A stretch of DNA of 33,128 nt from Bacteroidia bacterium (GTDB taxonomy: Bacteria > Bacteroidota > Bacteroidia > J057), in the NCBI GenBank assembly GCA_030430205.1, contig JAUIGE010000054.1, positions 1 through 33,128 on the forward strand, read 5' to 3'. The notes beneath the pieces were generated by a model. It made no database searches. It was not told where the DNA came from and was given only the letters and a program-made list of their open reading frames with translations. The first letter of the stretch is position 1. Each line of letters starts with the position of its first letter. The position numbers and the translations under genes are program-made. This document shows positions 1-33,128 of this stretch, piece by piece.

Positions 1-3000
1 ATTGCTGGCCACAGCATAATAGGTACTCACGCCCGCCGGCAAACTGACCACTGCATACTGCCCGCCATTCACCTGCCCACTGCTGGCTGAAACACTGCCA
101 ACTGGACTGGTTCCGAGTTTCGGGTCTGCATCATAGAAGGTATAGGCAGAGGCGATGCCACGTGTATCTGAAACCCATGCTGCCAGATCAATTTGGCCTG
201 TATTACATCCAATGGCAGGTAAGTCCAGGACCACTGTGGAGGTTTTTCTCACCCTCACTCTCACTCTTCGAGCCTCACCCTCACAGCCATTGAAAAGCTG
301 ACTCACCCAATAAAATCGGGTGTTGTTGGAGGCAGTATTCACTACTGGCGTACTGATAGCTGCTCCCTGTTGACTGTTCACATCAGCGTACCAGCGGAAG
401 TCTGCACCAGACTCATAGCTGGAGTTGGCCGTGAGCAGTACTTCGAGATCGGGCGTGGCTTCGCCTTCGCAGAAATCAAATCGTATTTGATTGCATGAGC
501 CGCAATTTTGCGGTGCGAGCTGGGCGGGGGTGTGCTTGACGATGACGGTTCGGTTAAGTTGGGTGCTGTTGCCACTCACATCGGTCACCTGATAGCTCAC
601 AAGGTAGCTGCCCGCGGCATTTGTATTCACTGCTGAGCTGTTGATGGAAATATTCTGTCCGACCTGAGGATCACAATTATCAGAGGCGGTGGCTCCTGCT
701 TCCACATAGCTTTCGCCCTCACAAAGGATGACAGGATTATCTCCGAGTAAACTGATGACAGCTTTTTGATTATCCGTGATGGTTACGTCGAAAGAGCAGG
801 ATGCGGTATTACCGGAGGCATCGGTCATGGTGTAGCTTTCAGTGGTGGTTCCCAGTGGAAAATTTCCGCCGCTTCCCAGACCGGAGGTCAGGTTGGTTGT
901 GGTTCCGGAACAATTATCCATGCCTTTTGGGACAATATAGGTGAGCTGACGGCTGCACTGATCCGGGCTTGCGCTCAGGTTGATCGGGGCCGGGCAACTT
1001 ATCTTAGGGTCCTCAACATCATGTATGATAACGGAAACATTACAGCTTCCGGCATTGCCCGCAGCATCATATCCACTGAGTGTTTGGATGTGCGTACCTA
1101 CCTGGAAGTTTGACATAAAGTAATTTATCAAAGTTCCATTTCCACATGGGTCTGAGATACTGAAACTAATGACAACCGTGGCAGAACAAGTACCTGGGAT
1201 AGCATTTTCACTGATGCTGGCAGGACAAATGAGTTGTGGGGCCAGGGTATCATTGACAGTGACCTGAAAACTACAACTGGCTGTATTACCGCTGGCGTCG
1301 GTCGCGGTATAGCTTTGTGTGGTGGTTCCTATGGGAAATTCATCTCCTGAAGTAAATCCGCTGGCATCGGTTTGGGCATGACTTACCTGGGTGCAATTGT
1401 CGCTGCTGCTCACGCTGTAACTTACCCGCGCTCCGCAGGTCGCGAGATCATTGTCCTGAATAATTTTTGCTGGACAGGAAATGCCGGGGGCTTCTGTTTC
1501 AGTAATGGTAATGTATGACGTGCAGGAACTGCTATTTCCCTCTTGATCACGGACACTAAGGGTAACCGGATTGATTCCCAAATGATTGCAATCGAAGGTG
1601 AGAAGGCCTGTTTGGAGTTGTAGTCCGGCTCCTCCTACATCATGAGAGCTGGATGTGAGGCTGGATTTGTTGACAAATGTGGAGGAGAAAGGCCCCAGGT
1701 TTACGGTTAGATCACTGCAAACAGCTACCGGAGGTAGATTGTCTTCAACCCGGACGGCAGCAGTACAACTGCTTTCATTGCCCTGCTCATCACTTACTGT
1801 CAGGGCTACCGTTTGAACGGGAGCAAAAACGGAATAACTCAGGGGCGTTTGATCCAGGTCAAAGACTAGATCGGCCTGAGCGGTACAATTATCCGATGAG
1901 CCATTATCAATGGCTGCCGGAAGAGGTGATACCTCCCCCTGGGCATTGGTGCTAAGTGTCAGAGGCTGGCACAATGCGGTAGGGGCTTGATTCTCTTCAA
2001 CTGTAACAGAGCCTACGCAGCTGGAGGTTCCCTGGCCATTTGTGCCCTGTAGGGTCACAATGTTGGTTCCCAGATGGCTACAATCAAAACTGAGGCTGCT
2101 CGTGCAGCCGTTATTCGTTGGAAAGCAAAAACTGAGCGAAGCTCCGCCCGGATCTGTGCTTCCATTGTCAATATCAGCTACAGCGATACTTGCTGTCCCA
2201 TTGGCGTTGAGGCTGATGTTTACATTTTTACATATCATGTCCGGCGAATTGGATAGACGATCCTGGATGGTATAGGTGATAAATCCATGTTCTGCATGAT
2301 AATGGGCGCCTCCTGCCGTAATGTTTTGGTAGGTATTGCCGGTGGCAACAATGCTGCCACCGCCTCCTGCTCCGCCATTAAATCCACCTTCTCCACCGCC
2401 AGAGAATCCGCCACCTCCACCGGCATCGCCGCCGCCACCACCACCACCATAGCCATAGCCTCCGGCTTTTCCCGTACCTCTGCCCCCATTTCCTCCGTCA
2501 AAACCTCCGCCCTCTCCATTTCCTGTACTTCCCGCTAATCCGAGGATTCCCCCTCCGGCATTGCCCGCCCCGCTGCCAGGGCCACCATTGCTCCCGCCAT
2601 TTCCACTGAGCGAACCTTTTCCATTACTTCCTGAGGAACTATCATTTCCACCTTTGCCGGAAGAACCTCCGCAAACGCCTGTGGCATAGGCGCCTCCGCC
2701 ACCTCCAGCTACAGCCAGGATGATCCAGCAGCTATTAGCATCAGACAAGTCTGGAGAAGGAACTGAATAATAAGCATTCTTGATGAAGACGGAACAACCA
2801 GAATTGCCACTGATGCCAGGTTTTAAATACAATACTGCTGAACCTCCGCCTCCGGCGGCACCGACTGAGCCATTGCCTGACTTGCTATCTCCTTTTTTCC
2901 CGACTACGAAGCGAATCTTGCCACCGGGCTCAAGCTCATTGGAACCCGTTCCGATTTTGAATCGGGCTACCACTGTAGCTCCTTCTCCTCCATTGGTGCG

Positions 3001-3246
3001 GCAGAGATTGGGGACCCGTCTGCTTCCGCCATCACCTCCTTTCAGGGTGAATTCTATATGGTCATATCCATTGGTGACCGCATCCGAAGGGATGATATAA
3101 TCCTGGGCAAAACCTTCCCAGTTGTGGCTGCCATTGCTATTGATCGTGATGGTATTGCCATTTGCGGTCAGGTTAGGGCTTTGGGCAAAAAGGCTGTAGC
3201 CTGAAAACAAAATTACAAGGCATAGGAAGGGCAGGAATGATTTCAT
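1..3246 (-). CDS. Giant glycine-rich HYR-repeat surface protein, 3' end outside window
   Basis: An uninterrupted minus-strand frame runs from ATG at 3246 to the left edge (1082 codons, no stop), so the C-terminus lies outside the window. Residues 1-22 are a signal peptide ending near SLFAQ. Residues about 181-300 are roughly half glycine, with YGYGGGGGG and similar runs, resembling bacterial glycine-rich surface domains. Then come Cys-containing repeats of about 85 residues, three HYR-type domains (about 590-820, with TYTATDASGNTAS-like motifs), a DUF5011-like Ig domain starting near ISLLGDNPVILCEG, and an Ig-like module beginning APQNCGSCNQIRFDFCEG. The last 350 residues are clearly related to the protein encoded at 7675-12426, so a T9SS sorting domain is expected past the edge. 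Role: probably a secreted, cell-surface adhesin or matrix protein. Function is inferred from architecture only. The gene is co-oriented with the regulator upstream of it. Confidence 0.85.
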   Translation of the reverse strand, partial: MKSFLPFLCLVILFSGYSLFAQSPNLTANGNTITINSNGSHNWEGFAQDYIIPSDAVTNGYDHIEFTLKGGDGGSRRVPNLCRTNGGEGATVVARFKIGTGSNELEPGGKIRFVVGKKGDSKSGNGSVGAAGGGGSAVLYLKPGISGNSGCSVFIKNAYYSVPSPDLSDANSCWIILAVAGGGGGAYATGVCGGSSGKGGNDSSSGSNGKGSLSGNGGSNGGPGSGAGNAGGGILGLAGSTGNGEGGGFDGGNGGRGTGKAGGYGYGGGGGGGDAGGGGGFSGGGEGGFNGGAGGGGSIVATGNTYQNITAGGAHYHAEHGFITYTIQDRLSNSPDMICKNVNISLNANGTASIAVADIDNGSTDPGGASLSFCFPTNNGCTSSLSFDCSHLGTNIVTLQGTNGQGTSSCVGSVTVEENQAPTALCQPLTLSTNAQGEVSPLPAAIDNGSSDNCTAQADLVFDLDQTPLSYSVFAPVQTVALTVSDEQGNESSCTAAVRVEDNLPPVAVCSDLTVNLGPFSSTFVNKSSLTSSSHDVGGAGLQLQTGLLTFDCNHLGINPVTLSVRDQEGNSSSCTSYITITETEAPGISCPAKIIQDNDLATCGARVSYSVSSSDNCTQVSHAQTDASGFTSGDEFPIGTTTQSYTATDASGNTASCSFQVTVNDTLAPQLICPASISENAIPGTCSATVVISFSISDPCGNGTLINYFMSNFQVGTHIQTLSGYDAAGNAGSCNVSVIIHDVEDPKISCPAPINLSASPDQCSRQLTYIVPKGMDNCSGTTTNLTSGLGSGGNFPLGTTTESYTMTDASGNTASCSFDVTITDNQKAVISLLGDNPVILCEGESYVEAGATASDNCDPQVGQNISINSSAVNTNAAGSYLVSYQVTDVSGNSTQLNRTVIVKHTPAQLAPQNCGSCNQIRFDFCEGEATPDLEVLLTANSSYESGADFRWYADVNSQQGAAISTPVVNTASNNTRFYWVSQLFNGCEGEARRVRVRVRKTSTVVLDLPAIGCNTGQIDLAAWVSDTRGIASAYTFYDADPKLGTSPVGSVSASSGQVNGGQYAVVSLPAGVSTYYAVASN

Positions 3247-3291
3247 GTTTGTTGACTGTCTCATAAGTTTAATAGTGGTTTGTTGACAGTC
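3247..3291. promoter_or_regulatory. 14-bp direct repeat in front of giant surface gene
   Basis: Two copies of a 14-mer, gtttgttgactgtc (3247-3260) and gtttgttgacagtc (3278-3291), differ at one base and start 31 bp apart, about three helical turns, which puts them on the same face of DNA. One copy abuts the start codon of the gene ending at 3246. Direct repeats are the usual target of AraC-type regulators, and such a regulator is encoded next door at 3355-7500. Binding is inference. Confidence 0.4.
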
Positions 3292-3320
3292 CAAAGATGG
3301 GTGCATGGGGGGTGAACAAA
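3292..3320 (-). promoter_or_regulatory. Candidate Bacteroidota promoter for the giant surface gene
   Basis: On the minus strand TTTG (3320-3317) is followed after 17 bases by CATCTTTG (3299-3292), a 7/8 match to the Bacteroidota -7 element TAnnTTTG. Transcription would start near 3285, inside the upstream copy of the 14-bp direct repeat. That position would fit repression better than activation, so either this promoter or the operator reading may be wrong. Confidence 0.3.
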
Positions 3321-3354
3321 CCCGCCATTTACATGAAAAAATCAGACATTTTAG

Positions 3355-6300
3355 CTAGTAAGTGGGGCTTAGGTAAGCAGAAGGCCGTTTTCCAAAACGT
3401 TTTTCAAATACTTTGCTGAAATAGGCAGGGGTATTGAAACCGCTGGAATAGGCCACTTCGGCTATGGTACCAAAGGATTTTTTCTCCAGCAGGATGCGCG
3501 CTTTTTGCAGTTTTACCTCCTGGCTGTAGTCTTTGATGGAAAGGCCTGTCAGGCTTTTGACCCTGCGCAGCAGTTGCCTTTCGCTGGTGGCCATGTGACT
3601 GGCCAGGTCCGATACCAAAGGGCTCATGCCCTTGTCGAGGGTATCCAGGATGAGCTGCTCCAATTGCTGGAGCCAGGCATCATCCACCGGCTCTGGGGCT
3701 TGCTCTTCAAGCTTTTGAAGCAGTTCGTTTTCTTGTTGAAAGGCTTGCCTTTGCTGGTAGTTGTGCAGGAGATTCTGGAGGCGGGCCTGCAATTCTTCGG
3801 GAGAAAATGGCTTGGTGAGGTAGTCATCTACACCCATTCGGAGGGCGGTGAGTTTGTCTTTCTCGGCGGCGCGTGCCGTCAGCATGATGACCGGCAACTG
3901 CCGGTGGATAGGATGAGATTTTACTTTTTCCAACAAAGCATAGCCATCCATGCGCGGCATCATGATATCGGAAAGAATCAGGGAAACAGGCAAAGCGCCC
4001 GGTGCCTGATTTTCCAGGTATTCCCAGCCTTCCTGCCCATCAAAGGCAGCAGTGATATGATAGGCATTTTCCAACATGCTACGCAGAAATTGCTGGATGT
4101 CGGCATTGTCTTCGACGATGAGGATATGCCGTTTTTCGGCATTCGGAGGTGTGGCTGTGATTTCCCCTTTAAGCGCTTCTTCCTTTTTTACCCAAAAAAC
4201 TTCCTGAGACTCAGCCAACCTGGAAATACTTTCCACTTCCCGCGCCGGAAAGCGCAAATAGAACCGGCTGCCTTCTCCCTCACGGCTTTCCACTGCCAAT
4301 TCCCCCTTCATGAGCAGAGCCAATTCTTTGGAAAGGGCAAGCCCAATGCCTGAGCCTCCTTTATGGGAAGCCTGCCTTTTTTTCGATTGAAAAAAGCGGT
4401 CAAATACGTGCGGAAGGTCTTCCTCCGCGATGCCAGGCCCTTTATCCCGAACCGCAAGCAGGAAATGGCCTGCCTCTCGCCGGATTTCAAAAATGACTTC
4501 TCCTCCACTGGAGGAAAATTTGAGTGCATTACTCAATAGATTGGTGAGGATTTTGCCCAGGCTATTTTCGTCTATTTCGAGAAAAAGGGGCCTTTCCAGC
4601 TTGTACACCATCCTGTAGGTGATTTTTTTAAACTCTGCCTGTAGCTGGAAAGTGGAGAATATTTGCTGGCAAAAAAACTGAAAGTCAGTGGGTTGAAGGT
4701 CCAGACTTACCTGTCCTGATTCCAGCTTGGCCAGTTCCAGCAGCTCTTCCGTCAATTGCAGGAGAGATTGCCCATTTTTTCGGATCATAAAGAGCGGATC
4801 CAGCATCTCCTTGCTGAATTTGCCTGCTGCCTTCTGGATCAATTGCTGCACAGGCCCGAGAATGAGGGTGATAGGCGTGCGGAGTTCATGGGAAATATGG
4901 GTGAAAAAACGCGTTTTCAGTTTGTCCAATTCCTGCAATTCAGCTGCCTGTTTTTCGATGGTTTTTTTGTCCTGCTCTATTTGGCGTGTGCGTTTGCCCA
5001 CCATGTCTTCCAGGACTTTTTTCTGGCGCTGGAGCTGCAGGGTACGAAACCGCAGCAAAAGCCAGATGCCCAAAAGCAAGGCAATAGCCGCTGAAATTAA
5101 GAAAGCTGTTTTCAGGTAAAAGGGCTTTTTGACGATCAGGGCTAAGCTGATTTGTTGTGGAGCATAGCTGCCATCGCTCCCTCTTGCGCGCAGTTTCAGC
5201 TGATATTTTCCGTAAGGAAGGCCACTCAGTAGCAATTCGTTTCCCTGCATCTTTTGCCAGACATCATAGAGGCCTTCTATCTTGTATTCATACTTGACTT
5301 TGGGGCTAAAAAAATAATCCTGGAGAGCTATCTGAATGGAACAAAAGCGGTCCGTCGGGGAGAAAACGATTTCCCTGTCCTGTTTCAGTTTTTTTGTCAA
5401 ATCCCTGAGCAGGTCTTCGTCTTCTATATATTGCTTAAAAGAGCTGATCACTAATGCCTGTTCATCGTTTTTATCCCGATAAAATGCCTGAGGATAAAAT
5501 GCATTCACCCCTGTGATGGTACCCATATACAGCCGCCCGTCAGGAGCCTGATAGTGGGAGGTTCGGTTAAACTCATAGCTGCTTATCCCATCTTCCGGGA
5601 AGAAGCTCCTCAAGGTGAAATCCTCTTTGTTGAACTGTATGAGGCCATAATCACTCCCCATCCAAAGATGATTGAAATCATCTTCGTAGATAGCATAGAG
5701 GGTATTACTGGGCAGGCCATGGTCCTGGGTGAATTGTCGGATGGGTTTTTGGGAAGCTTGGGGCTCCCATCTGATAAGGCCTGCGTCCGCAGTGGCCAGC
5801 CAATATACGCCCTGTGCATCCTGATGCATGTGGTAAAAATTGCTGGCAGGTAAATGGTATTTTCCCTCTTCGGAAGCAGCGTATTTTTGGGTAATTCCTT
5901 TTTGTAAATCCAGCACATAAAGGCCTGTATTGCTGCACACCCAAATGATGCCCTCTCTGTCTGTATAAAAGCAAATGACATGGGCTTTTTGCAGGCTTGT
6001 ATGTTCATTATATGCATCGAAAAGCTGGAGAGCGGGCTTTTTTGTTTCATCAAAAACAGCCAGTCCCTGATTTAGGCCGAGCCAGATTCGTTCATTTTTA
6101 TCTTCGAAAAGTGCCCAGGCGGTGAGGGTTCCTTCGTTGAGGGGAAAAGCCTGAACTTCATTTCCCTCGGTATCTAAGCGCAACAGGCCCTCAGCGGCCG
6201 TCCATAACCGACCTTTGCTGTCAAGCAAAAGAGGAACGCGGTATCCCCCCAACAAATCCTCTGCCGCACGCCTTCGACGGTCTTTGGTATCAAATGGAGG

Positions 6301-7500
6301 CAAACCCTCATAGGTATTTTGTCCCATACCCGTTGCCAGGTCGATGCGGGAAGATCTTGTGTAGCGGTTGATGAGCAGCTGCCCATTTATTTCTATGATG
6401 CCGCGGACACCTGTCGAGGCTTTTCCGATATCCCATTTGGCTGTTTCTCTGTCAAGATATAGGGTAAAAGGATTTTTTTTGAAGTGCATCATCAGGATGC
6501 CTTCATCGGTCACCAACCAGGCAAGTTCTTCCCTGTCAAAAAAAAGCTGATTTACCTTCCTCGCAGCTTCTTCTCCTTGTATTTCAGGATTTCCCCATAA
6601 ATACTTTCCCTGGCTATCCAGCACCCAGATAGATTTATTTTCTGTGTACCACAGGCTTTGGTCACTGGCCCTTACAGCCACCCTGCTAATGTTGGTGGGG
6701 CCTGGAAAGGGAGAATTTTTGTTGACAACAAAGCGGGTATCACTATCGGGGCCAATTCGGCGAAATTCGCCGGATTCTGTCCCTTCCGGGGGCTGCAGGA
6801 TCCACAGGATCGAGCTGTCGCCAGCTTGCTGGCGGATGAGATCATTGACTGCCTTATTTTTGCCTAAACCGAGGCTGGCTTTGATTCGTCCCGACTCATC
6901 CGTACAAATCAAGCTGTCATGGGCATTTTTCAACCAGATTTCATCTTTGTTGATCCAGCGGATAAGCTGCATCCCATCTGCCCAAAACAGCTGCTTGAAG
7001 CCTTCAGCAGGATGATACGTCCAGCTTTTAGCCTTTTCCAATAAAAGAATATGCTGGCCGTCGGTTTGAGAAAGGTGGATGATATCTGAGGGATGAAAAG
7101 GGGCTTGCTCTCCGAATTTTTCCTCAAAACTGACGCTTTCTTCTGTTTGTGGGTGAAAAAGTTGAAGGCTTTTTAGGGGAGACTTATCGTGGTATACGGC
7201 CCGATCTGCCATCCAAAAGTAGCCTTCAGCATCTTCAAAAATCATGTGAATCCGGTCTGAGAAAAGGCCTCCTTTTGCTTTTGTCCATTTGCTGAATGTA
7301 TAGCCATCAAAGCGATTCAGGCCAGACTCTGTCCCAAACCACATAAAGCCTTCACTGTCCTGATGGACACAATAAACGACCCGATGCGACAGTCCATCCT
7401 CTACACTCAGCGACCTGAAATGTGTGCTATACCTCTCCTGTTGGGCAAAAATACCCGATAAAATAAAACAGCCTATGAACACCAGGAATTTGGATTTCAT
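3355..7500 (-). CDS. Hybrid two-component system sensor kinase / AraC-type regulator
   Basis: A 1381-residue one-protein signalling system of the HTCS type typical of Bacteroidota. Order: signal peptide (1-19, ending GIFAQ), a periplasmic Reg_prop propeller with repeats such as DSEGFMWFGTESGLNRFDG, a Y_Y_Y domain (about 712-792), one membrane helix (about 797-815), HisKA with the phospho-acceptor His871 in SHELRTP, HATPase with N box NLLSNALKFS and glycine boxes DKGPGIAEED and GGSGIGLALS, a receiver domain with Asp1178 (SDIMMPRMDGY) and Lys1230 (LTKPF), and a C-terminal AraC HTH (about 1300-1379). All key residues are present, so it should be active. The ligand is unknown; HTCS proteins often sense glycans, but no SusC/SusD or glycoside hydrolase lies here. 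It sits between two related surface-protein genes, its likely targets. ATG at 7500 is chosen because it gives a clean signal peptide. Confidence 0.95.
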   Translation of the reverse strand: MKSKFLVFIGCFILSGIFAQQERYSTHFRSLSVEDGLSHRVVYCVHQDSEGFMWFGTESGLNRFDGYTFSKWTKAKGGLFSDRIHMIFEDAEGYFWMADRAVYHDKSPLKSLQLFHPQTEESVSFEEKFGEQAPFHPSDIIHLSQTDGQHILLLEKAKSWTYHPAEGFKQLFWADGMQLIRWINKDEIWLKNAHDSLICTDESGRIKASLGLGKNKAVNDLIRQQAGDSSILWILQPPEGTESGEFRRIGPDSDTRFVVNKNSPFPGPTNISRVAVRASDQSLWYTENKSIWVLDSQGKYLWGNPEIQGEEAARKVNQLFFDREELAWLVTDEGILMMHFKKNPFTLYLDRETAKWDIGKASTGVRGIIEINGQLLINRYTRSSRIDLATGMGQNTYEGLPPFDTKDRRRRAAEDLLGGYRVPLLLDSKGRLWTAAEGLLRLDTEGNEVQAFPLNEGTLTAWALFEDKNERIWLGLNQGLAVFDETKKPALQLFDAYNEHTSLQKAHVICFYTDREGIIWVCSNTGLYVLDLQKGITQKYAASEEGKYHLPASNFYHMHQDAQGVYWLATADAGLIRWEPQASQKPIRQFTQDHGLPSNTLYAIYEDDFNHLWMGSDYGLIQFNKEDFTLRSFFPEDGISSYEFNRTSHYQAPDGRLYMGTITGVNAFYPQAFYRDKNDEQALVISSFKQYIEDEDLLRDLTKKLKQDREIVFSPTDRFCSIQIALQDYFFSPKVKYEYKIEGLYDVWQKMQGNELLLSGLPYGKYQLKLRARGSDGSYAPQQISLALIVKKPFYLKTAFLISAAIALLLGIWLLLRFRTLQLQRQKKVLEDMVGKRTRQIEQDKKTIEKQAAELQELDKLKTRFFTHISHELRTPITLILGPVQQLIQKAAGKFSKEMLDPLFMIRKNGQSLLQLTEELLELAKLESGQVSLDLQPTDFQFFCQQIFSTFQLQAEFKKITYRMVYKLERPLFLEIDENSLGKILTNLLSNALKFSSSGGEVIFEIRREAGHFLLAVRDKGPGIAEEDLPHVFDRFFQSKKRQASHKGGSGIGLALSKELALLMKGELAVESREGEGSRFYLRFPAREVESISRLAESQEVFWVKKEEALKGEITATPPNAEKRHILIVEDNADIQQFLRSMLENAYHITAAFDGQEGWEYLENQAPGALPVSLILSDIMMPRMDGYALLEKVKSHPIHRQLPVIMLTARAAEKDKLTALRMGVDDYLTKPFSPEELQARLQNLLHNYQQRQAFQQENELLQKLEEQAPEPVDDAWLQQLEQLILDTLDKGMSPLVSDLASHMATSERQLLRRVKSLTGLSIKDYSQEVKLQKARILLEKKSFGTIAEVAYSSGFNTPAYFSKVFEKRFGKRPSAYLSPTY

Positions 7501-7562
7501 GCTTCAAATCGCCTGCAAAATAGGATCCCCTATATTTACCTTTTTGAGAAAATAGAAGAAAT

Positions 7563-7594
7563 CAAATATCTTAATAATTGGAGTAGAAGCCAAG
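7563..7594 (-). promoter_or_regulatory. Candidate promoter of the hybrid regulator gene
   Basis: On the minus strand CTTGG (7594-7590) precedes GATATTTG (7570-7563) by 19 bases. The latter matches TAnnTTTG at 7 of 8 positions and the spacing is typical of Bacteroidota sigma-ABfr promoters. The 5' leader would be about 55 bases. Confidence 0.35.
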
Positions 7595-7595
7595 A

Positions 7596-7623
7596 AGGCC
7601 GCCTTCCTGGTGGTAAGCGGCCT
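7596..7623 (-). terminator. Hairpin after the propeller surface-protein gene
   Basis: A perfect 7-bp GC-rich stem, aggccgc (7596-7602) with gcggcct (7617-7623), has a 14-base loop and lies about 50 bases past the stop codon of the gene at 7675-12426. There is only a weak T-rich tail on the minus strand, so it may be an imperfect terminator or a transcript-end stabiliser. Confidence 0.35.
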
Positions 7624-7674
7624 CCGGTAAAATAATATTATTGATGAGCAGATGTACTCTTCTGCTAATTCTCC

Positions 7675-10600
7675 CTATCGCTTCGCGATTTTTCCGATGT
7701 AACCCAATCCCTCCGGATTTGAGATCCGCAGATAATAGTAGCCTATCGGCAGTTCGCTGATATCCAGGGCCGTTTCGCGACCCCTAAGGGGCCCGCTACG
7801 GAGAGCTCTTCCCAACTGATCATACAACTGGTATTGCCAGTCTCCCTCCAAACTGCCTTCGGCACGCATGTTAAACCGGCCAGAGGTCGGGTTGGGATAG
7901 AGGATGAATCGTTCTGCACCGTGCAAATTGATATTGACAAAAACCTCCCTGCTCCAGACGGCACGGCCGTCAGCATGCACCAGTTTTAGTCGATAGCTAT
8001 TTCCTTCAGACATTGCGTCAGCATCCACATAGCTGTAGCCATGCTGATCTTCCTGCCAGGCCACTTCCGCCACTTTGTTCCAGCTGCCATCAGCCTGCAA
8101 TTTTTCAACCTCAAAATGTGTAAGGGCAAACTCATAGCGGATATCCCAATCCAGCTGGATGAGGTCGTAAGCCAGCTGATGACCTGCCAACTGCAAACTA
8201 TTCCTCGCCTGGCGAGGTGCAGCCGATGGATTCACTGTGATGGTGAAGTCCTGGAAAGTCCCTGCACAATTTCCATTGTAGGGAATCACCCGGATTGTAG
8301 CTGTAAGCGGTCCGAGGGTGGTATTTTGTGCTGTAAACATCAGATTGCCGATACCCAAAGAACCCATAATCCCGATGTAGGGATTACCTAAAACAGCCAG
8401 ATCAAACCAGATAATCTGGGTGGTGTTGGTTCCACTGAAGCTGACGTTCACAAGATCGCCGGCATTGACGACCACATTGGAAATGGGATTCAATGCCGCT
8501 ACTGAGGTGCTGACCACCAAATCACTGGCTGTCACCTGACAACCGGTATTGTTGCCAGCGGTGGCGTAGTAGGTGATGGGATTGGGCGGAACACTGACGA
8601 TCACGTACTGTCCCGCATTCACCACGCCATTGGTGGCGGTGGCGGTGCCCAGCGCTGTGGGGCTGCCCAGATCGGGATCGGAATCATAGAAGCTGAAGCC
8701 GGTGGCAATGCCCCGACTGTCGGAGACATAAGCTGCCAGATTGATCTGGCCCGGATTACAGCCCAGGGCCGGCAGGTCGAAGACTACAATTGAGGTTTTC
8801 CTAACCCTCACACGCATTCTCCTTGCGGGACCTTCACAATTGCCATCCTGCTGACTGACCCAGTAGAATCTGGTATTGTTGGAACCCGTATTCACGGACG
8901 GTGTGCCAATGGGGCTTCCCTGGCTGCCGCTGTTATCGGCATACCAGTTGAAGGTGATGCCAGACTCGTAGTTGGCGTTGGCAGTAAGCAGGGCTTCGAG
9001 ATCGGGTGTGGGATCACCTTCGCAGAAGTCAAACCGGATTTGACTACAGCTGCCGCAGTTCTGCGGCGCGAGCTGACCAGGGGTATGCTCCACGATCACG
9101 GTTCTCGTGATCTGGGGGGCGGCGTTGCCGCCGGGGTCGGAGTAGTTGTAGGTGATGTTGTAAGTACCTTCCTGGTTGGTATTGACACCTGATGTATTAC
9201 CCGGGATGGTTCCTCCGCCACAGTTATCGGAAATCACAGCCCCGGGATCCAGAAGTACATCACCTTCACAGATGACAATAGGATTGACCCCAATGAGGGA
9301 TAAGGAAGGGACAATATTATCTTCAACAGTTACCGTAGCGGTGCAGCTGGCTGTATTGCCATGATTATCTCTTACCGTCAGGGTCACCGTATTTGCACCT
9401 ATATCATTACAGTCGAAAGAATTGGGGGTCAAATTCTGAGTGATCACCGTGCCGCAGTTATCAGAGGAGCCTGATTCAATAGAGTTAGGTGAAGTACCGG
9501 TGTTTCCATTTGCATCCAGCTGTAGGGTTAAATTCTGACAGCCAGCTGTTGGTGGGGTATTATCCAGGACCGTTACAGAAGCACTGCAAGAAGCTGAATT
9601 CCCACTTCCATCCGTCACGGTGAGTACAACCCCATTGCTACCCAGGTCATTGCAACTGAAGGCACTGGGACTGACAGACAGACTGGCAATGCCACAATTA
9701 TCAGAAGAACCACCATCCACATCGCTACCCGCGATGGAAGCATCTCCATTTGCATCGAGGTTAACCAGGGTGTTCTTACACGCTGCATCCGGCGGCGTAT
9801 TTTCCAGAACCGTAAACATCACCGGACAGGGAGTAGAATTTCCGTTAACGTCATTAATGGTGAAGTTGATAAGCCTTGTACCTACATCTTCACAGGTAAT
9901 ATAGGCGTCGATCTCCCCCAGTCCATGAGTGGCAGACAAACCGCAGTTATCACTGGCATTGACAAGGTTTTCGAGGACAAAGGTGTACATGAGGAAGGTG
10001 TCATTGGGGGCCAGTGATACCGTGGCAGAGTTGCAGGTTGCGTTGGGCGGGATATTATCCTGCACTGTGACATTTGCCGAACAGCTGGCCGAAGACCCCG
10101 GCGCATCATAGACAGTCAAGGTGACTGTTTGTATTCCCACCTGGGAACAATTGAAGGAAGACGGGCTTGCAACCCGAGCCAAAGCACTGCCGCTACCACT
10201 ACAGGCATCATTGGAGCCACCATCAATATTGGCAGCGGTTACAGTAGCGGTGCCACCTGCCCCAATCTGAATCGTTGCATTCTGACATATCGCCGTAGGT
10301 GGTGTCACATCCGTGATGTTTACAGTTGCTGCACAATTTGCAGTGACGTTATTCGCATCGGTCACAGTCAGGGTGACGGTATTTATGCCTATATTACTAC
10401 AGCTAAAACTGGTTTGAGAGGCGACCAATGAAAGGGGAGCCACTCCTCCATTGCTACCATTGTTGATAGCAGATGCAGCTATGCTTGCATTGCCAGAGGC
10501 ATTGAGGGAGACGGTCAGGTTTTGACAGACGGCCACAAGGGGAGGAGGACCCGTCACCGTCGTATAACGACGTCCAAAGACGTCACTGTTCGGGAATCCC

Positions 10601-12426
10601 GCCTCATATACGATTAGCGATTCATTCGAATTATTCCGAATAGCCATTCCTCCCTCTACCTGATTGAACAGCAGGCTGCTTGAAATGGATTCCGCCGAAC
10701 CGATTTTGGTTGCCGCAGTATTCAGTCGTTGTACCCAGACCTGATCAGGGAAACCACCATTATAGTTCATCCACATGACAAGAAACTCATTGTTGTGCGG
10801 GTTGAACGTCAGCTCACCATCAGCGCCACCTTTGCTATCGGCTGGGTTGCTGATCGCAAAATGGCTCCCTACGGTCGTGACCCCATTTCCATCAATGAGC
10901 TGTGCATATACTTCGACATTTGACGCCGCGCCATATTGGGTCTGATATGTAACCAGGTATTTGCCTGTACTGCTTCCCTGACGATTATAGGCAACCCGGG
11001 GAAAGGAGGTCAAGTTATTGGGGGTAGTCGTGGCCGTCATGACCGTTTTTCCCTGAATATTGGTGCCGGTATTGCTGAAGCGCTCATAAAAAACTTCAAA
11101 ATCAAACTCCGAAGATTCTCCACCGCGATATACGACCAGATATTCATTTTTATCATTGTTATAAGCGACATCCGGTTCGTAAAATTCCCTTCTGGTAGTA
11201 GAGCCTGAGCAAACGGCTGTTTCAACCGAAATGAGCCCTCCCACTGCTGCGCCTGCCGAAGAAATACGTTGCGCCTTGATGTCCCTGCAGGTAAATACAC
11301 TGGCCTGGGTGACACTCGAAAATACCACAAAATATTCATTATCGGTGCTGTTCCAGGCAATACGGTTGCCCAGCAGGAATAGCGAAACCGTTGTCGTATT
11401 GCCAATCGTTATTTCGCTTCCCAAAACACCGGAAAGGTTTTTGGCAACCCTTCTTCCCAGTACTTTCTGGGTGGAAGGTCCGGTATTCCACACCACAAAA
11501 AATTCATCGGAAGTCTCATTGTAGACAATATCCGGGTCGAGGGCACCCTGACCGGAAGGCATACTGCTGATTTTCAGTGGACTGCCTACTTTGGCGCCGG
11601 TAGTGGCGCTGACGCGTTGGGCATAGATATCTTTCGTGCCGGCGGTTGCAAAATCTGCAGGAAAAACCACCACATATTCATTGTCATCCGGGTTGTATGC
11701 GACTTCCGGGTCAATGGCATTTCTGCCACTGGGCGAAGTCGAATAATTCACATCTGCTGCATCCAAAACCGGATCTATCGTTACAGGATATGTCGCATTG
11801 GCCAATGCCATTCCATCCACGATAATCATTGTCCCTTCTTCTGTCACCTGCATACTCGCAGCCAGGATATTTTGGTCCGCATCGTAAACGGTCACATCCC
11901 CCAGGCGTACTTTCCCTTTTTCATTTTCCCAAACCCAGTGCGCTTCTTCCTGCCTGAAAATCCCTTCACATTCGATTTTTCCCTTGATATACAACTTATT
12001 GTTTTCAAGGGTCGGCATCTTTTCCAAAACAAATTGTTGTTCGATAAAGTCTTGCCCAATCCTGTACCTTTCTACCATTTCACCTCGCTGATACACGATA
12101 TGATCCTGACCTTCCTGGTCGGTTAGTCTGGTTGGGGATACAAAATCAGTGGCAACATTCGTCACCAAAGACCAACTGAATTCCGGTCCCTGATTTTTGG
12201 GCTGAAAACGGATTCGCTCAGGGCTAAAAATGACTTCATGTTTGACATTTTGCAGAAAAACAGATTCACCCTTCTGAGAGATGCGGTTCTCATATTGGGC
12301 GTAGCGCAGGCTCTGTTTTTCATTCAATTCGGCTACGGATGGGGACTTTTCTACCACCAATATGTTGTAAAGAAAAGTCATTGAAAAAAACAGAAACAAG
12401 CAAGAAAGGGTAATTGAACGGGTCAT
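7675..12426 (-). CDS. Giant propeller/HYR-repeat surface protein with T9SS sorting domain
   Basis: A 1583-residue secreted protein. An N-terminal hydrophobic signal (cleavage perhaps after SPSVA, about residue 31) is followed by a region of about 200 residues without a recognised domain, then seven repeats of about 60 residues each carrying a core like DPEVAYNPDDNEYVVVF (about 234-625), suggesting a seven-bladed beta-propeller. Five Cys-containing repeats of about 85 residues follow (about 629-1034; AxCQNLTVSLxAxGN start, TLTVxDxxGNxASC end), then a DUF5011-like Ig domain, an Ig-like module starting APQNCGSCSQIRFDFCEG (about 1117), PKD/FnIII-like segments, and a type A T9SS C-terminal domain from FILYPNPTSGRF (about 1506). 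The family suggests outer-surface anchoring and an adhesive or matrix role. Its C-terminal third is paralogous to the protein at 1-3246. It is transcribed divergently from the MbnP gene. Confidence 0.92.
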   Translation of the reverse strand: MTRSITLSCLFLFFSMTFLYNILVVEKSPSVAELNEKQSLRYAQYENRISQKGESVFLQNVKHEVIFSPERIRFQPKNQGPEFSWSLVTNVATDFVSPTRLTDQEGQDHIVYQRGEMVERYRIGQDFIEQQFVLEKMPTLENNKLYIKGKIECEGIFRQEEAHWVWENEKGKVRLGDVTVYDADQNILAASMQVTEEGTMIIVDGMALANATYPVTIDPVLDAADVNYSTSPSGRNAIDPEVAYNPDDNEYVVVFPADFATAGTKDIYAQRVSATTGAKVGSPLKISSMPSGQGALDPDIVYNETSDEFFVVWNTGPSTQKVLGRRVAKNLSGVLGSEITIGNTTTVSLFLLGNRIAWNSTDNEYFVVFSSVTQASVFTCRDIKAQRISSAGAAVGGLISVETAVCSGSTTRREFYEPDVAYNNDKNEYLVVYRGGESSEFDFEVFYERFSNTGTNIQGKTVMTATTTPNNLTSFPRVAYNRQGSSTGKYLVTYQTQYGAASNVEVYAQLIDGNGVTTVGSHFAISNPADSKGGADGELTFNPHNNEFLVMWMNYNGGFPDQVWVQRLNTAATKIGSAESISSSLLFNQVEGGMAIRNNSNESLIVYEAGFPNSDVFGRRYTTVTGPPPLVAVCQNLTVSLNASGNASIAASAINNGSNGGVAPLSLVASQTSFSCSNIGINTVTLTVTDANNVTANCAATVNITDVTPPTAICQNATIQIGAGGTATVTAANIDGGSNDACSGSGSALARVASPSSFNCSQVGIQTVTLTVYDAPGSSASCSANVTVQDNIPPNATCNSATVSLAPNDTFLMYTFVLENLVNASDNCGLSATHGLGEIDAYITCEDVGTRLINFTINDVNGNSTPCPVMFTVLENTPPDAACKNTLVNLDANGDASIAGSDVDGGSSDNCGIASLSVSPSAFSCNDLGSNGVVLTVTDGSGNSASCSASVTVLDNTPPTAGCQNLTLQLDANGNTGTSPNSIESGSSDNCGTVITQNLTPNSFDCNDIGANTVTLTVRDNHGNTASCTATVTVEDNIVPSLSLIGVNPIVICEGDVLLDPGAVISDNCGGGTIPGNTSGVNTNQEGTYNITYNYSDPGGNAAPQITRTVIVEHTPGQLAPQNCGSCSQIRFDFCEGDPTPDLEALLTANANYESGITFNWYADNSGSQGSPIGTPSVNTGSNNTRFYWVSQQDGNCEGPARRMRVRVRKTSIVVFDLPALGCNPGQINLAAYVSDSRGIATGFSFYDSDPDLGSPTALGTATATNGVVNAGQYVIVSVPPNPITYYATAGNNTGCQVTASDLVVSTSVAALNPISNVVVNAGDLVNVSFSGTNTTQIIWFDLAVLGNPYIGIMGSLGIGNLMFTAQNTTLGPLTATIRVIPYNGNCAGTFQDFTITVNPSAAPRQARNSLQLAGHQLAYDLIQLDWDIRYEFALTHFEVEKLQADGSWNKVAEVAWQEDQHGYSYVDADAMSEGNSYRLKLVHADGRAVWSREVFVNINLHGAERFILYPNPTSGRFNMRAEGSLEGDWQYQLYDQLGRALRSGPLRGRETALDISELPIGYYYLRISNPEGLGYIGKIAKR

Positions 12427-12568
12427 TGAGTAGTTGTTTGTGAGACTATTTTATTTTGAAAGTGTAAAAAATATAATCATTAAACAAAAAAAATGCCTGA
12501 TTTTGCGATAAAGTAATCTTCCAATTCCAACTTATGTTTTTGACAATAAAATCCCTTATCTTTTTCCC
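12427..12568. other. Divergent intergenic region between surface protein and MbnP genes
   Basis: This 142-base AT-rich gap must hold promoters for both directions. A TATGTTTT element at 12533-12540 is a 7/8 match to TAnnTTTG about 29 bases before the plus-strand ATG. On the minus strand no clear pair of elements was found; a loose AGTCTCACAAAC next to the start at 12426 only faintly resembles the 14-bp repeat at 3247-3291. Confidence 0.35.
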
Positions 12569-13543
12569 ATGAAAAATTACCTGCTCTCCCTCTTCCTCTT
12601 CACCCTGCTCACGCAGTTGGGCTTCTCCCAGACTTCCCTCAAACTGGAAATCAACCACAAGCTTGGCCAGGATGAGTTTTCCATTAACAAAATGGCTCAA
12701 AACAACCTGGGGCAGGATTTTACGGTCATCAATCTGAGATACTATCTTTCCAATTTTAGCATTACCCATGATTCCGGGAAGGTCTACCTCATTCCGGATT
12801 TGGTCGCATTGGTAGATGCCAGCCAGCCGGAAGTGATCGATTTGGGCGTCCATTATGTAAACAAGATAGAAGCCATCTCTTTTTATATGGGCATAGACTC
12901 GGCCCGTAACCACCTCGATCCTTCGGCCTATTCTCCTTCTGACCCTTTGGCTCCCCAAAGTCCTTCTATGCACTGGGGATGGGCTTCTGGCTATTTTTTT
13001 CTTTCAATGACCGGGAAATGTGGTCTCAACCTCAGAAGCGAAATAGACCTGCAATGCCTGGGCGATGAAAATTATTTTCAGACCACAGTCGAAAATCCCC
13101 TGCTGAGGGATTCTTTGAATGAAACCTGGATCAGCATAGATGGGGATTACCAGGGCCTGCTGCGAAGCATGGACATTAGCGAAAGTGTCATCATGCATGG
13201 CCCCTTTGCATGGGCTCAGCAGGCGCTCATCAGCGCCTCAAAATATGTGTTTTTTGCGCCGGGCTCCGTTTTTACTGCGCTGGAGGGGCCCGAACCTCAG
13301 CCATCACTCACCTGCTATCCCAACCCTGTACAGCAGGGCCAAAAATTGGTGATTGCTGTGGACAGGCAGCCAGGGCAAATAAGCTGGAAAATGTATGACC
13401 TGATGGGGCGGGAAGTCTCAAGGCAGGAAAACCTTCCGGCAGGAGTGAAAAACGCCATTGATTGCGACCGGCAGGGAGTGTTTATCCTGAAAGTATTTCA
13501 GGAGGGGGAGTTGCTGGGAGTGCGGCGGATTCTGGTGGAGTAG
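12569..13543 (+). CDS. Secreted MbnP-family protein with T9SS sorting domain
   Basis: A 324-residue protein with a signal peptide (1-20, ending LGFSQ). The central part matches the MbnP family, including the segment SMHWGWASGYFFLSMTGK (about 133-150) that is the best conserved in the family, and LRYYLSNF (about 57-64). In methanobactin operons MbnP is the copper-binding partner of the dihaem enzyme MbnH, which oxidises a tryptophan of MbnP; Bacteroidota carry many such proteins without known substrate. The C-terminus from LTCYPNPVQQGQ (about 257) to the end is a T9SS type A sorting domain, so the protein should reach the cell surface. No MbnH, cytochrome or TonB receptor gene is adjacent. Metal binding is inferred from the family, not seen. 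ATG at 12569 fits the signal peptide. Confidence 0.82.
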   Translation: MKNYLLSLFLFTLLTQLGFSQTSLKLEINHKLGQDEFSINKMAQNNLGQDFTVINLRYYLSNFSITHDSGKVYLIPDLVALVDASQPEVIDLGVHYVNKIEAISFYMGIDSARNHLDPSAYSPSDPLAPQSPSMHWGWASGYFFLSMTGKCGLNLRSEIDLQCLGDENYFQTTVENPLLRDSLNETWISIDGDYQGLLRSMDISESVIMHGPFAWAQQALISASKYVFFAPGSVFTALEGPEPQPSLTCYPNPVQQGQKLVIAVDRQPGQISWKMYDLMGREVSRQENLPAGVKNAIDCDRQGVFILKVFQEGELLGVRRILVE

Positions 13544-13550
13544 GTAGGCT

Positions 13551-13610
13551 ATGAATCCCCATTATGTTTTGTTTCAAAAATTTCTTAATTTGAATTGAAC
13601 CGGGATTCAT
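13551..13610. repeat. Inverted repeat upstream of the DUF2330 array
   Basis: ATGAATCCC (13551-13559) and GGGATTCAT (13602-13610) form a perfect 9-bp inverted repeat separated by 42 AT-rich bases, in the gap before the first DUF2330 gene. It could be a terminator for the MbnP transcript or an operator for the array; there is no T-tract directly after it. Confidence 0.4.
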
Positions 13611-13635
13611 TTCATATTTAACCTAATATCTCCCT

Positions 13636-15165
13636 ATGAAGAAGCATATTTTTTGGGTGACAAGTGGGGTAGTTTTTTACCTCCTCACCACAGCTTTTTG
13701 CGGTTTTTATGTGACAAACTTTAAAGAAGGCCTAACCAACAAAAGTTCCTCTGTAATCATCGCACGCAAAGGTGCTGAGACGGTCATCACCATGCAATCA
13801 GATGTACATGGCAATGTCGGAGATTTTGCGATGGTTGTACCTGTGCCAGAGGTCCTGAAAAAGAAACAAATCAAAACTATTTCTCCCTCTATTTTTAAAA
13901 AACTTTCTGATTACTCTGCTCCCAGGCTTACAGAGTATAATGACTCTGACCCATGTACTTTAGTGGATGATCGAGATTTGTTAAGGCAACTTTCGGGAAG
14001 GATATCAGGTGTACAACTCATGAAGGGAAATTCTTCCATTCAGGGAAAAGATCGATACCAGGTGAAAATTCGTGAAAATTTTCAAGTCTCATGTTATGAC
14101 ATCGTATTGCTTTCTGCCAAAAACGCTGCGGGGCTTCAGCTTTGGTTGACAGACCATGGCTACAAAATTCCTGCCCATGCCAATGAATTACTTTCTCCTT
14201 ATATCAAAAGTGGGATGTTTTTCTTTGTTGTCAAAGTTGATCAACGTGCCTGGAAGCAGATGAATATATCAAATCTGCCGCCCATTCAAATGCGCTATTC
14301 CAGTAATAGATTTATGCTTCCCTTGCGCCTGGGAATGGCAAATGCAGAAGGTCCTCAGGATATGATTGTCTATGCTTTTAGTGATCAAGGTCGCATTGAA
14401 CCAGCTAATTATCGCATGATTGAAATACCTACAGATAAGCCTTTACCCACTTTTGCGGAAGAAAGATTTAATGAAGTTTACGAAAGGATTTTGGACCAAA
14501 AGCTGGAAAAGAATGGGAGAAATGTATTAGCACTGGAGTATAGTTGGAACATTAGTGGAAATAATTCTAATAAGTGCGATCCTTGCCCAACAAACCCTAT
14601 GAGCTATGAAGAGTTGGCTCAGGCAGGCGTTTTTTGGCTTGATCCGCTAGACAACTCATATAAGGGTGACCTCCATTTCACCCGCATGCGGGTACGGTAT
14701 GATGAAGAACATTTTCCCCAGGATATTCAATTTCAAGCAACCCCCAACACAAGCAATTATCAGGTCCGCTATTTCATCACCCATCCTTATCCGGCGGATC
14801 TGTCATGTCCAGACGCTTTTCCCTATTATCAGTCAGTGATGATGAGGCGGCAAGAGGAGCTTCACTCTTTTTACAAACTGACCAACTATGCGGATATGCT
14901 GTATGCCTCTGATTATGTAAAGGAATATGTGGAAATGGCAAATAAGGCTCTCCCAGCCTATGAGGAGGCTGTCAAACTGGAACAAGAGCGAATGCAAAAA
15001 GAAATGCGGCTTCGTGCCACCCCTCTTGAAGAAAAATTGAAAAAAAATATCTTGTGGCTAGGGCGTGGGGGTAAATTGCCTCCTTATTTTGGGCTTTTGA
15101 TGTTAGGGCTGATTCCCCTGATTTACTTTTATTTCAAAAGAAACCCACAATTTAAAAAAGCATGA
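13636..15165 (+). CDS. DUF2330 envelope protein, copy 1 of 4
   Basis: A 509-residue protein of the uncharacterised DUF2330 family. Signal peptide 1-20; the mature end starts near FCGFYV, with Cys22. Family motifs in order: SDVHGNVGDFAMVVPVPEV, EYNDSDPC, CYDIVLLSA, GYKIPAHA, GMFFFVVKV, RFMLPLRLGMANA, QDMIVYAFS, KCDPC (Cys314 and Cys317), AGVFWLD, GDLHFTRMRVRY, FPQDIQFQATPN. A hydrophobic helix (about residues 483-499) followed by KRNPQFKKA anchors it with the main domain outside the cytoplasm. Copy 1 is the longest, with a Glu/Lys/Arg-rich helical segment before the anchor (about 435-470) not seen in the others, and a more AT-rich coding sequence than copy 2. Its stop overlaps the start of copy 2 in ATGA, implying coupled translation. 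Molecular function is unknown. Confidence 0.88.
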   Translation: MKKHIFWVTSGVVFYLLTTAFCGFYVTNFKEGLTNKSSSVIIARKGAETVITMQSDVHGNVGDFAMVVPVPEVLKKKQIKTISPSIFKKLSDYSAPRLTEYNDSDPCTLVDDRDLLRQLSGRISGVQLMKGNSSIQGKDRYQVKIRENFQVSCYDIVLLSAKNAAGLQLWLTDHGYKIPAHANELLSPYIKSGMFFFVVKVDQRAWKQMNISNLPPIQMRYSSNRFMLPLRLGMANAEGPQDMIVYAFSDQGRIEPANYRMIEIPTDKPLPTFAEERFNEVYERILDQKLEKNGRNVLALEYSWNISGNNSNKCDPCPTNPMSYEELAQAGVFWLDPLDNSYKGDLHFTRMRVRYDEEHFPQDIQFQATPNTSNYQVRYFITHPYPADLSCPDAFPYYQSVMMRRQEELHSFYKLTNYADMLYASDYVKEYVEMANKALPAYEEAVKLEQERMQKEMRLRATPLEEKLKKNILWLGRGGKLPPYFGLLMLGLIPLIYFYFKRNPQFKKA

Positions 15166-16616
15166 AAACCCTATTCCTTTTTGTTGCCGGCACAATCTTC
15201 TTCCTCGCCACCACCGCATTCTGCGGCTTTTACGTCGCCAAAGTCGACGCCAAACTCTTCAACAACACCTCCGAGGTCATCCTCGTTCGCAAAGCCGACA
15301 AGACCGTTCTGACGATGAAAAATGACTACGAGGGCGATCTCAAAGACTTCGCTATGATCGTTCCGGTGCCGGAAGTGATCAAGCGGGAGCAGATTCGCAT
15401 CGCCGATGCGGCGATTTTTGAGAAACTGAATGATTATTCAGGGCCGCGCCTGGTGGAGTATCAGGATGAACATCCCTGCATGAAATATTTAACCTATACC
15501 TGGGCAAATTCAAGGAGCGATGCAGGAGTGAGCGAAACCATTTATTTAAAAGATGAAAATGGGCTGGGTGTCACTATACTTGAAAGCTACTCCATCGGCG
15601 AATACGATATCGTCGTTCTCTCCGCCACCCAGTCCGACGGACTGGCGACCTGGCTGACAGCCAATGGCTACAAAATCCCCGAAAAAGCCAGCAAACTGCT
15701 GCAGCCCTATATCCGCAATGAGATGAAGTTTTTTGTGGTGAAAGTAAACCTGAAGGAACAGGCAAAAGTGGGCGGAGAGCAGCTGCGGCCTATTCAGATC
15801 GAATTTCAATCTGACAAATTTGTCCTGCCGATCCGGCTCGGCATGGCCAATGCCAAAGGCACGCAGGATATGCTCATCTACGCCTTCACGGCCCAGGGCC
15901 GCGTCACTTCCACCAACTACCGCACGGTAGAAATCCCTTCCAATCAGGATATTCCTGAATTTATTCAGGAGGATTTTCAACCTTTTTACAAAGACCTTTT
16001 CGACAAAGCCTATAAAAAGGAAGGCCGAGATGTCGTCTTCACCGAATACGCCTGGAACCTCGATGCTGACAACTTTGTCAAGTGTGATCCCTGTGCCACG
16101 ACACCTCCTGCTTATGCAGAACTGAAGGAGGCAGGCGTATTCTGGCTGACAGAAAGTTCCAATGGAAATCGTTGGCAAGGCTCTGACTATCAGGGATCGC
16201 TGCACTTCACCCGCCTGCATGTGCGCTATGATGGTGCGCATTTTCCGCAGGATCTTAGCTTTCAGCTCACGCCGGATCGCCGCAATTTTCAGGGGCGATA
16301 TGTGATCCATCATCCGGTGAAAGAGGCGGTAGGCATGGAAGATTGTGAAGAAGCAGCTAAATACTTTGCAGATGTGGTGATGAGGAGAAAGCGGGAATTG
16401 ATCAATTGCGAAAAATTGACAGGATGGGATGTTTCGAATAGGTTTTTGACCTATGTTGGGCCTTATGAGATTTTAAAGAAAAAATATGAAAAAGGGCAAA
16501 TGCCTTTGCCAGAAAATCCTTCCGGGCCGATTTTGCCTTATGTGATCCTGCTCATCGCCTGCGGCGGGTTGGCATTGGGGTGGTTGATCCCGAGGATTAG
16601 ATTGAATTATAATTGA
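15162..16616 (+). CDS. DUF2330 envelope protein, copy 2 of 4
   Basis: A 484-residue paralogue of the preceding gene, starting within its stop codon (ATGA overlap). Signal peptide 1-19, then FCGFYVAKVDAKLFN with Cys21. It keeps DFAMIVPVPEV, EYQDEHPC, EYDIVVLSA, GYKIPEKA, RPIQIEFQSDKF, LPIRLGMANA, KCDPC (Cys308 and Cys311), AGVFWLTE, GSLHFTRLHVRY and FPQDLSFQLTPD. The segment between HPC and EYDIVV shows no resemblance to that of the other copies. A C-terminal helix (ILPYVILLIACGGLALGW) ends with the basic tail IRLNYN. Codon use is more GC-rich than in copy 1. Probably anchored in the inner membrane and exposed to the periplasm; function unknown. Confidence 0.88.
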   Translation: MKTLFLFVAGTIFFLATTAFCGFYVAKVDAKLFNNTSEVILVRKADKTVLTMKNDYEGDLKDFAMIVPVPEVIKREQIRIADAAIFEKLNDYSGPRLVEYQDEHPCMKYLTYTWANSRSDAGVSETIYLKDENGLGVTILESYSIGEYDIVVLSATQSDGLATWLTANGYKIPEKASKLLQPYIRNEMKFFVVKVNLKEQAKVGGEQLRPIQIEFQSDKFVLPIRLGMANAKGTQDMLIYAFTAQGRVTSTNYRTVEIPSNQDIPEFIQEDFQPFYKDLFDKAYKKEGRDVVFTEYAWNLDADNFVKCDPCATTPPAYAELKEAGVFWLTESSNGNRWQGSDYQGSLHFTRLHVRYDGAHFPQDLSFQLTPDRRNFQGRYVIHHPVKEAVGMEDCEEAAKYFADVVMRRKRELINCEKLTGWDVSNRFLTYVGPYEILKKKYEKGQMPLPENPSGPILPYVILLIACGGLALGWLIPRIRLNYN

Positions 16617-16686
16617 TTGAAAATCAATTTTTCATGTAGGGACGCATGATAATGCGTCCCTACATCTCATCAACGAAAATCGTTGA
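16611..16686. repeat. Three consecutive palindromes between DUF2330 copies 2 and 3
   Basis: Three perfect inverted repeats follow each other: AATTGATT-gaa-AATCAATT (16611-16629, overlapping the stop codon of copy 2), ATGTAGGGACGCAT-gata-ATGCGTCCCTACAT (16634-16665, 14-bp stem), and TCAACGA-aaa-TCGTTGA (16670-16686). The middle one looks like a dispersed palindromic element; a single arm of it recurs at 20619-20629. Together they could attenuate transcription or stabilise the upstream transcript. Confidence 0.8.
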
Positions 16687-16739
16687 AATCCCCTGATGAC
16701 CTTCCTCATTCTCCCTCCATCAACCCTCAAAAAGCAACA

Positions 16740-18230
16740 ATGAAAAGAATTCTTTTTTTCTCCCTCATCCTCTTCAGCTCCCAGCTAAGTTCCGCATTTT
16801 GCGGCTTTTACGTCGCCCAGGCTGACGCCAGCCTTTTCAATCGGGCTTCTGAAGTCATCATCGCCCGCATGGGCGATCAGACCGTGGTCACCATGTCCTC
16901 GGACTTTGAAGGTCCTGTGCAGGACTTCGCCATGGTGGTGCCGGTACCGGAGGTGCCTACCCGCGAGATGATCCGCGTAGCAGATCCGGCTATCTTTGGC
17001 AAACTGGACGCTTATAGCGGCCCGAGGATCGTCGAATACTATGATGAGGATCCCTGTGAACCGGAATATTACGATGATTGGTCAGGAGATGACTTTGGCG
17101 ATGACTTTACGGCTGAAGCTGACGATGGAGATGGAGCTGGGGGATTCGATGTGGAAACCCGGGTCACCATCAAAGCCCGCTATACGGTGGGCGAATACGA
17201 CATCGTGGTGCTTTCTGCCGAGGAGTCCGGTGGACTCGTCAAGTGGCTGACAGCCAACCAATACCGCATACCCGAAAAAGCCCAAAGGCTTTTGGAACCC
17301 TACATCCGAAACGGCATGTTTTTCTTTGTGGTAAAAGTAAATCTGGAAAAAATGCCAGCGGGCGAAAAACAGGAGCTGCGCCCCATCCAACTCACTTATA
17401 GCTCGGACCGCTTCATGTTGCCCATCCGACTAGGCATGGCCAATGCCCAGGAAGATCAGGACATGATCGTCTACGCCTTTTCCGACAAAGGCCGCATTGA
17501 GTGCACGAATTACCGCACAGTCGAGATCCCAACAAATGTCGACATACCTGATTTTGTGGCGGATACTTTTGGCGCTTTTTATAGCGCTTTGTTTGATTTG
17601 AGCTGGAAAAAAGCAGGACAAAATGTGGTCATGACCGAGTACAGCTGGGATTTGGATTCGGAAAACTTCACCAAATGTGATCCCTGCTCAAGCACACCGC
17701 CCAATTATGGTGAATTGCGGGAGGCAGGTGTCTTTTGGGTAAATCCCAACACGGATGATTTTTCGGCTTCAGACTATGAAGGGAAATTGCATTTCACACG
17801 CATGCATGTGCGCTACCGCACGGAGACTTTTCCGCAGGATCTGCTCTTCCAGGCTACGCCTGACAGAAATCCCTTTCAGGGGCGCTATGTGGTGCATCGG
17901 GTGCCCGATTCTGACTTTGCCTGCGAAGCAGGCCAGACATACCTCAAGCAGCTCGTAGAGCGCCGCAAAGACGAACTGAAGGAACTTCAGTCGCTGACTG
18001 GTTGGGAATCGAAATCCTTTGAAAAGTATCCATTTGCCTACGCAGACCTGATGAAAACACAGCCCTGGCTCAATCCGGTGAAAAAAGAGGAAAAACGCAA
18101 TGAGTGGTTTGTTATTCCTCTGGATGTTTTTCCCAAATGGCCATTATTTGCAGGAATTTTTCTACTATCCGTTTTCTGTTATTTAGCATTCATTCAAAAA
18201 AAACGTCCCCTTCGGCATCTTTTTGCATGA
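16740..18230 (+). CDS. DUF2330 envelope protein, copy 3 of 4
   Basis: A 496-residue DUF2330 paralogue. The frame can be extended upstream to a TTG at 16683, but ATG at 16740 places the signal peptide MKRILFFSLILFSSQLSSA at the N-terminus as in the other copies, so this start is used. Motifs: FCGFYVAQADASLFN, DFAMVVPVPEVP, EYYDEDPC, EYDIVVLSA, GMFFFVVKVN, RFMLPIRLGMANA, QDMIVYAFSDKGRIE, KCDPC (Cys313 and Cys316), AGVFWVN, GKLHFTRMHVRY. The variable loop after DPC is strongly acidic (YYDDWSGDDFGDDFTAEADD). The C-terminal helix (about 468-486) is followed by KKRPLRHLFA. It is separated from copy 2 by the palindrome cluster, so it may have its own transcript level. Confidence 0.88.
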   Translation: MKRILFFSLILFSSQLSSAFCGFYVAQADASLFNRASEVIIARMGDQTVVTMSSDFEGPVQDFAMVVPVPEVPTREMIRVADPAIFGKLDAYSGPRIVEYYDEDPCEPEYYDDWSGDDFGDDFTAEADDGDGAGGFDVETRVTIKARYTVGEYDIVVLSAEESGGLVKWLTANQYRIPEKAQRLLEPYIRNGMFFFVVKVNLEKMPAGEKQELRPIQLTYSSDRFMLPIRLGMANAQEDQDMIVYAFSDKGRIECTNYRTVEIPTNVDIPDFVADTFGAFYSALFDLSWKKAGQNVVMTEYSWDLDSENFTKCDPCSSTPPNYGELREAGVFWVNPNTDDFSASDYEGKLHFTRMHVRYRTETFPQDLLFQATPDRNPFQGRYVVHRVPDSDFACEAGQTYLKQLVERRKDELKELQSLTGWESKSFEKYPFAYADLMKTQPWLNPVKKEEKRNEWFVIPLDVFPKWPLFAGIFLLSVFCYLAFIQKKRPLRHLFA

Positions 18231-18277
18231 AGATTGAGTAAATTACGGTATTATTTAAACCTGAAAACCATAACCTT

Positions 18278-19708
18278 ATGATCCGTAGCCTTCTCTTTTC
18301 CCTCCTAATATTGGGATTATTTGCCCAAAGTCAGGCATTTTGTGGCTTCTATGTCGCCCAGGCCGATGCCAGCCTTTTTAATAAAACATCCAAAGTGATC
18401 CTCGCCCGTGATGGCAATCGTACCACGATTACCATGGCCAGCGACTTCAGCGGCGATGTGGAGGCATTTGCCATGGTTGTGCCGGTTCCTGTGGTCATTC
18501 AGAGAGACCAGATCAAGATTGTGAGTGCTTCCATTTTTGATAAATTGGATGCCTACTCCAGCCCACGTCTGGTGGAGTATTTTGATGAGGATCCCTGTAA
18601 TGAGGGCCTTTCTCTCGATGAAAAAATGCAGTATGAAGTAGCAGCTCCGGCTTCTGCTGATAGTGAAAAAAAGAATAATGCCCTGGGCATCAAAATAGAA
18701 GCCCGATATACCATCGGTGAATACGACATCCTGGTGCTTTCTGCACGTGAGTCCGAAGGACTCAAAATCTGGCTCAAAAGCAACGGATACCAGGTGCCGG
18801 CCCATGCCGAAGCGATATTGGAACCATACATCAAAAACAATGTGAAGTTTTTTGTGGCAAAGGTCAACCTGATGGAATATGCCAAAAAGGAAAATCAGCA
18901 ACTCAGCCCGCTGCAAATGACCTTTGAAACCAACAAATTTATGTTGCCGATTCGTCTGGGCATGGCCAATGCCGAGGGCGATCAGGACCTGGTCGTGTAT
19001 GCCTTCTCCCGGGAAGGGCGCATCGAAACCACCAATTACCGCACCATCGAAATCCCTACAGATCGTGATATCCCTACTTTTATCAAAGAAACCTTTGGTA
19101 GTTTTTATGCTGCCCTTTTTGAAAAAGCATGGGAAAAAGCAGGAAAAAATATCGCTCTGACTGAGTATGCCTGGGACCTCAGCTCCAGCAATTATACGAA
19201 GTGTGATCCCTGCTCTGGCGAGCCGCCCCTGTTCGCTGACCTCAATGAGGCGGGTGTTTTTTGGCTGGATAACCAAAAAGTAGGCGGAACAGACTATAAT
19301 GGGGATGTATTCATCACCCGTTTGCATTTCCGCTACAACCTGGAGAAATTTCCCCAGGACCTGCAATTTCAGGTTACGCCTAATCAGGAAAACTTTCAGG
19401 CACGTTATGTGATGCATCACCCAGCCGAAGGCACCTATCGTTGCCCGCAGGGCGAAGATTATCTGCAAAAACTGATCTTGCGCCGCAAGAGCGAGCTGAA
19501 TGAAATGGCCAAACTGACTGGCTGGGATGTGAAAGAGCATGAGGCTTATGTGGGCGTATACGAGGAGCAATTGGAAAGAAGAAGAAAAGATAACTCTGGC
19601 GAGGGCAGCCTTCCGCCCTTTGCTTATGCCCTGATCGGCGCTGCAGCCCTGGGGCTGGGATTGTACGGCTACCGTGCGATTCGCGGCAACAGAGACAATG
19701 TGGCTTAA
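18278..19708 (+). CDS. DUF2330 envelope protein, copy 4 of 4
   Basis: A 476-residue DUF2330 paralogue, closest by eye to copy 3 over the N-terminal segment FCGFYVAQADASLFN. Signal peptide 1-20 (ending AQSQA). Motifs: DVEAFAMVVPVPVV, EYFDEDPC, EYDILVLSA, FMLPIRLGMANAEG, KCDPC (Cys309 and Cys312), AGVFWLD, FPQDLQFQVTPN. The variable loop (SLDEKMQYEVAAPASADSEK) is again unlike the others. The anchor is PPFAYALIGAAALGLGLYGY with a short Arg/Asn tail. Gap to copy 3 is 47 bases without visible signals. A hairpin at 19730-19772 probably ends the transcript. Function unknown. Confidence 0.88.
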   Translation: MIRSLLFSLLILGLFAQSQAFCGFYVAQADASLFNKTSKVILARDGNRTTITMASDFSGDVEAFAMVVPVPVVIQRDQIKIVSASIFDKLDAYSSPRLVEYFDEDPCNEGLSLDEKMQYEVAAPASADSEKKNNALGIKIEARYTIGEYDILVLSARESEGLKIWLKSNGYQVPAHAEAILEPYIKNNVKFFVAKVNLMEYAKKENQQLSPLQMTFETNKFMLPIRLGMANAEGDQDLVVYAFSREGRIETTNYRTIEIPTDRDIPTFIKETFGSFYAALFEKAWEKAGKNIALTEYAWDLSSSNYTKCDPCSGEPPLFADLNEAGVFWLDNQKVGGTDYNGDVFITRLHFRYNLEKFPQDLQFQVTPNQENFQARYVMHHPAEGTYRCPQGEDYLQKLILRRKSELNEMAKLTGWDVKEHEAYVGVYEEQLERRRKDNSGEGSLPPFAYALIGAAALGLGLYGYRAIRGNRDNVA

Positions 19709-19729
19709 TTGATACAGGAAAAAACAGCT

Positions 19730-19772
19730 AAAATGGGTTTACTAAACTTTTATAGTTGAGTAAACCTATTTT
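19730..19772 (+). terminator. Terminator-like hairpin after the DUF2330 array
   Basis: AAAATGGGTTTACT (19730-19743) pairs with AGTAAACCTATTTT (19759-19772): a 14-bp stem with one G-U pair and a 15-base loop. The right arm ends in TTTT and is followed by acttt. It starts 22 bases after the stop of copy 4. Confidence 0.6.
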
Positions 19773-19791
19773 ACTTTAAGAAAGCATTAAC

Positions 19792-19875
19792 ATGCGATTA
19801 TTTGAATTTTGGGCAATTCTTCCATTTCTTTACGCTCAATTTTCTTTACCCCATCAGATTGTTAACCCAGATTAG
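19792..19875 (+). CDS. Possible 27-residue leader ORF before the glycosyltransferase
   Basis: ATG at 19792 opens a 27-codon frame (MRLFEFWAILPFLYAQFSLP...) whose TAG touches the ATG of the glycosyltransferase with no gap. The peptide is hydrophobic. It could be a coupled leader peptide or chance; no homologue is recognised. Confidence 0.2.
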   Translation: MRLFEFWAILPFLYAQFSLPHQIVNPD

Positions 19876-20604
19876 ATGTCGCCTTACCTGATCATTGTTC
19901 CTACATACAACGAGCGAGAAAACATAGAAGCTCTTCTTCGAATGGTTTTTGACCTGGAGGATGGCTTTGATGTATTAATTGTGGAAGATAATTCTCCAGA
20001 TGGTACTGCAGCGATCGTCAAGGATCTGATGAAAGAATTCCCTGAACGCTTGTTTATAGAAGAACGGGCCGGGAAGCAAGGCCTGGGGACGGCATATATT
20101 CACGGCTTCAAGTGGGCCATTAAGCGGGGGTATGATTACATCTTTGAGATGGATGCAGACTTCAGCCATAATCCCAAAGAGTTACCTGAATTGCTGAAAG
20201 CCTGTCGGGATGAAGACTTTGACATGGCCATCGGCTCCCGCTATGTGAATGGGGTCAATGTGGTCAACTGGCCCATGAGCCGCGTGCTCATGAGTTATTA
20301 TGCCAGCGCTTATGTGCGCTTAATCACCGGGATGAAAATCCGCGATACAACCGCCGGGTTCAAATGCTACAAAAGGGCCGTTTTGGAAAAAGTCCTGGAA
20401 CGTCCCGTGAAATTTGTAGGCTACGCCTTTCAGATCGAAATGAAATTTCGCGCCTGGAAGTACGGCTTTAAAATCAAAGAAGTACCCATCATCTTCCGCG
20501 ACCGCACCAATGGCGAATCCAAAATGTCCAGCGGGATCTTCAAAGAAGCCATCTTTGGCGTTATCAGCATGAAAATCGCTTCCTTTTTCAGCAAATGGAA
20601 ATAG
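19876..20604 (+). CDS. Polyprenol monophosphomannose synthase-type GT2 glycosyltransferase
   Basis: A 242-residue family 2 glycosyltransferase of the dolichol/polyprenol-phosphate mannose synthase type, which moves a sugar from GDP- or UDP-sugar to a polyprenyl phosphate at the cytoplasmic face of the membrane. Visible motifs: IIVPTYNERENIEALL (residues 6-21), VEDNSPDGT, KQGLGTAYIHGF, the metal-binding DAD at 93-95 in FEMDADFSHNP, GSRYV, RDTTAGFKCY, and IIFRDRTNGESKMS near the C-terminus. There is no C-terminal membrane domain, as in bacterial Ppm1-type enzymes. Whether mannose or glucose is used cannot be read from the sequence. It may feed sugar for glycosylation of exported proteins, which is common in this phylum (inference). 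Confidence 0.9.
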   Translation: MSPYLIIVPTYNERENIEALLRMVFDLEDGFDVLIVEDNSPDGTAAIVKDLMKEFPERLFIEERAGKQGLGTAYIHGFKWAIKRGYDYIFEMDADFSHNPKELPELLKACRDEDFDMAIGSRYVNGVNVVNWPMSRVLMSYYASAYVRLITGMKIRDTTAGFKCYKRAVLEKVLERPVKFVGYAFQIEMKFRAWKYGFKIKEVPIIFRDRTNGESKMSSGIFKEAIFGVISMKIASFFSKWK

Positions 20605-20760
20605 GCTTTTTTTACTGATAGGGACGCATACCAAGGAGGTTTTTAGGTTTGAAAATGCTGGCCATTTTACCTTCTCCAAAAGTCATGAGATTGGGTGACT
20701 TCTGTCAGGGAAAATGGCAGTTGAGACCTTGTATTTTAGCTTCATCAACTGTTATTTGTT
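20605..20760. other. Intergenic region with a half copy of the palindromic element
   Basis: A 156-base gap between the glycosyltransferase and the CBS protein. A TTTTTTT run just after the stop (about 20607-20613) lacks a clear stem. TAGGGACGCAT at 20619-20629 is identical to 11 bases of the arm of the 14-bp palindrome at 16634-16665, with no matching second arm nearby, so it is a truncated copy or remnant. Confidence 0.45.
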
Positions 20761-21180
20761 ATGAATGCAACTATAAAAGATCTCATGTCTCCGTCCGTAG
20801 TGACGACCCAGCCACACAAGTCTGTTGGCCATGTAAAAGATATCATGCTCAAAAACAAGGTACACTCAGTGCCTGTTGTGAATGCAGATATGGAATTGGA
20901 AGGGATAATCACCACCAAAGACCTTTTGGAAGATACCTCCGATAATACCCCCATCAGCCATTTGATGACCAAAGATGTCTACACGGTTCCGCTGTATAGC
21001 GGGGTGCACATCGCTGCGCGCATCATGCGCAACCACCATATCAACCACCTCGTCGTGACCGATGAGCAAAGGGTAGTCGGGCTGTTGAGCGCCTTTGATT
21101 TGCTCCAATTGGTTGAAGATCATCGTTTTGTGATGAAAAACGGACCAACACCCTCCAATAAAAAAGCTAAGCGAAGCTAG
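20761..21180 (+). CDS. Two-CBS-domain protein
   Basis: A 139-residue protein made of a CBS pair (about 6-60 and 66-120): VKDIMLKNKVHSVPVVN and ARIMRNHHINHLVVTDEQ are the typical second helices and strands, and ISHLMTKDVYTV opens the second domain. The tail is basic (SNKKAKRS). CBS pairs bind adenosyl nucleotides such as AMP, ATP or SAM and regulate partner proteins; no attached catalytic domain is present. Gene order gives no clear partner. It converges on cysH with a shared terminator. Confidence 0.88.
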   Translation: MNATIKDLMSPSVVTTQPHKSVGHVKDIMLKNKVHSVPVVNADMELEGIITTKDLLEDTSDNTPISHLMTKDVYTVPLYSGVHIAARIMRNHHINHLVVTDEQRVVGLLSAFDLLQLVEDHRFVMKNGPTPSNKKAKRS

Positions 21181-21218
21181 TCGGGCGAAAAATAAGAGTG
21201 ATAAGAGTGAAAAAAAAG

Positions 21219-21242
21219 AGGCTGTCTCATAAGAGACAGCCT
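21219..21242. terminator. Bidirectional intrinsic terminator between CBS gene and cysH
   Basis: AGGCTGTCTC-ataa-GAGACAGCCT is a perfect 10-bp stem with a 4-base loop. An A-run (21210-21217) lies on its left and TTCTTTTT on its right, so it can terminate both converging transcripts. It ends 5 bases before the cysH stop codon complement at 21248. Confidence 0.9.
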
Positions 21243-21247
21243 TCTTT

Positions 21248-21907
21248 TTAGCGCCAATGCAAACCGCACTCAGTTTTGGTGCTGCCTGCCCAACGACCTG
21301 AACGCCCCTCGCCACGTTGGGTACAATGTGTGCATCCAATAGAGCCGTAGCCCTCGGCTTCCAGCGGGTGGCTGGGAAGCCTGTGAATGCGCTTGTAAAC
21401 CGCTGCATCTGCTTCAGATTTGTCGATAAATGGATAAAAACGAAGGATGTTTTTATCCTCAACAAAAATCGGCAGATTCTCCCGCAAATCCGTCGTTCCC
21501 CCCATCATTCCCGACACCCACACCTCATGGCGCTTTTTAAGCGCCTCCAGCGGATTCACTTTGTTGATACCACAACAAAGATCAGGGTCTTTCGTCCAAA
21601 GACGCTGCTTCCGGCTCCAGTTATGTTCATCGCTCTTAGGTTTAGCATAAACCACATTGAGCCCCCACTCTCGCTTCAACTGCTCCGCAAAGCGGGGCGT
21701 CTCTTCGAAATGATAGCCCGTGTCGATGAAGTAAACCGGATGATCCGGTTTGATTTGGTGGACAAGGTGTAAAAGCATGACTGATGTCGTTCCAAAAGAG
21801 GAAGTCACCAGTACCCTGTCAAAATCCCGGAACAGGCCCACCAGCCGCTCACGGTGATTCACTTGTGAATATGCTTCACACAGGGTTTTTATGTTGAGTA
21901 TGGACAT
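21248..21907 (-). CDS. cysH: Assimilatory APS/PAPS reductase (CysH-type)
   Basis: A 219-residue reductase that turns adenylylsulfate (or PAPS) into sulfite with thioredoxin or a similar donor, in sulfate assimilation. The iron-sulfur cysteines are present (Cys111-Cys112 in DLCCGINK; Cys192 and Cys195 in GCTHCT), which favours the [4Fe-4S] APS reductase subtype, and the catalytic Cys214 is in TKTECGLH. The GRSGRWAGSTKTECGLH tail is canonical. The nucleotide loop reads SSFGTTS. Where many relatives have GxRRxQSxxR, this protein has GMMGGTTDLRENLP, a divergent form. It is last in the minus-strand run, 101 bases after the MoeB-rhodanese gene; no ATP sulfurylase or sulfite reductase is in the window. 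Confidence 0.9.
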   Translation of the reverse strand: MSILNIKTLCEAYSQVNHRERLVGLFRDFDRVLVTSSFGTTSVMLLHLVHQIKPDHPVYFIDTGYHFEETPRFAEQLKREWGLNVVYAKPKSDEHNWSRKQRLWTKDPDLCCGINKVNPLEALKKRHEVWVSGMMGGTTDLRENLPIFVEDKNILRFYPFIDKSEADAAVYKRIHRLPSHPLEAEGYGSIGCTHCTQRGEGRSGRWAGSTKTECGLHWR

Positions 21908-21938
21908 ACATGGATGCCAAAGAGCGGGGAGTTAGTAA

Positions 21939-22001
21939 GCAGTCTTCAGGTAGCAGTGGGCTGTGAAAAGCTTCCGACTGCAAACTTCGGACTGCAAACT
22001 A
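21939..22001. repeat. Copies of an interspersed 14-bp motif between moeB and cysH
   Basis: Two adjacent units ccgactgcaaactt (21974-21987) and cggactgcaaacta (21988-22001) are tandem copies of a motif also present twice at 31826-31853. An inverted copy gcagtcttcag lies at 21939-21949. The repeats fill most of the 101-base gap between the two genes. Confidence 0.6.
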
Positions 22002-22008
22002 GTTCTCA

Positions 22009-23178
22009 CTAGTAAACCGGAAGCGCCTTATCTACCTCTTGTGCGTAGGCAAGGATGCCACCTGTTAGGTTGTAAAGATTCGAAAATCCGAATTGAGATT
22101 CAAGTTTTTGGATCGCTTTTGCACTGCGAACACCCGTGCGACAGTGAATGATGACTTGCTTGTTTTGGCTGATTTTGCCGATGTGCTGTTCAATCTCCCC
22201 CAGGGGAATAAGTTCCCCGCCTATATTGACGATGTCATATTCATGCGGTTCTCGAACATCAATCAGCTGAAAATCAGCATTTTCAACTTTGAGTTTTTGC
22301 AAATCCTTTACTGAAATAGCAGCTACATGAAGCTGTGTATTAAATTCCTCTTCCACATGCCCCGCCCCGCAAAAATCCTCATAATCGATGAGTTGGGTTT
22401 GGCTGGGATTTTCTCCATTTAATGGATTCGCCGGATCGGGTCTCACTTTCAGGATCCTGCTGGAAAAGCTCAGGGCATCAAAAACGAATAATCGTCCGCT
22501 AAGCGGCTCCCCGATGCCCGTGATTACTTTGATCACCTCCAGTGCCTGGAGGGAACCGATAATGCCGGGCAATACGCCCAGCACCCCGCCTTCGGCACAG
22601 CTCGGCACCAGGCCGGGTGGGGGAGGAGTCGGGAAAAGATCCCGATAGTTGGGCCCGCGCTGACCGTCGCTGTCGACGTAGTTGAAGACGGACACTTGTC
22701 CGTCAAATCGGAAGATGGATGCATAAATATTGGGTTTGTCCAACAAAACACAGGCATCATTGACGAGGTAGCGGGTGGCAAAATTGTCCGTGCCATCAGC
22801 TACCAGGTCGTAGTCCCGGATGATTTCCAGGGCATTTTCGGAAGTTAAAAGGCTATTGTAGGTCTTTACCTCGATATAGGGATTGAGCGATTGAATGCGC
22901 TTTTTGGCTTCATCAACCTTGGCCTTGCCCACAGACTCTGCCCCAAATATTACCTGCCGTTGCAGGTTGCTGGCATCCACAACATCGTAATCGACGATGC
23001 CCAGGCTGCCTACACCTGCCGCTGCAAGATATTGCAGCAGGGGACTCCCCAGACCGCCGCTACCCACAACCAGCACTTTGGCTTCTTTGAGCTTGCGCTG
23101 CGCCTCCATCCCAAATTCCGGGATGAGGAGATGGCGGCTATATCGCTCTATTTCCGCTTTGCTGAAGGTGGTGTGCAT
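22009..23178 (-). CDS. moeB: MoeB/ThiF-type adenylyltransferase fused to rhodanese
   Basis: A 389-residue E1-like enzyme that adenylates the C-terminal glycine of a small sulfur-carrier protein (MoaD or ThiS type), with a C-terminal rhodanese that can deliver the sulfur. Seen: RYSRHLLIPEFG, nucleotide loop GSGGLGS (39-45), DGTDNF (128-133), GLVPSCAEGGVLG with Cys194, and rhodanese HCRTGVRS with Cys346. The four zinc cysteines of classical MoeB (CxxC twice) are replaced by Asn177/Asp180 and Asn251/Asn254 at the same spacing. MoeB, ThiF and HesA cannot be told apart without the carrier protein; none is encoded here. It begins one base after the stop of the S41 peptidase gene. Confidence 0.88.
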   Translation of the reverse strand: MHTTFSKAEIERYSRHLLIPEFGMEAQRKLKEAKVLVVGSGGLGSPLLQYLAAAGVGSLGIVDYDVVDASNLQRQVIFGAESVGKAKVDEAKKRIQSLNPYIEVKTYNSLLTSENALEIIRDYDLVADGTDNFATRYLVNDACVLLDKPNIYASIFRFDGQVSVFNYVDSDGQRGPNYRDLFPTPPPPGLVPSCAEGGVLGVLPGIIGSLQALEVIKVITGIGEPLSGRLFVFDALSFSSRILKVRPDPANPLNGENPSQTQLIDYEDFCGAGHVEEEFNTQLHVAAISVKDLQKLKVENADFQLIDVREPHEYDIVNIGGELIPLGEIEQHIGKISQNKQVIIHCRTGVRSAKAIQKLESQFGFSNLYNLTGGILAYAQEVDKALPVY

Positions 23179-23179
23179 G

Positions 23180-24628
23180 CTACAAACCCTTCAATAATTC
23201 CTTTGCCCGCTCCAGCTGGGTATCCTTATGCTGGAAGTAGTCCTCCAGGGTGGAGGGAATCTCCACATCCGGGATAACTCCCCTGTCCAGGGCCTGCATC
23301 AGCATGTCTACCTCGTGGACGAATCGTACCATGGGAATGCTGAGGTTGATATGGGAGTTGGGAAGGGTGATTTTTTTGCTGAAGCCAGCGAAGGTCTGGA
23401 AATAGCTGCCTCCGGATTCTGCGCCTACGATCCTGGCTCTTTGGGTAGATTTGATGATGGATGAGAAGATGGCCGCAGCCGAAAAACTGCCTGCATCAGT
23501 CATCAGGACCACTTCTCCATCAAAATTGTATTTGGGATGGGGCTTGATCTGTTTTCTGCCCCAGCTTTTGAGGACCAGCCTATCGGGATATTTTTGAATG
23601 CCATTCAGGGTGAATTTCAACTTGTAGGCTGGCTCTATATCAAGCGTCTCATAGGCTGGATTGATGCTTGCTTCCTGGAAAAATGACCGTTTTTCCTGGA
23701 GAAGGTAGCCCAGAAATTTCTGGCAATTTCTGATGGAGCCACCGCGGTTTCCGCGCAGGTCTATGATGAGCTTGTCAATTTCTTTATTAGAAATACTGGT
23801 AAAACTTTCTTTCAGCCTGATTTTATAAAAAATCTGAAAAGGGTCATAACCACTGAATCCATGCACACTGAGCAAGGCGATGTTGTCGTCTTCAAGTATA
23901 TCCAGCTCTATGGTTTCTTTGGGTGCATCGCTCGCATAGCGAGCCTGATAATGGCCCCGAATGGAGGCCAGACTCGGCGCCTCAAAATGTGCCTCATATA
24001 AGCTGTCGCTTTGCAAATCTTTCAGCTCCAGCCTGAACGAATCAGGCTCGCCAAAAAACATTTTGTAGCCATAAGGCAATAGAAATGCGCTATAATAGGC
24101 CTCGCCTGTTTGGTTGTTGCCATCCGAACCGATGTGCAGGCGACCGATCTGGTCCAGCACTTCGGAGACTTCAGTACCATTGATGGTAAGCAGTTCGAAG
24201 CCTTCCTGTATATTCAGGCTGTCATCACTCAGGTTTTGACTGACAAGAATTTTGTTTTCTATTTCCAAAACTCTGAGGGGCAAATATCCACTCACCGAGC
24301 CGGAAAGGCTGCTAAGGGACTTCATATCGTCAAGAAGAAAAGCGGTATGCCCGCATTTCAGGCTATCGATCAAAGGCTCGATAAAACTCAGGAATTGGAT
24401 CTTATCGGCCTGTTCAGGCAATTGATCCATTATTTCAGCTACCCAGCTTTCATAGCTTGCAATTGGAATATTCACACCGATGGAAGGATGCAATTTGAGG
24501 ACATAGTCCGCCATATAGCTCAGGTCCTTTTGCATCTCTTCTTTCGTCAGCTTGTCCTCCTGCCCCATTGAAAACTGAGTTGCAAAGAGCATCAATACAG
24601 AAAAAAATAGGATTCGATAGCTTTTCAT
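23180..24628 (-). CDS. Secreted S41-family peptidase
   Basis: A 482-residue exported peptidase. The frame extends to a TTG at 24670, but that would overlap the preceding gene; ATG at 24628 gives a signal peptide (MKSYRILFFSVLMLFATQFS) and a 4-base gap. Motifs fit the tricorn-like S41B group: CGHTAFL with His94, IDLRGNRGGS (substrate-binding strand), and GSFSAAAIF with the nucleophile Ser383, followed by GAESGGS where C-terminal processing peptidases would have a catalytic lysine. No clear PDZ domain was recognised. Substrate unknown; probably periplasmic or outer-membrane-associated protein turnover. Confidence 0.85.
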   Translation of the reverse strand: MKSYRILFFSVLMLFATQFSMGQEDKLTKEEMQKDLSYMADYVLKLHPSIGVNIPIASYESWVAEIMDQLPEQADKIQFLSFIEPLIDSLKCGHTAFLLDDMKSLSSLSGSVSGYLPLRVLEIENKILVSQNLSDDSLNIQEGFELLTINGTEVSEVLDQIGRLHIGSDGNNQTGEAYYSAFLLPYGYKMFFGEPDSFRLELKDLQSDSLYEAHFEAPSLASIRGHYQARYASDAPKETIELDILEDDNIALLSVHGFSGYDPFQIFYKIRLKESFTSISNKEIDKLIIDLRGNRGGSIRNCQKFLGYLLQEKRSFFQEASINPAYETLDIEPAYKLKFTLNGIQKYPDRLVLKSWGRKQIKPHPKYNFDGEVVLMTDAGSFSAAAIFSSIIKSTQRARIVGAESGGSYFQTFAGFSKKITLPNSHINLSIPMVRFVHEVDMLMQALDRGVIPDVEIPSTLEDYFQHKDTQLERAKELLKGL

Positions 24629-24632
24629 CAAC

Positions 24633-24935
24633 TTAACGTTTGGTGATTTTTTCGTAGGAATCTTTGGCAATTTGGGTGATTCGGGAGAAAGACTGTTCCA
24701 TGCTTTCGCGCATGTCCTGCCAGGAATCTTCCACGGCGATTTTGAGTTTTTCTACATCATCAGCCAACTCATCGCGGAGTTCAGTCACTTCATGGATTTT
24801 TTGCTCAATGTTCTCTTTGGTTTGGCCGGAAGCTTCCATGCCCTTTTGCTCCAATTTGTCCAGTTGAGATCCAAGCTCCTCCAGCTTTGTCTTTGCCTTG
24901 GCGAGGTATTCGTCTTTTTTGCTGAATAAGTTCAT
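24633..24935 (-). CDS. Small coiled-coil protein
   Basis: A 100-residue, highly charged, almost fully helical protein with heptad-like spacing (YLAKAKTKLEELGSQLDKLE; LRDELADDVEKLKIAVED) and no signal peptide or membrane helix. Its last third (SWQDMRESMEQSFSRI) is amphipathic and resembles small phasin-like or stress-related coiled-coil proteins found in many bacteria. No specific function can be assigned. It is 4 bases upstream of the peptidase gene, so the two are co-translated. Confidence 0.75.
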   Translation of the reverse strand: MNLFSKKDEYLAKAKTKLEELGSQLDKLEQKGMEASGQTKENIEQKIHEVTELRDELADDVEKLKIAVEDSWQDMRESMEQSFSRITQIAKDSYEKITKR

Positions 24936-24964
24936 TCGATTTGGATGGTTTGTGGGTTTACGGT

Positions 24965-26206
24965 TTATTTTCTGCGAAAAAAATAGGTCGCATTTTCTGT
25001 CAAAAGGCTGAAGTCTTCTCCTTTTGTCTGAATGCGAAAATGATAGGCAGGCTCTGGAATTTCGTAGCGAAAAACCATTCTGCCCAGCCGGTTGATCAGG
25101 AAAAGAACAGGATCGCTGCCTTTACGGTTTTCCTCTCCTTTCTGTTGTACAATAACGGCAATGAATTCAGCATTGCTGACGGGGTACATCTCCGCGATTT
25201 CAACATCCTCTGCATCTATGACAGAGAACTCAAATTTGGGGTCATTGTTGTATTCTTCATACAGGGAATTTTCCCACTTCACGGCACCTGTGCCGGCATC
25301 CATGCAGCGAAGCTGCTGAAACAGCAGCGGGTGCTCATAGAGGAGAAAAATCTCCTCCCTGGGATAAGAAGCCCGCAGGAGCAACTGCCCCTGGTCGGTC
25401 TCCCACAGGAGCTGTCCAGAGCGGTCAAAGACCGAAAAAAGGTGCCCCAGCGGCTTGCCCGGCTGCTGATAGAGGCTGTGAACGACACAATGCCGTTTGC
25501 TGGCGTAGACTTCTTCCAGGCCAAAGGCCTGGGGTTGGAAGGCCGGCGCCCACATCTTTTGGCCCAGCCTGACCAGCTTGTTCAGTGTGGTCGTGGAAGA
25601 TTCCCCATCTATATACCACAGCAGGATGTCGCGGGGATGATCGCTTTTTCGAACCATGAAAAAGGAAGAATCCTGAATGAAAATATCCTGAGCCATCGGG
25701 CTAAGGATGTATTTGCCGTCCCAGTAGTACCATTTGGGACTGAGGGAAGTGCTCAGCGTATCGTAGCGGCTGGATTCCTGCCGCAGGCGGTTATTGACAA
25801 AGCCGTAGCGCTTGAGGTTGACGAAGCGGTAATTGCCGCTTTGCGTCTCGCGGTAGTTTTCTGTATAGAATTTGTCATGCTGAAAAGCAAAAAAATACTC
25901 CCCCCGAGGCAGTTCGATGCGCTTTCCATTTTCGCGAATAAAGCCATACTGAAGAAAATTGTCAGTCTGGCCGCCACGCCCATTCATCACTTCTACTTCA
26001 TTGACAAACAGCCGCAGGATCTCGTCCCGCTCGGCAGTCCTCACAATCTGGTAGATGGAATCTTTCGTCTCAAATTTCTCAGCACGAATTTGGAAATCCG
26101 CCTTTTGCTCAAAAGCAGCCATTTTTTGGGGATCGGGGGGCTGTGCATGGAGGAACATCAAGGGGCATAAGGCCAGAAAAATGAGGGGAGAAATTCGCAT
26201 TCGCAT
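24965..26206 (-). CDS. Secreted protein of unknown function, probable beta-propeller
   Basis: A 413-residue protein with signal peptide (MRMRISPLIFLALCPLMFLHA). A GTG start at 26239 is possible but would overlap the upstream gene; ATG at 26206 leaves a 5-base gap and starts the signal peptide properly. The C-terminal half has strand-rich segments such as GHLFSVFDRSGQLLWETD and LRCMDAGTGAVKWENSLY that recall PQQ/WD-type propeller blades. No catalytic motif, lipobox or T9SS tail was found. I do not recognise a family. Confidence 0.75.
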   Translation of the reverse strand: MRMRISPLIFLALCPLMFLHAQPPDPQKMAAFEQKADFQIRAEKFETKDSIYQIVRTAERDEILRLFVNEVEVMNGRGGQTDNFLQYGFIRENGKRIELPRGEYFFAFQHDKFYTENYRETQSGNYRFVNLKRYGFVNNRLRQESSRYDTLSTSLSPKWYYWDGKYILSPMAQDIFIQDSSFFMVRKSDHPRDILLWYIDGESSTTTLNKLVRLGQKMWAPAFQPQAFGLEEVYASKRHCVVHSLYQQPGKPLGHLFSVFDRSGQLLWETDQGQLLLRASYPREEIFLLYEHPLLFQQLRCMDAGTGAVKWENSLYEEYNNDPKFEFSVIDAEDVEIAEMYPVSNAEFIAVIVQQKGEENRKGSDPVLFLINRLGRMVFRYEIPEPAYHFRIQTKGEDFSLLTENATYFFRRK

Positions 26207-26211
26207 AGGGT

Positions 26212-27960
26212 TTATTTTTTCAAAATCTTTTTTACCCACCTCCTTTCGCCTGATTGTATTTGAAGGAGGTATATACCGGAAGCCAGGGAGGAAAAATCCA
26301 TAGAAATGGGTTCTCCGAATGGAACGCCAACTTCTGCCTCATAGTATAAGGTTTTTCCTGTCATATCCATCAAAGAGTATGCAACTTTTTGTGGCTGCTG
26401 GCCAGGAAAATGCAGAAAAAGCATTTTTTCCGTGGGATTGGGATAGACTTCCAGGCTAAGCGGGGAAGGAGTGGGTGGAACCGAGGTCGGAATGCCATGG
26501 AAAATATCCAGCCGCGGTGCTTCAAATTTTCCCAGATTATCCCCATCCAAAAATCCCATAAAAGACACTTTTCCCAGCAAAGAATCAGGCATGACAAGCC
26601 TGAATTGAGTAAGCCCATCGGGATTGAGGTGTAGAAGTGCATCGTTTGTGAGATCGAGTCGAAGCACATAGCCATCCTCCGCCGCCAAAGTGGCGACGCA
26701 GGCCACATCTTCCAGATCCGCTTGCGCGGATATATCGCCACTTTCCAGTCCGGGGCCATTGCCCCAGTTGCCTGCCACTATATCCAGGCGCATGCCCTGG
26801 GTGAAAGGATTCAGGCCCGCGAGGGAATCCCGCCTCAGGAACAAACTTGCCTGGCTGATTTGTTTGCCGGGAATCAGGCTATCGGTATCAAAAGAGATAA
26901 ACCCATAGGTTTTGTTCATCGAACTGTCCGTGCCAGCTGCTATTTTTCCCTTTCCGATTTGCCCATCGGAGCGTATCCATCCGTCCTGATCTGCGCCCGC
27001 TGAAAGCAGGCTATGATCTGGATTTCCTTTCAGGAAGTCGAGCAGGGCATGACGAGTCTGGTTTTCCGCATAATGATAATAGCTATCCTCATTGAGGTGA
27101 ATGCAATCAAAGCCGGGCAGGATGTTGAGGCCGGGCACGACAGCGCCCATGGCTATCTGTGGCGAAGGAAATCGGATATCGCCGCCATTGAGCGGTAGGT
27201 AGTCGGGAGCCTGCCCTGGCAGGGCGGTTGTTTGCGGAGCAAAGCTGCCAAATGGCGGAATCGGCAGGCTATCGGGATAGCCGTAGATGTGGTGATTCAG
27301 CCCCAGCGAATTGACATATTGTACCTGGGGGTAAGCATGGGCAATGGCCACTTTTCGGCTTTCCAGCTCTCCCAGACCGATATTCATCTCCTGAGGATCC
27401 GGATTTTCGAGCGTATTCCACATGCTCTCGTAGGGATTGGTGCCCCCAGGAGGATAGTTGAGGATGCTTTCCACAAAGTTCATATAGTCATACCCTCCCA
27501 GCAGGATTTCGATATGTGGGCGAATGCTGATGATGTGGTCCACGATGGTTTCTATATGGGTGCGCACCCAGTCGAAAACCGAATCACGCTGGGCCTGATT
27601 CATGGATTTTCGCCAGCCACTGGAGGCGACCATGTCGTTGCCTCCTACGCAGAGGATGACCAGCTCCACCTGGGGGTGGCTGTCGAGCTCCATGCGGATG
27701 AGTTCGAGATTGGTGGACGTAGCCCAGCCGGAAGCGCGGGTACCGCCGATGGCGGTGCGGTCACCGAGAATCGTGATGTCAGGGTAGCCATATTGGGTAA
27801 AAGCGCGCTCGTAGCTTTTGTATAAAAAAGTAAACTGCGACCAACTGTCGCCGACCAGCATGACGCGCTCGCGGGGGATAAGTTCACAGTTTTGTCCGGA
27901 GAGAGAGGGCAGGGTAATTCCAAAGAATAGGATAAAAGAAAGGAAATAGGCTTTTTTCAT
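26212..27960 (-). CDS. Secreted SGNH/GDSL hydrolase with T9SS sorting domain
   Basis: A 582-residue exported esterase. ATG at 27960 starts the signal peptide (MKKAYFLSFILFFGITLPSL); an upstream TTG at 27981 is less likely. SGNH blocks: VMLVGDSWSQ with Ser39, an invariant Gly region (IGGTRASG), GGND with Asn108, and DCIHLN with Asp285/His288, so the catalytic set is complete. Residues about 310-480 form a beta-rich DNRLRE/CBM96-like domain (YGFISFDTDSLIPGKQISQA). The C-terminus from LSLEVYPNPTEKM (about 501) is a T9SS type A sorting domain ending WVKKILKK. It probably removes acyl groups from a polysaccharide or lipid at the cell surface; substrate unknown. Confidence 0.9.
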   Translation of the reverse strand: MKKAYFLSFILFFGITLPSLSGQNCELIPRERVMLVGDSWSQFTFLYKSYERAFTQYGYPDITILGDRTAIGGTRASGWATSTNLELIRMELDSHPQVELVILCVGGNDMVASSGWRKSMNQAQRDSVFDWVRTHIETIVDHIISIRPHIEILLGGYDYMNFVESILNYPPGGTNPYESMWNTLENPDPQEMNIGLGELESRKVAIAHAYPQVQYVNSLGLNHHIYGYPDSLPIPPFGSFAPQTTALPGQAPDYLPLNGGDIRFPSPQIAMGAVVPGLNILPGFDCIHLNEDSYYHYAENQTRHALLDFLKGNPDHSLLSAGADQDGWIRSDGQIGKGKIAAGTDSSMNKTYGFISFDTDSLIPGKQISQASLFLRRDSLAGLNPFTQGMRLDIVAGNWGNGPGLESGDISAQADLEDVACVATLAAEDGYVLRLDLTNDALLHLNPDGLTQFRLVMPDSLLGKVSFMGFLDGDNLGKFEAPRLDIFHGIPTSVPPTPSPLSLEVYPNPTEKMLFLHFPGQQPQKVAYSLMDMTGKTLYYEAEVGVPFGEPISMDFSSLASGIYLLQIQSGERRWVKKILKK

Positions 27961-28013
27961 GAATCTGTATTTTACCTCCAAGGAACGAAAGCTCTTGCAA
28001 AGAAGTGGGGTAA

Positions 28014-28697
28014 TTATTCTGCCCCGGCTTCGGGGCCGAACTCCAGGCGTTGGTCTTTGAAGGGAATATTCCGGGCAGAGGCCTGGCTTTGGAGGCTTTC
28101 AATAAGGCCACCGAACTCCCCTTCCAGGTTCTCAAATTCTATGATATTCACCGCTTTTTGCCTGGGCTGGAGCGCCAGCCATTGGGGTTTGAGGCCGATG
28201 AAATCCATTTCCTCCCACTTCAATTGTTTGTAGCTGAAAAAATAGTTTTTCACCCCTTCCTCATCTATCAAAAAATAATAGGGATTCTGCCGCAGATAAA
28301 GGACGATCCCCGCCAGCAACTGCATGGCAAAATAGCCGCAGATCGCGGCAAAGATGTATTCAGTATTTCGAAATTCTGTCAAAAACAGAAAAGCCATCAG
28401 GCTCAGGAAGCCTATTCCCAGGATCCTGATCAGGATTCCTACCGCCAACCAGCCGGCCTTGCCGGCAGTCTGGAAGATGAGCCCATCTCCCCGCATGGCG
28501 TCCAACATCCGGATGCCCGGATTGAGGTAACGAAACAGGCTTTTTCCTTCCAAAAGCAAAAATAACAGCACCATCCCTTCCGTCACCCAGTCGAAAAAGA
28601 TGCCATGCGTCAGGCTGATCCAGCCGATCAGTTTTCCAGCTATGCCGCCCAAAAGCAGCCCGTACAAAAAGTAATAATAAAGCCTTTGCTTATTCAT
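28014..28697 (-). CDS. Membrane protein with C-terminal PH-like domain
   Basis: A 227-residue protein of unknown function. ATG at 28697 is preferred to an upstream ATG at 28748, which would add 17 hydrophilic residues. Four hydrophobic helices (about 7-30, 38-52, 85-108, 114-134) are followed by a soluble part (about 140-215) with PYYFLIDEEGVKNYFFSYK and LKWEEMDFIGLKPQWLALQ, a pattern typical of PH-like/YcxB-like domains of bacterial membrane proteins. It heads the minus-strand gene run, 53 bases before the SGNH gene, and is divergent from ppk1. Confidence 0.7.
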   Translation of the reverse strand: MNKQRLYYYFLYGLLLGGIAGKLIGWISLTHGIFFDWVTEGMVLLFLLLEGKSLFRYLNPGIRMLDAMRGDGLIFQTAGKAGWLAVGILIRILGIGFLSLMAFLFLTEFRNTEYIFAAICGYFAMQLLAGIVLYLRQNPYYFLIDEEGVKNYFFSYKQLKWEEMDFIGLKPQWLALQPRQKAVNIIEFENLEGEFGGLIESLQSQASARNIPFKDQRLEFGPEAGAE

Positions 28698-28796
28698 AGC
28701 CGCAAGGTAGGAAGATGCACTTCTATCATCAAAACCCTGATGGTACAAAAAAGCTTGAAGAGAGGATTTTGATAACTTAACAAAGTTTTCATGAAT

Positions 28797-28804
28797 GATA
28801 TTTG
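28797..28804 (+). promoter_or_regulatory. Candidate -7 element of the ppk1 promoter
   Basis: GATATTTG matches TAnnTTTG at 7 of 8 positions, 33 bases before the ppk1 ATG, and is the same octamer as in front of the hybrid regulator gene. No convincing -33 TTTG was found; a small inverted repeat (aactt-aaca-aagtt, about 28774-28787) lies just upstream. Confidence 0.3.
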
Positions 28805-28837
28805 CAAAATTAATCCGAACCGAAGCATATTACCTCT

Positions 28838-30949
28838 ATGAATGATCAGGAAAAATATTTTGACAGAGATCTCAGTTGGCTCTCTTTTAATTACCGGGTG
28901 CTGATGGAGGCCCAGGACACGAGCTTGCCCTTGTATGAACGGCTGAAGTTTTTGGCAATATATTCCTCCAATTTAGAGGAGTTTTTTCGGGTAAGGGAGG
29001 CCACTGTGCGCTCTTTGCTTCGGGTAAAAAGGAAAAAACGCCAGGCTCTGGGGTTGGATCCGGAAAATGTGCTGGACAAAATCCATGATGAAGTGGACCG
29101 CCAGCAACAGGTTTTGGGAGAAATATACCGGAATGAAATCCTGCCGGCACTGGCATCTTTTAAAATACATTTGCTCAACCGCGCCCCCTCACATCCGGAG
29201 CATATCCGTTTTGTGGATGAGTTTTTCTCCACAGAAGTCATCCCCAATGTGCATCCGGTTTTGTTGAAAAAGGATAAGATCGTTCATTTTCTGCGCGACA
29301 GGGCGTTATACCTGGCATTGGCATTGGGGCGAAAGACCAAAGTTGAGGGGGAAGCTGTAGAGAAAAGGACCGAATATGCTTTGGTACAAATCCCTACTCA
29401 TTATTTCCCCCGCTTCATCATGCTGCCTTATGTAAATGATCGCTATACGATCATGTTTCTGGACGATGTGGTGCGCTACAATCTGGACAAGATTTTCCCG
29501 GGATATAAAATTGAAAGCAGCTACTCGATCAAACTAACCCGGGATGCCGACCTGCAGATTGAGGATGAGTTCACGGGGGATTTGGTCGAAAAAATCAAGA
29601 AGAACCTGAAAAAACGCAAGGTGGGAAGACCTTCTCGTTTTTTGTATGATGAAAGCATGCCCAGAGAAATGCTGCGCTACCTTCGGGAGAATTTTGATCT
29701 GGGAAAAAATGACATGCTGCCGGGTGCCAAATACCACAGCTTCAGCGATTTTTTCTCTTTCCCCAACCCCTTATCGCCACATCTGGAACAAAAAAGCTGG
29801 CCTTCTATTCGAAATAAAGTCATTGACAGCTATGAAAACATATTTCATGCACTGGATGTACAGGACTTTTTGCTGCATTTTCCCTATAGTTCCTATGACC
29901 ATGTACTGAGTTTTTTGAACCAGGCTGCGGTTGATCCGCTGGTCACGACGATCCGGGCCACCCAATACCGGGTGGCAAATAACTCGGCGATCGTCAACGC
30001 CTTTATCCGTGCCGCCCAAAACGGCAAAGACGTGACCGTCTTTGTGGAGCTGAAAGCGCGTTTTGATGAAGATGCCAACCTGCGCTCGGCGGAGGAGATG
30101 CAAGCCGCAGGCGTCAAGATCATCTACAGCATACCCGGACTGAAAGTCCATGCTAAAATAGCGTTGGTGAGCCGCGTTTATGGAGAAGGAGAAAGCCGAA
30201 GAATTAAAAGATATGCGTTTCTCAGTACAGGAAATTTTAACGAAAAAACAGCCCGCCTGTATTCTGATCATGGTTTTTTGACGACCCGGCCAGAAATCAC
30301 CAAAGAGTTGAAGCAGGTTTTTGCCTGCCTGGAGAATCGCGATTTTCAGCCTGTGCCTTTTCAGCACCTGATCGTGGCGCAGTTTGGCATGCGGGAAATA
30401 CTGGCGGGAAAAATTGCCCGGGAGATTGCCCATAAAGAAGCGGGCAAAAATGCCCACATCATCATCAAGCTCAATAACCTGGAAGATCCAGGCATCATTG
30501 ACTGCCTCTATGAGGCCAGTCAGGCGGGTGTCAGGGTTGATTTGATCATCCGCGGCATCTGCTGCCTGAGGCCAGGGATAGAGGGATTGAGTGAAAATAT
30601 TACCGTTACGCGCATCGTGGATCGCTACCTGGAGCATGGCCGGGTATTGTATTTTTACAATGATGGAGAGGAGGAAATGTTCCTCTCCTCAGCAGATTGG
30701 ATGAAGCGAAATCTTTTTCGCCGGATAGAAGTGGCATTTCCCCTGACCGATGCTCAAATGAAAGCCGAGATCATGCAGATCCTCCGGATTCAGATGCGTG
30801 ACAATGTCAAGGCGGTTCGCCTGGGCAGCAATCTCGAAAATGTAAAGGTGGAGCGGAAGGAAGGAGAGCCCGCCATCCGGGCGCAGGAGGCCGTTTATCA
30901 ACTGATTACCCAGGGGAAATTAGGCCAAAAAGAGCCTGCATTAGATTAG
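28838..30949 (+). CDS. ppk1: Polyphosphate kinase 1
   Basis: A 703-residue PPK1, which reversibly polymerises the gamma-phosphate of ATP into polyphosphate. N-terminal FDRDLSWLSFNYRVL and RLKFLAIYSSNLEEFF are standard. The phosphorylated histidine is His438 in GLKVHAKIAL and the second is His600 in YLEHGRVLYF, equivalent to His435 and His592 of the E. coli enzyme. LSTGNFNEKTARLYSDHGF and LSSADWMKRNLFRRIEVAFP are also intact. Length is normal. No ppx or pap gene accompanies it; parA follows 52 bases later on the same strand. Confidence 0.97.
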   Translation: MNDQEKYFDRDLSWLSFNYRVLMEAQDTSLPLYERLKFLAIYSSNLEEFFRVREATVRSLLRVKRKKRQALGLDPENVLDKIHDEVDRQQQVLGEIYRNEILPALASFKIHLLNRAPSHPEHIRFVDEFFSTEVIPNVHPVLLKKDKIVHFLRDRALYLALALGRKTKVEGEAVEKRTEYALVQIPTHYFPRFIMLPYVNDRYTIMFLDDVVRYNLDKIFPGYKIESSYSIKLTRDADLQIEDEFTGDLVEKIKKNLKKRKVGRPSRFLYDESMPREMLRYLRENFDLGKNDMLPGAKYHSFSDFFSFPNPLSPHLEQKSWPSIRNKVIDSYENIFHALDVQDFLLHFPYSSYDHVLSFLNQAAVDPLVTTIRATQYRVANNSAIVNAFIRAAQNGKDVTVFVELKARFDEDANLRSAEEMQAAGVKIIYSIPGLKVHAKIALVSRVYGEGESRRIKRYAFLSTGNFNEKTARLYSDHGFLTTRPEITKELKQVFACLENRDFQPVPFQHLIVAQFGMREILAGKIAREIAHKEAGKNAHIIIKLNNLEDPGIIDCLYEASQAGVRVDLIIRGICCLRPGIEGLSENITVTRIVDRYLEHGRVLYFYNDGEEEMFLSSADWMKRNLFRRIEVAFPLTDAQMKAEIMQILRIQMRDNVKAVRLGSNLENVKVERKEGEPAIRAQEAVYQLITQGKLGQKEPALD

Positions 30950-30962
30950 GAGATTGCCAATT

Positions 30963-31002
30963 TGAAGCTTAATTTCGCATAAATTCAATCAATTAAGCTT
31001 CA
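30963..31002. repeat. Perfect 12-bp inverted repeat reaching into the parA start codon
   Basis: TGAAGCTTAATT (30963-30974) and AATTAAGCTTCA (30991-31002) are perfectly complementary with a 16-base spacer. The last base is the A of the parA ATG. No T-tract follows, so it is more likely an operator or a translation-blocking hairpin than a terminator. Confidence 0.75.
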
Positions 31003-31763
31003 TGAGCGTCATTTCTATAGCCAACCACAAAGGGGGGGTAGGAAAAACAACTACCACAGTTAACCTGGCCGCAGGCCTCGCCCGTCAGGGACATCGTGTC
31101 CTGATGATGGACCTGGATCCCCAGGCCAACGCTACCTTTTCGTTGGGGTTAAAGAAACAGGAAAAGAGCATCTTCAATGTCCTTTCTTTTGGTGAGCCGA
31201 TCCGCGCCATCATCCAGCAAAGAGGTGTACTGGATATTGCCCCTTCCTCTATCCACCTTGCTGGTTTTGAGAAAAATAATGATGTAGGCAAAGAGTTTAT
31301 CCTCTCGGAGGCCATGGAGGACATTCGTTCCGATTACGAATTCATCCTGATTGATTGCCCACCCTCTTTGGGGGCACTGACCATTTCAGCCCTCACAGCA
31401 AGCGACTATGCGATCATCGCCCTTCAGCCGGAGTTTCTGGCCATCCAGGGGATGTCAGACTTTATCAAAATCCTGCGAACGGTGAAAACCCGGATGAACA
31501 AAGAACTGGAACTGCTCGGAATCGTGGCAACACAATATGACAGCCGAAAGGTACTGCATAAGGAGATCATGGAGCATACACGCCAGACCTATGGCGACAT
31601 GGTCTTTGAGTCCAGCATCCGGGGCAATGTATCCCTGGCAGAAGCCCAAAGCATGGGGCAGGACATATTTGAATATGATGTAAACAGCAATGGGGCGGAA
31701 GATTATGCCAGCCTCACAAAAGAGGTAATCAAACGTACGATAGAATTAGTAAACAGTAAATAG
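31002..31763 (+). CDS. parA: ParA/Soj-type partition ATPase
   Basis: A 253-residue ParA-family ATPase that positions DNA or other cargo by ATP-dependent nucleoid binding. The deviant Walker A motif KGGVGKTTTT has the signature Lys10 and Lys15; MDLDPQAN carries Asp37 and Asp39; DCPPSLG carries Asp118 (Walker B); QPEFLAIQGM and TQYDSRKVLHKEI fit the chromosomal Soj type. No N-terminal HTH is present, as in small ParA proteins. A small ribbon-helix-helix protein follows in place of a classical ParB, 98 bases downstream. Start ATG at 31002 is the only good one and lies in the right arm of the inverted repeat. Confidence 0.93.
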   Translation: MSVISIANHKGGVGKTTTTVNLAAGLARQGHRVLMMDLDPQANATFSLGLKKQEKSIFNVLSFGEPIRAIIQQRGVLDIAPSSIHLAGFEKNNDVGKEFILSEAMEDIRSDYEFILIDCPPSLGALTISALTASDYAIIALQPEFLAIQGMSDFIKILRTVKTRMNKELELLGIVATQYDSRKVLHKEIMEHTRQTYGDMVFESSIRGNVSLAEAQSMGQDIFEYDVNSNGAEDYASLTKEVIKRTIELVNSK

Positions 31764-31853
31764 TTGGCAGTGTGCAGTTGGCGGTTACAGTTGGCAGAGT
31801 CTGATACTTGCCACGATCTGTACACTGAAGACTGCAAACTGAAGACTGCAAAC
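31762..31853. repeat. Short direct-repeat clusters between parA and the RHH gene
   Basis: AGTTGGC occurs at 31762, 31776 and 31789 (13-14 base spacing). Further on, TGAAGACTGCAAAC is present as two abutting units, 31826-31839 and 31840-31853. The second motif is the same as that at 21939-22001. The cluster ends 8 bases before the next start codon. It could be a binding array for the RHH protein (iteron-like) or a dispersed repeat. Confidence 0.6.
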
Positions 31854-31861
31854 TAAAAACC

Positions 31862-32320
31862 ATGGCCAAACGCTTTTTAGAATCATTAGGAAACGCATTT
31901 GATGACGACGTGCTGGAGGATGTCATACCTGTAGCAGGGGGAGGAAGGCCATTGCCTAAAAAGAAATCCGGCCGTTCGGGCCGCAAGAAAGGCATATTGG
32001 AAGCTTTGGATGAAGCTTTCGAAGTACAAAGAAGTCGCCAGAAGGCGAAGCCCGGCAGGAAAGGAAAGAAAAAAGGTTTTCTGCAAAACCTCAATGACGA
32101 TTATGGAAATACAGACCTGGGGGAATTGATCCCCGCAGCCATGAGCGAGGATTCCTCGCCCGAGGAGACCGCCCGCCGCAAGGCCCTGAGTCGTTTCACG
32201 ACCTCCCTCGACAAAAATTTGTTGGAACAAATCCGAAACTACGCCCGGGAACATGAGCTGCGCGTGAGCGATGTGATTCAGGAGGCAGTGAAGATTTATT
32301 TGGAGGGTGGGGATAGTTGA
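31862..32320 (+). CDS. Basic ribbon-helix-helix protein, probable ParA partner
   Basis: A 152-residue protein. Residues 111-147 (RFTTSLDKNLLEQIRNYARE, then ELRVSDVIQEAVKIYL) form a ribbon-helix-helix DNA-binding domain. The N-terminal 95 residues contain three related segments: KRFLESLGNAF (3-13), KKGILEALDEAF (42-53) and KKGFLQNLNDDY (70-81), linked by Lys/Arg-rich stretches; the first and third continue into LEDVIP and LGELIP. RHH proteins with a flexible basic tail (ParG, ParR types) act as centromere-binding partners of ParA and stimulate its ATPase. The same role is inferred here from position and shape. I do not recognise a close named family. Confidence 0.75.
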   Translation: MAKRFLESLGNAFDDDVLEDVIPVAGGGRPLPKKKSGRSGRKKGILEALDEAFEVQRSRQKAKPGRKGKKKGFLQNLNDDYGNTDLGELIPAAMSEDSSPEETARRKALSRFTTSLDKNLLEQIRNYAREHELRVSDVIQEAVKIYLEGGDS

Positions 32321-32339
32321 GGGGATTTAAAACAAAGCT

Positions 32340-32594
32340 ATGTTTTTGTTGTCCCTGAAAAAAGACCTTCAGAAGCCTGCCCAAACCTACATCAATACAG
32401 AATGGGAAACGAACTACGGCCTGCCTGACAGCATCGACTGGACGGCATCAACGCTGGATAATGAAAGTAACCTCTACATCGTGGGCAATACGGTTGTAAG
32501 CGGACAAGGCCCGAACATCCTCAGCAGTAAGTATGATTCAGATGGAAACCTCATCTGGTCCAAAGGATATAACTATGACAATGACAGAGATTAA
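32340..32594 (+). pseudogene. N-terminal remnant of a delta-60/SBBP-repeat surface protein
   Basis: An 84-codon frame with the sequence pattern of secreted Bacteroidota propeller proteins: IDWTASTLDNESNLYIVGNT and NILSSKYDSDGNLIW are one repeat of the delta-60/SBBP type. It lacks a proper signal peptide (MFLLSLKKDLQKP) and stops after one repeat, where full proteins have many. The following frame continues with unrelated but gene-like sequence, so this is best read as the decayed front end of a larger gene. Confidence 0.6.
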
Positions 32595-33000
32595 TGCTTA
32601 TTTGGCTTTGAAGTATAGTAGTTATCAGCGGGTTATGTCTGCGGTTAATGACACCAATGGAAACCCACTATACATCACTGATGAAATCATTATTCACTTT
32701 GATCCTGATAGTTTAATCAGAGACAAAATTGATAGGAGAGAAATAAAATTTGGGGAATTAGGTGAATTTATTTCTCCAGCTTTTATTTCCGAAATGGGAA
32801 ACAAACTCGATCTTTCAGGGCAATTAGCAAATGCGGTGACACTTAAAGTATACCAAGATTTAATCCCTGATGATTCTATCTGTATTTCATGGAGAGGAGA
32901 TACCTTGAAGGTTCCTCCTTTTTGGGCATCCTTGGTTGTAAAAATTCCGGTCTCTAATCAAAAAAGTAGTACGCTAGCAGCCTGTCGGAGAGGCTTGTAA
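32581..33000 (+). pseudogene. Second fragment of the broken surface-protein gene
   Basis: A frame +1 relative to the fragment before it (ATG at 32581, overlapping by 14 bases). Segments such as DEIIIHFDPDSLI, REIKFGELGEFISPAFISEM and LKVPPFWASLVVKIP look like the N-terminal region of secreted Bacteroidota proteins, as I recall them from subtilase-like proteins (uncertain). Similarity to a real protein seems to end near 32955; the last residues (SNQKSSTLAACRRGL) look like junction sequence, next to the start of an insertion element. Interpretation: gene interrupted by deletion/frameshift and by IS insertion. Confidence 0.5.
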
Positions 33001-33128
33001 CCTTTCCAAAATAATTCGTAATTTACGAAAATAATAAAATTCCATATAGATGCGGAAATTTATAGAAGCAGATCGTCGTCAATACAGTTTACTCCCACCC
33101 TCGATCGAGGAATGGCTTCCTTCGAATC
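32974..33128 (+). mobile_element. Left end of a probable IS1182-like insertion sequence
   Basis: A transposase start at 33050 and the abrupt loss of coding similarity near 32955 place the left end of an element around 32955-32990. A GCTAGC palindrome is at 32973-32978 and AGCCT-gtcggag-AGGCT follows. TTCGTAA-t-TTACGAA (33015-33029) lies between that and the transposase and may belong to its promoter. The right end is outside the window, so terminal repeats cannot be confirmed. Confidence 0.5.
33050..33128 (+). CDS. IS1182-like transposase, N-terminal fragment
   Basis: Only the first 26 codons are inside the window. MRKFIEADRRQ and LLPPSIEEWLPSN fit the N-terminus of IS1182-family DDE transposases (a short polar start, then LLPPSLEDWLPExH-like). 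Assignment rests on this short stretch. Confidence 0.6.
   Translation, partial: MRKFIEADRRQYSLLPPSIEEWLPSN

Follow-up and report, generated by a model that had tools for sequence, protein, structure and literature searches.

Why does a Bacteroidia bacterium keep four intact, diverged copies of one envelope protein side by side, and with what do these proteins work? The question is raised by the window analysed here, the whole stretch of 33,128 nucleotides, in which four genes follow one another at positions 13636-19708 (Table 1). An earlier sequence-only reading had assigned them from motifs to DUF2330, a Pfam entry with no described function, for which the literature library searched gave no paper, and had proposed distinct jobs for the copies or a hetero-oligomeric envelope complex.

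The array and its relatives

Profile search upheld the family assignment. All four proteins cover nearly the whole PF10092 profile and score 204.6-244.3 bits against a curated cut-off of 24.7 bits, and they are the sole matches found in the 7.24 Mb genome; none of the four matched a family in NCBIfam. Identity to copy 1 is 43-45% for copies 2-4. The genes are all encoded on the + strand, internal stops are absent, and the stop codon of copy 1 overlaps the start codon of copy 2 in ATGA (15162-15165), as had been read. For copy 3 the ATG at 16740 was taken as the start, the ORF listing beginning at TTG 16683. The motifs AFCGFYV, LGMANA, KCDPC and FPQDxxFQxTP are present in every copy, and at the end of each protein a hydrophobic segment runs into basic residues, in agreement with the C-terminal membrane helix described before. 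DFAMxVPVPxV, likewise reported as common to all, is shared in its body but not in its leading D (AFAMVVPVPVV in copy 4).

That nothing else lies between the copies is correct for genes, but a perfect palindrome separates copies 2 and 3 (one match versus 0 in 100 shuffles). It marks one border of the segment whose gene order is shared with the sister genome G001. The Bacteroidota promoter motif TAnnTTTG was found in none of the five gaps. Terminator-like sites numbered 23 (shuffle mean 9.0, sd 3.7) and were not used because all of them lie inside genes.

Table 1. Features of the DUF2330 array and its surroundings (positions in the window)
Feature	Position	Strand	Basis and remarks
MbnP-type copper protein gene	12569-13543		Profile annotation; just upstream of the array
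DUF2330 copy 1, 509 aa	13636..15165	+	PF10092, 204.6 bits; end branch 2.47, fastest-evolving copy
Copy 1 layout: signal peptide, expected mature start FCGFYV, ectodomain, C-terminal membrane helix	13636..15165	+	Sequence reading
Hypervariable loop, copy 1	13957..14061	+	Block variability and sequence reading; contains LSGRISGVQLMKGNSS
DUF2330 copy 2, 484 aa	15162..16616	+	PF10092, 241.6 bits
Hypervariable loop, copy 2	15480..15569	+	Block variability and sequence reading
Perfect palindrome, 12-base arms	16636..16663	.	GTAGGGACGCAT-GATA-ATGCGTCCCTAC; between copies 2 and 3
DUF2330 copy 3, 496 aa from ATG	16740..18230	+	PF10092, 244.3 bits
Hypervariable loop, copy 3	17058..17162	+	Block variability, synteny comparison; strongly acidic, net -13 (orthologue net -16)
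DUF2330 copy 4, 476 aa	18278..19708	+	PF10092, 243.8 bits; AlphaFold model m8f552cc300b7
Hypervariable loop, copy 4, residues 108-137	18599..18688	+	Residues 111-135 below pLDDT 50
C-terminal membrane helix, copy 4	19616..19687	+	Model helix 447-470 and sequence reading
Family 2 glycosyltransferase	19876..20604	+	PF00535; also after the orthologous pair in G001, 78% identical

Copies 3 and 4 are old enough to have orthologues in G001 (L060:8482-9981, tree support 94/92, and L060:10001-11470, tree support 100/99), where they are syntenic and kept as a pair. The glycosyltransferase gene is likewise placed there; it serves as a synteny marker and is probably not part of the system. Rather than a single copy with decayed extras, which would have counted against the earlier reading, the sister genome has one array of three and one of two, and all five copies are open. 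The array of another genome, G176, has one member without its N-terminal part in frame, which looks decayed.

Among 396 Bacteroidia genomes searched, 39 carry DUF2330, and the number of matches ranges from 1 to 6 per genome (2 to 6 within family f44, where there are any); these are lower bounds, as here and in the genome surveys described below many genomes had only a fraction of their first-look candidates scored (in the window's genome, 6 of 22 in the RnfD-like survey). A hetero-oligomeric complex of the four copies, with loops that vary as ordinary surface does, would fit the presence of four intact, diverged copies together and the pairing of copies 3 and 4 in the sister genome. Set against it are this spread in copy number and the single match in 28 of the 39 genomes, from which it follows that the protein can work without paralogues. 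Such a complex is considered unlikely.

A probable RnfD-like membrane partner

In the best 80 of 553 relatives, taken as named loci, DUF2330 was found fused to an RnfD-like gene in 17 and next to it on the same strand in 55; six pairs are not adjacent and two loci are uninformative (contig start). DUF2330 thus follows or is fused to the RnfD-like gene in 72 of 78 informative loci. Fusions were counted by searching every reading frame with the A3 profile. Four further candidates (L063, L081, L111 and L120) were rejected as out-of-frame extensions; that of L063 is also included in alignment A4, where it falls beyond the columns occupied by the first sequence.

The two families also occur together. 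Every one of the 39 DUF2330-bearing Bacteroidia genomes has a strong RnfD-like match, and two genomes have the RnfD-like gene without DUF2330, one of them cut at a contig end. Of 292 cyanobacterial genomes searched, 59 have DUF2330 and 57 of these an RnfD-like gene, and none has the latter alone at the E limits used, which were chosen after the list had been seen and which leave out weaker genomes for DUF2330 (G412, G418, G428, G440, G446) and for the RnfD-like protein (G418, G455, G464, G513, G549, G601, G670), including four (G455, G464, G513, G601) with RnfD-like matches at E 1e-29 to 1e-37 and no DUF2330. In both surveys the strong RnfD-like match was single in each genome, whereas DUF2330 reaches up to six copies, so four ectodomains most likely share a single membrane partner.

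No third gene family beside the pair is common to more than 12 of 89 loci (clusters unannotated); the RnfD-like gene is therefore not, as a rule, in an nqr/rnf operon. A copper partnership with MbnP was set aside, as by this count MbnP is no general neighbour. In the window's genome the RnfD-like gene (G000:C13:122455-123294, E 4.3e-111, a 284-aa frame whose own terminating TGA falls within the match) lies on a different contig from the array, so we infer its pairing with these four copies; in the sister genome it is directly upstream of, or fused to, the array of three (L062). Taken with the linkage, DUF2330 is very probably one half of an undescribed two-component module with an NqrB/RnfD-like membrane protein. 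That the two halves form a physical complex is likewise inferred, and the model of a fusion protein (pTM 0.54) gave no reliable interface.

Kinship of the partner with NqrB/RnfD, the membrane subunits of Na+-NQR and Rnf, was seen by profile and by predicted structure. The representative L141:8441-9292 matches PF03116 with 57.4 bits (cut-off 27.7). Against the NCBI rnfD subfamily the RnfD-like protein falls below the cut-off (37.2 versus 207.05 bits), and in predicted structure it matches RnfD at Z 22-23 and NqrB at Z 20-21 (overall 19.9-23.4). It shares with these subunits the fold, the NP loop and the TDP motif, whose Asp is the same in all 20 RnfD-like proteins aligned and corresponds to D346 of Vibrio cholerae NqrB, named as a riboflavin ligand in PMC10643135. 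It differs in that the covalent-FMN loop [S/T]GAT is absent from the 20 aligned proteins; three of four true NqrB/RnfD proteins read for comparison have it, and the fourth has TGET. NQR/RNF-like flavinylated systems (PMC8238504) are similar in that a homologue of NqrB/RnfD occurs apart from any complete Rnf or Nqr complex and has extracytosolic partners, but they are described with an NAD domain of NqrF type and with an FMN-binding domain on the extracytosolic side, whereas here the partner is DUF2330.

These features would also suit a redox or metal module, in which the RnfD-like protein with a non-covalent flavin passes electrons between quinone and the invariant cysteines of DUF2330, or a metal, and the copies serve different acceptors. 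It would draw on the NqrB/RnfD homology and the retained riboflavin Asp, on five cysteines that none of 61 DUF2330 proteins lacks (the CxxC of KCDPC, Cys22, Cys107 and Cys389), on loop methionine enriched 2.57-fold over 139 copies and on the MbnP gene just upstream of the array. Against this, the covalent-FMN loop is missing, the RnfD-like proteins have an invariant His in place of Asn200, a further riboflavin contact, the lack of a recurrent third family leaves no fixed redox partner, nor MbnP, with the pair, and the methionine enrichment does not hold in the window, where the loops have 3 Met in 130 residues. We regard this redox or metal reading as doubtful.

A likely P35-like ectodomain

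The AlphaFold model of copy 4 (pLDDT 85.7, pTM 0.80) and a second DUF2330 model have baculovirus P35 as their best likeness in the PDB (Z 10.8-10.9; next fold 7.6). P35 came first for the DUF2330 part by both aligners, and P35/P49 came first in a viral library, with Foldseek probabilities of 0.80-1.00 over two models and two libraries. TM-scores against P35/P49 were 0.14-0.28 by query and 0.27-0.41 by target, below the usual threshold of 0.5, and VIA gave an rmsd of 4.3-5.3 A with 7-11% identity. Sandwiches of Ost1 and M1 peptidases were matched more weakly (Z 6.4-7.6), which indicates that part of the arrangement is a common one. By sequence, the Pfam P35 profile matched 0 of 61 DUF2330 proteins (E up to 10), and solved structures gave no match (E up to 1). 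A P35-like fold is considered likely from the models, our confidence having been lowered somewhat on account of the TM-scores.

P35 itself is cut in a loop at D87 and needs its N-terminal C2, and its fold is set apart from three other caspase inhibitors, according to the review PMC7863939; AcP35 also inhibits gingipain-K (PMC3375223). Besides the predicted fold, two points of DUF2330 resemble P35/P49 (MEROPS I50). Cys22 is invariant in all 61 proteins and the residue before F-C-G is A, S or G in 135 of 135 copies holding FCG, so that, given the signal cleavage expected from sequence, the mature protein should begin Phe-Cys, with Cys as second residue. The second point is the variable loop, which is exposed and comes at a comparable position along the chain, judged from residue order and end-point ranges rather than coordinates. 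DUF2330 differs in being a membrane-anchored bacterial ectodomain with CxxC and no conserved caspase site, without sequence similarity to P35/P49, and its likeness comes from predicted models with low TM-scores.

The variable loop and the use of four copies

Some support for distinct jobs was found, as one loop is nearly wholly different among the window paralogues: identity is 11-29% there and 47-58% over the remainder of the protein. Entropy of the loop is about 3.5 bits. Before residue 420 the majority of the other blocks lie at 0.1-2.1 bits, but the stretch 331-340 (2.97 bits) and the whole region past 420 (at least 2.75 bits) are further variable parts. No loop residue is conserved in the 61-protein alignment, nor is a caspase-type cleavage site.

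Ordinary tandem duplication for dosage, with neutral drift of the loop, might produce much of this. The f44 arrays arose recently within their own lineages (pairs supported at 100/100 in the tree), one G176 copy looks decayed, and an exposed disordered loop drifts anyway; the orthologous loops, 41% and 33% identical, are conserved no more than some non-orthologous pairs (36 and 35). The window copies, on the other hand, do not form one clade (p-AU 0.0037, in a test run after the tree was seen and with a long branch), the acidic loop is kept in copy 3 and its orthologue, and loop length is held at 30-37 residues in 61 of 61 proteins, all of which argues against drift alone. Duplication for dosage is accordingly rated as rather improbable.

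Within the loop of copy 1, LSGRISGVQLMKGNSS resembles the plug signature of SusC-type receptors. The likeness was first seen by eye and the motif patterns were written afterwards, which makes the shuffle figures post hoc: motif 1 occurs 6 times in the loops (shuffle mean 0.001) and motif 2 5 times (0.067). Among other proteins of the loci, in a set that had no SusC protein by the filter used, motif 1 gave 0 matches in 495,852 residues and motif 2 gave 27, corresponding to 0.23 expected in loops. TIGR04056 was matched weakly by 2 of 8 loops (E 0.017 and 0.025) and Pfam by 0 of 8. At least one of the two motifs is present in 3 of 4 SusC loci read in the window's genome, among the 56 matches listed. 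The putative likeness is kept as a lead.

On balance, the array is somewhat better read as four paralogous ectodomains of one inner-membrane RnfD-like/DUF2330 module, each presenting a different loop. Each protein would be exported by a normal signal peptide, with a presumed mature start at Phe-Cys, and would fold outside the membrane as a P35-like beta-sandwich anchored by its single C-terminal helix, with one exposed loop of about 30 residues. The four ectodomains most likely share the RnfD-like partner, alternatively or together, and would be exchangeable and differ mainly in the loop. This loop might act as bait or as a sensor for a protease, either of the envelope or of foreign origin, or for partners of TonB type, and cutting it could, with the N-terminal Cys, trap the protease and/or change the RnfD-like protein; for this bait or sensor step we can offer only a tentative case. 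The proteins may thus be protease traps, an idea to which co-occurrence with caspase genes adds nothing. An intracellular caspase target was rejected, Peptidase_C14 being found in 18 of 39 DUF2330 genomes and 130 of 357 other Bacteroidia genomes (p = 0.30, no association).

A bolder and improbable extension would place DUF2330 with viral P35 in one superfamily, as the bacterial branch and perhaps as the origin of the viral proteins. Its members would be membrane-tethered suicide protease traps or sensors, in which the hypervariable bait is cut, the acyl intermediate is caught by Cys2 at the mature N-terminus, and the state is sensed or reset by the RnfD-like partner; arrays would diversify bait specificity as serpin arrays do, and baits would sometimes imitate the SusC plug or TonB-box.

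For the DUF2330 family the analysis supplies a partner, a probable fold and a mechanism open to experiment. Should the likeness to P35 reflect homology, the viral inhibitor would have a cellular relative, and there would also be a second kind of NqrB/RnfD protein, working without covalent FMN. The contrast in copy number, one strong membrane subunit match and up to six ectodomains, makes the role of the loop directly testable.

The four-copy array and its history

The four tandem genes all exceeded the PF10092 cut-off by far in a Pfam profile scan, bearing out the DUF2330 assignment that the sequence-only reading had made from motifs. The shared motifs it listed were also found, except that the D of DFAM is missing in copy 4. 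Identity to copy 1 is 43-45% for copies 2-4, and a profile search of the window genome (7,238,886 bases, 80 contigs) gave no PF10092 match beyond these four. No paper naming DUF2330, PF10092 or COG4402 was found in the literature searched. A perfect palindrome, GTAGGGACGCAT-GATA-ATGCGTCCCTAC, occurs once in the window, between copies 2 and 3 and at a synteny edge; it resembles extragenic palindromes and, among 201 loci, was present in just two, both covering that same site. The product of the MbnP-type gene, which ends 92 bases before copy 1, has a T9SS tail match under the cut-off, and no MbnH-type protein was matched among 19 window ORFs scanned.

Features of the window and of related loci
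Feature	Sequence	Position	Strand	Remarks
Hybrid two-component regulator	window	3355-7500		1381 aa; sensor propeller, kinase, receiver, AraC-type domain
MbnP-type copper protein	window	12569-13543	+	
DUF2330 copy 1	window	13636-15165	+	ORF, PF10092 match
DUF2330 copy 2	window	15162-16616	+	ORF, PF10092 match
Palindrome	window	16636-16663		
DUF2330 copy 3	window	16740-18230	+	ORF, PF10092 match
DUF2330 copy 4	window	18278-19708	+	ORF, PF10092 match
RnfD-like gene of the window genome, then HYC-type and Cus-type efflux genes	L141	8441-14704		by eye
RnfD-like, fused/adjacent to FG-GAP/ASPIC_UnbV	L186	3230-6097		
RnfD-like, fused/adjacent to FG-GAP/ASPIC_UnbV	L187	3253-6297		
RnfD-like, fused/adjacent to FG-GAP/ASPIC_UnbV	L188	2-1258		by eye
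RnfD-like, fused/adjacent to FG-GAP/ASPIC_UnbV	L152	3519-6171		

Each of copies 3 and 4 has as its sister one of two paired genes in the sister genome G001 (tree support 94/92; 100/99, starred); the pair keeps the window's gene order and has the same glycosyltransferase gene after it (78% identity). Forcing the four window copies into one clade was rejected (p-AU 0.0037; test run after the tree was seen), the long branch of copy 1 making its placement unsure. Arrays in f44, a Bacteroidia family, are recent (paired copies at 100/100 support). Array formation has thus occurred on more than one occasion, always with a single strong gene for an NqrB/RnfD-like membrane protein (PF03116; RnfD-like) in the genome. 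In the window genome this gene lies on another contig and shares two upstream neighbours with a G001 locus carrying an RnfD-like gene and three DUF2330 genes. No DUF2330 gene follows it (genome-wide PF10092 search, locus read), and we infer loss or relocation from this locus. By eye, the RnfD-like gene seems to be succeeded by one for a small protein of HYC type and by heavy-metal efflux genes of Cus type.

Distribution and linkage to an RnfD-like partner

The survey for arrays that had been proposed for Bacteroidota was run on 396 evenly drawn Bacteroidia genomes. A PF10092-family search found DUF2330 in 39 (one match in 28, several in 11; here and in the second draw, copy numbers per genome are to be read as "at least"), with tandem arrays in seven. 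These hold four copies in the window genome, 3+2 in G001, two each in G005, G094 and G220, three in G123 and five in G176 (one without the N-terminal part in frame, plus an extra piece at a contig end and one copy on another contig). Among 292 genomes from the phylum of locus L136 (Waterburya, Cyanobacteriota), 64 bear DUF2330; G470 and G595 each have an array of two copies, and G446 gave eight divergent matches. Loci L189, L191 and L194 (G446, G428 and G403) form a divergent group whose proteins begin ACGG(L/F)FC and are long at the C-terminal end; profile searches of G446 and G428 gave no RnfD-like match.

In a scan of named genomes, linkage was counted in the best 80 of 553 relatives: an RnfD-like gene immediately precedes DUF2330, in the same orientation, in 55 and is fused in one frame in 17, while two loci are obscured by a contig start and six have no adjacent RnfD-like gene. 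The PF03116 identity is backed by Pfam scans of two fusions and L114. Both draws were searched with a profile (A3) built from 20 RnfD-like proteins that are not fused. In Bacteroidia, the genomes matching at E <= 1e-95 were the 39 bearing DUF2330 and no others. The next matches were G180 (E 1.3e-58, gene cut at a contig end) and G055 (E 1e-44, divergent, next to an FG-GAP/ASPIC_UnbV protein); among the many matches no stronger than E 5e-20 are ordinary NqrB/RnfD proteins (four read). In the cyanobacterial draw, with limits chosen after the lists were seen, 57 of the 59 genomes with DUF2330 at E <= 1e-45 have the RnfD-like protein at E <= 1e-60, and none has the latter without the former. The genes are adjacent or fused in 35/39 Bacteroidia and 53/57 cyanobacterial-draw genomes (co-occurrence, Fisher p = 6e-52 and 7e-59, kinship ignored). 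Each genome yielded one strong RnfD-like match; G480 holds a second, weaker one (E 1e-21). DUF2330 and the RnfD-like protein are thereby shown to be a conserved gene pair, in which one strong membrane-subunit match accompanies multiplying, loop-diverse ectodomains.

This partner is a reduced form of RnfD. In structure comparison, the model matched RnfD (Z 22.2-23.4) and NqrB (19.9-21.0), with AmtB (10-12) and urea transporters (Z near 10) following; the NCBI rnfD model scores it far under the cut-off. Alignment to 8ahx_D reached 71 bits, just 8.2 in the first half, and skipped RnfD residues 134-210. A redox reading of the DUF2330/RnfD-like pair is the main rival to the loop proposal below, and here the flavin sites are relevant. 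The skipped region is the site of the covalent-FMN [S/T]GAT of true NqrB/RnfD (present in three of four comparison proteins, TGET in the fourth). The Asp of TDP, invariant in RnfD-like proteins, aligns with V. cholerae NqrB residue 346, described as a riboflavin ligand in PMC10643135, and the NqrB Asn200 position is an invariant His. The portion of PMC8238504 consulted describes NQR/RNF-like systems with domains other than those of this pair and does not name DUF2330. In the cyanobacterial draw, G601 and G464 have a relative of the RnfD-like domain fused to FG-GAP/ASPIC_UnbV domains, and G455 has a similar arrangement, judged by eye. The RnfD-like domain could thus serve several large outer domains as their membrane platform.

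Predicted fold and hypervariable loop of DUF2330

With Foldseek, the copy 4 model, built from 61 sequences (pLDDT 85.7, pTM 0.80), gave baculovirus P35 as its top PDB match (E 2.1e-3, prob 0.91; E 1.5e-2, prob 0.80), the remaining chains among the matches listed having prob 0.33 or less. In VIA-align its superposition on P35 scored Z 10.9 over 215 of 281 residues (rmsd 4.5) and Z 10.8 over 237 of 298 (rmsd 5.0; model 23-368 on P35 2-299); the runner-up fold was an oligosaccharyltransferase subunit (Z 7.6). A viral structure library gave four matches under E 0.001 (prob 0.99-1.00): nucleopolyhedrovirus p49, P35 and an uncharacterised protein of one entomopoxvirus, and granulovirus P35. In a second model, that of a fusion protein of a different lineage, the DUF2330 part likewise found P35 (Z 10.8, 10.7, 10.3, 10.0; Foldseek prob 0.95-0.99). 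Foldseek TM-scores against P35/P49 are low (0.14-0.28 by query, 0.27-0.41 by target), and sequence profiles gave no DUF2330-P35 similarity and no match to solved structures. The resemblance is one between predicted models, and homology is possible. Literature searches on P35 homologues, evolution, structure and AlphaFold with bacteria returned no bacterial P35 fold in titles or abstract starts.

Cys22, 107, 309, 312 and 389 are invariant in 61/61 proteins. Among 139 parsed copies (129 distinct loops), A, S or G precedes FCG in all 135 that hold it, so that the mature chain, as read from the sequence, should begin Phe-Cys after signal peptidase; of the other four, three are cut at the locus start and L071:16056 has no N-terminal part in frame. 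The hypervariable loop (residues 108-137 in copy 4) is 30-37 residues long in 61/61, and mean entropy at 111-130 is about 3.5 bits; other blocks within 21-420 exceed 2.3 bits just at 201-210 (2.54) and 331-340 (2.97). The stalk, helix and tail past residue 420 also vary. Window copies are 11-29% identical inside the loop versus 47-58% elsewhere. Orthologous loops of the window and G001 are 41% and 33% identical, and some non-orthologous pairs equal or better this. The copy 3 loop is acidic (net -13), as is its orthologue's (net -16). Wording like the SusC plug or TonB box (DEVVVTGYG, GKVAGVQV) occurs in eight of the 139 loops: L003 (window copy 1), L099, L105, L114, L115, L133, L135 and L137, of which L099 and L114 are 92% identical proteins.

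By residue order from the aligned end points, the loop would fall near the place of the P35 reactive loop, which, according to PMC7863939, is cut at D87, with N-terminal C2 preserving the trap. Because of the P35 likeness, the Cys2 and the variable loop, our most specific proposal, possible though rather improbable, is that the loop may act as cut-and-trap or cut-and-signal bait. Against it count the finding of no caspase co-occurrence with DUF2330, no conserved cut site in the loop and no sequence kinship to P35, as well as the low TM-scores. More broadly, DUF2330 and the RnfD-like protein would form a complex, and the loops would decide what each DUF2330 version meets.
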